64,000 nt of DNA from Yponomeuta sedellus (taxonomy: Eukaryota; Arthropoda; Insecta; Lepidoptera; Yponomeutidae). A program made the position numbers and the translations under genes. Shown here piece after piece: positions 1 through 64,000 of the stretch (positions are counted from its first letter, which is position 1; every line of letters starts with the position of its first letter). The DNA is taken from contig OW203734.1 in NCBI GenBank assembly GCA_934045075.1, forward strand, positions 8,715,516 to 8,779,515. The letters run 5' to 3'. The notes beneath the pieces are model-generated. The model had not been told where the DNA came from, did not search any database, and saw only the letters and a program-made list of their open reading frames with translations.

Positions 1-98
1 TGTTTCCTCCACAGTTACTTAAAAAATGTACATAACTTAAAAAACAAAGTCTGATTGTGAAGCTGGTGTTCTACCGCTCCACAACCACCGCTGTGATA
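1..98 (-). repeat. SINE-E fragment (window edge)
   Basis: This is the head side of a SINE-E copy in reverse orientation, cut by the window edge. It shows the conserved stretch with 'aaaacaaagtc' and the tRNA-like head ending 'accaccgctgtga'. The same order recurs at 1466-1708 and 47535-47745. Confidence 0.6.
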
Positions 99-117
99 GT
101 GAAAAAAAGTTTCAGTT

Positions 118-330
118 CTTAAAAACCGATTTAGAGGCTAAAAATTCCACCCATGCCGGGATTCGAACCCGCGACGTCTGGCTATCCGTGCCAGCGCTCT
201 TTCCAAACGAGCTAATGGGCGAATCACCGGCATCAGTGAAATTTCGAACCTCTTTACAATATTCTCTGTATAGGTTTTTAAAAATTGTCCTTAGCACGGG
301 TTAGGACATTAAAAAGTAATATAAGTTTCG
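118..330 (-). repeat. LTE copy 1 (tRNA-like element)
   Basis: A reverse-strand tRNA-like segment carries a B box (GGTTCGAATCC on the minus strand) and is followed by part of the LTE body. At about 270 the copy switches to a plus-oriented LTE tail ('ccttagcacgggttag'), so it is rearranged. Confidence 0.7.
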
Positions 331-635
331 GTTCATTTAAAAAAAAATACTCTAAATAAGTTCCAAGACTAAAACACGTTTCCTCTCTCTCGATTTAGGT
401 CTCGAAAATATTTCGACAAAATTTATACTGGTGCCCGAAATTATTAAAACGATAACATCGCAAAAACCTGTCAGTAAGGCATGCGAGTCGTTATTTTAAT
501 TAATACACCCCAACCCCGTCAGGAAGTAACGTTAACTTTTTATACAAACAGGCTAAAAACACAGAGACCTTTTTCTATATTTTTGGGTTTCAATGAGAGT
601 ACTAAAACATATGATAAATATACTATTTTTATTTT
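331..635. other. No recognised feature
   Basis: AT-rich sequence. I see no gene, RNA or repeat boundary here. Confidence 0.5.
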
Positions 636-850
636 AATGCACTAACCCGTGCTAAGGAACAAATTTAAAAACCTATTTAGAGGCTAATGCCTGTACGTAA
701 TACAGAGAATAGTGTAAAGAGGTTCGAAATTTCACTGATGCCGTGAGTCGCCCATTGGCTCAATTGGTAGAGCGCTGGCACGGATAGCCAGAGGTTGCGT
801 GTTCGAATCCCGGCATGGGTGAAATTTTTAGCCTCTAAATAGGTTTTTAA
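636..850 (+). repeat. LTE copy 2 with inverted left terminus
   Basis: It starts with an inverted terminus ('taatgcactaacccgtgcta' to 'agaggcta'). It then continues in plus orientation through the body and the tRNA-like part (A box TGGCTCAATTGG) and ends 'ataggtttttaaa'. The two ends form a roughly 25-bp inverted repeat. Confidence 0.75.
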
Positions 851-1046
851 ATATGATAAATATGCTGAAAATATACTTTCCATTTGCAGAGTAGAATCGA
901 CGTGGCAATGAAAAGCAAGAACTTTGACTTAACCCATATCGGTCGATACAAAACTTTTTAAGAATGAAAATTTTCGAATGAATTTAAGGAAATAAAAATA
1001 ACCAAGTATTATTCACACAAGTTCATGTAAGTTAAATCACATTTTT

Positions 1047-1226
1047 AAAAAACTATTTAGAGGCTAATAATTTCACCTATGCCGGGACTTGAACCCGCGA
1101 CCTATGGCCTCTGGCATGATTAGCCAGAGGTCGCGGATTCGAGTCCCGGCATGGGTGGAATTTTTAGCCTCTAAATAGGTTTTTAAAATTGTCCTTAGCA
1201 CGGGTTAGTGCATTAAAAAGAATATA
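1047..1226. repeat. LTE copy 3, palindromic
   Basis: Two tRNA-like 3' segments lie head to head with almost no body between them. The left is minus-oriented and the right plus-oriented. The result is a near-perfect inverted repeat of about 65-70 bp per arm followed by the 'cacgggttagtgcatt' tail. Confidence 0.75.
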
Positions 1227-1465
1227 ATATAATTAAATCACATTATTTCCTCAATCTGAATTTCCTTACAATCAGATTAATCTCTAATCTTAACCTACTT
1301 CAAAAATGGTTCTAAATGCGACTCGTATATATCTTATATATAAAAATCTCATGTGGCAATGTTTATTATCTAACTCATTCGAAACAGCTTCACACATTTT
1401 TATGTTTTTTTTGTGTTTATTAGAATAGGTCTGAGAATAGGGCGTATGCTTTTTTGTGTTGCCTA

Positions 1466-1708
1466 TAAACGTCCCACTGCAGGGCACAGGCCTTCTGTCA
1501 GAGAGAGAGAGAATGGGCTAAATTACCACGCGTGCCCACCGCTGATTGGCAATTTCAAGTACTGAGGTATTTGACTACCTCACACACTCAGGTTTCGTTG
1601 CGATGTTTTCCTCCACTTTACAAATACACATAACTTAGAAAACAAAGTCGTTAGTTCCGTCGTTGGTGGAAAATGACTGTACCGGGGATCGAACCTGAGC
1701 GATCTAGT
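1466..1708 (-). repeat. SINE-E copy
   Basis: The usual order is read on the minus strand: tRNA-like head, 'ttttctaagtta', a degraded core, 'ggcacgcgtggtaatt', then the GAGA-rich 'gagagaagg' tail and 'ctgcagtgggacg'. Several point changes mark it as old. Confidence 0.65.
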
Positions 1709-1715
1709 AATATTA

Positions 1716-2082
1716 TATACTAGCTTTTTTCGCAACCCCGTTCACTCTCTTAAGGGCAAAATTTTGAAATTTAAAAACGGCGAAACACATGGTCATGGTT
1801 GAACACGTGTCTCGCCGTTAGATTAAAGAAGTGTTGAAGAGTATTTATTGTAAGTTTCAAGAAAATTAGACAACAGTTTTTGTACCTACCATACAAATTT
1901 AAATTTTGGCAACCCTTTTCACCCCCTTAGGGGTTAAATTAATAAAAATCCAGATTTATACCTAGCCTACATTACATATAGACCCTCTGTGCAAAATTTC
2001 AGCTTCCTAGGTCCAACGGCTTGGGCTGGGCGTTGATGAGTGAGTCAGTCAGTCAGGACTATGAATTTTATTTATAAAGATT
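1716..2082. repeat. Dispersed repeat ending in CAGT repeats
   Basis: The segment begins 'actagcttttttcgcaaccc' and ends near 'gagtcagtcagtcagga...ttatttataaagat'. I recognise this layout as a widespread insect interspersed repeat, but I cannot name the family. A possibly related type occurs at 62325-62515. Confidence 0.4.
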
Positions 2083-2588
2083 TAATTAACGGTTGTCTCT
2101 GTAATTATTTTTTGGGATGTACATTACAATAAAAAATAATCTTATCTTATTCTTTATCAGGCTATACCTTTGCATTTGACGGGTTTAATCGCAATTAGTA
2201 ATGGTATAATCAATGTTATTTATAACTGTGTTGTCGTATTGTAGCATTATGAGTCATTAAAAGTAGGTACTACTGTAAATCCAATCGGGTTCGTCGCTCA
2301 AAGCTCTTTTGTTCGTCAAACTGAATTAGCAGCAAACGACGTACAAATTACGGAGTGGGCTAATAAAAAATGTACACATACGGAATTAAACATGAATAAA
2401 CGATCTCGTAAACGGCAACCGATGACGTGCTCGCTTTCGCATACATTTTAAATTGTTACACCCCATTTCATGAGAGTTTTACATTACGTTCAACGAAACA
2501 ATATTACGTGAGTTCACGCGGAGTAGGAGTCACGTGAAAACACTTTTTGATGCGATTTGTTTCATACAGAGCATTCATGACATTAATT
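2083..2588. other. No recognised feature
   Basis: AT-rich. 'acaataaaaaataatcttatc' near 2128 could be a decayed LINE 3' tail. Nothing else is supported. Confidence 0.4.
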
Positions 2589-2667
2589 TTAAATACCTAG
2601 AAAAGGTATAAAGACAAAAAATGAAAAAATCCTGTTGAGCATTAAAGAATTAGCAGTCGGGACCTGA

Positions 2668-2860
2668 TATGATATCAACCCTTTGTATGTGCTCACTACT
2701 GGGGCACGGGTCGGTTCCTCCATCGCAGAAAGTTTAGACCATACTCCACCACGGGGGCCGAGTCCGGGTTGGTAGAGGATTGGAAGACAGTGGCGGGCCT
2801 TACTGTCAGAAGTTATCAAGTCGCCCATAAGACCTACCTAGGCGGGACCAACCAAGGCAA
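2668..2860 (-). repeat. 5S-SINE, 5'-truncated
   Basis: The 3' half of the 5S-derived SINE is in reverse orientation. It starts at the tail ('gatatcaaccc') and runs through 'ccaccacgggggcc', ending at 'cgcccataagacc'. The 5S-like head is missing. Confidence 0.75.
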
Positions 2861-3124
2861 AGCTTGTCGCACAGGATCAAAATGTTAGATTTGGGTCCCA
2901 CCGGGAGAAAATTACTCACGATACATACATAGTCATAAGTATACCTACTGCTAAAGTTCTAATTGCGAGTGGTTTTAAGAGCGCTTAATAACTTTATTAG
3001 GTAGTTAGTGCTCGTTACCCGAGGTTTTTGTTATAAATTTTAATTTAGTTTTTTTTTATTTCAATACTTTTTCTCTTATGTACTTATATTTTATTTATTT
3101 AGAACACAAAACAGGTTACAGACA

Positions 3125-3550
3125 TTATACTATTTTTATTTTTAATGCACTAACCCGTGCTAAGGACAATTTTAAAAAAACCTATTTAGAGGCTAAAAAT
3201 TCCACCCATGCCGGGATTCGAACCCGCAACCTCTGGCTATCCGTGCCAGCGCTCTATCCAACTGAGCCAATGGGCGACTCACCGGCATCAGTGAAATTTC
3301 GAACCTCTTTACACTATTCTCTGTATTACGTACAGGCAGCGACATCTGGCTGAAGTAGATTGCATCACTTACAACCCCGACTACCTACTTTGCAGTTAGG
3401 TTTTTACATCGGAAAGGCTACAGCGATATCATTGCCGGTGAGTCGCCCATTGGCTCAGTTGGATAGAGCGCTGGCACGGAGAGCCAGAGGTTGCGGGTTC
3501 GAATCCCGGCATGGGTGAATTTTTTAGCCTCTAAATAGGTTTTTAAAAAA
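3125..3550. repeat. LTE copy 4, two tRNA-like ends
   Basis: A minus-oriented tRNA-like segment (about 3205-3280) is followed by about 150 bp of body. A plus-oriented tRNA-like segment (about 3440-3520) comes next, so the tRNA-like parts face outward as long inverted repeats. The left end carries the 'ttaatgcactaacccgtgct' terminus. Confidence 0.75.
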
Positions 3551-4064
3551 GGTTTCAGACATATTTACCAAATTGACATACATCACAGATCAGATCTAGC
3601 CTATAACCCTAAACTTGTGTACCTAGCATGCACACTGAAAACTTATATTAATTTATTTTAATCTCTCAGGGTGCCCTGAGAGCGCCACGGATAGCTTTTA
3701 TGAATACGTGAAATTTATGAGAAATATCTTTGTCCACATTTGTGTTACCTGCCACCAGATCGTTGTAAGTACGACGCATCCTCACAATGGGGTTGTAAAA
3801 CCCTATTGTTAGGTATAGTGACTCAGAAGAGAATTTTTGGTAAAATTGATCGGGAATCATCATGTTTTAGTTAATTTGTGTAGTATTTATATAGCCCGGC
3901 CCGCATGCTCTTGAAGTTATGTTGAATCAATTTAATTTATCCTTTGGGCTCCGTCTTTGTGACGTAAAAATAATCATTTTCTGACCAAACTTTATCCAAC
4001 CTGTGATGAATTATCATTAAAACGCGCCCTCACGCTATGAAGTATATTTAGCGACTGGCACGCC
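3551..4064. other. No recognised feature
   Basis: Intergenic sequence without a credible coding region or a repeat found elsewhere in the window. Confidence 0.4.
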
Positions 4065-4374
4065 CAGAGTGCTTAGTGCGAGTTTTTTAACTACTCGATC
4101 GCGTTAAAGTAAACTCGACATGTATGACGACATAGCGACAAGTATGGAAATTAAAATTGCTGACTGCGAGTTGTAATGGTTTACGATGAGAAGTGACGTT
4201 TACCAGCCAAAACACGAATAAACGCAAGTGCGAGTTGTACTGTGACAGCGTTTTGCCAGTTCGAACGGTTAACTTACTCATATTCACTACTCAATGCTCG
4301 ATTAACGCGGTATTTTCTTATTTCTTAATATTAGTTATTCGATTGGATCTGTCAAACTCGCACTAAGCACTCTG
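4065..4374. mobile_element. MITE-1 copy 1
   Basis: A 310-bp non-autonomous element lies between the inverted termini 'cagagtgcttagtgcgag' and 'ctcgcactaagcactctg', which are perfect over 18 bp. It shares its full length with copies at 32364-32672 and 40455-40754. It has no coding capacity and no unambiguous target duplication. Confidence 0.85.
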
Positions 4375-4730
4375 TTTTGTCCACATTGGAGCAGACAAAC
4401 TATTCTACACAAATTATGTCTTATTTTTATAATTTCTAAAAACCTTTTATGAAGATTAAATGCACTGGTAGCTACCCTTCACTGCTCCCGACTGGTTTAA
4501 AACTTAAAACTACTCAAATTATGAAACTTCTTTGACAAAACGCTCCTGACTGGCCGCAAATATTTTAATCATAATTAAAACTAAAACTAAGGATTTTCCA
4601 ACGTACTCTGACACCCTAGAGGGTATAGCACGAATTAAAAAGAGACAGAAGTTTAGCTTAAATAAACTTTTGAAGAGTAGGATGGAACTGACAAACAGAT
4701 CTTGCATTAGAATGTGATAAAGAGATTAAT
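4375..4730. other. No recognised feature
   Basis: AT-rich sequence. I see no gene or window-level repeat. Confidence 0.4.
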
Positions 4731-4815
4731 GATCAAGACAGGGCGCTATGGCGCTCATTAGGGGAGGGCTATGTCCAGCAGTGGACTACATAGTATAGAC
4801 TGAAGAATAAGAAGA
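4731..4815 (+). pseudogene. LINE-B ORF2 C-terminus and 3' tail
   Basis: The plus strand reads DQDRALWRSLGEGYVQQWTT then a stop at 4791-4793, followed by a short GAAGAA-rich tail. The pattern DRxxWRxxxExYVQQW is the usual C-terminal end of a group of insect non-LTR retrotransposon ORF2 proteins. Only this end survives, as expected for 5' truncation during target-primed reverse transcription. Confidence 0.7.
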
Positions 4816-4841
4816 TCAAGCAGTCCAAGTGATTGTACATA

Positions 4842-4972
4842 TACCCAGGTCTTGGATGTTTACATGTTTGTGATGTCGTTGTTTCTGGTTCCCACGACAC
4901 AGGGTACCCTAGTGTGGGGCCAGAAGCAATGTATGTGCTTGTATGTAAATGTTATGTTATGTTATGTATAGT
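4842..4972 (+). repeat. SINE-G, 3' half
   Basis: It matches the body of complete SINE-G copies from 'ccaggtcttggatg' to the 'atgttatgttatgta' tail. The tRNA-like head is absent. Confidence 0.8.
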
Positions 4973-5029
4973 TTCGACTCGACATAACCACTTGTTCTGT
5001 CCCAAACAAGGATTCAATGTTCTCTATTG

Positions 5030-5180
5030 TCACCAGCCAATGACGTCACAAACAGAAAAACTACCCGGACTGATGTCATTTGCACAAATCAAGGACGGCG
5101 GCCTCCGGCAAGAATGGAACCCACGACCTCTGTTTTAAGAGTAGTCAAGCAAGAGAACGTAGACCAGAGGCAGTTAGTAT
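5030..5180 (-). repeat. tRNA-headed SINE fragment
   Basis: On the minus strand a B-box-like 'aggtcgtgggttcca' lies downstream of 'cctctggtctacg', which resembles a decayed tRNA-derived head. The family is not assigned. Confidence 0.4.
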
Positions 5181-5220
5181 CCTCACAGGGCTTATGTAAA
5201 TGCCGAATAACGAATGATAC

Positions 5221-5288
5221 ATAAAATAAATAAACAAAAATATTTATTACATATATAAAATAAATAAATAAAAATATTTATTACATTA
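5221..5288. repeat. 34-bp tandem duplication
   Basis: Two adjacent 34-bp units of 'ataaaataaataaa..' ending 'tatttattacat' differ at a few bases. This is a short AT-rich tandem duplication. Confidence 0.8.
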
Positions 5289-5405
5289 TATACTTTATTG
5301 CACACGAAACATTTACATAAAAAATAACATGTACACAGGCGAGCTTATCTCTGAAACAGATTTCTTTAAGCAAACCTTAGAGAGTCGGAGAGGCAGTAAA
5401 AAAGC
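5285..5405 (-). repeat. LINE-C-like 3' end, variant 2
   Basis: On the minus strand it contains 'aagctcgcctgtgtacatgt' and a terminal 'tgtgcaataaagtat' polyadenylation-type tail. It is closely related to 45588-45735. It looks like the 3' UTR of a non-LTR retrotransposon. Confidence 0.5.
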
Positions 5406-5619
5406 GGGTCTATATACGTGTACTAAATTTACTATATAAATATTTAAAGGTCTAAAAGTGAACTCCTGTAAAGCTGTTTCACACTGAATTGTACATTAGT
5501 TTATTTAAGTAGTTTTTAAATGAAATGTAAAAATACTGTTGGAGTAGCTAATAAATAATAATAACAATAATATTCACCTGTTTTTAAAACCATTTAAATA
5601 TTAGTCGTCGAGAATAATG
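5406..5619. other. No recognised feature
   Basis: AT-rich spacer. Confidence 0.4.
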
Positions 5620-5760
5620 CCTACCTCGTTGGTCGAGCGGTAACACGCTTGATTAGATAAATGAGGTCGTGGGTTCGATTTCTGCTGCATTTTACAGATG
5701 TATCTTTATCCTTAACTAGGAGAGAAGTAGCATTATTTATACTGGGACTATTTTGTTAAT
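5620..5760 (+). repeat. tRNA-headed SINE fragment
   Basis: It begins 'tacctcgttggtcgagcgg', an A-box-like segment, and continues to the B-box-like 'gtgggttcgattt'. The downstream part is decayed. A related minus-strand piece lies at 9425-9505. Confidence 0.45.
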
Positions 5761-6210
5761 GCTAGTCAAGTAGCGCATTCCCAAATTTTTAAGATTAAGA
5801 TGATGTTACGACTCGTTGACCAGGTCTTTGCTGAGCCTGGTCGACACGCCATCTATCTAACCATGTGTCTCAGGCACTACAGTATCTTGTATAGATAGGA
5901 GCTGCCACTAGACAGTGTGCTCCAATTAATCATTTAGCATGGACCAAGTTGCGCAGAGAGCCATGTGCAGAACGTCGTAATTCAGCAAAACTCAAGTTGA
6001 CGAAGCCGACATGCGAATAACCAAGTCAAAGTGGAGATAGGTGGATCGGTGGACTGGGGTGACCACGGAGCGGCGCCGCCACCGTGCTACGCTCTCGTTT
6101 ACTATCAGCACGCAAATTCGCCACTGCTCAAGAATGGCGATGGCGGGATTATGCAGTTCGCCTCGCCACACACCATAAAAGGGATGCTTTCCTCCTCATC
6201 TGTCAGATTA
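5761..6210. other. No recognised feature
   Basis: A moderately GC-rich patch at 5990-6130 can be read as an open frame but shows no recognisable domain. I treat it as non-coding. Confidence 0.35.
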
Positions 6211-6229
6211 CTTTATTTCCATAGTGTAA

Positions 6230-6860
6230 GTTTGTTCTTTTTATTTGTGAAATCCCTTTCTAGCTTTAAAAAACCTATTAAGAGGCTAAAAATTCCACCC
6301 ATGCCGGGATTCGAACCCGCGACCTCTGGCTATCCGTGCCAGCGCTCTTTCCAACTGAGCTAATGGGCGACTCACCGCATCAGTGAAATTTCGAACCTCT
6401 TTACAATATTCTCTGTATTACGTACAGGCAGCGACATCTGGCTGAAGTAATTTGCATCATTTGCAGCCCCGAGTACCTTCTTCGCAGTTAGGTTTTACAT
6501 CGGAATGATATCGCTGTACCCACATGATTATATTATTTTTAATGCACTAACCCGTGCTGAGGACAATTCCCTTTCTAGTATTTCTTTGTTTTTTATGTGT
6601 ATGTTAATTTTTATTTATTTCAGATTTATGTACCGTTTATGTATGTTATCAACTATAAAATAATATGTTGTCTAATATTGTTCAGTTGCGCCGACTACCC
6701 GTCATTCAGTTTCCGTTTTTTCTTTTCCATCAATGGTTGTCTGGAAGAAATTACTTTTAGTACTTAATAAGGCCGCCACTTGTACTGTGCTGTTATTTTT
6801 TAAGTCTCTTACGTAATCCCTGGTGTACATGCAATAAAGAATATTTTATCTATCTATCCA
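6230..6860 (+). repeat. LINE-C 3' end split by LTE
   Basis: A LINE 3' region reads 'ttgtctggaagaaatt', 'aaggccgccacttgtactg', 'ccctggtgtacatgcaataa' and a (TATC)n tail. The same sequence without an insertion is at 60110-60415 on the minus strand. Here it is interrupted by the LTE at 6264-6567. Confidence 0.75.
6264..6567 (-). mobile_element. LTE copy 5, full length with TSD
   Basis: This 304-bp insertion is flanked by an 11-bp direct repeat 'tccctttctag' (6253-6263 and 6568-6578). The uninterrupted site exists at about 60391-60401, so the boundaries are exact. On the minus strand the element runs 'attgtcctcagcacgggtta', then about 170 bp of unique body, then a tRNA-like segment (A box TAGCTCAGTTGG, B box GGTTCGAATCC), a T-run and 'ggttttttaaag'. 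The tRNA-like part is therefore at the 3' side. The anticodon-loop equivalent ACGGATA lacks the usual T33, so it is not a working tRNA. Confidence 0.9.
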
Positions 6861-7536
6861 TCTACTTTTATAGATACACAGATTTGCTGCTATAGGTAAA
6901 AATAATTATCAATTTACCTCTGAGTAAAACGTTCTGGACCTAGCTTGAACGTAGGCTTCAGTAAAGACATCAGCTCACAGGATAAGATTTCGTTTTGTCA
7001 CTTAACGCCAGTACTTTAACTTGAAATTCCAGTGATTTAACTACCACCAATTCTTTGAGTGACAACAATAACAAGAACAATGCAAGCCGAACTTCTGAGC
7101 CCTTTAATATTGCGCTCTCGGTCCCAGCGCACTCGGAGACTGAGCGCAATTAAAATTCTCGGGACTTATGAGTTGTTTAGGAATTCCCGAGCGTATCTTT
7201 GAGACCCGCGAGCGCTACCTACCTTACATTATGCCAGTTTGTATTTTAACAAAGCTTGGCTCGGTTAATTTTTGGTGAAAATACAATTATTAAGTGTTAT
7301 AGTTATAGGGAAGTTAACCTTTGTCTAGGGCGAGTCATCTTTTTTAAAAAGCTCATTTGAAAGCATGTTGTAGTTCTATTTAAATTGAGTAGGAATAAGT
7401 GAGTAATTTAAATAGATAGCATACGGTTTTTACATTGAACGAGTTCTCACTCGGTACCAAATTCAGTATAGACATAAAGCGGTATCATTATTTTTAATAA
7501 ATTTAGTTCATAATTACAGTCACTATTGTAAAACTA
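6861..7536. other. No recognised feature
   Basis: Mixed sequence with a GC-richer patch at about 7090-7230. I find no coding support and no repeat shared with the rest of the window. Confidence 0.4.
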
Positions 7537-7612
7537 ATTTGGAAGTAGCTTGGCTACCCATAGCACAGGGAACCCGGTTTTACCATAAATTTATTTTCAT
7601 TTCATTTCCTGT
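7537..7612 (+). repeat. Dispersed repeat shared with 27385-27490
   Basis: It contains 'tggctacccatagcacaggg' and a downstream 'tttcatttcatt'. The same order appears on the minus strand at 27385-27490, so this is a diverged interspersed repeat, probably a retroelement 3' end. Confidence 0.55.
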
Positions 7613-7639
7613 TTGTAAATATTCCTCAGTTAATATTCC

Positions 7640-7845
7640 GGCTGTCATGTAATGACAGTCGTAAAGCCATGTCAGAGGCCTTATGGGGCGGCTTGATAAC
7701 TTCTCACAGTAAGGCCCGCCACTGTCTTACAAACCTCCACCAACCCGGACTTGGCCCCCGTGGTAGAGTACGGCCTAACCTTCCTGCAATGCAAGTATGG
7801 CCTAACCCGTGCTCCAGCAATGAGGACATACAGGGTTGCAATCGA
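7640..7845 (+). repeat. 5S-SINE, 5'-truncated
   Basis: It starts in the middle of the element ('ccggctgtcatgtaatgaca') and runs to 'ggacatacagggttg'. It has lost the 5S-like promoter head and carries an internal small duplication near 7785-7810. Confidence 0.75.
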
Positions 7846-8319
7846 AATATTCCTCATATGTTTAAAATTTACAAAGTGCATATAAAGTGCGGAATACCAT
7901 AGAAAAACCATCTGATGGAGGATGATTTTAATTATTTATATAGAATAAGGATGAACAGACGTGCCTTCGTGAACTGCACGCGCTACAACATAAATTGGTA
8001 CTGAATGGACAGTTTCAGATGCAGGTGATCAATCGCATCGCGTTCGTTAAAAGGACATGTCCGACGAAAATTGGATTGCAAAGAATCACGATTTAAATTC
8101 CCTTTTTATATGCTTCCAATAGCCAATTACCATTCATCACGATTTTATTGGATTTATCGCTGTAACTATACAGTGTTTTTCATGTTTATTAACAAATGAA
8201 GTAAACAAACAAGTCGTATCAGTCATGTCAGGCTCTGTTAGAAATCATATGCACCCATTAGTGCGCACACAAGACAAAACTTTCTTTGTGAAAGATGTTT
8301 TAATTGACATCTCATGTAT
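7846..8319. other. No recognised feature
   Basis: AT-rich, with no gene or repeat recognised. Confidence 0.4.
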
Positions 8320-8375
8320 CATACTATTTTTATTTTTAATGCCCAAACCCGTGCTAAGGTTTTTAAAATCTCATG
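8320..8375 (-). repeat. LTE terminal fragment
   Basis: Only the terminus 'actatttttatttttaatgc' and 'cccgtgctaagg' joined to 'tttttaaaa' remain. The body and tRNA-like part are lost. Confidence 0.6.
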
Positions 8376-8406
8376 AATCGTTAATTAACCCCTTTTAACC
8401 TATCTG

Positions 8407-8775
8407 AATCGCTCGTAGCCCCGGCTGCCTGAGTGACCTTAAACGATCACGACGGTTAAGCAACACAGGGCGCGTTCAGTGCATGGATGGGTAAACCGTC
8501 TATGACTGACGCTAGTGGCATTTTTTCGAGCGGTTCCGTGCTTTGCAAGGCACCTTAAGCAGTTGGTGCCGGCTGCCGTCGATAGATACCAGTCATTAAG
8601 CCAAGTCAGAAGCCTTAGGGCGACTTGAAAACTTCTGACAGTAAGACCAACCACTAGTTTTGCAAGCCTCCACCAATCCCGACTTGGTCCCCCTGATAGA
8701 GTATGGCCTATACCTTCCTCAGGGAAGAGACCCGTGCCCCTCGGTGAGGACGTAATGGGTCAACGATGATGAACC
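8407..8775 (+). repeat. 5S-SINE, subfamily 2, near full length
   Basis: The head (8407-8510) contains 'ggttaagcaacacagggcgc' and 'ggatgggtaaac', matching the order of box A and box C in the 5S rRNA gene promoter. The body follows to 'gggtcaacgatgatg'. Differences through the body are shared with 41520-41795, which defines a second subfamily with a GATGATG tail. Confidence 0.75.
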
Positions 8776-9190
8776 TGTCTGAGGTCATAAAGACATACTC
8801 ATGAAAAACAAAACTAGTTACAGGTCGGTATACAAAATAGAAAGGGTCAAAATGACCTCACAAGCTATACAATTAAAAAGAAAGTTAAGTATTCTCCACT
8901 GCATTCCCTATCAGCATTAAAGATAATGTACACCACATAAAATCGCAACAGTCGGCAGTCATAATGTCACACAAAAAAAACCTGAGTCAAAGTAATATCA
9001 CATGGGACGAAATATTACAAAAGTTATCCTGCATTCAGGTACCACCCTTACTGCGCCAGCATAGAGCGTAAAATCGACCCTTGACTCTTACAATCTGTTA
9101 GTACAATCGAAGATAAAAGTGAACTAGCCCAGGCTGCATCAAAAGATGGCTTTTTTGGCACATCTGACAAAAAAAATATTAAAAAAATAA
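8776..9190. other. No recognised feature
   Basis: AT-rich sequence, no feature supported. Confidence 0.4.
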
Positions 9191-9222
9191 CAAAATCTCA
9201 TCATTATGATGATGAGATTTTG
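9191..9222. repeat. Perfect 14-bp hairpin
   Basis: The arms 9191-9204 and 9209-9222 ('caaaatctcatcat' and its exact complement) enclose a 4-base loop. Confidence 0.9.
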
Positions 9223-9424
9223 AAATTATCGGTGAAGCATGCGTTATGTTTTTAAATTCGTTCTGAAAAAGGTTTACCATCTACTTGATTAATTTTGTTA
9301 TTTTTAATTTTGTAATAATAATATAATAAACACACAAGACAATTACTTGCACTGGCGCTTTACAAGGATGCCTTGTGCTTTAGTAACCAAACACACCCAG
9401 GCTGAGACTAATTGTAAAAACCAA

Positions 9425-9505
9425 TGCAGCGGCATCTAGTGGGAATCGAATCCAAAACCTCTATTTTGGCCTTCAAGTGTGTTTACCGCTACACCAACGA
9501 AATAA
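9425..9505 (-). repeat. tRNA-headed SINE fragment
   Basis: On the minus strand it reads 'ttggtgtagcggtaaac' (A-box-like) and 'ggttttggattcgattcc' (B-box-like). It is related to 5620-5760. Confidence 0.5.
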
Positions 9506-9670
9506 TAAGTACAAATGCTTTAGCAAAGGCTCAGGGGTTGAGTCTAACATTATAAGTCAAAATCTAAATTGAAATCTTGCCTCAATTGCAATTCGTTTCG
9601 AAGCAAACTGCCTGCTCTTAAGTAGGATCAATAATTTTAGTCACGAATCGTAATCAAAATTCTAAGTGTA

Positions 9671-10400
9671 CAGAGCGCTGTAGGCTGCAACCTTCACTGT
9701 ACATAACCACAAATGACATAACTCTAATTCAGCTTACTCACTACAGAGCGCTCTAGGCTGCAACCTTCACTGTACATAACCACAAACGACATAACTCTAA
9801 TTCAGCTTACTCACTACAGAGCGCTGTAGGCTGCAACTTTCACTATACCTAACTACAAACGACATAACTCTAATTCAGTTTACTCACTACAGAGCGCTGT
9901 AGGCTGCAACCTTCACTGTACATAACCACAAACGACATAACTCTAATTCAGCTTACTCACTACAGAGCGCTGTACGCTGCAACCTTCACTGTATATAACC
10001 ACAAACGACATAACTCTAATTCAGCTTACTCACTACAGAGCGCTGTAGGCTGCAACCTTCACTGTACATAACCACAAACGACATAACTCTAATTCAGCTT
10101 ACTCACTACAGAGCGCTGTAGGCTGCAACCTTCACTGTACATAACCACAAACGACATAACTCTAATTCAGCTTACTCACTACAGAGCGCTGTAGGCTGCA
10201 ACTTTCACTGTACATAACCACAAACGACATAACTCTAATTTAGCTTACACACTACAGAGCGCTGTAGGCTGCAACCTTCACTGTACATAACCACAAACGA
10301 CATAACTCTAATTCAGCATTCTCACTACAGAGCGCTGTAGGCTGCAACCTTCACTGTACATAACCACAAATGACATAACTCTAATTCAGCTTACTCACTA
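9671..10400 (+). repeat. Tandem array, 73-bp unit x10
   Basis: Ten head-to-tail units start at 9671, 9744, 9817, 9890, 9963, 10036, 10109, 10182, 10255 and 10328, each exactly 73 bp. Each begins with 'cagagcgctgtaggctgcaa' and ends 'ttactcacta'. An eleventh start at 10401 breaks off after 'cagag'. Units differ by only a few bases, for example a C for G in unit 2 and several changes in units 3 and 8. The near-uniform length and low divergence point to recent amplification. The unit has no open frame of note. Confidence 0.95.
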
Positions 10401-10766
10401 CAGAGCCGCAGGCTTACGGCTTGTGGAACCAACTGTACGCATGGTAGCGTCGTGCTGCGAGACAGGCAGCCAGTAATTCACGTTAGGTAACAGAAACAGG
10501 CTCGGGCGCGTGACAGCCGCTTTGTCTCCCTCCGCTACCCTTTACTGGATAGTGACAATCAAAACCTAGCAAATATGTACATACAGACATAGACAACACT
10601 GTGGGATTTAGGTGTGGGGACCTAAACCTTGAGTGGGATGGGTGAGATATGAGGCGGTGAAAAAGGAAGAAATGGCGGACTCACCAGAGCTGATTCCTTG
10701 ACTTGGAGATGGTATGAGCCGACGATGAGGATGATAATATGGATGAGCTGAGTGTGAGTGTCCAAT
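10401..10766. other. GC-richer sequence after the 73-bp array
   Basis: The region 10401-10560 is clearly GC-richer than the surroundings ('ctcgggcgcgtgacagccgc') and contains no recognisable feature. Confidence 0.4.
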
Positions 10767-10905
10767 GAAATATCTGAGTAATTTCCTTTTTTATTGTACA
10801 TTAAAAAGGAAATTACACAGATATTTCTTAAAATAAGAGTACAGGCGGCGGTCTTATCACTAAAAGTGATCTCTTCCAGACAACCTTTGGATGGACTGGA
10901 GCAAT
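10767..10905 (-). repeat. LINE-C 3' end with fold-back
   Basis: The minus strand shows the LINE-C 3' UTR ('aagaccgcc', 'tctgtgtaatttcc', an 'aatgtacaataaa' tail). The outer side repeats 'aaatatctgagtaatttcc' in inverted order next to it, giving a quasi-palindrome around 10767-10826. Confidence 0.6.
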
Positions 10906-12101
10906 ATATTGGAGAAGGAAGTAGATGTACAAATAAATCACAATATTTCAGATACATATGAATAAAACATGCTTAATTAAGAAAATTATTATACTAACTG
11001 TTTGTATAATAATATTATTTGTTTGTATAATGTTATGTTATTATACATACAAATAACATACATAAATAGAGAATTATATAAAAATATAATTACTTTATAT
11101 AAATACATACATTTATAGGGTTAACAATATATGGACAGGATATAAATAAAATACCAACAAAAGCAGAACATACCGGCAAAAGTTTCACATGAGACTAGCA
11201 AGATAGCATTCTTTTACTATAGTTTTGCAAATGGGTAGGGGCTACGAAAGAAGATGGCGAGCTTCAATTACTTGGTCAGGTTTGGGGTAAATCTTACACC
11301 TTTTCGATTCAAATTTAAGTACGTTACTAACAATAATTACGAAATGCAAATGTCCGTAGAAGTCACAATCAGCATTTATACGCAATGCCGTGAAACTCTG
11401 AACTTAAACACGACGAAAAACTGTTGTTATTTTCACTTAAGAGGTTAATTCATTTCACTAGACGTTATAACAAAAATAATCAGTTTTCATCGCGTTTTCA
11501 AAAAGTTGTTTTAGATACATAGGGATCGTACTACGTTTCTAACTGCGTTTAAATGAGATTCTGTATAAAATACACTCTGCGCGGCATGAGACATATTATT
11601 ATATAACTGGACTACCACCAATATTTCTGAAAAAAACTTTGAAATCAAGCATCTTGCGTGTACTATGCTGAATGAAGTAAGATGACGTACAATGTATAGT
11701 AAATTGTACGTAACATGGAGCTGGTCTCGTGACAGGGTAATCGGTTATCTCTCAATCTAAACTCATGTGACAGTTGGAGGTTGAAGACTGTCTAAAATAT
11801 AGCGTATGTCTATTATCGTCGTAGGCAAGTTAACTATCGTAGAACTCTGCGAAACAATTTCGTATGGAGTGGAAATCGTAAGCGTACCTCTCGGTGGAAT
11901 GGCTTTTTGGCTATAAGGTGCGACATTCGCTTTTATGTCGCTTTTATGTTTAGCTTTAGGCTTGGTAAAGACATGGTATTTAGTCTGTAAAATCATAAAT
12001 GAAACCTTTAAGCAACCAATGTAACAAACAGTGAAAATACAGTCACGATCTTTAAAAGCTTAATGGCTTTTAAAGGTCGCGACTGTTGCGAATATTGAGA
12101 C
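10906..12101. other. No recognised gene
   Basis: Very AT-rich up to about 11110. A minus-strand open frame at 11763-11996 (77 codons) has no domain I recognise and no repeat partner, so I do not call it a gene. Confidence 0.35.
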
Positions 12102-12353
12102 TTGAACAAACTCGATGAGGCGCATTTCCAGAAAGCCTCGTCAAATTTCCGACAGATATCGGTCGAACGTGTACAGGCCACAAAGAATCGAAGAAAGCTG
12201 CGTGATTTTATGAAACAAGACAAGGTTAACTTGGTTGAAGCAACCATAACCTCCTTTAAAACAAATCCCTACACATTTCCCAATGACAGTCTTGAGTGTT
12301 GCAATAGATTCGCAATTTGTACCGGAACGGTTAGCAGACAGTTCGCAGCGTGA
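12102..12353 (+). pseudogene. Possible decayed coding fragment
   Basis: A frame of about 83 codons has a plausible protein-like composition: Arg/Lys-rich around VQATKNRRKLRDF, then VEATITSFKTNPYTFPNDSL. An in-frame stop lies just upstream, the first codon is TTG rather than ATG, and no splice-site pattern is evident. The 'NP..FP.DSL' pattern faintly recalls proteins of unknown function found in repeat-rich animal genomes, but I cannot name a family. It may simply be a chance open frame. Confidence is low. Confidence 0.2.
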
Positions 12354-12689
12354 CAATACAATCCGGTCTATTTCGCTTTCACCCAAAAATGTAGGTTAAA
12401 TTTACAACTATATTATGCCTGCTCCTCTTATGTCAAGTGGTCTATTTTCCAACATTTCATGTAGCGTTCTTAACATCCTTAAAACTAAGTAATGACCTGC
12501 CTTTTGTGGAATTCCTATTGAGGAGTTCGCAATACACAATGCGTGTCGCTATGCTCTCCTCTGGCATCCATCAGTCAGAGGAAGTCCATTAATCATATGA
12601 ACGATGAACTCTAGCCCGGGTTGCCGTGAAACCTTAAAAATAATTATCATCACAATAAATGTTTCTTTGTTATAGCTTCTTTTTAGGAC
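12354..12689. other. No recognised feature
   Basis: No gene or repeat recognised. Confidence 0.4.
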
Positions 12690-12905
12690 CAGTGTGGCAA
12701 TAACACACGCTAACGGTGAAGGAAAAACGTGAAAAAATTTATTTGTCTCTCCTGTAGGCCAGGTTGACTAAGCTGTCTGGATGGTATAGGTGCTGGGCAC
12801 GCCTTCTCCATCTTAAAGAATGTTCCAGACACAGCAGCGTTCGAGTGCTCTCTTCCCCATCTAGTGTAAATGAATCACCAGACGCTGTATAAATCATCTC
12901 GTAAT
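12690..12905 (+). repeat. SINE-E variant, 3' part
   Basis: It shares 'caataacacacgctaac', 'ggatggtataggtgctggg' and the end 'taaatcatctcgtaat' with the longer minus-strand copy at 44822-45208. The tRNA-like head is missing. Confidence 0.6.
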
Positions 12906-12917
12906 CGTCTCATTGAC

Positions 12918-13235
12918 GGCCTCTGTGGCGTAGCGGTAGCGCATCTGCCTACCATGCAAGAGGTCCCGGGTTCACACCCTGGCTGGGGACAAAAAAAACC
13001 CCAGGTTGGTTGGAAACCCTTGGATGTTGACATGTTTGTGAAGTCGTTGTTTCTAGTTCCCACGACACAGGGTATCCTAATGTGGGGCCAGACGCAATAT
13101 ATGTATTGGTATCAACCCTTGTATGTCCCCACTGCTGGGGCACGGGTCTCTTCCTGCGTCGAACGAAGGTTAGGCCATACTCCAAACCAACAGTCCATGT
13201 TTGTGCCTGTATGTAAATGTTATGTTATGTAAAGG
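12918..13235 (+). repeat. SINE-G, interrupted
   Basis: The tRNA-Gly-like head has an A box 'tggcgtagcgg', anticodon-loop equivalent CTACCAT and a degraded B box. The body follows up to 'gacgcaatatatgtat'. A 5S-SINE fragment then intervenes at 13106-13190, and the SINE-G tail resumes at about 13195 and ends 'gttatgttatg'. Confidence 0.75.
13106..13190 (-). repeat. 5S-SINE fragment nested in SINE-G
   Basis: The 3' terminal part of a 5S-SINE, 'tatcaacccttgtatgtccc' to 'ccatactcc', sits inside a SINE-G. It therefore inserted later than SINE-G. Confidence 0.75.
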
Positions 13236-13239
13236 CCTA

Positions 13240-13500
13240 AGTTTTTTTCGGACAAAACCTTCGGGTGAAAGAGGAGTAGTTCCAATCCCCAGCGTGACAC
13301 TACGCAGCTGGCGTCCCGTCTCGGAGATAAGAGGAGACATGTCGCGTCTGAGGCCTGCCGGATTACGTAACTCTAATGGCGATGGCCTCGAACGGAAAGT
13401 CATTAGAGGTTTGCTTTGGCAGCTCCTTCTAACTCTCTACGGAATACGAGGACTAAACCCTTTCCGGGTCTGTTTTAACTTAGATTTACGTTTACATGAA
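13240..13500. other. GC-richer unassigned segment
   Basis: This stretch is more GC-rich than its neighbours and is open in several frames. It holds words such as 'gcgtcccgtctcggagata' that I cannot match to a family. It may be an old retroelement remnant. Confidence 0.3.
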
Positions 13501-14141
13501 TTACATATATTGTGTAAATGATTACATTTGGGCCCTTGACGACTTTATGTAATTGAAAAACTCAAATAAATAGTTATTAGATTATTTAGAAGACAAAGGT
13601 GCTTTTTTGATAACTTCTTGGCCACATAATTTATGAATAATGAAACTAAAAATTTCTTCCATGAAGTAAACATTTCGTTTTTATCATCACATCCATGACA
13701 CCTTGGATTAACACATAGGCTACGTTTTAGTGCGGGAAAATATCTTATTCCCATGGGAAAAAGAATTAACTGCCGGTAACACCGCGGGGCACTGAATAAA
13801 AATAAATTTGTGTAAGATATCATGCTAATTGTGTATACCTACCGACAAATAAATAACCGTGGCTTTCAAACCACTCAGATTACACCATCTATAACCTATA
13901 TACTTCGGTATATAGATCAGTAGCGCGCATTGTTGTTAATTATAGCGTTGTAGACTTGTTTATAAAAACGGGGCCGCACGTTCAAATTTAAACCCTGTCA
14001 TTACACACGAGCTCTACGGTGAGGTAAAGCCGCCATTATTTTATAATTACAGTGAGTTGAAGCTGTCAACCCTTTAATGGAGGGTTAAGTATGCATCTTT
14101 ATATTTATAGGCTGGTATTAACTTCAAGATGATAATTATGG
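13501..14141. other. No recognised feature
   Basis: AT-rich sequence with no supported feature. Confidence 0.4.
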
Positions 14142-14300
14142 TATCGGTATCAACTCATGTATGTCCCCACTGCTGGGGCACGGGTCTCTTCCTGCATCGC
14201 AGGAAGGTTAGGTCATACTCCACCACGGGGGCTTTGTCCGATTGTAAGACAGTGGCGGGCCTCACTGTCAGTTATCAAGCCGCCCATAGGCCTCTGGCTT
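14142..14300 (-). repeat. 5S-SINE, 5'-truncated
   Basis: This is the 3' part of the element in reverse orientation, from the tail 'tatcaactcatgtatgtccc' to 'aagccgcccataggcctct'. It has a short internal deletion near 14234. Confidence 0.75.
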
Positions 14301-14447
14301 AACGACTGCCATTACATGACCATTTATACGATTCTTGTTACCATGGCAACACAATAAATATATATGTTAAAGTTTGAGTCAAAAAGGTTACTGTAACAAT
14401 AAAATATCCCACGGGAACGCATTAGTGCCTTTTCACATGCACCCGGA

Positions 14448-14512
14448 GCGAAACCTGGTCGGATTCTTCCGATATAACAACACCCGTGAGTAGATCCGGA
14501 CTAAAAGTCTAC
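14448..14512. repeat. 65-bp repeat shared with 25770-25842
   Basis: 'ggagcgaaacctggtcgga' through 'agatccggactaaaagtct' recurs at 25770-25842 in the same strand with about six differences. The family is unknown. Confidence 0.7.
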
Positions 14513-15126
14513 AATCTCGTGATTAAGTAACAAATCCAAACATCTTCAGAAACTTTCACATTTATAATATTATATAGAGTAGGGTTATAGTAACACAATA
14601 TAGCTTTTGAGTGCTACAACGATATAATCTTAAATAGGTTATGGCAAAGTACCTACATTATCTTTTATAACACCATAACGCCAAATGTTCTGAACGCGTT
14701 TCGATACACGCGCTTATCATCACACGCAGTAAGAGCTACCGTAGAGTGCCAAAAACTGCTATTCCTGCGTTCATTTTGGGCTAAGTGTATTTGCAAAGAG
14801 TGTATTGCGATCTTACGAACATACTCATCAATCACTAAGTGCTCATAATTCATCACGAAGGCTGCGCTAACGTTCTGCTGAAGCGGCTAGACCTACTTGG
14901 GTTTCTCAGCACGTCTCATTTTATTGACAGTTAAAATTAGTAGCGTGGAGTTTAATTAAAACGGACAGTCATAACAAATGACTGCCTCAGAAGATTGCAG
15001 ACAGAATTTTTTGTGACATGAAGAAAATAATCTAAGTTGTTTCCACGTACAATGGATACAGCAATGGTTTTTTTAAAAATTAATAACTTACTTTTATCAA
15101 AGAGGAAGATAAAAAGTACCCGGAAC
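14513..15126. other. No recognised feature
   Basis: AT-rich. A minus-strand open frame at 14665-14856 shows no domain. Confidence 0.4.
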
Positions 15127-15262
15127 CGGCGTGCGTGCATGCAATGAATTACGAACGTTGATGAAGCGAAGGTGATCTGTCTGGATCGTGGCAAGTGGCA
15201 GTCCCTGGTCTCTGCCCACCCCTCTGGGATACAGGCGTGAGGTTATGTATGTATGTATGTAA
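15127..15262 (+). pseudogene. LINE-A ORF2 C-terminus and TATG tail
   Basis: The plus strand encodes a broken version of NVDEAKVICxDRGKWQSLVS followed by 'ctctgggatacaggcgtgag' and a (TATG)n tail. It is the 5'-truncated 3' end of a non-LTR retrotransposon. The most readable copy in the window is at 22065-22331. Confidence 0.7.
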
Positions 15263-15540
15263 CTTACTTTTCTGTATTAAATAAAATATAGCCGAATAGT
15301 ATAGGTACGGATCAGACTGATTAGACCAAAAGCACGTTTTGCTATGATTAGGATATTATAAAAATATCATTTTAAGTACATTTTTTCTTTTATAAGTTGA
15401 TGCAAGTGCCTTATACAAAACAGGGTTACCTCAAAAATACGCAAATTTTTTTTCCATAGTTATTACTGCATGGACCCAATTAAATATAATGCTGAGTTTG
15501 ATTTTTTTTCTTACGCATATTTTAATGTACAATCATTATT
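15263..15540 (+). repeat. Duplicated flank, inverted at 24068-24372
   Basis: About 275 bp directly after the LINE-A tail matches 24068-24372 in reverse orientation. Shared words include 'gcaagtgccttatacaaaac', 'ggatattataaaaatatcat' and 'ttacgcatattttaatgtac'. The duplicated unit therefore includes LINE-A plus non-LINE sequence. Confidence 0.75.
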
Positions 15541-15892
15541 TATGACTCTTACATTTTCTTTACCATTACATCCCAAATTACTAATAAGTTTACTTTGTAC
15601 AGTAAAACCAAGTTACAAACATAAAAAAAACAGTTTCAAACAATTCCAAAGGTTAATGTAAATATCTCATCGCAGCACCATTTTTAAAGGAGTTTTAACT
15701 TGAAAAGAGTATCATTAGCCGCAACGCCAGCCTCAATAGAGCAGCCAGCACGGAACAAAAAGTCCCGTTTGACATTCGGACGAACAACGCACAATCACGG
15801 ATGGTACATTCATTTCGTCCGAGGCGGAACATTGCAGTGAGAAGATGAGAAAACCCACTTAGAATAAAATCGTTTACTACCAAAACACATTA
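15541..15892. other. No recognised feature
   Basis: AT-rich at first, then mixed. No supported feature. Confidence 0.4.
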
Positions 15893-16250
15893 TCGATATC
15901 AACCCTTGTATGTCCCCACTGCTGAGGCACGGGTCTCTTCCTGCATAGCAGAAAGGTTAGGCTATACTCTACCACAGCGGTGAAGTCCGGGTTGGTGGAG
16001 GATTGTAAGACAGTGGCGGGCCTTACTTTCAGAAGTTATCATACCGCCCATAAGGCCTCTGAAATGGCTTAACGACTGCTATTACAAGACAGCCGGCACT
16101 AACGGCTTAACAAGCCTTGCGAAACGGAAGCCCTAAAAAAATCCCAGTAGTCACGGGACGATCCCCTATCCTGCATCTGCTCGCGCCCGTTGTTGCCTAA
16201 CTTAAGTGATTCCAATCACTCGGTTCGACTAGGTCACGAGCGCTTCACAT
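15893..16250 (-). repeat. 5S-SINE, near full length
   Basis: It runs from the tail 'gatatcaacccttgtatgtc' to the 5S-like head at about 16150-16248 ('cgcgcccgttgttgcctaac', 'cacgagcgctt'). The head sequence on the minus strand keeps the 5S box A region. Confidence 0.8.
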
Positions 16251-16477
16251 AATAATTAGTACAAATAGTAGTACAAACAGTTTTTAGACTGCGTCTATTT
16301 TGGTAATTTAGCTGACTAACATGTCGGTTACTTCTAAGTCCTCGCCAACGGTGGTTTTCAGCACTACCCAGCTCTTTAGTTGTAATTTAGAGCAGGAGTT
16401 TACTAGCACGAGTGCTATTTTGGCTCTAATAATACAGCCATAAAAACTGCATTATTAGACGTTTAAAAAGCATTCTC

Positions 16478-16742
16478 TGAGAGAGAGTATGGGTATGTAG
16501 GACTTTATCACTGCAAGTTCCCATCGTGGATTGGCAGTTCCAAGCATTGCGGTATGTTAACACTTTAAGCGCTCTGGTTAGCTCATGGTGTTAGCGAGGT
16601 AAGTATTGCCACCACAAATGTACGTAACTTAGAAAACAAGGTCATTGGTAACCGCGCCGGGATTCAAAATTTTGGTATTCGGAATTCAAAGACCGCTTGG
16701 ATATGAGGTAAGACATTACCGACCGCGCTACCAGCGATGATC
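16478..16742 (-). repeat. SINE-E copy, diverged
   Basis: On the minus strand the order is a tRNA-like head, 'gttttctaagttacgtacat', a decayed core and 'actctctct'. The B-box region is badly decayed. Confidence 0.5.
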
Positions 16743-16919
16743 GCCGACGCTCTGACACGTGAGGCGTAAGAAAAAATAAATTTATTTATGTTTTATGTCT
16801 AGAGTTCAAAGTCTATTTTTCAGACCATATTTTCAAAACCAAATTTCGTCAACACTAAACGCCATATTTGACCAATAATATAGTCTGTCTGTAACTACTT
16901 CATAAGGGGAGTTGACCTA

Positions 16920-17085
16920 TTCAACACGCTGGGCTGGCGGGTTGATGATCACAGAGCCGACGTAGGCCAATTGTCTAAGGCAGATTGCTGGCAGTGGCTG
17001 GATGAGGCTGGACAAGGATAGAAAGAAGTGGCATGCCTTGAGAGAGGTCTATGTCAAGCAGTGGACTAGTACAGGTGATTGATTA
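16920..17085 (+). pseudogene. LINE-B ORF2 C-terminus
   Basis: From 16999 to 17082 the frame reads WMRLDKDRKKWHALREVYVKQWTSTGD and a stop. This matches the WMRxAxDRxxWRxxxEAYVxQW ending of LINE-B. Upstream, the retroelement-like GWRVDDHRADV is in another frame, so the copy is frameshifted. No RT domain remains. Confidence 0.7.
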
Positions 17086-17146
17086 ATGAATTTTAACCTT
17101 AAACTAAACAAAAAGTCATGGTATATAATAGATAACAAAATATAAA

Positions 17147-17335
17147 CTTACGCCTGTATCCTAATGTAAACAAGAAACTTTGTACAAAACCAAGGTCTGC
17201 CACTTGCCACCATCCTGACAGATCTCTTTCGCCTCATCGACATTCAATAGTCGCTGAATGCCCGTGCATTTGATTCGAGTCTTTTTTATCAAGGATCTAC
17301 CACGACAAAAAAGTTTTTTGGTATAGTACTAGGTC
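17147..17335 (-). pseudogene. LINE-A 3' end, decayed
   Basis: The minus strand keeps 'gatgaggcgaaagagatctg' and 'ggcaagtggcagacc', the DEAKEIC and GKWQ coding parts of LINE-A, with several indels. The 3' end is 'aggatacaggcgtaag' without a TATG tail. Confidence 0.6.
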
Positions 17336-18371
17336 CTTCTGTTGCTTAAAATTGCACGACGTCGCGGGCCGCCGCTCATTCGGCGTCCGCAAACTAGACG
17401 CATTTGTACCATTTGCACTATTTCACTGGGAAAACTCGGACTGTGAGGCTTTGTGGGTCAGTCACTATTCATTTAGGTACTTGTGCGGTGCTAAGTACAC
17501 CCACTTTGTTTGTGCTAATTCTTTAGAATTAGATTATTAACTCGAGGCGAACTTAGGAGTGTTACCTACCGACTTGAGGTAGGTGAAACTAAAGTCTTTA
17601 CTTTACGACTTTAGTTTCACTAGCAATGGTAGATTAATGTATTGAATGACAGATGAGGCGATAGCATATTTTTCGATTAAGGCATCCATTTGCGTAATAT
17701 TATTTAGGCCCAATTTTTTGTTAGAGTAGCCTCCCATTCTCCTGACTAAGCCGGTGATTAGATTTTTTTTTTTCATAGAAACATGAATATGTGCTAATAA
17801 GTACATATTGAAGTTACAAGGAAAACTATCACGCCTAAGTAGGCTCAACAAGTTAACGAGTAATAGTCGACCAAAATATAAGAGTGAAACTTCATACAAA
17901 CTTCATCGTGATGTTTAAAGGAGGCAATCAAGTAAAATAAAATGCTAATATCAAACAAAACCCCTCCTTCTTGGTTCGTATATTTTGACTAAAAACTACG
18001 GAACTTTACAATGCACGTGGTCCGACACGCACTGGGTCGTATTTTTTTACTCGTAATTAATACGAAAAGGTTAGCCTAGCAAGATGAACTAGACGCTAAA
18101 CGTCAAAACAGAAAAACGCACCCGAAACCTTCACGTACACTCACAACAATGAGCCCTTTAAAGCAAAAATTCACAAAGCAATTCATATATGACGCTTACG
18201 AACGTGGCCACAGAAGAACTGGAATACGGCTGTCAAAATAATCTGTTCTGAGCAAAATCTGACATCCGTGTCCCTGATCTTGTAAGTGCTCGCCTATAAG
18301 CGCCATCTATGAAGTGCCTTGTGAATTCGTGCTAAAAACGGCTCATCCAGTACTTTGCTCAGTGCGACAGA
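17336..18371. other. No recognised gene
   Basis: AT-rich. It holds the hairpin at 17583-17620. A 98-codon minus-strand frame (17603-17899) has no family resemblance I can identify. Confidence 0.35.
17583..17620. repeat. Perfect 14-bp hairpin
   Basis: The arms 17583-17596 and 17607-17620 ('gtgaaactaaagtc' and its complement) enclose a 10-base loop. Confidence 0.85.
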
Positions 18372-18807
18372 GAATGGGCATTGTCACATTCAATTTTTTA
18401 TTCTATAAATCTAAAATATAGACTAATATAAGAAACTAATTTGAATATTTTCTTAATTTTTGATGTAATTATTTTTTTATTAATTATTTAAAGTTTTGTA
18501 AGTACGACGTCACCACTGGCATTATGAACTACGTTCATTGAATTTATTCATGATAAAAAAAAGTTGACGTTTGACAAATGTTGTTGTTGGCGATTTTTTT
18601 TTAAATATTTGTAGTCAATGGAACTACCGCTTTAGAGCCAATGATGACGTCATTGAAAGAAAAATGAAGTGAACATTATTTTGCGATAAATATTAATAAT
18701 CCGTTTTTATTTTACCTATTTAAACCCCTAATAGTAATCAGTATCCCTATTCCTCGAAATGGTTTTCACTTTACGACAATCGATGCTTCCCTGATCAATG
18801 CCCATTC
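18372..18807. mobile_element. Candidate MITE with 12-bp inverted ends
   Basis: 'gaatgggcattg' at 18372-18383 and its exact complement at 18796-18807 bound 436 bp of AT-rich non-coding sequence. There is no second copy and no clear target duplication, so this is tentative. Confidence 0.35.
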
Positions 18808-18818
18808 AAGAAGAAATT

Positions 18819-18871
18819 GGTTAACTAGTAATGGTTTTGCAAGCGGCTAGCAAAACCATTACTAGTTAACC
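18819..18871. repeat. Perfect 22-bp hairpin
   Basis: The arms 18819-18840 and 18850-18871 are exact complements (the left begins 'ggttaactagtaatgg'). The loop is 9 bases. No repeat family is associated. Confidence 0.95.
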
Positions 18872-19736
18872 GTAGCTAGTTTTATATGAGCCCATCTAAG
18901 GCGATAGCTTTGCTCACCTTTATCGGATACGACGCGGAAGACAGATATATAGTTCTCTAATTTATCCGACTGAGAAAACATAGAAGAGATTATTCTATCT
19001 GCAAACTAGTACCAGGGACTCAACCAGCCTTGTCGTCTTAACTGGGTAACTTGGTATTCCGGCCAACGGCCACCGCTACCTAAATTAGTCCGGCTCAAGA
19101 GTGTAGGAGAGAGATATGAATTGAACGGTCACCGTGGCTAGTACGTAGAGATGTAGAAGACAAAGAAGGAAGTAAAACTATCTAGGCAATCATAATACGA
19201 TTTTATTTTTATTTACATTGTATTAATTAACAATTAAATTCTATGTACATTTTTTTAATTTTATTTTATAAAGGAGGAAAAACAGAATCAACAACAAGCA
19301 CTTAAATACAGAAAACTAGTTAGCTTACTAAATTTTGTTAATTCCTAATCATTCCTCACCGCTAGATAGCGATAGTCTTGGAAGTAATTCGCGTTATTAT
19401 GGTATGAAGGTACAAAAATACCATTTAATAGTCTGAAAAGCCTAATTACACTACTTGCCATGTCCTCGTAATTGGGTGAATTTCCCGGAACTAAAAATTG
19501 CGTGGCACCAATGAAATTGGTAATAAAAGAGAAAGTGTTAATGTTCTAACATTTTTTACGGTTAGATGATATGGTAATCTATGTGTAGCACTAAACATTT
19601 TGTTAATAAGAATAATGGATACTCCAAAAAAAAAAATTAAATCCCGAAATCTTTCATTGCCATGTTTGTCCGCACGTCACCTTGTTGTGTATTATTCTTC
19701 ATTGATAAACATCTATTGGTTCTTTGTACTAAAAAT
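18872..19736. other. No recognised feature
   Basis: AT-rich sequence without a supported gene or repeat. Confidence 0.4.
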
Positions 19737-20175
19737 TGCATCACTTACAGCCCAGACTACCTACTTTGTAGTTAGTTTGGTAGAGCACTGGCACGGATAG
19801 CCAGAGGTTGCGGGTTCGAATCCCGGCATGGGTGAAATTTTTAGCCTCTAAATAGGTTTTTAAATTTGTCCTTAGCACGGGTAAGTGCATTAAAAATAAA
19901 AATAGTATAATCATGTGGGTACAGTGATATCGTTCCGATGTAAAACCTAACTGCAAAGTAGGTAGTCGGGGCTGTAAGTGATGCAATTTGCTTAAGCCAG
20001 ATGTCGCTGCCTGTACGTAATACAGAGAATAGTGTAAAGAGGTTCGAAATTTCACTGATGCCGGTGAGTCGCCCATTGGCTCAATTGGTAGAGCACTGGC
20101 ACGGATAACCAGAGGTTGCGGGTTCGAATCCCGGCATGGGTGAAATTTTTAGCCTCTAAATAGGTTTTTTAAATA
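19737..20175 (+). repeat. LTE copies 6-7 in tandem
   Basis: Two tRNA-like segments in the same direction start their 'tagagcactgg' word at 19781 and 20089, a 308-bp period. Between them lies one full LTE unit: terminus, body and tRNA-like part. The left edge at 19737-19775 is a short inverted piece of body. Both tRNA-like parts are followed by 'gggtgaaatttttag'. Confidence 0.85.
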
Positions 20176-20314
20176 ATAAACATAGAGTCAAGTGAATGAG
20201 ACACTGCATTCTGTAACGAGCAGCAACAATATGTATAAAAGAAATAAAAATGGAGTGAAAGTCGGACATAGAATATCTGGGTTTGCCTTTCCCTCTCGGA
20301 GAAATAAAATATGT
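20176..20314. other. No recognised feature
   Basis: Short spacer. Confidence 0.4.
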
Positions 20315-20421
20315 TTTCATTTCCGTGGGTTGATTCTTTCATTCCTATGGCACAGTTATTTCATTGCCGTGGACGCTTGTTTCATTGCCGTGCACTCATG
20401 TTTCATCGCCGTGGCACGAAA
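20315..20421 (+). repeat. 21-22-bp minisatellite, five units
   Basis: Units begin 'tttcattgccgtgg' (with variation) at 20315, 20337, 20359, 20380 and 20401. Because the unit is 21 bp long it stays open in one frame and repeats FIAV, but I see no reason to call it a protein. Confidence 0.85.
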
Positions 20422-22054
20422 TTTTTAGATGAGTTTATCTTGCTAGTTTTTTAAGTTATCAGATAGATATCAAGCAAGAGTACATACATTATCAAAAACA
20501 ACAATAAAAGAGTTTTGTTTTGTAAAAAAACCTTAAGATAAAAAATTACATGGAAATGAAGATTTTATAAGACCTGTTGAAATTCACTCAATTATAAGAA
20601 TTCAATGCGATATTCCAGGGGTAAGATTCAAGAATACCGCGTTATTTGAGTTTTCTACCCGAAGAGTGCGATCGGGACTTATATCAATAGAGTTCTGTAG
20701 GCATACGCTTACGACGTCTATCCATCTGTCTGACGTACAAAAGGCCTTACTTTTTCTTACACCATTATAGGTAGCCAGATGACAGTTTCACAGAATAAAA
20801 AAAATACAAAAAGTTAGGACATGACTTGAAACCTTATTCTTTATTCTGTACCGTAAAAACTGTAAGAATCGTCAAACAAGGAACAAGTGTAGTACAGCAT
20901 AACTGAGGTCTCTTACAGATGCATAAAACTCAAGTGTAAAACTAAATTCAAGGTATACCAAAGCAACCGTTTACGACCCACATAATCTACGACCACTCCA
21001 CGCGTCGTCGTTTTGATGCTCGGTAATTAACTAGCTATTCCGCAGCCAAGGACGCAAGGTAAAGCCGTTTGGGAGAGCGATATTAACGCTCACCACTGCA
21101 AATGCTGGTCTTTTTCCTGCTTTCGACTGTAAAAAATATTTAAACGCTACCTTTTTCTGGTTTGCTTTTGTGAGGTGGGTCGCGACGTCAGACAGCTCCA
21201 GCGGCTACGTAACGTTACCATTTAATTTAGGGCACACGCGTTCTTTCAGACAGGTAAAGAAAGTATTTACTTATAATTTTAGATTAAAATTTCCTTTTAC
21301 GCAGCGAAAATAACTTATAGCGTTGAATTTAAAGTAAGTCTCTACTTAATTCAATGCTTATAGATCCTGGAAACATTGAACAAATACGAACTAGCCTTTT
21401 AAATGGCAGTATCTGCAAGTGTTACTATTTATTTTAATCTCTGCGTATTGCTTATTCAGAAAGACGAAAACAATCAAGTCTCTTCTATTATTTTCTTGCG
21501 CGCCCTTAAGGATGAATCAATTGGAATTAAAGCTTTCCTTGCTTTTATTCCAATTGATCCTCAGTAACCCAACACTTAAGGAGGTCCGTGCAGTAATACA
21601 AGCGCCATGAAAAATTCATATCTTTTTAATAGACCGTTTTGGCAAAAAAGTTTCTGACCAAAGTATTAATGCATAATAAGATAAGCATTCTTTATTGTTC
21701 ACTAGCAAAAAACGAACCTAAAGTACTCTACAAACAGCACAATTAGTGGCCTTATTGCTAATAGCAACACTTTGCACTTAGCATTGCACTCAGCATAATT
21801 TACCCCTACATGAACAGTGTTGCAGTGTAGGCGCTTGTAGTTATAAATACGGAATCCCGAAGCATCCCAGCCAGCCACGGACGCAAACTTATTGCGCTGC
21901 GCCATGACCTATTGTTCGGGGCGTGACATGTACGGAAATAACCAAAATGCATTACTCGCAATATTTCGCTACTGTCACAATCCCACTTCGGATCACAATT
22001 AGTATCAGACTAACAGTATTTTGATGCCCACCGTGAGCGTTTTCAAATTCATAC
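20422..22054. other. No recognised gene
   Basis: About 1.6 kb of AT-rich sequence with one hairpin (21516-21558). No open frame resembles a known family and no window-level repeat is found. Confidence 0.4.
21516..21558. repeat. Hairpin, 17 of 18 bp
   Basis: The arms 21516-21533 and 21541-21558 ('atcaattggaattaaagc' and an almost exact complement) have a 7-base loop. Confidence 0.85.
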
Positions 22055-22335
22055 ATACATAACCTCACGCCTGTATCCCAGAGGGGTAGACAGAGACCAG
22101 GGACTGCCACTTGCCACGATCCTGACAGATCACCTTCGCTTCGTCAACGTTCATAAGTCGTTGCATGCACGCACACCGGTTCCGGGTACTTTTTATCTTC
22201 CCCTTTGCTAATACAACCCCTATTTGGTCGATGTATGTCCGCCTGGGACGTCCCTTACCAGCCCTTCCACTCACATTCGCAATATATATTTGTTTCGTCA
22301 ATCTCTCTTCCTTCATCCTCTCTACATGCAAATAC
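22055..22335 (-). pseudogene. LINE-A ORF2 C-terminal fragment
   Basis: The minus strand keeps an open frame of 88 codons (22331 to 22065) with the LINE C-terminal pattern GKGRPRRTYIDQIG, then STRNRCACMQRLMNVDEAK, then DRGKWQSLVSVYPSG. The 3' end is the 'ggcgtgaggttatgtatg' tail. This is the C-terminus after the reverse transcriptase domain, and no RT motif is present. It is the least damaged LINE-A piece here, but it is 5'-truncated and cannot be functional. It abuts a plus-strand LINE fragment at 22354. Confidence 0.75.
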
Positions 22336-22353
22336 AGTTCCTAATAATATTGA

Positions 22354-22503
22354 CGGAGGAAAGAAGGAAGACCGAATACCAGGTGGATGGATGTAGTGTC
22401 AAAAGATCTCACAGAATGCAGAGCCTCGATAAACGAGGTCATGATTAGGGCGAAGTGGAGAGAGAAAATAAGGAAAGTTGACCCCTCCACCATGTGGGAC
22501 TAA
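22354..22503 (+). pseudogene. RTE-type LINE ORF2 C-terminal fragment
   Basis: The frame reads RRKEGRPNTRWMDVVSKDL, then ECRASINEVMIRAKWREKIRK, then a stop at 22501-22503. The GRPxxRWMDVVxxD and RAKWRxKIRKxDP blocks are typical of the C-terminus of RTE-like insect LINE proteins. The reverse transcriptase is absent. It is adjacent and opposite in direction to the LINE-A fragment at 22055-22335. Confidence 0.7.
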
Positions 22504-22557
22504 AGCTGAGAAGAGAGAATAAGATTGACGGAGTTGGTAGTTTTGGTAGTCATGAGA

Positions 22558-22835
22558 GAGGACGGCCTCGGTGGCGCAGCGGTTTGGCACGCTGACAGTA
22601 AAACCGAAGGTCTCGGGTTCAATCCCCGGCCGGGTCAAACTAGGAAAACGAACTTTTTCAGTTTGTCTCGGGTCTTGGATGTTATCTATGTATTTATTGT
22701 ATTAAATCTATCGTCGCGTTAGCACCTACAACACAAGTCATTTAGTTGTACTTAGTATATGGCTAACGAGATCTGTGTAATATGTCCATGAATATTTATT
22801 TATTATTATTTATTTATTATGAATGAATAAATGAA
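22558..22835 (+). repeat. SINE-Y, full length
   Basis: The tRNA-like head has A box 'tggcgcagcgg', a loop equivalent near 'cagtaaa' and B box 'gggttcaatcccc'. Other SINE-Y copies read CTGTAAA in the loop, a Tyr GTA anticodon. The body follows ('ggtcttggatgttat', 'gctaacgagatctgtg') and ends in a (TTTA/TTAT)n tail. The same family is at 48318-48535 and 57712-57945. Confidence 0.85.
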
Positions 22836-22837
22836 AA

Positions 22838-22900
22838 TTCTTTATTGCACTAAAAACAAATTTACATAAAGGCAAGATTAATACTAGATAGTATTTTCTT
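22838..22900 (-). repeat. LINE-C-like tail fragment
   Basis: 'aaattctttattgcacta' followed by 'aaatttacataaaggcaag' resembles the reversed AATAAAG-type 3' end of the LINE-C group. The fragment is short, so the call is tentative. Confidence 0.35.
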
Positions 22901-23036
22901 CCAGCTATCCCACGTTGAAGCGTCGAGTGGAAGTATGCGTATCATTCCATGCATGAGGCAGACTTAATCTCGATTAGACCAGTTAAATGTACAACTACGT
23001 CATATTTAATGGATCTAATCACGATTAAGTTTAACT

Positions 23037-23662
23037 CTAAGGGCCGTTTTCTCCATTTGCTGCGCAAAACTGGATTTCATAATCCGGATCATGCTTGAAC
23101 GAAGTTAAAAAAATAGATTTATGACCATCCAATTTCTCCCGTAACTTTTTGATCTAGTTCACCAAATCTAGTTCTAGTTACAGATTAGACAAAAAACGCT
23201 AAGATTTGAGGGTTTATTTTTTTATTTTGAAACGCAGCTGTCTAAAATGTCGAGAATTCTGTGATATATCCGGTTATTCTGTGTAATTTCATAAACTTTT
23301 TCGGCAATTTTGAATTTTGTTTCTGGCGCGGTTTGTTTTGTGCGAAATAAATTTTGAACGGCTTTCATAAAAGATGATGTTAAAACGAAAAAGGGATCCA
23401 ACATTCACCAATAGTGAAAACAATATTTGGTAAAGTAAAACCTTTGACGTCTTTTGGCAGCTGATATCTGACATTTGTCTGACTGTTAATCTGGTTTTAG
23501 AAGCTAATCGTCCAATATCGGCCGTTCAGAGACTTCAGTTTAAACTTTGGTTTACGATGTTGGAGAAATCCAATTTGTTATTGTAATCTCGATTAGGAGT
23601 CCAAAACCAGATTTAGCTTGCCGTAATCTAGATTTGGTTCTATGGAGAAAACGGCCCTTAAA
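23037..23662. mobile_element. TIR element, 19-bp termini
   Basis: 'taagggccgttttctccat' at 23038-23056 is matched by its complement at 23642-23660, giving about 624 bp. TA lies at both outer ends, compatible with a TA target site. Subterminal copies of 'aatctagatttgg'-like words occur on both sides. The interior has two short minus-strand open frames but no transposase motif that I recognise. Confidence 0.6.
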
Positions 23663-23890
23663 GGTTGAATAGTTTAAATGTTAACTGTATGAGCATCGCT
23701 ACTCATTATTAAATGCCTCGCGTATCAATAAAGATACTTAATAGATGTTACATTACGGACAAAACTATTGTGTTAACTTGATATTTCGTCTGTTTAGGTG
23801 GCTAATCTTAATGGGCTATTAGGGTTAAAAACCTATTAGGGTTACCCAAATGTAACGGTCTAACAATTAAAACGGCTTATTTTAAATAAT
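23663..23890. other. No recognised feature
   Basis: AT-rich spacer before the ATAC tract. Confidence 0.4.
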
Positions 23891-24067
23891 ATACATACAT
23901 CCATACATGCATGCATACATACATACATACATACATACATACATACATACATACATACATACATACATACATACATACATACATACATACATACATACAT
24001 ACATACATACATACATACATACATACATACATACATACATACATACATACATACATACATACATACA
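23891..24067. repeat. (ATAC)n microsatellite, ~177 bp
   Basis: An almost pure tetranucleotide tract has a 'gcatgc' variant near its left end. It is open in several frames (Tyr-Val-Cys-Met repeats) but is not a gene. The unit is the same as the TATG tail of LINE-A. Confidence 0.95.
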
Positions 24068-24372
24068 ATTGTACATTAAAATATGCGTAAGAAAAGAAAT
24101 CAAACTCAGCATTATATACATTTAAGAGACTCCATGCAGTAATACTAGCGTCACCGATGGAAAAAAAAAATTCCAGATATTTTTTGCGTATTTTTGAGGT
24201 AACCCTGTTTTGTATAAGGCACTTGCATAAACTTTTAAAAGAAAACAAATTACTTAAAATGTATGATATTTTTATAATATCCTAATCATAGCAGAACATG
24301 ACTTTGGTCTAATCAGTCTGATTACCTATATTATTTGGCTATATTTTAGTTAATACAGAAAAGTAATTTACA
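24068..24372 (-). repeat. Inverted copy of 15263-15540
   Basis: This is the reverse complement of the sequence following LINE-A at 15263-15540. It ends on the same TATG tail junction at about 24370 and begins at the ATAC tract. Confidence 0.75.
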
Positions 24373-24530
24373 TACATACATAACCTCACGCCTGTATCCC
24401 GAGGGTCATCTCGAGATCAGAGACTGCCACTTGCCACGATCGTGACTGATCACCTTCGCTTCATCACCGAAGGTTGGTCGCCGCGCCTCACGCCGGTTCG
24501 CACGAGGGGGCGGAAAGCGGACTTTGGACA
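24368..24530 (-). pseudogene. LINE-A 3' end, decayed
   Basis: The minus strand keeps 'gatgaagcgaaggtgatcag' (DEAKVIS) and 'cgtggcaagtggcagtctct' (RGKWQS), then the TATG tail. Several small changes break the frame. Confidence 0.65.
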
Positions 24531-24552
24531 CCCGCTTTAAATAATATATTTT

Positions 24553-24775
24553 TTTAAAAACCTATTTAGAGGCTAAAAATTTCACCCATGCCGGGATTTG
24601 AACCCGCAACCTCTGGCTATCCGTACCAGTACTGGTACGTATCTGGTACGGATAGCCAGAGGTTGCGGGTTCGAATCCCGGCATGGGTGAAATTTTTAGC
24701 CTCTAAATAGGTTTTTAAATTTGTTCCTTAGCACGGGTTAGTGCATTAAAAATAAAAAAAAATAGTGTAATATAT
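24553..24775. repeat. LTE copy 8, palindromic
   Basis: A minus-oriented tRNA-like segment meets a plus-oriented one near 24640, within 'ccagtactggtacgtatctg'. This gives arms of about 75 bp. The right side ends in the 'cacgggttagtgcattaaaa' terminus. The body is absent. Confidence 0.8.
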
Positions 24776-24984
24776 TTTTTACTATCACTTTTTTATCGAA
24801 TCCCTATCTCGGGATCGACTGACTGATTTCCTTTAAGATAATTCATACTTGACTAGACAGCTGCGCAATATTTATTTTATTACGTTTTATTGTTATAGCG
24901 GCAACAGAAATACGTCGGCTGTGAATTTAAACTGTCTAGCTGCCCCGGTTCATGAGATGAGCCTGGTGACAGATATACAGATAG
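24776..24984. other. No recognised feature
   Basis: Short AT-rich spacer. Confidence 0.4.
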
Positions 24985-25210
24985 ACATCGTCATCGTCAG
25001 GCTATACTAGTCCACTGCTGGACATAGCTCTCCCCTAAAGAGCGCCACGTTGTGCTATCATAGGGGGTAATGCCCATAATCCCCACGCTGGGCATGCGGG
25101 TTGGGGATCGCAGTTCGGTGGAATTGTACTGCAGGGGGCGCTGCTGCCCACCCCCCCGGTTTGTGTCCCTTAGTCGCCTTTTACGACACCCGCGGGAAGA
25201 CGGTCAGTAC
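24985..25210 (-). repeat. LINE-B-tailed composite repeat
   Basis: It is the reverse complement of 37236-37455. A head 'cgcgggtgtcgtaaaaggcg' is followed by 'cacaaaccgggggg', 'ccgcatgcccagcgtgggga', then the LINE-B end ('gctatgtccagcagtggact') and a (GAT/GAC) tail. This could be a LINE-B 3' region or a SINE that has borrowed the LINE-B end. Confidence 0.65.
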
Positions 25211-25769
25211 AGTCTTAGTAATAGGGTCCTGTTTGTACTCTTCGGGTACGGAACCCTAAAAAAATAAGATACTATAATGTTCCAGACATCATCGGCGGGT
25301 ATAAACTTTCAGATCTCGAGCGATATTATTAGATGTTCATTTCCAGTGTAATCTAAAGAAGCTGCAAAGAATAAAACTGGGAAACGGTCTGACATCTGAA
25401 AGGATCCTTCATGAGATAGAACGAACAAAGTAACTTTAAAAGAATTTTCATTTCCTCGTCAGAATAAGCGAGCTCTTATAGTTTGTTGCATAGTAAGAAC
25501 ACTGTGTAGAGAAAATTCGTTTTTAAGACGTAGTCGTGTCAATGTACGTCGAATTTTGTTCCAGTTTCAATATTTTAGTGGAAAATATTTTTTCGTTGAG
25601 ACCTGTATGTAAATAATAATGTAACCTGTGACCTGAGTCCTCAAAAAATGAGATCGGGATAATAAAACATAGCAAAGCAAAAACTTTGAAGGTTTTTTAA
25701 ATTGGCTCCAACGGTTAATTGCCGGTTTCTGAATAAGGAATTTCTCTGCTCACCATGATTAAGCTCTGC
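25211..25769. other. No recognised feature
   Basis: AT-rich sequence with no supported feature. Confidence 0.4.
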
Positions 25770-25842
25770 GAATCGGAGCGAAACCTGGTCGGACTTTTCC
25801 GATATAACAACACACGTAAGTAGATCCGGACTAAAAGTCTGC
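25770..25842. repeat. 65-bp repeat, partner of 14448-14512
   Basis: It contains 'ggagcgaaacctggtcgga' and 'agatccggactaaaagtct' in the same order as 14448-14512. The flanks differ. Confidence 0.7.
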
Positions 25843-25964
25843 AAGGAATTTCCTGTAAAGTGTCTAATAACATTGTTCTAGCCGTCCCCTCCGATTTTGT
25901 TCGCATGGGATTTTAATTTTATTTTAAGTTACGGAAAGACTAACAGCTATTACAAGTTTATATT

Positions 25965-26190
25965 CTTTTTATTGCACTAACCCGTGCTAAGGAAAATTTT
26001 AAAAAACCTATTTTAGAGGCTAAAAATTCCACCCATACCGGGATTTGAACCCGTGACCTCTTCTTCCAACTGAGCTAATAGGCGACTCACCGGCATCAGT
26101 GAAATTTCGAACCTCTTTACAATACTCTGTATTACGTACTGAATCCCGGCATGGGTGGAATTGTTAGCCTCTAAATAGGTTTTTTAAAAA
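25965..26190. repeat. LTE copy 9, rearranged
   Basis: The left terminus and a decayed minus-oriented tRNA-like part are joined to a short body piece and then to a plus-oriented 'gaatcccggcatgggtgg' end. The tRNA-like segment has lost its anticodon arm. Confidence 0.7.
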
Positions 26191-27092
26191 AGCTATTACA
26201 AGGTTACAATACATAGAAAATTGTTAGAACATACTAAGGCAATTAAAAGTCTTCACATTTAGATGTGAGTTAGATTGAACGCATAAAGTTCAGAGGTAAT
26301 AACCACCATTTAGATGGAGACAAAATTACATTTAAAAAAAGAGAAACAAGGAAGGAGTAATTGATCAATTTAGATTACATTGATTCAATCCAAGCTCCGC
26401 CCAGTTCAAAAAACTACGTGTCAAAAATCAACTGAACAAGCATACAAATATCACTATCCACTATTTAATATCACTATCCAAAAGTTTCTCTATTAGCAAA
26501 TTTCATCCAAATACATTCAGCCACTAAATCGTGACAAACGTACAAACTTTTACATTAATACTATTAAATCGGGGTCCAGCATTTCTACACATAGTTGTAT
26601 CTGTTCACAGAGTAAGTGGGCTGGACTCGGCACTCAAGTCGAGTCAGTTCTAAAAGCCTTCAACCGCAGCCCTAGCGCCCTGATTTGCTGTCAATCGGAT
26701 TAGAGGCCCGCAAAATATAATTTGATTCAATTCAAAGAAGCTAGGCGATGTAGGTCACTCGGGCGTTTTTCGAAATGGAGAACGTGTCGAGCTGTTCAAG
26801 ATATTAATCCGAAGTTGGTCCAGTAATGTGAAGTCGATTGGGATACTAAGATTTACAGTTATTACATTACATGGAAGATCATCTGATCTTCCATAGCCGC
26901 GTTTCATAAAATTACAGTTTCTAGTTTAGTACGACACAGTTCGGAACATTGCTATGTGAAGTGCGTATCCTGCCCGTGACCCACCTGTGTCATCGACCAT
27001 ATTGTAAACTTTCGTTATGAATTAAAACATATTATTATGTATTTTATCATTAGTCTCCTTATTTGTTATTCTGTAAGTTAATTGGCTAATTG
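26191..27092. other. No recognised gene
   Basis: Mixed sequence including a perfect short hairpin at 26871-26894. No coding support. Confidence 0.4.
26871..26894. repeat. Perfect 11-bp hairpin, 2-base loop
   Basis: 'atggaagatca' (26871-26881) and 'tgatcttccat' (26884-26894) are exact complements. Confidence 0.85.
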
Positions 27093-27297
27093 ACGACCTC
27101 TGTGGCGTAGCGGTAGCGCGTCTGCCTACCATGCAAGAGGTCCCGGGTTCGAATCCCGGCTGGGAACAAAAAAAAACCCCAGGTCTTGGATGTTTACATG
27201 TTTGTGATGTCGTTGTTTCTGGTTCCCACGACACAGGGTATCCTAGTGTGAGGCCAGAAGCAATGTATGTGCCAGTATGTAAATGTTATGTTATGTT
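27093..27297 (+). repeat. SINE-G, full length
   Basis: The head shows A box 'tggcgtagcgg', loop CTACCAT (a Gly ACC anticodon) and B box 'gggttcgaatccc'. An A-run and the body follow, ending in 'atgttatgttata'. This is the cleanest plus-strand copy. Confidence 0.9.
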
Positions 27298-27384
27298 ATA
27301 TAATGTACATCGGATTGCCGAAGTAAACCGTTATTAGCAAAACAAAAATATAACAAATAAACCTTTCATTGAGCAGCTGACGCA

Positions 27385-27490
27385 ATGAAATGAAAAAACT
27401 TTATCGTAAAACGGTTACAAAACATGGTTACTGGCTCCCAAACTAGGATTCCCTGTGCTATGCGTAGCCAGGCTTCTTCCAAAATATATA
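27385..27490 (-). repeat. Dispersed repeat shared with 7537-7612
   Basis: On the minus strand the order 'gaagcctggctacgcatagc', 'acagggaatcc' and a terminal 'tttttcatttcatt' matches 7537-7612. It is probably a retroelement 3' end. Confidence 0.55.
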
Positions 27491-28252
27491 AGAATATAGG
27501 TAGCGTTTTAAAATAATAACTACTTACAAACTAAAAGTGTATATACCTGTGTAGCAGTACAGGAAACAACACAAATAACAGTCAGCTTATTCACTCCGAA
27601 CACGATTTAGTTATTGGTGTGAACAATCCAATGTAATAGACACTTAACAAACGCTGAGCGAATAGTACGAAGAAAACGGTTTTTTAGAGTTAACAATGTT
27701 GTTTTGTCCTAAATAAGTTGTAAATAAAATAATTAAATGGGTGTAATAACGAGTGATAACGATCTTTCTTGTAAAAGTCTAAAAACACTCGAGTATACTG
27801 CTAACGTGAAATTTCAAGACTGTAGGCAATTCCTCTTATTTTATAGGAGCTCGTCGACCCTTTGAAATAAATAGGAAAACAATACGACCGTCCCAAGGTG
27901 TCTAAGAAGTTGAAGGATTTTATTAGACCAACAATGTCACTATCAGATTTATCCCGTCTATTTATTCAGATAAAAAGCTGATCGTAAACTTTACGCCTCC
28001 GCATGAAACGTACCTCTATCATTTGCCTCTACAAGTCGCGAGCTCAGTAAAATTTGCACAGATAATAAGTTCTAGTAGAACGTCGGCCTCACAAAAAATA
28101 CTAATACAGGATCACCTCGTTTGGCGATTAGTTGAATTGATAATTGTACCATTAGCCCTTGAGTGATTTTGTAAAGCCCTCAAGGCTTATAATACCCCAC
28201 TTGTATGTTGCTCTTTATGGTGAGAAATAAACTTTTACTTTACTTTACATTC
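27491..28252. other. No recognised gene
   Basis: AT-rich. Near 28180-28250 'gagaaataaacttttactttactttac' looks like a LINE-type 3' tail without an identifiable body. Confidence 0.4.
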
Positions 28253-28800
28253 GGAAGGTCGTGGGTTTGAGTCCCAACATGTACCAATGACATTGACAAC
28301 TTCGAAAAAGTTACGTACATTTATGAAATTGTAGTCGCAATACCACTACTACACTAAAGGAAAAAAAATGAAAAGGAAAACAAAGGAAACAAAGGGAAAA
28401 ATAACAGAAAACAAAAAAAAACGACAAACATTTAAACCCATTAGGTTAAGAATACATTAGGACATTTATTTTACAATTTGACATTCTTACTTTTTTTTTT
28501 ATATTACATGATTTTTTTAACATTTCAAATTATTGTATTTTATACATTGGTATTATTTGCCATTTTATACATATGACTTAGAGGTTGCCACAAAATAAAT
28601 AGTGGCAGAACCTCGCTAAAAAAAACCCACCACTAAGGAAAACATCGTGAAGAAACCTGCGTGTCTGAGGTGTGAGGTGTTCTCATGCCTCAGCCTTCAA
28701 ATTGCCAATGGAAGGTGGGCAAGCGTGGTTACTAAGTACATACTTTCTCTCTGAGAGAAGGTCTGTGCCCTGCCGTGGGACGTTTATAAGTGCCTAAACA
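28253..28800 (+). repeat. SINE-E interrupted by ~275-bp insertion
   Basis: The head and first body half (28253-28360, 'gtcgtgggtttgagtcccaa' to 'cactacactaaagg') resume at about 28635 ('caccactaaggaaaacatcg') and run to 'gtgggacgtttata'. The near-repeat 'cactaaaggaaaa' / 'cactaaggaaaa' at the two edges is a likely target duplication. Confidence 0.65.
28361..28634. mobile_element. Insertion inside SINE-E
   Basis: About 275 bp of A-rich then T-rich sequence ends in 'agtggcagaacctcgctaaa'. It has no terminal inverted repeats and one A-rich side, consistent with a retroposed sequence on the minus strand. The family is unknown. Confidence 0.45.
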
Positions 28801-29000
28801 AAAAAAAAGGTCTAATACAGCTTGACGGCCTAGCTAGTACTGGCAGTATGCTAGCATGTTCTAGTTCCATAAAGTCCCCAAGATACAGGCCTAGCCTAGT
28901 TTGGGGACTGCCGGTAAACATAAAACAATTTTTTGTAATACCCTCCACTGTCTATTTATAAGTTATTTAAATTTTTATTGTCTTCTTGGAAATAAACTAT
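28801..29000. other. Probable retroelement 3' end before (ACTC)n
   Basis: 'ttcttggaaataaactattt' directly before the tetranucleotide tract has the form of an AATAAA-type LINE 3' tail. The family is not identified. Confidence 0.35.
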
Positions 29001-29105
29001 TTACTTACTCACTCACTCACTCACTCACTCACTCACTCACTCACTCACTCACTCACTCACTCACTCACTCACTCACTCACTCACTCACTTACTTACTTAC
29101 TTACT
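29001..29105. repeat. (ACTC)n microsatellite, ~105 bp
   Basis: A tetranucleotide tract is bounded by ACTT variants on both sides. It is open in several frames (Ser-Leu-Thr-His), which is not coding evidence. Confidence 0.95.
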
Positions 29106-30177
29106 AGTTCTTATACAAGTAAAGGAATTTATTAACATTTTCTTAACTGAACGTTTAAGAAACTTTTCGCTTCCTACGTCGGCTTCCTAGATTATTCAGT
29201 GTCGCTATGAATTTTATAAGACTGCATAAAATTATGTATAAAACTTTTTAGCACAAATAAAGTTGTTTTAACCGCCTCTAATAAATTTAAAGCACGTTCT
29301 GCTTTATAATAAAACGGGGATAAACTTAACATAATTTCTTCGCGTTCTTGTGGCGTAGTTCAAACTTACTTTAAACTCATAAGATATAGTATGAAATCAG
29401 GTATTGTATGGTATCAGGCATTACTTTGCGGAAATCCATAATAGCATTAAAATGCGAAAAATACTTCGCTAAATTCCGCCAAAAATCCCACAAGCACCAT
29501 CTGGTTAGTTAATGCACCGCCCTGGGATCCCACTCTTTCAAGCAGAAGCAAGACACGAACACACCACCAAAAATATATATCTACTTGCACTTCGTCATTT
29601 TATTACTTAGTTACTAGGAAACTTGTCTTTACACTAAGTAGTTATCTATCCGTATTTAATGTAACCCGGCCAGTTTCCTTAAAATTGATTAAATAGGTAA
29701 TGAAAAAAGTAAGACGTGACTGTTGTGAATTAGAGAGTATTAATAATCTCCTCTAATACTGGAAAGCCTATTCAATTGTTGTACGAATTGCGACCTTAAG
29801 GCCAGGCCTAGCGACGGATTAATTTCAGCAAAAGTACGAATGGAAAATCAAGCAGATTATTCGACGGGGCGGCCATCCGTACGATGTCACAGTACAATAG
29901 ATCTGCTTCCCGCAATATGCCCGGCTGTAGTCACCGGACACAAAGGCCGTGTCCGAGCAATATACACCTTAATAAGACCCCGGGAGGGCGCAGAATACAA
30001 CGGAGATCAACCTGGAAGATTCATTGGCTAATTTGCGATTTAGCTACCTTATCTATCTATTACTAAAGAGATAGAACGAGAGATAGAGAGAGAACGTTGT
30101 GGACTGAAAGAGGATGTAGTGACTAAAATTGAGAAAGAAATGTTGCGTTGGTTTGGACATGTTGGTTGCGTTGGTTT
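29106..30177. other. No recognised gene
   Basis: About 1 kb of mixed sequence. A GC-richer patch at 29840-30000 is open in two frames without a known domain. Confidence 0.35.
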
Positions 30178-30425
30178 GACGACCTCTGTGGCGTAGCGGT
30201 AGTGCGTCTGCCTACCATGCAAGAGGTCCCGGGTTCGAATCCCGCCTGGGAACAACTAAACGCCCAGGTCTTGGATGTTTACATGTTTGTGATGTCGTTG
30301 TTTCTGGTTCCCACGACACAGGGTATCCTAGTGTGGGGACAGAAGCAATGCATGTGCTTGTATGTAAATGTTATGTTATTTTATTTATTTTTTATTTATT
30401 TTGTATTTTATTTATTTATTATGTT
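30178..30425 (+). repeat. SINE-G, full length
   Basis: It has a complete tRNA-Gly-like head and body. The tail has diversified into (TTTA)n-rich sequence. LINE-A follows 30 bp later. Confidence 0.85.
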
Positions 30426-30452
30426 ATGTGGGGAGGATGAAGGAAGAAAGAT

Positions 30453-30556
30453 TGAACGTTGATGAAGCGAAGGTGATCTGTCAGGATCATGGCAAGTGGC
30501 AGTCCCTGGTGTCTGCCTACCCCTCTGGGATACAGGCGTGAGGTTATGTATGTATG
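30453..30556 (+). pseudogene. LINE-A 3' end
   Basis: NVDEAKVICQDHGKWQSLV is readable, then the frame runs into 'gggatacaggcgtgag' and the TATG tail. It is 5'-truncated to about 100 bp. Confidence 0.7.
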
Positions 30557-30960
30557 TACTAAAGAGATAGGTAAGGGTGGTCCTGCTAAAGGGAGCATTA
30601 TGTAAAAATATGTTTACGGTACCGTGGGTGAAAGTTGATACATATTTAAGAAGGCACTTCACGAGGCGATTCCTATACAAAAACGTAGTTAGTAGTTAGG
30701 AAATAAAACTGGTAAAGCTCAAACTCGGTTTTGGTTAAGTATCATTGTGGTCGTTTGAACATTATAACCAAACTAAATTTGTGCGCGAATTTTCGATAGA
30801 GGCATATCCTTAAGGCTGCTGTAACGTCTGGCATGGTGTCTCGCTTGCATATTCTAACGTTTTAATAATTTGAATAAAAATAGTATACTTTTGATAAATG
30901 TGGCTTGATAGATATACAAGAATACTTTTCTTATCCGGTGAGTCAAAACTAGTTTGCTTT
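30557..30960. other. No recognised feature
   Basis: AT-rich sequence with no supported feature. Confidence 0.4.
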
Positions 30961-31111
30961 CCTTTTTAGTTTATGCTCCCCGGAAAAATCCATCATCGTT
31001 GATATTGCGAAACTAAAAGGCAAATATTTTTTTACTTATAACATAAGTAAAAAAATATTTGCCTTTTAGTTTATGCTCTCCGGAAAAGTCAATCATCGTT
31101 GATATTGCAAC
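30961..31111. repeat. Direct repeat flanking a 30-bp perfect hairpin
   Basis: Two about 50-bp direct copies ('tttagtttatgctc' ... 'catcgttgatattgc') at 30961-31009 and 31062-31109 flank a hairpin. Its arms 31010-31039 and 31043-31072 are exact complements with a 3-base loop. The second copy overlaps the hairpin's right arm. Confidence 0.9.
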
Positions 31112-31420
31112 GTATTGAGTTTTAAAACAATATTTTTTAAATTCTGTATCTTTTATCATCAGACGGCTTGTATTTTATTTCTTACTAAACAAACAGGAAG
31201 ACTACCCACAGCTACCGAGTATTTAGCCTTTAGCAGTTTGCATTCCCACAGCGCTCGAATAAAAGAAAAAGGTCACGATGTAATTGACGAGAATTCTTCC
31301 CTATTCGTGCATAAATTCCCATCTTGGTAACCGACAGTAAGTGCTTGGGTTAGATCACCGCAAAGTGCCGCCCTCAAAAAATGCCTCGTGGAAGGATGAC
31401 TCGAGGCCTACAGAATGTGA
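31112..31420. other. No recognised feature
   Basis: A 71-codon plus-strand frame (31115-31330) has no recognisable domain. Confidence 0.35.
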
Positions 31421-31650
31421 TATAGTCTGTTAGCTTTTAGAATATACCTCAGGCTCTAGAGTAGGCTTCGGTTTTCGCCAATTTTTGCCGGTTTTTGTAC
31501 TGATGATTAGTTCCGCTTTCGAAATTAAGTGTCATATCAGTTCCAATTTCGAAATTAAGTGTCATATTAGTTCCGATATTTCTATTACTCGAATACATCC
31601 GATTCTATTCGATAGTAACCGAGGTATATTCTAAAAGCTAACAGACTATA
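31421..31650. mobile_element. MITE-2 copy 1
   Basis: This 230-bp element has perfect 30-bp inverted ends at 31421-31450 and 31621-31650 ('tatagtctgttagctttt' and so on). The ends are compatible with a duplicated TA target. It contains an internal direct repeat of 'tcgaaattaagtgtcatat'. A second, damaged copy is at 60992-61212. Confidence 0.85.
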
Positions 31651-32363
31651 CCGACGAGCAATGCCATTTAGTCTAACGAATATTTCAGATGAAAAGTTTT
31701 GGGAATCTTCTGCTTAATCTTAATCGTTCATAACAACTGGAATAATAATACCGAAATGATTTTATTGGAGGACGTTAAAGCGAAGGGAATTAAGGTAATT
31801 ACATTTTACGTAATAAATAATCGCGCTTAGACCCTTTAAATATGTAACTATGTTTTTATTGTACGCTATAATTTCATTTAAAAAAGATAAGGAAAGCACT
31901 CGAGGCCAGCCTAGGAGACGGTGGAGAAATTTTGACCAACATCTACCGGAGTGGTCTGAGTAGGCCCAGGGTCGAAAACTCTGGACTGAAAGTAAAAAAT
32001 GGGCACTGAGATTTTAGTTTTTCTTAATTATATATTTTATATTCATACCTAAGTAATTCATTGAAGAAACAACGAAGCTCTTCACTAACCGAATGGCAGT
32101 GTTAAAAATATAAAAGAAAACACATGTTGACCGACCACTAGCCAAATTATTTGATGATAATTAAAGGCTGGATCGTAATAAAGTTTTATTAGCAAAAGAT
32201 CGTGTGTAAATACCCGTAAGAGGACTCATGAGCAGTACTTAAGTTAGGGATAGTTTTTATTATATTTATAACGACCTCTTCCGGGGTCCAAGTCAATTAT
32301 TCGACGTAGGTTAACGGTGATTGTACCTACACTTTAGCCATGTCCAAAATTTAGCTCACCGTA
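31651..32363. other. No recognised feature
   Basis: AT-rich sequence, no supported feature. Confidence 0.4.
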
Positions 32364-32672
32364 CAGAGTGCTTAGTGCGAGTTTTTTAACTACTCGATCG
32401 CGTTAACGTAAACTCATATTTCTATGCCATCGAGGAAGCGCCACCTAGTGACAAGTATGGAAATTAAAATTGCTGAGTGCGAGTTGTAATGATTTACGTT
32501 GAGAAGTGAACACGTTTACCAGCCAAAACACGAATAAACGCGAGTACGAGTTGTACTGTGACAGCGATTTGCCAGTTCAACGGTTAACTTACTCATACTC
32601 ACTACTCAATGCTCGATTAACGCGGTAGTAAAGTTATTCGATTGGATCTGTCAAACTCGCACTAAGCACTCA
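32364..32672. mobile_element. MITE-1 copy 2
   Basis: It matches 4065-4374 over its full length, including both inverted ends, and has the extra internal block 'tgccatcgaggaagcgcc' that copy 3 also has. Confidence 0.85.
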
Positions 32673-32879
32673 GAACCTATAACATCAATGCGGTCAGAGT
32701 GTTGTCATATCAGACCGCAAGCACTAGTTGTCAAGTGGGTAATACATAATACCATTGTGGCACTGCATCACGGATCACTGACTGCAGTTAATTACTCGAA
32801 ACAATCCTTGGGTTTGATTGAAATATTAATTAACTGTTCATGGAAAGAGACGTATAACATGTAGAAAATAAATGAAAGT

Positions 32880-33175
32880 ATTTTTATTTCTTAATGATTC
32901 GCGATCGTTACGAGAGACCCAGGTTCGATTCCCAGTGCGGGCTAACCAATGACTTTGTCTTGTAAGTTATGTAAATTTGTGAAGTTACTGTAGCAATACC
33001 ACTCGCCAACAGTGAGGGAAAACATTGTGAGAAACCCTTAGTGTCTGAGGTATTCAAATACCTCACCTCTTGAAAGGTGATGAGGTATTAGCCTCATTAA
33101 TTAAGCCCACACTCTCTCTCTGAGAGCAAGCCTGTGTCCTGTAATGGGACATTTATAGGCTACGTAAAGAAAGAA
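32880..33175 (+). repeat. SINE-E, near full length
   Basis: A tRNA-like head with B-box-like 'caggttcgattccc' is followed by 'tttgtcttgtaagttatgta', the 'aaacattgtgagaaaccc' core, 'ctctctctgagagc' and 'gtaatgggacatttatagg'. Confidence 0.75.
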
Positions 33176-33431
33176 GACTGACTCGCGATACTAATACATA
33201 GTTATTATATTAAAAGTGAAAGTGAATACTATTGCTAACAAAAAATTAAACAAGGTACAATAACTGAGAAAATCTCTTAAGAACTAAATGCTCAGCTTAA
33301 AGTCGCCACGGAACATGCTCCTCTGCCGACGCTGATTTTCATCAAAAGCCTTAGACTTTAAGTTAAGGGATAAAAACTTAATTACAGAGTCGCTGAGCGC
33401 AAAAGAAAAAAAAATTAAAAGTGATTTCGTG

Positions 33432-33474
33432 TTTGTACATTTTAAATTAAATTATGTTATTTAAAATGTACAAA
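33432..33474. repeat. Perfect 16-bp hairpin
   Basis: The arms 33432-33447 ('tttgtacattttaaat') and 33459-33474 are exact complements with an 11-base loop. Confidence 0.9.
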
Positions 33475-33542
33475 TGTATACCTAAGGTTTCCAGTTTTAG
33501 TGTCTAAAAGAGACTACGCGGCTATTTATACGTTGAAACGTT

Positions 33543-33600
33543 GCAAAGTTGCAGTCTACCCGTGAACACGGTAACTGCAACGTTGCCGAAACGTCGACAG
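33543..33600 (+). repeat. Fragment of the 'accacggcaactgcaacg' repeat
   Basis: 'cagtctacccgtgaacacgg' and 'ctgcaacgttgccgaaacgt' match the start of both tandem units at 55640 and 55940. Confidence 0.65.
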
Positions 33601-34319
33601 CCCTTTACGCTCTTTCCCGGAAACGCGTAGTAATATCAAGTTCAAATTCAAAACGTATATTTTTGTTTACAGTTTACCATTGGAGTTGAAAAAAAAATCT
33701 AACTTCTAAGTAAACGCCAAAAAAAAGTTACGGTCATTTACGCTGCAACAAAACGCATATTTGACACTCAAGAGAATCATAATTCATAGGATTCTTTCCG
33801 TTGGTCTATAACTACGAAATTTGTCAAGTCTTACACTAAAAATAGAGGAAACAACCTGAAAAATGTACCATTGTAATTAAATCGTAAAAAAAATATCTTT
33901 GAAGTTCAGGAAAAGCTCAGAAAAGAGTGCGAGACACTATTCTCAAACTATTTATAGCAATATGTAAGTAAAGGTACTAACAATATGTCAATGAAACCTT
34001 GGTAATTTAACTTGCACTCGGTCTATCTCTTATTTCCATTGGTAACGCTAGTGTTATTGCGTTGAGCCCTTTAAGAACCGGCTCAATTAAGCTCGCTGAG
34101 TTTTCATTTGACAATAAAGGTAGCATATATTCAATAAATTCAAAGTAGCAGAGAAACTGCAATTTGATGAACGTTTTAAGTTAAACTAGGTAACCATTTC
34201 AAAATATAGATCATTTTGGAGAAATAATGCATTAAAAAACTCAAAACTTAGTCTTTTCAAAATCCTTAATTAACAGAGATTACATAGTTATTATAAAACA
34301 TAATACACATGCATTGACT

Positions 34320-34970
34320 GGCTTTCATTCCAAACACCACTGTCATCTAAATAATCCGTTATGTTATAGTAGCCCTTATGGGTCAACAGACATGCGCAAA
34401 ACAGTACCCTATGAGAACATGCCACATAGCATGGCATTTCGTACCGCGCCATATGGCATTATGGCAGTACGCAGTACACGGAACATGGCCTACCTGAGAT
34501 GTCGCGTTATAACTCACGAGAGCCATGTTTAGAGTCATTGTCATTATGCCTACATGACGTAGCCCGTCTTGTAGTGTATCACGTGTTACACTACAAGACA
34601 TTATACATAAAATACGAGGCGGTGTGGAAGAAATGTAGGCCTTATCAAGAACGTATTGAGTTCAAAACGATGTTCGGGTGTCCGACCGACGGACACCCGA
34701 ACATCGAAGTAGGATAATAATTTGTGCAAAAAAGTATCCTATTAACAAAGCAATAAGGTACGCCGACCGCCGCGCGCTTTGTGCCATGCATGTGCAAATA
34801 CATAGCAACGATTTTCCGCGGTCGGCCGGCCGCGACGTACTGATCATGCCATAGGTCATGATGATAAATTTTGCCGCGTACTGGGTACTGATCCAGTACG
34901 CGGTCGTGCTATATAACGCGTACTGCATAACACGCAGTACTTACACATGTCTAGTCAACATAGGCAAGCT
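34320..34970. repeat. Hairpin-rich island
   Basis: Perfect hairpins lie at 34566-34599 (13 bp, loop around CACGTG), 34668-34706 (17 bp, 5-base loop) and 34874-34903 (11 bp). There are many short palindromes (catatg, gccggc, cacgtg). A diverged direct repeat, 'gcgcaaaacagtaccctat' at about 34395 and 'gtgcaaaaaagtatcctat' at about 34725, suggests two related units. Base composition is locally more GC-rich. No family is identified. Confidence 0.6.
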
Positions 34971-35189
34971 TATTATATACACACAATTTGCTGCATGCTA
35001 TCCAGCAAATGTGATGGATTTATTCGTTTGCATTATTTTATAAATGAAGGCGATGCGAAATGCATGTCGTAAATTTCTCGAAGCGTGCCCTGAATACAAA
35101 TGCGGCTCGCGGTTTACGCGTTTTGCCTCGTTAGTAGTTAAATATTTATTAATAAATAAAAACTCCACTAAAAGTTTGTGTGCATCTCA
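34971..35189. other. No recognised feature
   Basis: Short AT-rich spacer. Confidence 0.4.
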
Positions 35190-35630
35190 TTTTTAAAAAA
35201 CCTATTTAGAGGCTAAAATTCCAACCATGCCGGGATTCGAACCCTCGACCTCTGGCTATCCGTGCCACCGCTCTATCCAACTGAGCTAATGGGTGACTCA
35301 CCGGCATCAGTGAAATTTCGAACCTCTTTACACTATTCTCTGTATTATGTACAGGCAGCGACATCTGGCTGAAGTAGATTGCATCACTTACAGCCCCGAC
35401 TACCTACTTTGTAGTTAGGTTTTTACATCGGAATGATATCGCTGTACCCACATGATTATACTATTTTTATTTTTAATGCATTTTTTATTTTTAGTTGGAT
35501 AGAGCGCTGGCACGGATAGCCAGAGGTCGCGGGTTCGAATCCCGGCATGGGTGGAATTTTTAGCCTCTAAATAGGTTTTTAAAAATTGTCCTTAGCACGG
35601 GTTAGTGCATTTAAATAAAAATAGTATAAG
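35190..35630. repeat. LTE copy 10, two tRNA-like ends
   Basis: A full-length minus-oriented LTE (35190-35485) is followed directly by a plus-oriented tRNA-like part (35493-35570) and the terminus. The outer parts form inverted repeats of about 100 bp. Confidence 0.8.
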
Positions 35631-35631
35631 C

Positions 35632-35815
35632 ATCTCATTTTGTTATAATCGTTGAGCTGAAAACAAAATGAGATACTGTATGTTACTGTATTTACGCTGT
35701 TCTGTAAATACAGTAACATACAGTACTGTATAATTTTCCTGTTCACCTCGACATTGGCAACAACCTGGCAAAAATATGTACGATAGTAAACCGTACACAT
35801 TTCTGCCAGGTGTTT
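35632..35815. repeat. Cluster of three hairpins
   Basis: A 13-bp inverted pair lies at 35632-35644 and 35662-35674. A perfect 22-bp hairpin follows (35674-35695 and 35704-35725, 8-base loop). An imperfect ~20-bp hairpin ('acctggcaaaaat' / 'atttctgccaggt') lies at about 35764-35812. The cluster starts right at the end of the LTE. Confidence 0.85.
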
Positions 35816-35854
35816 GATGCTCGTGCAGTCACTTAGTATTTGATAAAATAAAGT

Positions 35855-36078
35855 TGTACTATTTTTATTTTTAATGCACTAACCCGTGCTAAGGAACAAA
35901 TTTAAAAACCTATTTAGAGGCTCAAAATTTCACCCATGCCGGGATTCGAACCCGCAACCTCTGGCTATCCGTACCAGCGCTCTCTCAATTGGTAGAGCGC
36001 TGGCACGGATAGCCAGAGGTTGCGGGTTCGAATCCCGGCATGGGTGAAATTTTTAGCCTCTAAATAGGTTTTTAAATT
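35855..36078. repeat. LTE copy 11, palindromic
   Basis: A minus-oriented terminus and tRNA-like part join a plus-oriented tRNA-like part at about 35985-35995. The arms are about 85 bp and nearly identical. The body is absent. Confidence 0.85.
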
Positions 36079-36171
36079 AAAGTTGATTTAAAATTAGTAA
36101 ATTTAGCGTCAAATTATCTCTATCCAAAACTAGGTACAGAGTAAAACATAGAGTAACAAAGTTAACATTAC

Positions 36172-36385
36172 ATTTAACATAACATAACATTTACATACAG
36201 GCACATACATTGCTTCTGGCCCCACACTAGGATACCCTGTGTCGTGGGAACCAGAAACAACGACATCACAAACATGTAAACATCCAAGACCTGGACTTTT
36301 TTTTTTGTTTCCAGCCGGGATTCGAACCCGGGACCTCTTGCATGGTAGGCAGACGCGCTACTGCTACGCCACAGAGGTCGTCTTA
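36172..36385 (-). repeat. SINE-G, full length
   Basis: It is a complete reverse-strand copy with tail 'aacataacataacatt' at the left. The tRNA-Gly-like head (36310-36385) has an intact B box. Confidence 0.9.
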
Positions 36386-37235
36386 TGAGTTATGTTTTGA
36401 ATGTGTGTAATTTTGTTATACAACAAACCCTCATTTATCAAAAGCATATTATTTTATTATAAACGTAAAAAACATTTATTGTGCGAGCGACAGTATGTTA
36501 TACGCAATAGCGGATTTAAGCATATATATCAACCCTTATTAAAATTAAATATAATTTAGTGCCCAAATTAGCCGTAACCATATTTTGCTGATGTTCCATA
36601 AATGCCTTTTATTTGTTAGTAAAATTAAAATAGTATTAGATGTAAATTTTTTTCGAATAAGAACAGTGAAGTAATAGAGAGGAAGGAAATAGAATACAAA
36701 ATATTATGCGAAATATTATTTCGAAGCAACAAGACATACTAACGAACATAAACTCAAAACTAGGTCAGAGTAATCAACTGTCTATCATTGTACCAAAATC
36801 GTCGCCTTCAAACAACGATCCAAAAACTTCTAAAACAAAGGGCGTCACCTCTTGAAAATTTAAACGAAAATCCCCTTTGAGGAAGGACATTTAATACAAA
36901 GTAGCACTAAAATTTGTTATTTTCACCTCAAAAAGGGAAACATTAACGTTAGCTACGGACTGCGGGGTTGGTGTTTCCAGCGAAATTGCAATAATAAACA
37001 ACTAGCTCTTATGTGGCTCGACAAAAGTGCGAGAATCAACTGAGTAGATGTCGGCGATCGTACCTAAAGTCCACAGCGGAAGTGCGCTCGCAGAGTGCAG
37101 GAATAAAAATGTGCGCCCGCGCGAGACCCACTCCTGTATTCCTGGACCCTACTCCCTACACTGCGATAAATATATTTCTTTATGTACCCTATAAACGTGC
37201 TCTGTGGTGTCGGCCTAGAGAATAGCACCAACCCA
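36386..37235. other. No recognised gene
   Basis: AT-rich, becoming mixed after 37010. No coding support. Confidence 0.4.
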
Positions 37236-37455
37236 ATTCTTCCCGCGGGTGTCGTAAAAGGCGACTAAGGGACACAAACCGGGGGTTGGGCAGCAGCGCC
37301 ACCTGCAGTACAATTCCACCGAACTGCGATCCCCAACCCGCATGCCCAGCGTGGGTATTATGAGCACTATCCCCCCTATGATAGCACAACGTGGCGCTCT
37401 TTAGGGGAGGGCTATGTCCAGCAGTGGACTGGTATAGCCTGGCGACGACGACGAC
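37236..37455 (+). repeat. LINE-B-tailed composite repeat
   Basis: It has the same layout as 24985-25210 but in plus orientation: 'cgcgggtgtcgtaaaaggcg', 'cccgcatgcccagcgtgg', then 'gctatgtccagcagtggact' and a (GAC)n tail. The right-hand third encodes the GYVQQW end of LINE-B. Confidence 0.65.
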
Positions 37456-37609
37456 CCTATAAATGTCAAACTGTAGGGCACAGGCCTTCTTCATAGGAGA
37501 GCAATAAATATATTACTTCTAATCTCAAACTTTCCCTAGTGGGCACTTAGTTGTTAAATACATCATGGTAAAAGATTTGTTATTATTCCCCTTGTGGCCC
37601 CTTCATCCA

Positions 37610-37672
37610 TCTAGTGTGGCACCTTCACTCACACTAGATGGGTGAACGGGCGATGTATAAATCATCTCATTA
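37610..37672 (-). repeat. SINE-E variant, 3' end
   Basis: 'cactcacactagatgggtga' and 'taaatcatctcattacgcag' match the 3' end of the variant seen at 44822-45208 and 49225-49310. The strand is uncertain. Confidence 0.45.
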
Positions 37673-37727
37673 CGCAGATGCAAAGGCCAAAAGTTTTGTC
37701 ACCGGACATTTTCTTTAAATATATACA

Positions 37728-37838
37728 ATCCTCCACCAACCCGGACTTGGCCCCCGTGGTGGAGTATGGCCTAACCTTCCTGCGATGCAGGAAGAGACCC
37801 GTGCCTCAGCAGTGGGGACATACAAGGGTTGATATTAT
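37728..37838 (+). repeat. 5S-SINE 3' fragment
   Basis: It runs from 'caatcctccaccaacccgga' to 'acatacaagggttgatat'. Only the last third of the element is present. Confidence 0.8.
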
Positions 37839-37854
37839 AACGTATATATAATCA

Positions 37855-37960
37855 ATATATATTACTTTTAGTAATAAGGCTGCCACTTGTACTGTACTGG
37901 TATTTTTTAAGTCTCTTATGTAATCCCTGGTGTACATGCAATATATAATAATTACATCTA
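37855..37960 (+). repeat. LINE-C 3' end
   Basis: 'taataaggctgccacttgta', 'cttatgtaatccctggtgta' and a degenerate TATC-type tail match 6730-6860 and 60110-60415. Confidence 0.7.
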
Positions 37961-37974
37961 TCTATATATGCATT

Positions 37975-38095
37975 CGTCTGACGGTAAGGCCCGCCGCTCC
38001 ACTAATCGGTGGTGGAGTATGGCCTATACTTTCCTTAGGAAAGAGAACTGTGCCCCTTGGTGGGGACATAATGGGTTGACGATGATGATGATGAT
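37975..38095 (+). repeat. 5S-SINE subfamily 2, 3' fragment
   Basis: 'gacggtaaggcccgccgctc' joins 'ggtggagtatggcctatact' and the tail 'gggttgacgatgatgatgat'. The GATGAT tail is the subfamily 2 type. Confidence 0.65.
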
Positions 38096-38526
38096 ACAAT
38101 CAATGGTTCCATTTCTAACTAAACGCTTTTTTTTGCAAGCCAATAATGAACGAGAAATATATTTTAGTTAGTTCTGAAATTTCGGAGTACATAGGTATTT
38201 GAGCACCGAGCTTGCTTAACTTTTACAGATTTTTTTTATAAGCCAGGTCGTGAAAAATTAAGCACGCAAATTACCAAACTAATTTACAATAATTTGCAGA
38301 AACAAACACGGCAAAACTATCTGTCGATATTTTTAGCGTTAAATTTGTTGGAGTAGAGCGCGGTTTGTAGTTTAGGAAGAGGTTTTTGCGTCATGACGGG
38401 ACGGGCTTATTAAAGCCCACTTTAACTTTAAAATTAATGTGCTACGAAAGCCAATGAGCCGCTTAGCCTAAATTTGGACAGATTCAGACCGCAGTCTGTG
38501 AAAAGGGCATCTCATGGAACAAAACA
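38096..38526. other. No recognised feature
   Basis: AT-rich sequence, no supported feature. Confidence 0.4.
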
Positions 38527-38896
38527 TAAGGCGCTTAGGGGCGCTAACTAGGGCTACTAATGGAATAAAAATCATAACTTGTTTTATTACGTCTCTATCT
38601 AAAAGTGAACATGAGAAATCTTAACAACTGTGACAACTATTTTTTGAACCTACAGTCTAGAACCTAGGGTCAACAATCTAGGACTTAAATCAATTTCCGC
38701 CAAAAACGGCCGTTTTTAGCGGTAATCGATTAAAGCCCTAGGATATTTATACTACACTCTAGGCTGTACGTTTTAAAAATAGTTACCACAGATATTAAGA
38801 TTTCTCATGTGTACTTTTTGAAAAAAAAACGTATTATAAAACAAGTTATGATTTTTATTTCTTTCGTGGCTCTAGTTAGAGCCCCTAAGCGCCTTA
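38527..38896. mobile_element. Full-length palindromic MITE, 370 bp
   Basis: The sequence from 'taaggcgcttaggggc' (38527) to its complement (ending 38896) folds on itself. The outer arms of about 118 bp are about 80-85% complementary. The inner parts ('acagtctagaacctagg' against 'cctagga...ctaggctgt') continue the symmetry to a central 'aaaacggccgtttt' near 38709. TA at each end fits a TA target. No coding capacity. This is a fold-back element. Confidence 0.85.
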
Positions 38897-39026
38897 ATAC
38901 GGGTAATTTAAAGGCACTTTCGTGGAGTAGTCTACGTATTTGGTAGAACACAAAATATATACTGCTAAAATTTTAAGCGTAGCATAAATACTAAGCAGTT
39001 CATAATAAAATATTGAAATAGATAGA

Positions 39027-39112
39027 TAGAGAATACTTTATTGTACATGAAAAAGGAAATTACACAGATATTTCTTAACCTAAGAATACAGACGGCGGCC
39101 TTATCTATCTAT
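39027..39112 (-). repeat. LINE-C 3' end
   Basis: On the minus strand it reads 'aaggccgccgtctgtattct', 'tctgtgtaatttcc' and 'tgtacaataaagtattctc', with a short TATC tail. Confidence 0.7.
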
Positions 39113-39566
39113 AATACATAGATAGATAACTGCGAATTGGTTTTCTAATTAACTTTTACGACTTTCAGTTTCATAGTAACACTATTTGGTAAGCAAGATT
39201 TTATAACCGTGCACCGTAAGGTAATAAAAACGAACATAAAACGAGAGCTACATATATGGAGTGAATAATAATTAAAAGTAGAAGCCGTTTCATTGTGTTT
39301 CAGAGAGCAATAGTACCCAAAACGAGGAAAACAGGATGGTACATTATACTAGTTTATGTCCACGTGAATCTCTTTTTATTGAGGTGGTAAGTAAGACTAA
39401 TAAATGTTGCAAGAGGTAAAGAAACATTTTATAAAGCAGCCACTTTTATTGATTTTTTCTAAGCTATGCAGGATACATAAATATTCTAAACTATACAAGA
39501 AGAACGTATTTTTGATCTCATTAAATAACATCACATTTAACTAATAAGTATGGAAGTAACATGAAA
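39113..39566. other. No recognised feature
   Basis: AT-rich sequence, no supported feature. Confidence 0.4.
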
Positions 39567-39815
39567 ATCAACCTTTGTATGTCCCCACTGCTGGGGCACG
39601 GGTCGCTTCCTGCATCGCAGGATAGCTGGGTCATACTCCACCACGAAGGCCAAGTCTGGGTTAGTGGAGGATTGTAAGACAGTGGCGGGGCTTACTGTCA
39701 GAAGTTATTAAGCCGCCCGTAAGGTATCTGGCATGGCTTAACGACAGCCATTACATGACAGCCGGCACCAACGGCTTAGCGTGCCTTGCGAAACACGGAA
39801 GCGCTCGGAAGGAAC
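39567..39815 (-). repeat. 5S-SINE, 5'-truncated
   Basis: It runs from the tail 'tcaacctttgtatgtcccca' to 'cacggaagcgctcgg'. The truncation falls just before the 5S-like head. Confidence 0.8.
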
Positions 39816-39844
39816 ATAAATTAGACTAATTATTGAATACAATA

Positions 39845-39894
39845 ACAATACTGCATGTCTTTTAATAAAAAGACGTACTCACATGCAGTATTGT
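39845..39894. repeat. Perfect 14-bp hairpin
   Basis: The arms 39845-39858 ('acaatactgcatgt') and 39881-39894 are exact complements. The loop holds a smaller 'cttttaataaaaag' hairpin. Confidence 0.85.
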
Positions 39895-40454
39895 GCATCA
39901 AGTAGCAAATCCTGGCTGTATTTCAATGTAATATAATAGTTTGTAATCTTTTCTGGGATAGCCGTTGGTGTGCCGTTTCAAAGAAACAAATTGACAACTG
40001 ACCCTCCCAACTGAAATCTGTCACAGAGATAAGTTCGCCTTCGTATATGTATTATCTTAAATTTTATTCCTCATTTTTCTTTCTGAAATTCTATTTGTGT
40101 TTTTCGTGTTCAATAAAGTATAAATACCAATGGGTTCTAGTTTAGATAGCAACTGAGTAAACTCCTCACCAAATTCCATTTTGTTTAGGTATAATTTATT
40201 CTGAATCTCGTATTCTCTGCATTAAAGTGAAAGCTTGCGAAGGAAGTCTAAAGCTAGCGATATTTCGAAAAGACAATTTACTGCAGCAGTATTTTCAATA
40301 TCTATGCATTAAATCTTTTCAAGAATTCTTGTGGCGCACTATCCACATAAGAATGGCGTCCTAACAACGTGGTAAAGTCACAGTTATGCATTTTTATGCA
40401 TAAAAGATAGCATTTTTGCGTCCTCTTAGTTCTTGTTATGAAACAATAGTTTTC
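39895..40454. other. No recognised feature
   Basis: AT-rich sequence, no supported feature. Confidence 0.4.
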
Positions 40455-40754
40455 GGAGGGCTTAGTGCGAGTTTTTTAACTACTCGATCGCGTTAACGTA
40501 AACTCATATTTCTATGGCATCGAGGAAGCGCCTAGTATGGAGATTAAAATTGCTGAGTGCGAGTTGTAATGGTTTACGGTGAGAAGTGAACACGTTTACC
40601 AGCCAAAACACGAATAAACGCGAGTGCGAGTTGTACTGTGACAGCGTTTTGCCAGTTCGAACGGTTAACTTAATCATACTCACTACTCAATGCTCGATTA
40701 ACGCGGTAGTAAAGTTATTCGATTGGATCTGTCAAACTCGCACTAAGCACTCTG
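40455..40754. mobile_element. MITE-1 copy 3
   Basis: It is collinear with copies 1 and 2. The right end is intact ('actcgcactaagcactctg') and the left end is slightly eroded ('gggcttagtgcgag'). Confidence 0.85.
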
Positions 40755-40824
40755 TTTCCATTTTCATATTGTCACCAGCTGACCCTGCAAACGTTGTTGT
40801 ATTAATTATCCTACGACTTATTTT

Positions 40825-41185
40825 CAGAAGCGCTCGTGGCCTGGGCGAACCGAGTGATTGGATCAATCACTTGAGTTAAGCAACAACAGGCGCGGTCAGG
40901 TGAAGGATGGGTGACCGTCCCGGGACTACCGCTAGAGGCATTTTTCCGAGCGCTTCCGTGCTTCGCAAGGCACGTTATGCCGGCTGTCATGTAGTGGCAG
41001 TCGTTAAGCCATGTCAGAGTCCTTATGGGCGGCTTGATAACTTCTGACAGTAAGGCTCCCCACTGTCTTACAATCCTCCTCCAACCCGGACTTGGCCCCC
41101 GTGGTGGAGTATGGCCTAAGCTTCCCGTGATGCAGGAAGAGACCCATGCCCCAGCAGTGGGGACACACAAGGGTTGATATCGATT
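40825..41185 (+). repeat. 5S-SINE, full length
   Basis: The head at 40828-40925 reads 'gttaagcaacaacaggcgcg' (40875 on) and 'ggatgggtgacc' (40905-40916). This is the order and approximate spacing of box A, the intermediate element and box C of the eukaryotic 5S rRNA gene. The tRNA-independent body continues to 'gtggggacacacaagggttg'. This is the best plus-strand copy for defining the family. Confidence 0.85.
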
Positions 41186-41439
41186 ATTTTCAGACCCACC
41201 ATTTCTCCACAAAAAAAATCAGTGGAACAGTTTCGGAAGAGTTCGATAAAAACCATTGTGATAGTAGATTTTTACATAATAATTTAATGTCACACACTAC
41301 GAGACCTCTACTTTTGTCTGTTCGCTGCAGTCACCCAGTAGTTCTTCAATTTTGATAAGTGAGTTTATACTTCGGCTTGTGGAGTGAGCCAACAACGGCA
41401 ACGACCGCACAATTGTTGGTTGCGCTCACAAGGTAACAA

Positions 41440-41520
41440 TTTTTCCTTAAGGAAAAAGGAAAGGACGTAGGAAAACATCGTGAGGAAACCTGAGTGTCTG
41501 ACTTCTACCTCACCGCTTGA
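41440..41520 (+). repeat. SINE-E core fragment
   Basis: It contains 'aaaacatcgtgaggaaacct' and 'gagtgtctga', joined abruptly to the following 5S-SINE. Confidence 0.6.
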
Positions 41521-41795
41521 AACTTCTACTTCACCACGGGGGCCAAGTCCGGATTGGTGGAGACTTGCAAGACTAGTGGCTGGTCTTACTTACTGTCAGA
41601 AGTTTTCAAGCCGCCCTAAGGTCTCTTACGACTCGGCTCGTGACTCGGCTTAATATCGGCGGCAGCCGGCGTCAACTGCTTAACATGCCTTGCGAAGCAC
41701 GGAACTGCCCGGAAAAATACCACTAGCGTTAGTAATAGACGGTCATCCATCCATTCACTGAACTCGGGCAGCTGGGGCTACATGCGATTCTAAGT
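41520..41795 (-). repeat. 5S-SINE, subfamily 2
   Basis: It shares 'gacttgcaagactagtggct' and the head-proximal differences with 8407-8775. Its head ends within 'tgaactcgggcagctggggc'. Confidence 0.7.
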
Positions 41796-42835
41796 TGCAT
41801 GTTTTCATAAAATTTAGGTCAAAGAAATTTTGAAAAATGTATTAAGTTACTTAGTGATTTTAACGAAGCTATTAAATATTATTCGGTTTGAAGAGTATAC
41901 AATATCTATCAGCTAACAAGATAAGATATAAACTATTTATCTTACAATGTTTATCCGCAAGAAACTGGAGCTTTCTGTTGATAATTCGAGTATCTATGCC
42001 ATTTTGGGTAACCTCTTTATCATAAGTACAAAGGCTTCGCTAGTTTTAGGATATAGCTAAGCTTACCGCACTGGCAAATTGGTGCCCGGAGTAGACTGGG
42101 AGACATTAGTTACTATCTATGACGCTACGATAAGTTTGGAGATTTTTGTAAATTTTTCTTCAAAAATTATTTAGATTTTAGTAGGTTTACTTGTCCAATA
42201 AGTCACAGTTTTTATATAAATTTAATTACACTACCTTGATTTGATTTGATACTTTAGAAATAATATGTGGAGAAAACCTGTCGCAGTACTCCGGGGCTAA
42301 TGATGATTAGTTTAGGCCCCAATATGCACTAAATAAAACCCTCTTTTCTTTGCAAAAATTACAAGATACTCTGGTCAATTTGTTATTTGTTCATGAATGT
42401 ATTTGTTCTGGCCAATGCCGAGAGGCTAAAAAAAATTCGAAGAATGTAAATATTTAATGTTAATGTTGGCATCAATTAAAGTTTTTCGTGGGGATAAGTC
42501 AGAATCGACTTCACATAACATCACATAACATCACGGACTTTTATCTAAAATACTTAGTTAATCTTAGGTTTTACCGGTAACCCTTCGGATTTACCGAAGT
42601 TTGAGCTTAAACAAGAACTCGAGCATAGTCTAGAATAATGCATCGTTGCTTTCAGGGGTAAAGACAAGTCGCATAGACGAATATAAATTGAAAACAGAAG
42701 AGACAGTTTGCAAATTGAGAAAACTGCATGCATAAGAAATTTGTCAGTTGCGGGTACATTTTACTTATGTTTGCTGGAAAGGTGCATGCGAAGCAATTGT
42801 TATTGACTTTTGGAAAGAAGAACAAGTACTTTATT
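41796..42835. other. No recognised gene
   Basis: About 1 kb of AT-rich sequence. A tiny direct repeat 'cacataacatcacataacat' lies near 42525. No coding support. Confidence 0.4.
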
Positions 42836-43165
42836 ATTTAAAAACCTATTTAGAGGCTAAAAATTTCACCCATGCCGGGATTCGAACCCGCAACCTCTGG
42901 CTATCCGTACCAGCGCTCTACCAATTGAGCCAATGGGCGACTCACGGCATCAGTGAAATTTGGAACCTCTTTACAATATTCTCTGTATTACGTACAGGCA
43001 GCGACATCTGACTTGCAAGCAAATTGCATTACTTACAGCCCCGACTACCTACTTTGCATTTAGGTTTTAACATCGGAACGATATCACTGTACTCACATGA
43101 TTACACTATTTTTATTTTTAATGCACTAACCCGTGCTAAGGAACAAATTTAAAAACCTATTTACT
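42836..43165 (-). repeat. LTE copy 12, full length plus
   Basis: It begins with the 3' terminus 'aaaacctatttagaggctaa' and runs through the tRNA-like part, body and 5' terminus. It continues into a second 'aaatttaaaaacctattta', so an incomplete tandem unit follows. Confidence 0.85.
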
Positions 43166-44094
43166 AAGTACTTTATTATGAAAACGTAGCTAAAAAGTGA
43201 CCAAGATACAGCTGACTTACACAGAACAACCATTAGTGCACCAACCACTGAAAATGCTTAAGATATTAAATCCGACGTATTGTACAGGTGTTTAAGTGCA
43301 ATAAAAGTTTTAATTATAAATAGTAGCTTCAACAGGCAAGATATTTTTTATTAAATAATAGCTGACTTAATTCTTTAATTGTTTAGTTTTTCTGGTCGCA
43401 TTTCCTTCAGTAAAATCTTTATTGGATACATTAGAAAACATACCCAAATCGATCGGGCCCTTCTGAATTGGAATATAATAGAATAGACAAACATTTATTC
43501 AAATACCGCAACAGACATAAATATTAAAAATAATAACATGGACAGTCAGAGAACATGCTTATGGTAAGAAATACCAATAATTAAATTAATAATAAAATCA
43601 TGCCGTGGCAAAGAAACCTGATGGCGGAGGCGCTGTGTGTCATGGTATCAGAAAAGGTTTTAGACTATACATGTCATTATTAAAGACATTTTTATAGAGT
43701 TAAAGGCAGAGACTAACGCACAGGAATGCACGCACCTAACCTAACCTATACCTTATCTTCAGAAGATGCTTACCTAAGCCGAATATTCAATGGAGCCAGC
43801 GATGTAAAATAACTAAGTTTAGACATTCGAAAACTAGCTCTGGCATTCGGAAAACTTTGCGTTATCTACGTTTTCACTCTAGCGGGATGTGTCTCGTTGT
43901 CATTTTGTTCCCAACTACGTTCTTTCCGTTTTGCACATAGTAAACACTCAGATTTTTTTTTCCACTGTCTTCCGTTACTCTTATATTGCAAGGAATAGAG
44001 GTGAAAATGTAACAAAAGGTAGCTAATAAACATTTCCGCTTTTATAAAATTTATGTGTCTACATTCAGACCGGGAAACGGGAGATCGGGTCTTA
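43166..44094. other. No recognised gene
   Basis: AT-rich sequence. The minus-strand frame at 43866-44102 shows no known domain. Confidence 0.4.
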
Positions 44095-44160
44095 TGGCGC
44101 ACCCTGCGGTAGGCTTATGTCCAGCAGTGGACTGCAATAGGCTGAAATGATGATGATGAT
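44095..44160 (+). repeat. LINE-B 3' end with (GAT)n tail
   Basis: 'ggcttatgtccagcagtgga' and 'ataggctgaa' are followed by (ATG)n. Only the last 60 bp of the element remain. Confidence 0.65.
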
Positions 44161-44821
44161 ATTCAGACCATATTTTTATTCTAATTTTGAAATGTAGTAG
44201 ATCTTTGATAAATAATAGAAACTGGAACGACTTCAGGTGTTGTTTTATTTGTAGATTAGAAGTAGGTATAATAAAACAGTAAAACTGGATAAGCAGGTAA
44301 AATAGTCAGATCTGGTCGAAGGGTAAAGTAGTAGTTTGAGGGAAATCAAAAATGTGTGACGTAATTTAAATATTTGAAAATGATGATAGAAAAAGAAATA
44401 AAAATTGTGTAAAGAGGTTCGCACTGTTACAATTTGACTTGCGAAGATGCTACAAGCATTATTTTCATCTTTTCACACTTCTACACAATACTCTCACTTA
44501 ACCTGGTCCCAAACTAGCCACTAAATTAAACTAGAAGACCTAGCAGCTTTGCCTGATATAATATCGACAACAGTGATACATTATTTTTAATTATTTGTGC
44601 TTAACAAAGTCCTCTACAAAACTTGAAAACGTTGAAACTCACCCAAAATGCTATAGGTAACCAACTTCGAAATCGATAAACTTTGAATTATTCAGTCCAC
44701 TTGAACTTTACAACTGAACTCTATTATAGAACAAGCAAATCTAAATCGGTATCAGCGGGAAACTTTGCGGGGCCTGAATCAGTCTTGGTCAGTTTTTAAA
44801 GTTCCGTAAATAAATAATAAA

Positions 44822-45208
44822 TTGGCCTTTTTGCATCTACTTAATGAGATGATTTATAACAGCGTTCAGTGGTATCTTCCCTCACACTAGATAGTTGAAG
44901 GGACCACTCCGACGCTGTAGTGCCTGGGACATGGTTTTATATATGGTTTAGGCTTGCCCAACACCTATACCATCCTGACAGCTTAGTCGGCCTAGCCCAC
45001 AGGAAAGACTAGTCAATACGTGCGGAGCCAACCAAGCCGCGAGTTTCCTCACGATGTTTACCTTCACAGTTAGCGTGTGTTATTGCGACTACAAATTCGC
45101 AAATGTACGTAATCTTTGAAATTAAACAAAGCCATTGGTATCGAACCTGGGGCTCTCGCTTGCCAGTCCATGGTTCTACCCACTGAGCTACCACCGCTTC
45201 CGGTGGTT
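44822..45208 (-). repeat. SINE-E variant, full length
   Basis: On the minus strand it shows a tRNA-like head (A box 'tagctcagtgg' near 45190, B-box-like 'aggttcgataccaa' near 45150). The core 'acatcgtgaggaaact' follows, then a distinct 3' half with 'gctgtcaggatggtatagg' and the end 'taaatcatctcattaag'. Confidence 0.75.
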
Positions 45209-45339
45209 ACGGTTAAGGTTCCGTAGTCAACAAGGAACCCTTGTAATTCCGCAATGTCCGTCTATCTTCCGTCCATCCGTCCGACCGCGGCTTGGCACAG
45301 AGAGATAAATACTATAAAGCTGAAATATGGCATTCTTCT

Positions 45340-45418
45340 TTTTATTCTTCTTCAGGCTATATTATGTAGTCCACTGCTGGACACAGCCCTCCCCTAATGA
45401 GCGCCAAATGTGGCATAG
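45340..45418 (-). repeat. LINE-B 3' end
   Basis: The minus strand reads 'gcgctcattaggggagggct', 'gtccagcagtggactacat' and a (GAA)n-type tail. The GYVQQW codons are changed by a point mutation. Confidence 0.65.
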
Positions 45419-45587
45419 TCATACATATTAATTACGTTGAAGTAACGATAAGATAAAAACTAAAAAAAAAATTGCGTAATTTTTTTAGTGAGTAGGTGTA
45501 GTGGACACCGAACCTAAGGATGCAACTTTTTGCAAAAAATAAAAGTATGCACTTCACTCACTTTTCCGTTTTTGGTCAATATTATTA

Positions 45588-45735
45588 TTACACTTTATTG
45601 CACATGAAACAGGACGTTAGATAAGAAATAACATGTACAAAGGCGAGCTTATTTCTGTTAGAGATTTCTTCCAGCAAACATTGGAGAGTCGGAGCAACAG
45701 TAAACAACGGGTCTATATATGTGTACAAAATAAAC
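45588..45735 (-). repeat. LINE-C-like 3' end, variant 2
   Basis: It is related to 5285-5405: on the minus strand 'aagctcgcctttgtacatgt' and 'tgcaataaagtgtaat'. It is followed by 'aggtcatcatcatcgag'. Confidence 0.5.
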
Positions 45736-45899
45736 TGCACAAACACCTAAATAATAACCTACGCAGATCGAGAGCAGGTCATCATCATCGAGCCACTGAA
45801 AGAAATCTGCCTCAGACCTGAGCCTAAAGTAAATGTAATTTAATTGCCTTTAGTGCAGTTTTTAGGTCAGACGCTGCATTAGCTGAAGAAAATGAGTAC

Positions 45900-45947
45900 T
45901 GCACCGCAAAAGAACGTACAGGTCTCTGTACGTTCTTTTGCGGTGCA
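45900..45947. repeat. Perfect 22-bp hairpin, 4-base loop
   Basis: The arms 45900-45921 and 45926-45947 ('tgcaccgcaaaagaacgtac' and so on) are exact complements around 'gtct'. No repeat family is attached. Confidence 0.95.
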
Positions 45948-46587
45948 AATTGCAATATGTTATTCTTACAATACCGATAGCGCTTTATAGTTACACTTTA
46001 CTTGACCTGAATCACCTAGAGCTTCCGTTCAATATATTCGCAATACTTTTGCAAGAATTAAATGTATTTTCAATTAATTCATTCACATTTAAAAACAATC
46101 GAACCTCAACTTTTGTCCTTTTTAGACGAACCCTTACGAGAACTTCCAACACAAACGTAGTACAGTACTACACATCGTAAAAGTCCCTTCGGGAATTAAC
46201 AGACTAGGAAGAAGGGTAACGAAAGTACCCGAAGCTATAAGTACATTCAACATAATCTTTAACCGATACGGTTAAGGTGCAGAATTGATTGCCGCGGTAG
46301 CGCTACCTATTTCGCTCAGGCTAATATTGCCAAGCTAATAGTCACCTGCATCGCTGACGTTGAATCAACTAATAGCAACAAAAGCGCGCGGCCTGCCATA
46401 AAATTAAACTATCTGATTGGTCGATCAATTTGCCGCACATTTAAAATTTGGTCATCTGCGCAGACTTAGTTTTTGTGTGGCACTGTACGGTTTTATTTCA
46501 CAAACTACATTCCGGATCGCACTGACACTTTACCAATATATTTAGGGGAAAAGAATCAAGGTTTATTCGTGTTCAAAATAAAAAAAC
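45948..46587. other. No recognised feature
   Basis: Mixed sequence without a supported gene or repeat. Confidence 0.4.
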
Positions 46588-46747
46588 CGACATCAGCCCC
46601 TTTGTATCCACTGCAAGGGCACGGGTCTCTTCCTGCGACGAAGGAGGGTTAGGCCATACTCCTCCACAGAGGCCAAGTCCAGGTTGGCGAAGAGTTCTAA
46701 GTCAGTGGCGGGCCTTATGGATTAAAAATTCCATAAGACCCGCCACT
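46588..46747 (-). repeat. 5S-SINE fragment ending in a hairpin
   Basis: The reverse-strand element stops at 'agtggcgggccttatgga' (46704-46721). The complement of those bases follows at 46730-46747 (17 of 18) after an 8-base loop. The element therefore reverses strand. Confidence 0.75.
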
Positions 46748-46809
46748 CTCTCATGAAATTCCTTCCATTTCCATGAATTGGAAAATTATAGAACAAAAAA
46801 AAATAAATA

Positions 46810-47018
46810 TAATTATTTTTAATGCACTAACCCGTGCTAAGGACAATTTTAAAAACCTATTTAGAGGCTAAAAACGTAATACAGAGAATATTGTAAAGAG
46901 GTTCGAAATTTCTTTGATGCCGGTGAGTCGCCCATTAGCACGGATAGCCAGATGTCGCGGGTTTGAATCCCGACATGGGTGGAATTTTAGGCCTCTAAAT
47001 ATGTTTTAAAAAAAATTG
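46810..47018 (+). repeat. LTE copy 13, rearranged
   Basis: An inverted terminus (46812-46875) is joined to plus-oriented body at 'acgtaatacagag', then to a tRNA-like part that lacks its D arm. The layout equals copy 2. Confidence 0.75.
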
Positions 47019-47311
47019 AAAAGCAATAGAAACTTTACTCAAGGACCAGACCAATAGAAACTATAATCTTTTTTTGAAAGTTTATTTAAATTCTTAGCAC
47101 GATCAAGTCTTAATGTGCGTCCTCAAAAACGTATTGGTAAAGTTAAATTACAATTCGGCATTGTTTATAAATAAAAACCAAACTACTTCTGTATGGGAAT
47201 ATCCTCATGGGGAGATTCCCATACAAGGCCCTCTTAAGCAATATAATGTGATCCGGTACGTCTTTAGTTAGACCTAACATTTTCGCACTTAGCCTCATAG
47301 TTGGGCCATTA
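47019..47311. other. No recognised feature
   Basis: AT-rich. A short inverted pair 'gtatgggaat' / 'attcccatac' lies near 47192-47224. Confidence 0.4.
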
Positions 47312-47522
47312 GACGACCTCTGTGGCGTAGCGGTAGCGCGTCTGCCTACCATGCAAGAGCTCCCGGGTTCGAATCCCAGCTGAGGACAATAAAAAAAGCC
47401 CAGGTATTGTATGTTTACATGTTTGTGATGTCGTTGTTTCTAGTTCCCACGACACACGGTTTCCTAGTGTGGGGCCAGAAACAATGTATGTGCTTGTATT
47501 TAAATGTTATGTTATGTTATTA
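47312..47522 (+). repeat. SINE-G, full length
   Basis: It has a complete tRNA-Gly-like head, body and 'atgttatgttatta' tail. Confidence 0.9.
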
Positions 47523-47534
47523 GACGTAGCAAGC

Positions 47535-47745
47535 GCTAAGGTGTGTTAACACTTCAGACACTAGCATTTCCTCACGATGTTTTCCTTCACAGTTAGCGAG
47601 TGTTATTGTTGCTATAATTTCAAAAATCTATAAAACTTAGAAAATAAAGTCATAAGGACGTGCCGGGATTGGAACCCACGCCCTCCCGACTGAGAAGCCG
47701 GAATTTTACTGCTCCGCGACCACCACTTACACAGGCACGTCCTAG
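47535..47745 (-). repeat. SINE-E copy
   Basis: Reverse orientation. The tRNA-like head 'agtggtggtcgcggagcagt' is at the right end and the core 'aaacatcgtgaggaaatgc' at the left. The 3' part is missing. Confidence 0.7.
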
Positions 47746-48044
47746 ATAAATGAATCCTAAACGACGCTTGTGTTAGTATTGCCTTGGGCGGCGCTCTTAA
47801 GTCAAGATGCTTTAATGCTTCCCATAAAGTATGTTCTTATCCAGCAAGCGTGCATGCAACGACTAATGTATGTCAATAAACTCAAATAGTTATCCGACAA
47901 TTATGGTAAGTGGCCAAGCTTTTTCTTTATTTTTTAAACTATGATTTTATGTGTAGGTGTTTGTAATAAAAGCTCCATCCAACGAAAGAACGAAGGCCTT
48001 GCACAAAAAAATACGTTTTAAACTCATTGGAGAGCAATGAGAAT
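47746..48044. other. No recognised feature
   Basis: AT-rich sequence. Confidence 0.4.
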
Positions 48045-48260
48045 AACAATCCATGCATGTTCCCACTGCTAGGGCACGGGTCTCTTCCTGCATCGCAGGA
48101 AGGTAAGGCGATACTCCACCAAGGGGGCCAAGTCCGGGTTGGTGGAGGATTTTAAGACAGTGGCAAGCCTTTGTGTCAGAAGTTATCAAGTCGCCTTCTA
48201 GGCGATACGCTAATGCGTGCCCTGCGAAGCTCGGAAGCCCTCGGAAAAGGCTCAATTTTT
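48045..48260 (-). repeat. 5S-SINE with internal deletion
   Basis: It runs from 'acaatccatgcatgttccca' to 'agctcggaagccctcgg'. The central 'ggcttaacgactgccattac' block is deleted. Confidence 0.75.
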
Positions 48261-48317
48261 TACTCCCTTAAAAAAATTAAAGATGATTTTTTTTTAATCT
48301 ATGAAGTTTTTATTAAG

Positions 48318-48535
48318 TTGACGGCCTCGGTGGCGCAGTGTTTGGCACGCTGACTGTAAAACCAAACAAACGAACTTTTCTAGTTTGTCTCGAGTCTTGG
48401 ATGTTATATATTTATTTATTGTATAATGTATTGTCGAGTTAGCACCTGTAACACAAGTAATTTAGTTGTACTTAGTATGGGGCTAACGAGATCTGTGTAA
48501 TATGTCCATGAATAGTAATTTATTTATTTTAATAT
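48318..48535 (+). repeat. SINE-Y with deleted B box
   Basis: The A box 'tggcgcagtg' and loop 'ctgtaaa' are present. The T arm with the B box is deleted, and the sequence jumps to 'aaacgaacttttctag'. The body and TTTA-type tail are normal. Confidence 0.8.
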
Positions 48536-49017
48536 TAATTTCCCACAATTAAGAAACCCCCGAACTTTTCTACACATCTTTTTTAGTAGAAAACTACTCT
48601 ATCTGTCTATCTCTATCTACCTATCTATCTACCAACCTAAGTTTGAGGTAACTTCCAATTCTTAAACGTCCGTATTTCCTTCTGTTTACATATTATTCTC
48701 GTTACCTACTTGCGGCAGGGAAGCTGTTCGCTAATGCACTAGTTATTTTATATAAAGAGCTAAGTTGCAGTAGGAAACGGAATGTATGGCCTGCAGCGAA
48801 GCTGGCAGTCAGCAACTTTGTAGGCAGGCAACTTAATGCAAAAAGTTTAGTCACTACCGCGTCGAGTTTTATACAGACCACTGGGTGCTAAGATTGTTTG
48901 TCCAAAAGTGATATTTGTATTTGTAAACACATCTTGTAGTAGTAGTCGAGAGGTGACGCCGAAGATAAGAATATTCTGTATAGTACACCAGAGTACATGA
49001 TATACAACATGTAAATA
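48536..49017. other. No recognised gene; short TATC tract
   Basis: An imperfect (TATC)n tract lies at about 48597-48632. Nothing else is supported. Confidence 0.4.
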
Positions 49018-49140
49018 TACAGGGTAAAATTGGCAGCCTTACTGCTAAAAACCAATTTATTCCAGACAACCTTATGATGGTTAACCTCCGAGCGAGGAAA
49101 TGCGGCGCAGAGAGAATGCAAATTAATCACAAAGATTTAA
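49018..49140 (-). repeat. LINE-C 3' end, decayed
   Basis: The minus strand contains 'aaggttgtctggaataaatt' and 'agtaaggctgccaatttta', collinear with 60110-60300 but diverged. Confidence 0.5.
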
Positions 49141-49224
49141 CAAATACTAGAGAGAAAGGCACAGAAAGAATAACGTAATATTGTGGTGCTTAGCATAATT
49201 TATGTGCCAGGTATACTGCAGTAC

Positions 49225-49310
49225 CTAGTGATCCTTTCACCCACTTTATGAGAGTGGAGTTGTCACTGAACGCTGCATAAATTATGTCATTACGTAGATG
49301 CGTATTATAT
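49225..49310. repeat. SINE-E variant, 3' end
   Basis: 'agtgatcctttcacccactt' and 'gcataaattatgtcattacg' resemble the end of the variant at 44822-45208. Confidence 0.45.
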
Positions 49311-49429
49311 TATTTCATATACATCTAAAAATATGCATCACGGTCTAGACTCAATTTAAAACTGATTAAACGCCATCAAGTTTGTCTAGCGGCCATTACT
49401 ACGTACGAATAACACAACTTTTGAAGGTA

Positions 49430-49510
49430 GTTTGTGCTACGTCGTAGACAGTTTAGTAATTGCTACGCCGCGCCGTAGACAGCGTAGTAATCGCTACGCC
49501 GTAGAGCTGC
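49430..49510. repeat. Short repeats of 'gctacgccgtagac'
   Basis: Three or four imperfect copies of 'gctacgccgtagacagcgta' lie side by side, about 29-32 bp apart. Each word is partly palindromic. Confidence 0.55.
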
Positions 49511-49704
49511 GCTGCACGACTATTCGTAGATACAGTCTAAACCATAGACTCAGTCTAAAGCGTACAGCCTCACACCTAAATGGGCAATGTGCGAAGGGTA
49601 GAAGCATTTGTCAAAGTTTTTTACTGACCCTTCTAGTCTAAAGAGAAAGATGGTCACTCATACGCTGTAATGCCGTTCCAACAAATTTTGAAGTCTGTTT
49701 TTTA

Positions 49705-50031
49705 AGTATCCTTTAAACATCCCACTGCAGGGCACAGGCCTTATGTCAGAGAGGGAGTTTGGGCTTAATTACTACGCTTGCCCACCGCGGGTTACAATTT
49801 CAAGCGCCGAGGTATTTGAACACCTTAAACACTCAGGTTTCCTTACGTTGTTTACCTTCACCGCTGGCGAGTGATAATACAACCATAAATTTTCAAATTA
49901 GAAAACAAAGTTATTGGTACATGCCCGCACCGGGAATTGAACCTGGGTCTCTCGATTCAGAGTCTAGAAATATCGTGGCAGCCCAGTGCGTAGAATAATT
50001 TCTACGCACTGGGCTGCCAAGATATTTCTAG
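49705..50031 (-). repeat. SINE-E with 32-bp terminal hairpin
   Basis: It is a reverse-strand SINE-E up to its tRNA-like head. From 49964 the head sequence is folded back: arms 49964-49995 and 50000-50031 match at 31 of 32 positions around 'taat'. Confidence 0.85.
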
Positions 50032-50388
50032 TTACAAAAATTTACACAACATCATGAAGTCTATTTAACGAAACTGTATATTGTGCTTTACATTTTAAAC
50101 CTTATGCAAGTGTGCAAGGATTTCCATTTATCACTCGGAATTTAATATGGACTTTATGAGTCTAACATTGCAATAACCTGCGGTTACGTCGTGTTTGCAA
50201 GCATACCCGTAGTCTATACCTATGCATACACATTAAAGTTGTATGAAACTTAATGAATGAGTTATGCGTATTGAATAGCCGCAACTATGGCGTAACGAAA
50301 TACGCAAATATGAATAAATCTTACTATGCAGGTGACTTTGGAATTGCAAATACTCACATGAGCTGAACATTTTTATGTCTTTGAAAAC
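50032..50388. other. No recognised feature
   Basis: AT-rich sequence. Confidence 0.4.
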
Positions 50389-50925
50389 CTATTTAGAGGC
50401 TAAAAATTTCACCCATGCCGGGATTCGAACCCGCAACCTCTGGCTATCACTATACCCACATGATTATACTATTTTTATTTTTAATGCACTAACCCGTGCT
50501 AAGGACAAATTTAAAAACCTATTTAGAGGCTAAAAATTTCACCCATGCCGGGATTCGAACCCGCAACCTCTGGCTATCCGTGCCAGCGCTCTACCAATTG
50601 AGCCAATGGGCGACACACACCCGATATCGTTCCGATGTAAAACCTAACTGCAAAGTAGGTAGTCGGGGCTGTAAGTGATGCAATTTGCTTAAACTAGATG
50701 TCGCTGCCTGTACGTAATACAGAGAATAGTGTAAAGAGGTTCGAAATTTCACTGATGCCGGTGTGTCGCCCATTGGCTCAATTGGTAGAGCGCTGGCACG
50801 GATAGCCAGAGATTGCGGGTTCGAATCCCGGCATGGGTGAAATTTTTAGCCTCTAAATAGGTTTTTAAATTTGTCCTTAGCACGGGTTAGTGCATTAAAA
50901 ATAAAAATAGTATAATTTTTATGTC
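50389..50925. repeat. LTE copies 14-15, cluster
   Basis: A minus-oriented tRNA-like part with a truncated body (50389-50515) is followed by a second minus-oriented tRNA-like part (50516-50615). A plus-oriented body and tRNA-like part complete the cluster (about 50620-50925). Tandem and inverted joins occur together, and the outer termini are complementary over more than 100 bp. Confidence 0.85.
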
Positions 50926-51315
50926 TTAAAAATTATTGTTACTGTAGTAAAATTTGTTCTTATCGACAAAATGGATAGTTTTCGAATAGATTTTGTTATA
51001 CCCTGACTTTTTAATATGAGTATTTACTTTTTAGTGTGAAAGATGTACTTTACTTTAGATGTACTACGTACTTTATATTTTATTTACATCTGTTTGTTTT
51101 CAAATGTTTATCTTTGCTTGTATCTGCTTCGACACCTTCTAATAAATTCATTAAAATGTGACCATTATTACTGGGGCGTAACATATGACCTTTTACATTT
51201 AGTTTATCTAAATCTTACGTGAATGAAATTGCGGGTATTTAAACAATGGTTGAGAATATTATGGCGATGGGATACAAGTGTTTGCTATGAGACAGTCAAG
51301 ATGTGACTCAATGCC
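50926..51315. other. No recognised feature
   Basis: AT-rich sequence. Confidence 0.4.
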
Positions 51316-51533
51316 TATCAAGCTGTACCGTTTAGATTCGGTAACCCATCAAGCCTCACCGTTTAGTGTCGCCGCACACGGGCCATACGCCACAGCCACA
51401 AACGCCGCCACGAGAAGCCAGAAGCGGCTACAAAAGTAGCTGAAGCGCGCGACAGCCACTTGTGGCCGGTGGTCGACACTTGCGGTCGGTGGCTGCTACT
51501 TTTTTTAACCCTTGCGTGGCGTGCAGTATCATA

Positions 51534-51824
51534 ATGGACTCTGACGAAGAAGGTTTAATTGCGCTACTTTTGATAAAAAGACGTCGTCGTAGAAGACAAA
51601 ACCGTAGTTATTGGATACATCCAGTTTTAACGAATGTACACAAATGCATCGAACATTTCGATAATCTTCTAAACCATTCTAAAAAGTTTTTCACACATTT
51701 TCGTTTAAGTATAGGTACGTTTTGGGAACTACATGCTCTATTATATGCTGGATTAAAGCACCACGACACCAACATACCGAAAAGCATCGCACCTGCGGAA
51801 AGACTAGCTATCACATTAAGTTAA
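51534..51824 (+). pseudogene. Harbinger transposase, N-terminal fragment
   Basis: The start codon at 51534 opens MDSDEEGLIALLLIKRRRRR, followed by a basic RSYWIHP block and the HFRLSIGTFWELHAL helix region. PAERLAITLS and a stop come next, about 96 codons. This is the usual N-terminus of HARBI1/ALP1-like transposases (MDSDEEE.., RRRRR, WVHP, PAERLAI.LRFLATG). The frame ends exactly where those proteins continue into the DDE nuclease, so the DDE_4 domain and all catalytic residues are missing. The reading frame up to the deletion is intact, which suggests a fairly recent internal deletion. Confidence 0.85.
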
Positions 51825-51825
51825 G

Positions 51826-51954
51826 TTTCACAACAATTTCAATAAACAATTCGCAGATTTCTTCCCAGGCCTTCACTTTTTCTCCTCTATTACTATAAAT
51901 ATCACTTTTTGAATCCCAAATCTCAGGACGGGATTGTATCCCTGATATAAAATT
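51826..51954 (-). pseudogene. Harbinger MADF-domain gene, 5' fragment
   Basis: The minus strand reads FISGIQSRPEIWDSKSDIY, then EKVKAWEEICELF. These are the first two helices of a MADF domain (pattern RPxIWDxxxxxYxxRxxxxxAWEEI). Harbinger elements carry such a second DNA-binding protein that assists the transposase. A likely ATG with MDIEF lies at about 51963, in another frame and separated by a small indel. The rest of the domain is lost at the deletion junction. Confidence 0.75.
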
Positions 51955-52354
51955 CTATATCCATCTTTATCTACCTATATGAACCATAGACGACCGTGCG
52001 TTACCGTCGACTTTACAGCACAGGTTAACTGAGGCAAAGGAGAGAGGGGCGCGGAATCGCGCGAGTGGCGTGTGGCGGCTTTTTGTGTCGACGTTTAGTG
52101 GCCGGTGCGAGCCACAAGAAGCAAGCTGCGACGATTTGTAGCGTGTGGCCGCCACCGGCGCCAACCGTGTGCGGCGAGTCCATATAAAATGTATGAAAAT
52201 TACAGGAAATATGCCAGTGGCGGCGTTTTGTGGTTGTGGCCGGTGGCCCGTGTGCGGTGACCCTTAGATTCGGTAACCTATCAAGCTTCATTATTTAGAT
52301 ACGGTAACGTATCAAGCCTCACCGTTTAGATTCGGTAACCTATCAAGCCTCATC

Positions 52355-52879
52355 TACATATGAATGTGTTTACTTCCCTTTTTTTCATGCGCTAATGAAG
52401 AAACTTTCTTCCGTTGTATTTGTTTCGTCATTTTAAAAATACTTGATCGTAACTCTCCAATCACTAGCGGGCAAGACTCCGGTGGTAAATAACCTATTTA
52501 CATTCACCCGCTCACCCTAATGTAAAAGTCTCAATCTGCTACCTACTTTATTAGCTGTAAACTGCATAGTGACGCCGTTGGCGCGAGTGGTTTACGTTAC
52601 GGAGTGATTTTGGCGTTCAGTTATGAGACCGTTGTAGTTTTTGTTTTGTTTCAACTAAAGTAAGCCGTATTTATCCCGGTTCCTTTTATAAAGTGCGCAA
52701 GAACACTGGGTGTATTTAAAAACTGATTGGTTGAAATTTATTTTCTCCTTGTATTGTTACTTGGCTTTAAGTCAATAATATGTAGTACTTACGAAAATCT
52801 TAGTACATTTTTATATGAAATTTAATGTGATGCACTTCTACTTTCTTAGTCATATAGCCGGCAGCGTTAGTACACTTAG
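52355..52879. other. No recognised feature
   Basis: Mixed sequence, no supported feature. Confidence 0.4.
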
Positions 52880-52940
52880 GTTAAGAAATATCTGTGTTAA
52901 TTCCATGTATGTACAATAAAGTTTTCTCTATCTAATGGAT
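52880..52940 (+). repeat. LINE-C 3' tail fragment
   Basis: 'aagaaatatctgtgttaatt' and 'tgtacaataaagttttctct' match the end of LINE-C and are followed by a very short TATC tail. Confidence 0.6.
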
Positions 52941-53502
52941 TATTAAGAATGTTGTACAACGAAAGTTTTAATCTAATACAAAATTTTACACTATTAAAAA
53001 GTTTTAGTTAACTCCAAAGGCTTGTTACGAAATCAGTTTTGTGTAATAATTTTATTTATTTTGAAAAGTAAACTCCACCAAATCAGCTTAAATATTACCG
53101 ATTAATGAATAAACAGCTCTACAAAAGCATTTAGGCAACACAATAGATTTAGGTCAACGCTTCCATTTCACACAATCAAAGGCTCCAAATAATGACTTTC
53201 GAATCGATAGACCCGCCAAATCATTATAATTAAAAGCACTAGCCTCATACACTAGCTAAAAGCACTAACCTATACATAACATCAAGTATAAATAACCCAC
53301 TCGCGCGGTAACCACGCTTAGTTATTAGACCCATTTATTCTCTATTTGAGAGAAGTTTTGTGACCTGCCGTGAGACTACACAGGCTGCTTATTATAACAA
53401 AGGGCTCATTCTTTGATATTTAAAACAGGAATATTGCCGCAAGTTGAGTTAAATCATCTAGAAAAGGCTATGTTAGCAATTTCTTGCTTACGTAACAAAA
53501 TG
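52941..53502. other. No recognised gene
   Basis: AT-rich. A decayed SINE-E end ('atttgagagaagttttgtga') lies near 53340-53385. Confidence 0.4.
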
Positions 53503-54230
<728 letters not shown>

Positions 54231-54243
54231 ATATTCTTTATTA

Positions 54244-54710
54244 ATGTAGAGCGGTGGCAGAGGAGCGGTAAAACAGCCTCACTTTCGGGAGGCGTAGGTT
54301 CGAACCCCGGCGCATGTACCAACGACTCGCTTTCTAAGTTAAGTAAATTTGTCAATTTGTAGAAGCAATACCAACCGCAACTTAAGGAAAACATCCAAAA
54401 GGAATCTGAGTATCTCAGGTGTTACTCAGATTATCAGCGCTTCAAATTGCCAATCCACGGTGAGCACGTCGTCATCATCCTCAGGTTACACTAGTCCACT
54501 GCTGGACATAGCCCTCCCCTAATGAATGCCACAGCGCGCCGCATCCAGCATCTGCGTGCAGTTTTTCGCAAATCATCCCACCTAGACAGAGGGCGTCCTA
54601 CACTACGTTTGCCGAGTTGCGGTGAGCATGCGTGATAGTAAATTCCATACTCTCTCTCGTAGAGAAGGTCTGTACCCGAAAAAGAGACATATATAGACTA
54701 CTGAAAAAGT
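54244..54710 (+). repeat. SINE-E split by LINE-B insertion
   Basis: The tRNA-like head (54255-54320, B box 'aggttcgaacccc'), core and 'ccaatccacggtgagcacg' are interrupted at 54468. The sequence resumes at 54620 with 'cggtgagcatg' and the 'actctctctcgtagagaagg' end. Confidence 0.8.
54469..54619 (-). mobile_element. LINE-B 3' fragment with 11-bp TSD
   Basis: A 151-bp 5'-truncated LINE-B sits between 'cggtgagcacg' (54458-54468) and 'cggtgagcatg' (54620-54630). The minus strand codes for RSVGRPLSRWDDLRKTARRC, then, after a frame change, LGEGYVQQWTS and a stop, with a GATGATGACGA tail. The target duplication shows insertion by target-primed reverse transcription. Confidence 0.85.
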
Positions 54711-54747
54711 GTAGGCAACCAAATACTTTGAATAAAATAAACGTTCG

Positions 54748-55115
54748 TTATCAGCCCTTGTATGTCCCCACTGCTGGGGCACGGGTCTCTTCCTGCCTCG
54801 CAGGAAGGTTAGGCCATACTCCACCACGGGGGCCAAGTCCGGGTTGGTGGAGGGTTGTAAGACAGTGGCGGGCCTTACTGTCAGAAGTTATCAAGCCGCC
54901 CATAAGGCCTCTGACATGGCTTAACGACTGCCATTATATGACAGCCGACACCAACGGCTTAGCGTGCCTTGCGAAGCACGGAAGCGCTCGGAAAAATGCC
55001 ACTAGCGGTAGTCACACGACGCTCACCCTTCCCGTACCTGACCGCGCCTGTTGTTGCTTAACCAAGTGATTGATTCCAATCACTCGGTTTGCCTAGGCCA
55101 AGAGCGTTTCGAAAA
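54748..55115 (-). repeat. 5S-SINE, full length
   Basis: A complete reverse-strand copy runs from 'tatcagcccttgtatgtccc' to the 5S-like head at about 55015-55112 ('gcgcctgttgttgcttaacc', 'ccaagagcgttt'). It is the best-preserved minus-strand copy. Confidence 0.85.
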
Positions 55116-55167
55116 TAAACGTACAAAACCTGTAAACAAGGTAATCCCGTGCATGTGTTCATACCAA

Positions 55168-55305
55168 CTCATGCCTGAATCCAGATAAGGTAGGCAGAAT
55201 ATCTGCCACTTGCCACGCTCCTTACAAACCTCCTTCGCTTCAACAACATTCATTAGCTGCTGCTTGCATGCGCGCTGGTTCGGATAACCACGTACTTCGT
55301 ATAAA
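55168..55305 (-). pseudogene. LINE-A ORF2 C-terminus
   Basis: The minus strand reads NQRACKQQLMNVVEAKEVCK, then ERGKWQ, then a decayed end. It is clearly the same C-terminus as 22065-22331 but from a more diverged copy, and the TATG tail is lost. Confidence 0.7.
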
Positions 55306-55639
55306 ATCGACGTACAATTCCCAGAAACAAGTTAACCCCGTACTTTACGCTTGATGAAGCCTGCAACGAACGAGGTTTGCGAAGGATTAAGGTTGTGTTA
55401 ACAAGAACGTACGACTTGTATTAGTTTACTTTAATGTCTTCGGAATGTAGGTACTTAGGAACTACCGAGGGCCTACTAACTACTAAGGTAAAAGAACAGT
55501 TTTTTGACAATGAAATGAATAATAAAATCAAAATTGCTACTAATGCACCACCATGTTAATAAATACGTACGAGCTAAACAAAAGGTATTGTGTTTCGGCC
55601 GCTGGAAAAAAACTAAGCGACTACCCACAATAATTTGAC
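55306..55639. other. No recognised feature
   Basis: AT-rich sequence. Confidence 0.4.
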
Positions 55640-56430
55640 TGTACTCGCCCCTTCAGTCTACCCATGACCACGACTACTGCAACGTTGCCGAAACGTCGGG
55701 AATTAAGAATAACTTTTTCCTAAAAATCGATTAGACTCGTTTAATATATAACTATGTATGACCATTGCGAAATACCACAGGATAAGGTGTTGGCTCGTAT
55801 GTATATCCGATTATATTTTATCTTATAACTTTTTTAACCAATGCTAATTGACAAATAAGATGTCATTCGATTCTTCTTGTTTGTGGTAATATAATATTAA
55901 ATAAAACCACTAAACATTCAAAAATAAAATAATACACTGTACACGCCACTTCAGTGTATCCGTGACCACGGCAACTACGTTGTCAAACTGTCGGGAATTA
56001 AGGCGATTACGTTTTACCTATTAGAAACTGATTAGACACGTTTCATATATAACTATGTATGAGCATTGTGAATCATTAAGATATACCGCAGAGTAAGGCG
56101 TTTGGCTCGAGTATGTATGTCCGATTCTATGTTATCTCATAATTCCTTTTAACCAATGGTCATTGACGACAAATAAGATGTCATTCGATTCGTCTTCGTT
56201 AACAACCTTTGTATGCCCCCACTGCTGGGGCACGGGTCTCTTCCTGCATCACAGGAAGGATGCAGGAAGGTACGGCCATACTCCACCACAGGGGCCAAGT
56301 CCGGGTTGGTGCACGGGGGCCAACTCTGGGTTGGTGCCACGGAGGCCGATTCGTCTTGTTTGCGCGAATATAAATATACAATAAAACAACTAAAATACTA
56401 TAAAAACAAACAACAACTCGACAGATAAGC
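55640..56430 (+). repeat. ~300-bp tandem duplication
   Basis: Unit 1 (about 55640-55930) and unit 2 (about 55940-56430, after removing a 5S-SINE) share 'gaccacg', 'atatataactatgtatgagc', 'aacc..tg', 'gacaaataagatgtcattcg' and 'aataaaacaactaaa'-type words in the same order. They have diverged substantially. A third fragment is at 33543-33600. Confidence 0.8.
56197..56346 (-). mobile_element. 5S-SINE with 11-bp TSD
   Basis: A 150-bp 5'-truncated 5S-SINE is bounded by the 11-bp direct repeat 'cgattcgtctt' (56186-56196 and 56347-56357). Its right part has a partial duplication of 'gggccaactctgggttggtg'. The duplication shows it moves by retroposition. Confidence 0.85.
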
Positions 56431-56439
56431 ATTAACTAC

Positions 56440-57315
56440 AAAACAAAGGGACCCAAATTCAACATTCGCTCATTACGAGGAACGTATGTCTCGCCTGTTA
56501 AGTAGTTACCGATTAGCAGTAGGGTTGATATCATTTTTATTATCATTATCTTATATCAACCTTCTTTAAGCATTTTACTTCTTTGATGGCTTTCTCTACA
56601 TTATGTCTAATGTTTAAAAATGGGACTTTGTGAATGACAAACTGGACTAAAGATGGATTAAAGATTCTTATGACTTACTTCGCGTTTTCCTGAATATTTA
56701 GGTGCATGTGTAGTTTGTTCAATACCAGTTTGTTTTTTACTTGAGACCTTCATAAATCAAAGCTCTAATGAAAGTCTTAACTAAGTCCAGATTTAAATAT
56801 GTTAATACACTATTGTGGTTCTGTCAGTATTTAAATTTAAAGTAGACAGCACATAAACCTTTTCATCCATACACTTCATTCGATTACCTTACGAGTGATT
56901 TTACAATCAACATGTAAATGTTACTATACTATCGACTGCAGCAATTTTAGAGTAGGCCTTCTTCCAAGCACTGTCCGAAGTACTGAAGACATTAACGGTG
57001 AGCAGTCCACATTGCAAACTTTGTTAATTATCGCATTGTGATTCAAGAAACTTTGATCCGCCGGCAGTTTGCTAAGGAGGAAAGCAAACACCACTACTCC
57101 GAAAGTTAACAATACTTGTACAATGACAATTTATTGGAACTGATTTAGAAGATAGTAGCCTGGTTAAGTTTGCTAACTATCCAACTTTACATTCCAAGTT
57201 CATGTTGAACTTTGTCAGTGAGAAACGAGACTCTCGAGCTTAAGGTGAGCTGTGAAACACCTATAAATTTTTCTTATGCGATAGACACTAAAAAAATAAT
57301 TAAAAAGTATTTAAC
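56440..57315. other. No recognised gene
   Basis: AT-rich sequence. No coding support on either strand. Confidence 0.4.
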
Positions 57316-57515
57316 GGTGCCCAACCCCCGGTTTGTGTCTTAGGTACACAAACCGGCAGGTGGGCACCCAATTCCACCAAACTGCGATTTCCAACCCGCA
57401 TGCCCAGCGTGGGGATTATGGGCATTACCCCAATGATAACACAACCTTGCGCTATGGCGCTCATTAGGGGAGGTCTATGTCCAGCAGTGGACTAATATAG
57501 CCTGAAGAAGTAGAA
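57316..57515 (+). repeat. LINE-B-tailed repeat starting in a hairpin
   Basis: The left end folds on itself: 57316-57338 against 57346-57368, 20 of 23 positions, 7-base loop. The element then continues normally to 'tatgtccagcagtggactaa' and a (GAAGAAG) tail. Confidence 0.75.
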
Positions 57516-57534
57516 GATATCGTCTTATTAGCAA

Positions 57535-57705
57535 TACCACTCGCTAAATGAGAAAGGAAACATCGTGAGGAAACCTGAGTGTCGGAGGTGTTCAAGTACC
57601 GCAGCGCTTGAAATTGCCGATTTGCGGTGGGCGCTCGTGGTAATTAAGCCATACCCTCTCTCTCTGAGAGAAGGCCTGTACACTTCAGTGGGATGTTTAT
57701 ATAAA
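57535..57705 (+). repeat. SINE-E, head missing
   Basis: It runs from 'ataccactcgcta' and 'aacatcgtgaggaaacctga' to the 'ctctctctctgagagaagg' and 'cagtgggatgtttata' end. Confidence 0.75.
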
Positions 57706-57711
57706 CAACTT

Positions 57712-57945
57712 GTCGGCCTTGGTAGCGCAGCGGTTTAGCACGCTGACTGTAAAACGGAAGGTCTCGGGTTCGATCCCCGGCCGGGTCAAAATAGGAAACG
57801 AACTTTTCTAGTTTCTCGGGTCTTGAATGTTATCTATGTATTAAATTTATCGTCGAGTTAGCACCTATAACACAAGTCATTTAGTTGTACTTAGTATAGG
57901 GCTAACGAGATCTGCCATGAATATTTATTCATTATTTATTAAATA
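57712..57945 (+). repeat. SINE-Y, full length
   Basis: The head has A box 'tagcgcagcgg', loop CTGTAAA (Tyr GTA equivalent) and B box 'gggttcgatcccc'. The body has small deletions and a TTTA-type tail. Confidence 0.85.
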
Positions 57946-58073
57946 AAAGCGGCTCTGGCTTCACGCAAAAACCTAATAAGACTTAAATGATGCCCTTTGA
58001 AATGTAAACACTGTGTGTTATCAATAACATCTTTAAACAAACAATATCTATACTGGTTATATTTTTTATAATT

Positions 58074-58261
58074 TCTCCTCGTTTTACAAAGGTTAATACA
58101 TCCTTCATGGAGCGTTGTATACGCTTCTATAATAAAATCCCTGAAGATATATTAAGCTTGCCTGAAACGCGGTTTAAAAAATGTGTTAAGCACACTTTAT
58201 GCCCAAAGGGCATCTTTATAACATGAAGGATTATTTAGATGACAATGATGTCTGGAATTAA
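58074..58261 (+). pseudogene. LINE ORF2 C-terminal fragment
   Basis: The plus strand reads SPRFTKVNTSFMERCIRFYN, then KIPEDILSLPETRFKKCVKH, then TLCPKGIFIT and a stop. A frameshift leads to KDYLDDNDVWN and the true-looking stop at 58259-58261. The pattern FYNKIPEDIxxLPxxxFKxxVKxxLxxKGY..DYLxDxxxW is the common end of CR1/Jockey-like insect LINE proteins. The reverse transcriptase is absent. Confidence 0.75.
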
Positions 58262-58844
58262 AGCCAGTACAATGCATGAGTTCTATGTTTTATAATAATT
58301 ATGTAAACTCTGTTAATTAAGGACTTTGAAAAGACTAAGTGTGGAGTTTTTTTGTCCATTTTTTCTCCAAAATGTTCTAGATTTTGAAATGGACGCCTCA
58401 TTTGAATTGTTACGTTCATTAAGCCGCAGTTTCTGCGCTACTTTGAATAAAACCTTTTCATTTAATTTAATTTCGTAACACGCAGAACAATAATCAATAT
58501 TAACGTAACAAAATGTTACTGCTCGTATGTGTTGTTTTCCACGAATAAAGCTTTGCGTTTCTATCGGAATTTCCAGTCACACGCCAACAATAAACGACGT
58601 CCCCGTACGTAACATCAAGTGCATTTGATCACATTATTGATGGCGTCCATTCACGTCCTCTATCATGAGACGCCCCGTTTATTGCTTCAGCTTTTCGACC
58701 CATAATGGTGCTTCCACACTTGTACCCTTCCTTTCGAGTAATTTTATTCATATAGGGCATACATTCCCCTATATAGGCCACTTTAGTGCCGTTAAAAAGG
58801 AAATCATTAATGGTGTTTAAAACCAAAGTTTGGCATAGATTTGA
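58262..58844. other. No recognised gene; LINE 3' flank at left
   Basis: The first ~200 bp may be the 3' UTR of the LINE at 58074-58261. A minus-strand 86-codon frame (58629-58889) overlaps the 5S-SINE and is not considered a gene. Confidence 0.35.
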
Positions 58845-59205
58845 ATTTGAAGCGCTCGTGGCAAAGTTGAACCGAGTAATTGGAATCAATTACTTGAGTT
58901 AAGCAACAACAGGCGCGGCCAGGTGCAGGATGGGTGACTGTCCCGTGACTACCGCTAGTGGTATTTTTCCGAGCGCTTCCATGCTTGGCAAGGCACGCTA
59001 AGCCGTTGGCACCGGCTGTTATGTAATGACAGTGGTTAAGCCATGTCAGAGACCTTATGGGCGGCTTGATAACTTCTGACAGTAAGGCCCGCCACTGTCT
59101 TACAATCCTGCACCAACCCGACTTGGCCTCCGTGGGGGAGCGTGGCCTAACCTTACTGCGCTGCAGGAAAATACCCGAGCTCCAGCAGTGGGGACTTACA
59201 ATGAT
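58845..59205 (+). repeat. 5S-SINE, full length
   Basis: The head shows 'gttaagcaacaacaggcgcg' (from 58898) and 'ggatgggtgact' (58928-58939), the 5S box A and box C equivalents. The body is complete, ending 'acttacaatgattgat'. Confidence 0.85.
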
Positions 59206-59329
59206 TGATGTGAATACATTCCCTAATATAGGCCCCTTTAGTGCAATAGAGACCCATCTTTGAGTTTTTACCTATGACGGTTGTACGCCTATGGAACAGT
59301 CTCCCTCTCCATAATCACGAAACCAAAGT

Positions 59330-59570
59330 GAAGCAAATTTGTGAATTTATAGTAGCAATATAACTCTTAAACAGTGAAGAAATAACATCGTAAGGAAACC
59401 TACTCAGGTTTCCTTACGATGCACTCGCTTGAGAAGGTCAATACTGTGTTTTCTAAGTAACGTACATTTGTGATTTATTAGCAATTCTTTGATTGTGAAA
59501 GAAAACATCGTAAGGAAACTCGAGTGTCGGCGGTGTTAACACGCTTCATGGCTTGGTACTTGCCCGCTTT
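59330..59570 (+). repeat. SINE-E with strand reversal
   Basis: The plus-oriented core reaches 'catcgtaaggaaacct' (59386-59401) and is followed after 4 bases by its exact complement (59406-59421). A second plus-oriented SINE-E core, 'aaaacatcgtaaggaaactc', follows at about 59500. Confidence 0.75.
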
Positions 59571-60109
59571 ATTTACTTGACACTAACGCCAGATTAGATG
59601 GACCACAGGCGTAAGCGTGCAGATAAAAAAAACATCACCAATCTAAGTATATGTGGACGAAGTATAAAACTACGCTTTTCTTTATGATCCATTTAGTTAG
59701 TCACTCAATCCCGTAAAAAACTTTTAATGGCTATTGGAATCCGTAAGTTATGAAACACCATCCAGGCTAAAGACAGTTCAAAATTATAGGAGTATTATTT
59801 CGTTATTAAAAAGAAAATATAACTTTTTTACTATGTTCTAAAATTCTAGGTTCTGCTGCTCGTATTTCCTTTATTAAAAAACCCTGATTTACACTCAATT
59901 TTCGAGTTCTCACTCTTTAGTCATAAACTTTTGTAGTTTTATTCTTTTCATTTCCTTTTTATAAGGTCGAATTTAGAGTGGTAAAGTCATTCTCGTTGAA
60001 ACAATAATATCTATACAAAATCTAAATTCTTATATTTAATTTCAGCATCTATCCGCTAACAAATAACAAATCTACGTAGTTTGGCGTTTTTTTTATAAAT
60101 AGATAAATA
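59571..60109. other. No recognised feature
   Basis: AT-rich sequence. Confidence 0.4.
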
Positions 60110-60415
60110 TATAGAATATTATTTATTGCATGTACACCAGGGATTACATAAGAAACTTAAAAAATAACAGTACAGTACAAGTGGCGGCCTTATTACTAAA
60201 ACTTATTTCTTCCAGACAACCATTGACGGAAGAGAAGAAACGGAAACTGCATGACGGGTAGTCGGCGCAACTAAACAATATTAGACCACATATTATTTTA
60301 TAGTTACACATACATTTACGGTACATAAATAAATATAAACATACCTTCACAAAAAAAACATAGGACATGAACGCAAAATATATCTACATAATACTAGAAA
60401 GGGATTTCACAAATA
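60110..60415 (-). repeat. LINE-C 3' end (empty site for LTE)
   Basis: On the minus strand it is collinear with 6230-6860 but has no LTE. It reads from 'gtgaaatccctttctagtat' near 60391-60410 through 'ttgtctggaagaaataag', 'aaggccgccacttgtact' and 'ccctggtgtacatgcaataa'. Confidence 0.8.
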
Positions 60416-60494
60416 AAAACAACAAAATAACAATATTTTTTTATATTAGCTTGAACTGAATCTTTTCTGAACAAACGAAAATAAAAAAAATAAG

Positions 60495-60560
60495 TAAATA
60501 AAATGCAGAAAGAGATGCCTGCCCCAGCAGTGTTGTCATACAAGGGTTGACATCGAAGTA
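60495..60560 (+). repeat. 5S-SINE 3' terminal fragment
   Basis: 'cctgccccagcagtgttgtc' and 'atacaagggttgacatcg' are the last 50 bp of the 5S-SINE. Confidence 0.65.
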
Positions 60561-60991
60561 AATTCTGGGTAAGCATACAATTTTTTAATCCCTATCGAAG
60601 TCAAGAAGTAGCTACAACTGTTCAAGAGTACCAGTTCTTTGTTTGCACTGGCAAACTTAAAAAACAGAAATAGTCGCATTGGTTGTCAACCGCCGATAGA
60701 CGACGGCATTTAAAAAAGAAGTAGAATACCGTTCCACCATAACAATGGTTTTTAATTGTTATTTTCAGAATATAATAGGTTAATAATACGTTAAAGAAAC
60801 AACTTGATTGACATCATTGCTATCGATATGTTAGAACTTCTAATAACAACTTGTCTTTATGTGGAAGCTAAATATACAAATTAATACTGTGTATGCGTGA
60901 ACTATAGACGGTGAATGTAATCCGTATGATCTAAGAAACAAGATTATACTGTTCTCTGAAACGTAATAAAACTTTTTTATGCCTATATACG
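60561..60991. other. No recognised feature
   Basis: AT-rich sequence. Confidence 0.4.
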
Positions 60992-61212
60992 TATAGTCTG
61001 TAAGCTTTTAGATATACCTCGAGCTCTAGAGTAGGCTTCGGTTTTCGCCGAAAGCACACGAGTGAAATACTACTTCCTACTCTGTTTAAAAATTTTCTTC
61101 ACTATTTTGAAAAGTTATGTAAAGTTATGTGTCATATTAGTTCCGATATTTCTGTTACACGAATATATCCGATTGTGTACGATAGGAGCCGAAGTATATT
61201 CTGAAAACAGAT
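60992..61212. mobile_element. MITE-2 copy 2, damaged
   Basis: The left end 'tatagtctgtaagcttttag' and the block 'agagtaggcttcggttttcg' match 31421-31650. A replaced segment of about 70 bp (61060-61127) interrupts the centre. The right end is mutated ('gaagtatattctgaaaacag'). Confidence 0.75.
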
Positions 61213-61500
61213 TACACCACTGTTGGGCACAGGCCTTCTCTCGGAGAGAGAGTATGGGCTTAATTACCACGCGTGCCCACCGCGGATTAGCAACTTCAAG
61301 GGCTGAGGTACTTATATATAAAGAATAAAGAAATTTACTTGAGCACCTCAGGCACCCTGTTTTTCTCACAATGTGAGAAAACTTTACCGTTAGCTAGTGG
61401 TGTTTGTACTATAAGTACCAAAAATTACGTCACAAATGTACAAAAATATGAAAATAAAGTCATTAGTATATGGCCGCACAGGGAATCGAACCTGGGTCTC
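61213..61500 (-). repeat. SINE-E with internal hairpin
   Basis: Reverse orientation, from 'gggcacaggccttctctcgg' to the tRNA-like head near 61480-61500. In the core the family word 'tttcctcacgatgttttcc' is replaced by 'ttttctcacaatgtgagaaa', creating a perfect 10-bp hairpin. Confidence 0.75.
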
Positions 61501-61502
61501 TC

Positions 61503-61705
61503 GCTTCTGGCATTTTTTACGAGCGTTTCCGTGCTTCGCAAGGCTCGTTAAGCCATGTCAGATCTGACAGTAAGGCCCGCTTCTGTCTTACAATCCTCCA
61601 CCAACCCGGACTTGGCCCCCGTTGTGGAGTATGGCCTAACCTTCCTGTGATGCAGGAAGAGACCCGTGCCCCAGCAGTGGGGACGTACAAGGGTTGATAT
61701 CGATT
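61503..61705 (+). repeat. 5S-SINE with internal deletion
   Basis: It starts at 'tctggcattttttacgagcg' and has lost the middle 'gtcgttaagcc..ggcggcttgataac' part. It ends 'gacgtacaagggttgatatc'. Confidence 0.75.
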
Positions 61706-61855
61706 TACAGGCAGCGACATGTGGCTAAAGTGCGGACGCGTGGCTACGGTTAGCCACGGGTTCGAGTCCCGGCATGGGCGGAATTTTTAGCCTCTAAATA
61801 GGTTTTTAAAAATTATCCTCAGCACGGCTTAGTGCAACAAAAAGAATATAATATC
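61706..61855 (+). repeat. LTE copy, partial
   Basis: A short body piece joins a tRNA-like part whose anticodon arm is replaced by the 8-bp hairpin 'cgtggctacggttagccacg'. The B box is intact, and the terminus 'cagcacggcttagtgcaac' follows. Confidence 0.7.
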
Positions 61856-62170
61856 ATTTATTTATGCAAAACCATTAAACGAGTAACTGCGTACGAGTAT
61901 CTACAGCTCTGTCTAAGGAACTCGAGATCCCGGTTTTATCTGGATGATAAATATTTTCCCCTTTCCCTTAAGAAAATGGTATTTGCTTTGAAAAGTTTTA
62001 TAGTGATTTATAAGATGAGTGTGATAAAGGAAAAAATCCGGACTGTAATGACTGTAATCAATAAATTATACGATGAATGTAATATTACTTATAAATTTAT
62101 ATATAATGATACACTTAACGGGTCAAATCACGACTTTCTAGTTGATGAAAACAACTTAATCTTATTTTAA
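61856..62170 (+). CDS. Unrecognised open frame, ~100 codons
   Basis: The open frame continues out of the preceding LTE tail. Its only upstream start-like codon is a GTG inside that element, so the original start is missing or was displaced by the insertion. The native part runs from about 61862 to the TAA at 62168-62170. Visible blocks are RFYLDDKYFPLSLKKMVF, then ALKSFIVIYKMSVIKEKIRT, then VMTVINKLYDECNITYKF, and the C-terminus VDENNLILF. It is rich in Lys, Ile and Tyr, shows no transmembrane segment or zinc finger, and has an alternating basic-hydrophobic helix pattern. I do not recognise the family. It may be a remnant of a mobile element, an integrated virus-like gene or a host exon. Confidence 0.35.
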   Translation: MYLCKTIKRVTAYEYLQLCLRNSRSRFYLDDKYFPLSLKKMVFALKSFIVIYKMSVIKEKIRTVMTVINKLYDECNITYKFIYNDTLNGSNHDFLVDENNLILF

Positions 62171-62324
62171 AAAAAATGTATCACAGTATTTGTTATCAAA
62201 CTAATCCGAAATGGCTTCAATTTTTTTTTTTATAATTTTTGTGTACTTGGTAGGTCTAATAATAGGTCATTGGTTACATAATTAATAGTGCAAAACCAAG
62301 TACGCTGGGTCAGCTAATATATTA
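62171..62324. other. No recognised feature
   Basis: T-rich sequence. Confidence 0.4.
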
Positions 62325-62515
62325 GAACTAGCTGACCGAGCGAACTTCGTACCGCCTAACAGTCGATTCTTTAATTTTTTTTTATTTTCCTCTCCGTAAG
62401 AATGTTAGTATTTTCCTCGGAATATTCTAAAAAAATAATAAGCGAAATTGGTTCAGCTGCTCTCGAGATTTGCACTTACCAACCATTCAGGGATTCATTT
62501 TTATATTATAGATAG
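62325..62515. repeat. Dispersed repeat 'agctgaccgagcgaacttcg'
   Basis: It starts 'aactagctgaccgagcgaac' and ends 'cattcagggattcatttt...attatagata'. I recognise the terminal words as those of a very common insect interspersed repeat, but I cannot assign its class. Confidence 0.5.
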
Positions 62516-62982
62516 AAGATATATGAAAGACATAGAGTAATTGAATACCTTATAAAATAAGTTCAAAAGTAAGTTGCCTTTCATGTAAGTACCTATTAAC
62601 ATTTAGTGAGTCTTTGGATGTATAGAATACGTATGTAGCTGTAAAGAAATCAGATTTTTACTATTTTTGATTTATTACTTTGTGGGCTCCCGCGTATCGG
62701 CACCGTGCAGGGTAGTCCCATTTCTGTATAATCCTCTAATATACTGAGTAGAACTGACTTGCATTCCTAGCGAGCAACTTTGCCCCCTAAAGTCCCAATA
62801 TAAGCTCCAGGTTGGTAAATATTTCGTGAGGAAATAAATTATTCATGCAGTTTAAGTACTAACAACGGGAAGACAAAGCAAGAATAGCTTGCATATCATC
62901 CGAGAGAGAGAGCTTGAAAACGTAAATGAAGTCACAGAAGGGAATGCTACAGCAGTTTCAGTCCCAAACTAAATACAAATTT
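62516..62982. other. No recognised feature
   Basis: AT-rich sequence. Confidence 0.4.
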
Positions 62983-63372
62983 GAATGAATGAATGAACGA
63001 ACGAACGAACGAACGAACGAACGAACGAACGAACGAACGAACGAACGAACGAACGAACGAACGAACAAACGAACGAACGAACGAGCGAACGAACGAACGA
63101 AAGAAAAGACGGACGGACGGATGACGAACGAACGAACGAACGAACGAACGAACGAACGAACGAACGAACGAACGAACGAACGAACGAACGAACGAACGAA
63201 CGAACGAACGAACGAACGGACGGACGAACGAACGAACGAACGAACGAACGAACGAACGAACGAACGAACGAACGAACGAACGAACGAACGAACGAACGAA
63301 CGAACGAACGAACGAACGAAAGAACGAACGAACGAACGAACGAACGAACGAACGAACGAATAAATGAATGAA
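62983..63372. repeat. (GAAC)n microsatellite, ~390 bp
   Basis: The tetranucleotide tract has short variant blocks: AAAC near 63066, GGAC at 63110-63120 and 63218-63225, and GAAT at both ends. It continues with degenerate units to about 63470. Long open frames on both strands (Asn-Glu-Arg-Thr; Arg-Ser-Phe-Val) are products of the 4-bp period. Confidence 0.95.
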
Positions 63373-63471
63373 TGATTGAATGAATGAATTACTGAATGAA
63401 GGAGCGAACGAACGAAGAAACAAACGAACAAATGAACTGAAGAACGCACGAATGAACGGACGAACAAACAA

Positions 63472-63600
63472 ATGAAGGTTTGATAATGAAGGTTTTGGAA
63501 GGTTTGATAATGAAGGTTTTGGAAGGTTTGTCAGGGTTGTGGTAAGTAGCAAACCCTGGCCTCTGACTACTCCTTCGGGGTGCAGGCGTGAGTTTATCCA
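63472..63600 (+). repeat. Short direct repeats and LINE-A-like tail
   Basis: Three near-identical blocks of 'gaaggtttgataatgaaggt' type (about 21-30 bp) are followed by 'gttgtggtaagtagcaaacc' and 'ggtgcaggcgtgagtttat'. This resembles the LINE-A end 'cgtggcaagtggcag...acaggcgtgaggttat'. Confidence 0.5.
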
Positions 63601-64000
63601 TATACCCTTATATAGAAATCTGCACAGCTCGGCAATTGGTCGCACAAGTCTAAGAAGTACGCGACGGTTTGTCTAAATTAACTATGTGGGTTAGTACTAC
63701 TAAACGAGATTAGGGCGAAAAGAAAAATTCCATGGGCATTTAAAACAGGAATAAACCAAATTCAGTTCATTTGGTTTTTTATTCTTGTCAAAATATACCA
63801 AAAATGTTTTATTTGTGTGTAAATGTTACACATTCGTCTTATAAAAACTGGACTGTTTTTAGAAACGTTCTCGTATACTAAAAAACGAACAAATTGTTTC
63901 TTTTTATAAAACTTAAGTTATTTATTATTTATTTTTATTTTTTACTTTGTGATTACCTCTTTTTCTTATGAAATCTTCACAGCAGATTATTTTAATCGGT
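63601..64000. other. No recognised feature
   Basis: AT-rich sequence up to the window end. Confidence 0.4.

Follow-up and report, generated by a model that had tools for sequence, protein, structure and literature searches.

A 304-bp insertion, here called Q, lies at 6264-6567 of the 64-kb stretch of DNA that was analysed (hereafter the window), and raises the question of how a short mobile element with a tRNA-like segment towards its 3' side might be copied. The original prediction had regarded Q as an element bounded by an 11-bp repeat, with an uninterrupted LINE copy elsewhere in the window as its empty site, and as something other than an ordinary tRNA-headed SINE dependent on a LINE; how the ~200 bp upstream of the tRNA come to be copied was left as a puzzle. 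Comparisons of Q with the window, with the surrounding genome and with retroelements of other kinds make it very probable that the element is a non-autonomous Penelope-like element (PLE) equipped with a tRNA-like segment; it would amount to a tRNA-type SINE whose partner is a PLE and not a LINE.

Boundaries of the insertion and the underlying unit

The termini of Q proved genuine. It sits between exact copies of tccctttctag at 6253-6263 and 6568-6578, a scripted search for target-site duplications (TSDs) recovered the same repeat, and the related LINE, whose end lies near 60410 on the minus strand and matches the left flank of Q in sequence comparison, reads gtgaaatccctttctagtatt there uninterrupted, just as had been claimed for this LINE-C copy. 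The tRNA sense of Q runs along the minus strand, and in this sense its parts follow each other as T, a Penelope-like tail region (6532-6567), body (6371-6531), tRNA-like segment (6294-6370) and link (6264-6293), the last ending in TTTTTTAAA(G). The placement of the tRNA-like part at the 3' side is thereby borne out. Its presence is likewise confirmed by ARAGORN, which calls a tRNA at 6294-6370 on the minus strand, and by the Rfam tRNA model (RF00005), which scores it at 37.8 bits against a cut-off of 29.

A comparison of Q with the window uncovered 14 other places, making it one of 15 related insertions, and with one of these (E) as reference a 308-bp unit was built in which the tRNA-like segment occupies positions 1-75, the link 76-102, T 103-149 and the body 150-308. 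The joints between link and T, T and body, and body and tRNA are each present in several copies, and hence the template must be tandem or circular. The earlier notion that the boundaries of Q define the unit has to be given up: Q is one cut from a tandem or circular 308-bp unit, a single arm that reads from unit 102, the end without a tail, back to 104, or about one full unit, with its T covering unit 103 to about 140 and its body about 150-308. The order of parts in Q is accordingly not that of the unit as such, being one permutation of many; in other copies the inner ends lie elsewhere, and a second arm in inverted orientation is usual.

A search of the 657-Mb genome from which the window comes, with Q as the query, gave 2035 first-look candidates, with 40 scored; the 39 further copies that were sampled are the best matches to Q and are biased towards long arms. 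Arms that exceed one unit were seen in E (396 nt) and J (328 bp) in the window, and in the genomic copy L078, whose only arm measures 746 nt (2.4 units) and runs from its T end back to unit 1, the start of the tRNA; adjacent units of this arm are 97% identical. Together with the 308-bp unit, such arms are features that would also fit a metazoan retrozyme, i.e. a self-cleaving circular RNA of ~300 nt that is reverse-transcribed around the circle. However, such arms are also explained by tandem transcripts from genomic copies that lie in tandem, and Rfam searches with thresholds of E<1 for the window and E<10 for copy E matched neither a hammerhead nor any other ribozyme, although minimal or decayed forms could be missed by them. 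We therefore hold a retrozyme to be very improbable, and a circular template could be added to the explanation by a PLE rather than replace it.

Outer ends, target-site duplications and pairing of arms

The window insertions, a set that was not selected, consist of one or two arms, with the 3' ends of the tRNA sense facing outward. Two arms are present in 11 of the 15, and all 11 are mixed-ended, one arm having its outer end at unit 101-107 (the 102-arm) and the other at 137-152 (the tail arm). Given with their arms in unit positions, they are A at 119-324 (102-arm 101<-258, tail arm 84->142; TSD GTTTCAGTTC with one mismatch), B at 614-855 (tail arm 152<-79, 102-arm 246->106; TSD ATATGATAAATAT), C at 1039-1233 (102-arm 107<-39, tail arm 26->149; TSD TTAAATCACAT), D at 3124-3547 (tail arm 149<-171, 102-arm 297->102; TSD AGGTTACAGACAT with one mismatch), a minimal insertion at 8318-8367, F at 24553-24758 (102-arm 102<-22, tail arm 26->140), G at 25963-26187 (tail arm 137<-251, 102-arm 56->102; TSD AGCTATTACAAG), H at 35193-35633 (102-arm 102<-121, which is nearly the whole unit, and tail arm 19->152; TSD GCATCTCATTTT), I at 35854-36078 (tail arm 148<-12, 102-arm 10->104), K at 46808-47011 (tail arm 142<-76, 102-arm 253->102; an unconvincing TSD within an A-run) and L at 50380-50916 (102-arm with an internal jump 34|167 and continuing to 302, tail arm 164->149; TSD ATTTTTATGTCTT). 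The minimal insertion, which has neither tRNA nor body, joins a tail arm (149<-108) to the last ten bases of the link, GGTTTTTAAA, within the TSD ATCTCATG(T/A)ATC; this link piece, and with it the second end of the copy, was recognised by eye.

The other four window insertions are Q, J, E and M. Q and J (42836-43163, minus strand) are single arms with an outer end at 102-103, the arm of J passing one unit to reach 87 inside the TSD AAGTACTTTATTA. E (19733-20172, plus strand) has one end at 102, its 102-arm leading from unit 15 through a whole unit to 102 within a weaker TSD, ATAAACAT, and its far end being a 46-bp inverted piece of body (227<-182). M (61706-61857) has one end at 149, that of a tail arm (49->149), and its other end lies in a short inverted piece of body (253<-229); no TSD was found for it.

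In the genome sample, 20 of the 39 copies fall into two or more pieces. Thirteen of these 20 are mixed-ended, three (L042, L059 and L060) appear to have the 102 end on both sides, with TSD scores of 5-7, and four (L045, L063, L064 and L065) fit neither end pattern; when the multi-piece copies with a TSD score of at least 9 are considered, nine of nine are mixed-ended. Single-piece copies end at the 102 side (98-109) in 11 of 19 cases and at the T side (123-149) in eight, L071 having been judged from L078. Across window and genome, the outer ends fall either in the link (about unit 102) or where T ends (about 133-152), and inner or far ends are scattered; the family prefers two outer ends, not one.

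TSD scores of at least 9 were obtained for 13 of the 15 window insertions, against 1.85% of 2000 random coordinate pairs, with E (8) and M (5) falling below; as the repeat of K is a low-complexity A-run, 12 of the TSDs are convincing. The two arms of one insertion belong together. Over the tRNA and link, arms within an insertion differ by 4.1%, against a mean of 6.8% for re-paired arms; with seven insertions the true pairing alone of 5040 permutations reaches the observed value, and with ten insertions a fraction of 0.00025 of 20000 random pairings matches the observed likeness.

These patterns have to be weighed against an ordinary LINE-dependent tRNA SINE of the order tRNA-link-T, with an A-rich 3' end, whose inversions would arise by twin priming and whose tandem dimers would mimic a permutation. 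Insertions A, B and K look like textbook cases of this, with arms that almost do not overlap, the end of T is indeed A-rich, the eight T-side ends among the single-piece genome copies are in keeping with it, and TSDs of about 8-14 bp, the variable length seen in this element, are usual for LINEs. Yet under twin priming the inner priming point should scatter, whereas it falls at unit 101-107 in every two-armed window copy, most window arm pairs overlap across the tRNA, and the single-armed Q and J, the long arm of E and the 11 single-piece genome copies noted above end at or close to 102. Two other tRNA-type SINE families of the window (at 6 and 3 places) show no inverted arms. Moreover, the tRNA promoter does not stand at the 5' end of the insertions, the far ends being scattered, and two preferred outer ends are found instead of a single 3' end. 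Had most copies run from the tRNA start to a ttagtgcattaaaa tail, an ordinary SINE would be indicated, but this is not the arrangement encountered. We judge a twin-primed SINE to be unlikely, in support of the earlier view that Q is not of the ordinary tRNA-headed, LINE-dependent kind.

Many copies start and finish with link-tRNA parts in inverted orientation, and these parts could be read as the terminal inverted repeats of a palindromic DNA transposon, whether a MITE or a foldback element. The variation in TSD length from about 8 to 14 bp speaks against this, as do the tail at one end only, which leaves the ends asymmetric, the inner joints, which vary among the window insertions, and the presence of single-armed and multi-unit copies. 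An origin as a DNA transposon appears highly unlikely on these grounds.

The tRNA-like segment and transcription

The consensus of the tRNA-like part folds into a cloverleaf-like structure and is situated directly upstream of the putative start sites of reverse transcription. At the sequence level, internal pol III boxes are present as in a LINE-dependent tRNA SINE: among 43 near-full units an A box was detected in 38, a B box in 32 and both in 30. The tRNA-like part may be a promoter, a structural handle or a leftover. The proposal of a recognition tag at the tRNA-like end is supported in that the sequence directly after the tRNA does look like a recognition site.

A pol III transcript of the tRNA was considered as the usual template and rejected. 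The arms of E and L078 cross several runs of five T, and the consensus unit has such runs at 76-80 and 95-99, both of them upstream of both putative start sites; an RNA ending at either run would contain neither start site in full.

Resemblance of the T region to the tail of a Penelope-like element

An approximate PLE consensus query retrieved 4961 PLE proteins at E-values up to 1e-20, and a search of the window's genome with one of them, from Papilio machaon (P0103), gave 63 scored places of 3707 candidates. One abundant PLE family of this genome, PLE-1, has open frames of 791 codons and includes a tandem array of identical 2705-bp units. Its outer ends form two clusters with 35 bp between them, one at the start of the ORF and one 12 codons in, with the exception of a few loci that end elsewhere (e.g. 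L022 and L025). All six PLE-1 insertions with both ends known are mixed-ended, and their TSDs measure 10-14 bp. One of these six, a miniature two-armed insertion (L109, G000:C4:19991300-19992500), lies within a copy of the tRNA element, and its empty site is known because the host sequence is such a copy; its TSD of 12-13 bp around CTATTCTCTGTA was read by eye. In a second family, PLE-2 (L009), match boundaries occur at query positions 137-138 and 178, 40 bp apart, with an ATG at 146, and a palindrome blurs the first of them.

The PLE-1 tail consists of the first 12 codons of the ORF. The consensus of T, ATTGTCCTTAGCACGGGTTAGTGCATTAAAAATAATATAATC, was derived from 73 segments, of which 14 belong to the window and 71 are distinct, L071 being in overlap with L078; it aligns end to end with this tail at a score of 31, compared with 15.3 +/- 2.95 for shuffled sequences (0 of 5000). 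With ten flanking bases included the match has p = 0.0004, and when both strands of the PLE-1 unit were divided into 5410 overlapping windows, the tail matched T best. Translated in the frame of a lost start codon, T reads LSLARVSALKI, against MSTARVNLRKYY in PLE-1. Copy E alone, used as the query against PLE-1, gives a weaker result (p 0.002, with the tail as second-best region; p 0.028 for a longer stretch), and T matches the tail of PLE-2 weakly, at p 0.01, or 0.16 once flanking sequence is included. From these alignments, the sequence of the presumptive start region of reverse transcription appears to be common to T and the autonomous PLE-1. The end-to-end match and the occurrence of the same two ends in PLE-1 further argue against a twin-primed SINE, in a comparison that covered the PLEs of the genome.

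PLE-1 can be no more than a relative of the donor PLE. Searches able to show a PLE with a T identical to that of the element found none, the body and the tRNA-link part have no similarity to PLE-1, PLE-2 or the PLE-related frame L010 (see below), and the start of the body has no significant match (0.36) to the PLE ORF downstream of the tail. In IMG/VR, a P0103 pattern had 10 matches, none of which was confirmed, and a T pattern had none. That T might encode the PLE motif VLSxGLNFA was also considered and rejected, since the mapping of PLE-1 ends places the tail at the ORF start, upstream of the motif; a profile of 34 PLE N-termini, directed at a more internal part of the PLE protein, also gave no match.

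A proposed mechanism of insertion

We propose that a PLE protein acts on the RNA of the element. The template would be a transcript of one or more 308-nt units, probably a read-through or multimeric RNA, or a one-unit circle, and the PLE protein would bind it at the link-T region, which follows directly on the 3' side of the tRNA. Both target strands would be cut by the PLE endonuclease about 8-14 bp apart, and reverse transcription would start internally at two adjacent sites of the RNA, the first at unit 102, which corresponds to the position of the PLE-1 start codon, and the second where T ends, ~35-47 nt beyond it. Priming would be by one target strand at the first site and by the other strand at the second. 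Each cDNA would then run back a variable distance through the link, the tRNA, the body and further units until the enzyme stops, and the two cDNAs would be joined head to head. The product would be a V-shaped insert, flanked by a TSD, of which one end has the tail and the other lacks it. Q would be an insertion with the 102 arm alone, which reads almost exactly one unit.

Internal priming at two sites would explain why Q has one 102 end, why no 5' end is fixed, why the tail is one-sided and why the arms are as long as they are. Likewise, the copying of the ~200 bp upstream of the tRNA ceases to be a puzzle if the template is longer and reverse transcription has an internal start, downstream of the tRNA; from such a start it would run back through the tRNA, body and T, and sometimes through further units. 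Snap-back self-copying of one cDNA was rejected as the source of the inverted arms, because it would give the same end twice, as against the one 102 end and one tail end observed. Judged by sequence, the copying might in principle also be the work of a template-jumping LINE machinery.

Comparison with known systems and implications

The mechanism proposed here, with a PLE as the partner, can be set beside what has been described for PLEs themselves. According to Frangieh et al. (PMC11167929), the PLE protein cuts and extends both strands, reverse transcription starts at two adjacent internal sites of the RNA, the stretch between these sites is an optional 'tail' of 30-40 bp, and catalysis by the hammerhead ribozyme is dispensable for insertion in vitro. 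The passages of Arkhipova et al. (PMC3846280) that deal with PLE structure describe a typical insert as pLTR-ORF-pLTR with an adjacent inverted pLTR, mention head-to-head order and partial tandems, quote cases with TSDs of 8-10 bp and with a 31-bp tail at one inverted pLTR, and refer to action in trans on unrelated DNA flanked by pLTRs.

As portrayed in PMC11167929 and those passages of PMC3846280, canonical PLEs, such as Penelope of D. virilis, Poseidon PAc of Anolis and Pen of Adineta vaga, resemble the element in having two adjacent start sites (putative in the element), a one-sided tail, head-to-head inverted arms, partial tandems and short, variable TSDs. The element itself displays tail and no-tail ends, head-to-head arms with partial tandems, and TSDs of about 8-15 bp, those of K and M being unconvincing. 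It differs from canonical PLEs in that its unit is only 308 bp and has no ORF, in that no ribozyme was found at the thresholds given above, whereas a hammerhead in the pLTR is usual in autonomous PLEs, and in that a tRNA-like segment stands just upstream of the putative start sites, where canonical PLEs have a pLTR.

Among short elements, the short Penelope elements of heliconiine butterflies are also non-autonomous and from insects; the likeness is one of description only, as the passage concerned in PMC6685494 gives neither structure nor tRNA. The lepidopteran SINEs HaSE1 and HaSE2 are similarly short and have a tRNA-related region, but in the account of them in the relevant part of PMC3272025 this region belongs to the 5' structure and the 3' tail of HaSE1 resembles the LINE HaRTE1.1, whereas the element has PLE-type outer ends. 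Metazoan retrozymes, which the pertinent passages of PMC7761336 propose to be a kind of SINE, share the tandem organization, with units of about 150-300 bp, but have a self-cleaving ribozyme, of which none was found here; naming a partner is said there not to be possible for retrozymes, whereas a candidate partner type can be named for the element.

We also think it fairly probable that the element exemplifies a class of tRNA-bearing SINEs that parasitise PLEs, in which a tRNA-like fold lies directly upstream of a captured PLE start site, in the place of the pLTR of the PLE, and a multimeric or circular RNA template is read for more than one round. No tRNA-bearing or SINE-like element mobilised by a PLE was found in the open-licence PMC literature, and, as far as this literature was searched, a SINE family with a PLE as its assigned partner would be without precedent; the general view, stated in the abstracts of two papers (PMC8010984, PMC7245038), is that SINEs depend on LINEs. 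If the assignment is true, PLEs are a second kind of SINE partner beside LINEs. The very small size of the element makes each copy readable across both cDNA arms and the joint between them, and the family would offer a natural experiment on PLE integration, a poorly understood process, in which the rule of one no-tail and one tail strand is testable on many insertions. The element also hints at a compact recognition signal, for which the short link-T region, at well under 100 nt, may be sufficient. Annotation pipelines would probably misread its copies as broken or inverted tRNA SINEs.

Additional observations

Several further features were noted in the course of the searches. The tandem PLE-1 array (L028-L031, G000:C21:2523853-2533893) comprises four units of 2705 bp with 791-codon frames, and in the stretches retrieved these units match the reference unit at 100% identity; it is a very recent PLE array. 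Short PLE-2 copies (L082-L100) consist of the palindromic region (query about 44-138) and the next 40 bp, and some of them form head-to-head pairs. Another miniature PLE derivative is seen in L106 (G000:C29:2449700-2450450), which contains ~260-bp tandem repeats of the PLE-1 start region, i.e. the ORF start and roughly the first 70 codons; matches that neighbour this repeat type are also present at C16:4957581-4958647. At G000:C26:1240337 (L010 and L011) there is another frame related to PLEs, which lacks the N-terminal part, shares 67% identity with P0103 beyond about residue 204 and has inverted repeats nearby; it could be a domesticated, exon-split or truncated copy.

The window also carries a tRNA-Gly-like SINE family of ~210 bp, in a single orientation and of ordinary structure, at 4844, 12902, 27079, 30176, 36172-36382 and 47304. 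Long simple repeats, with open frames reading SIYL.. and NERT.., occupy its positions 53457-54421 and 62950-63672.
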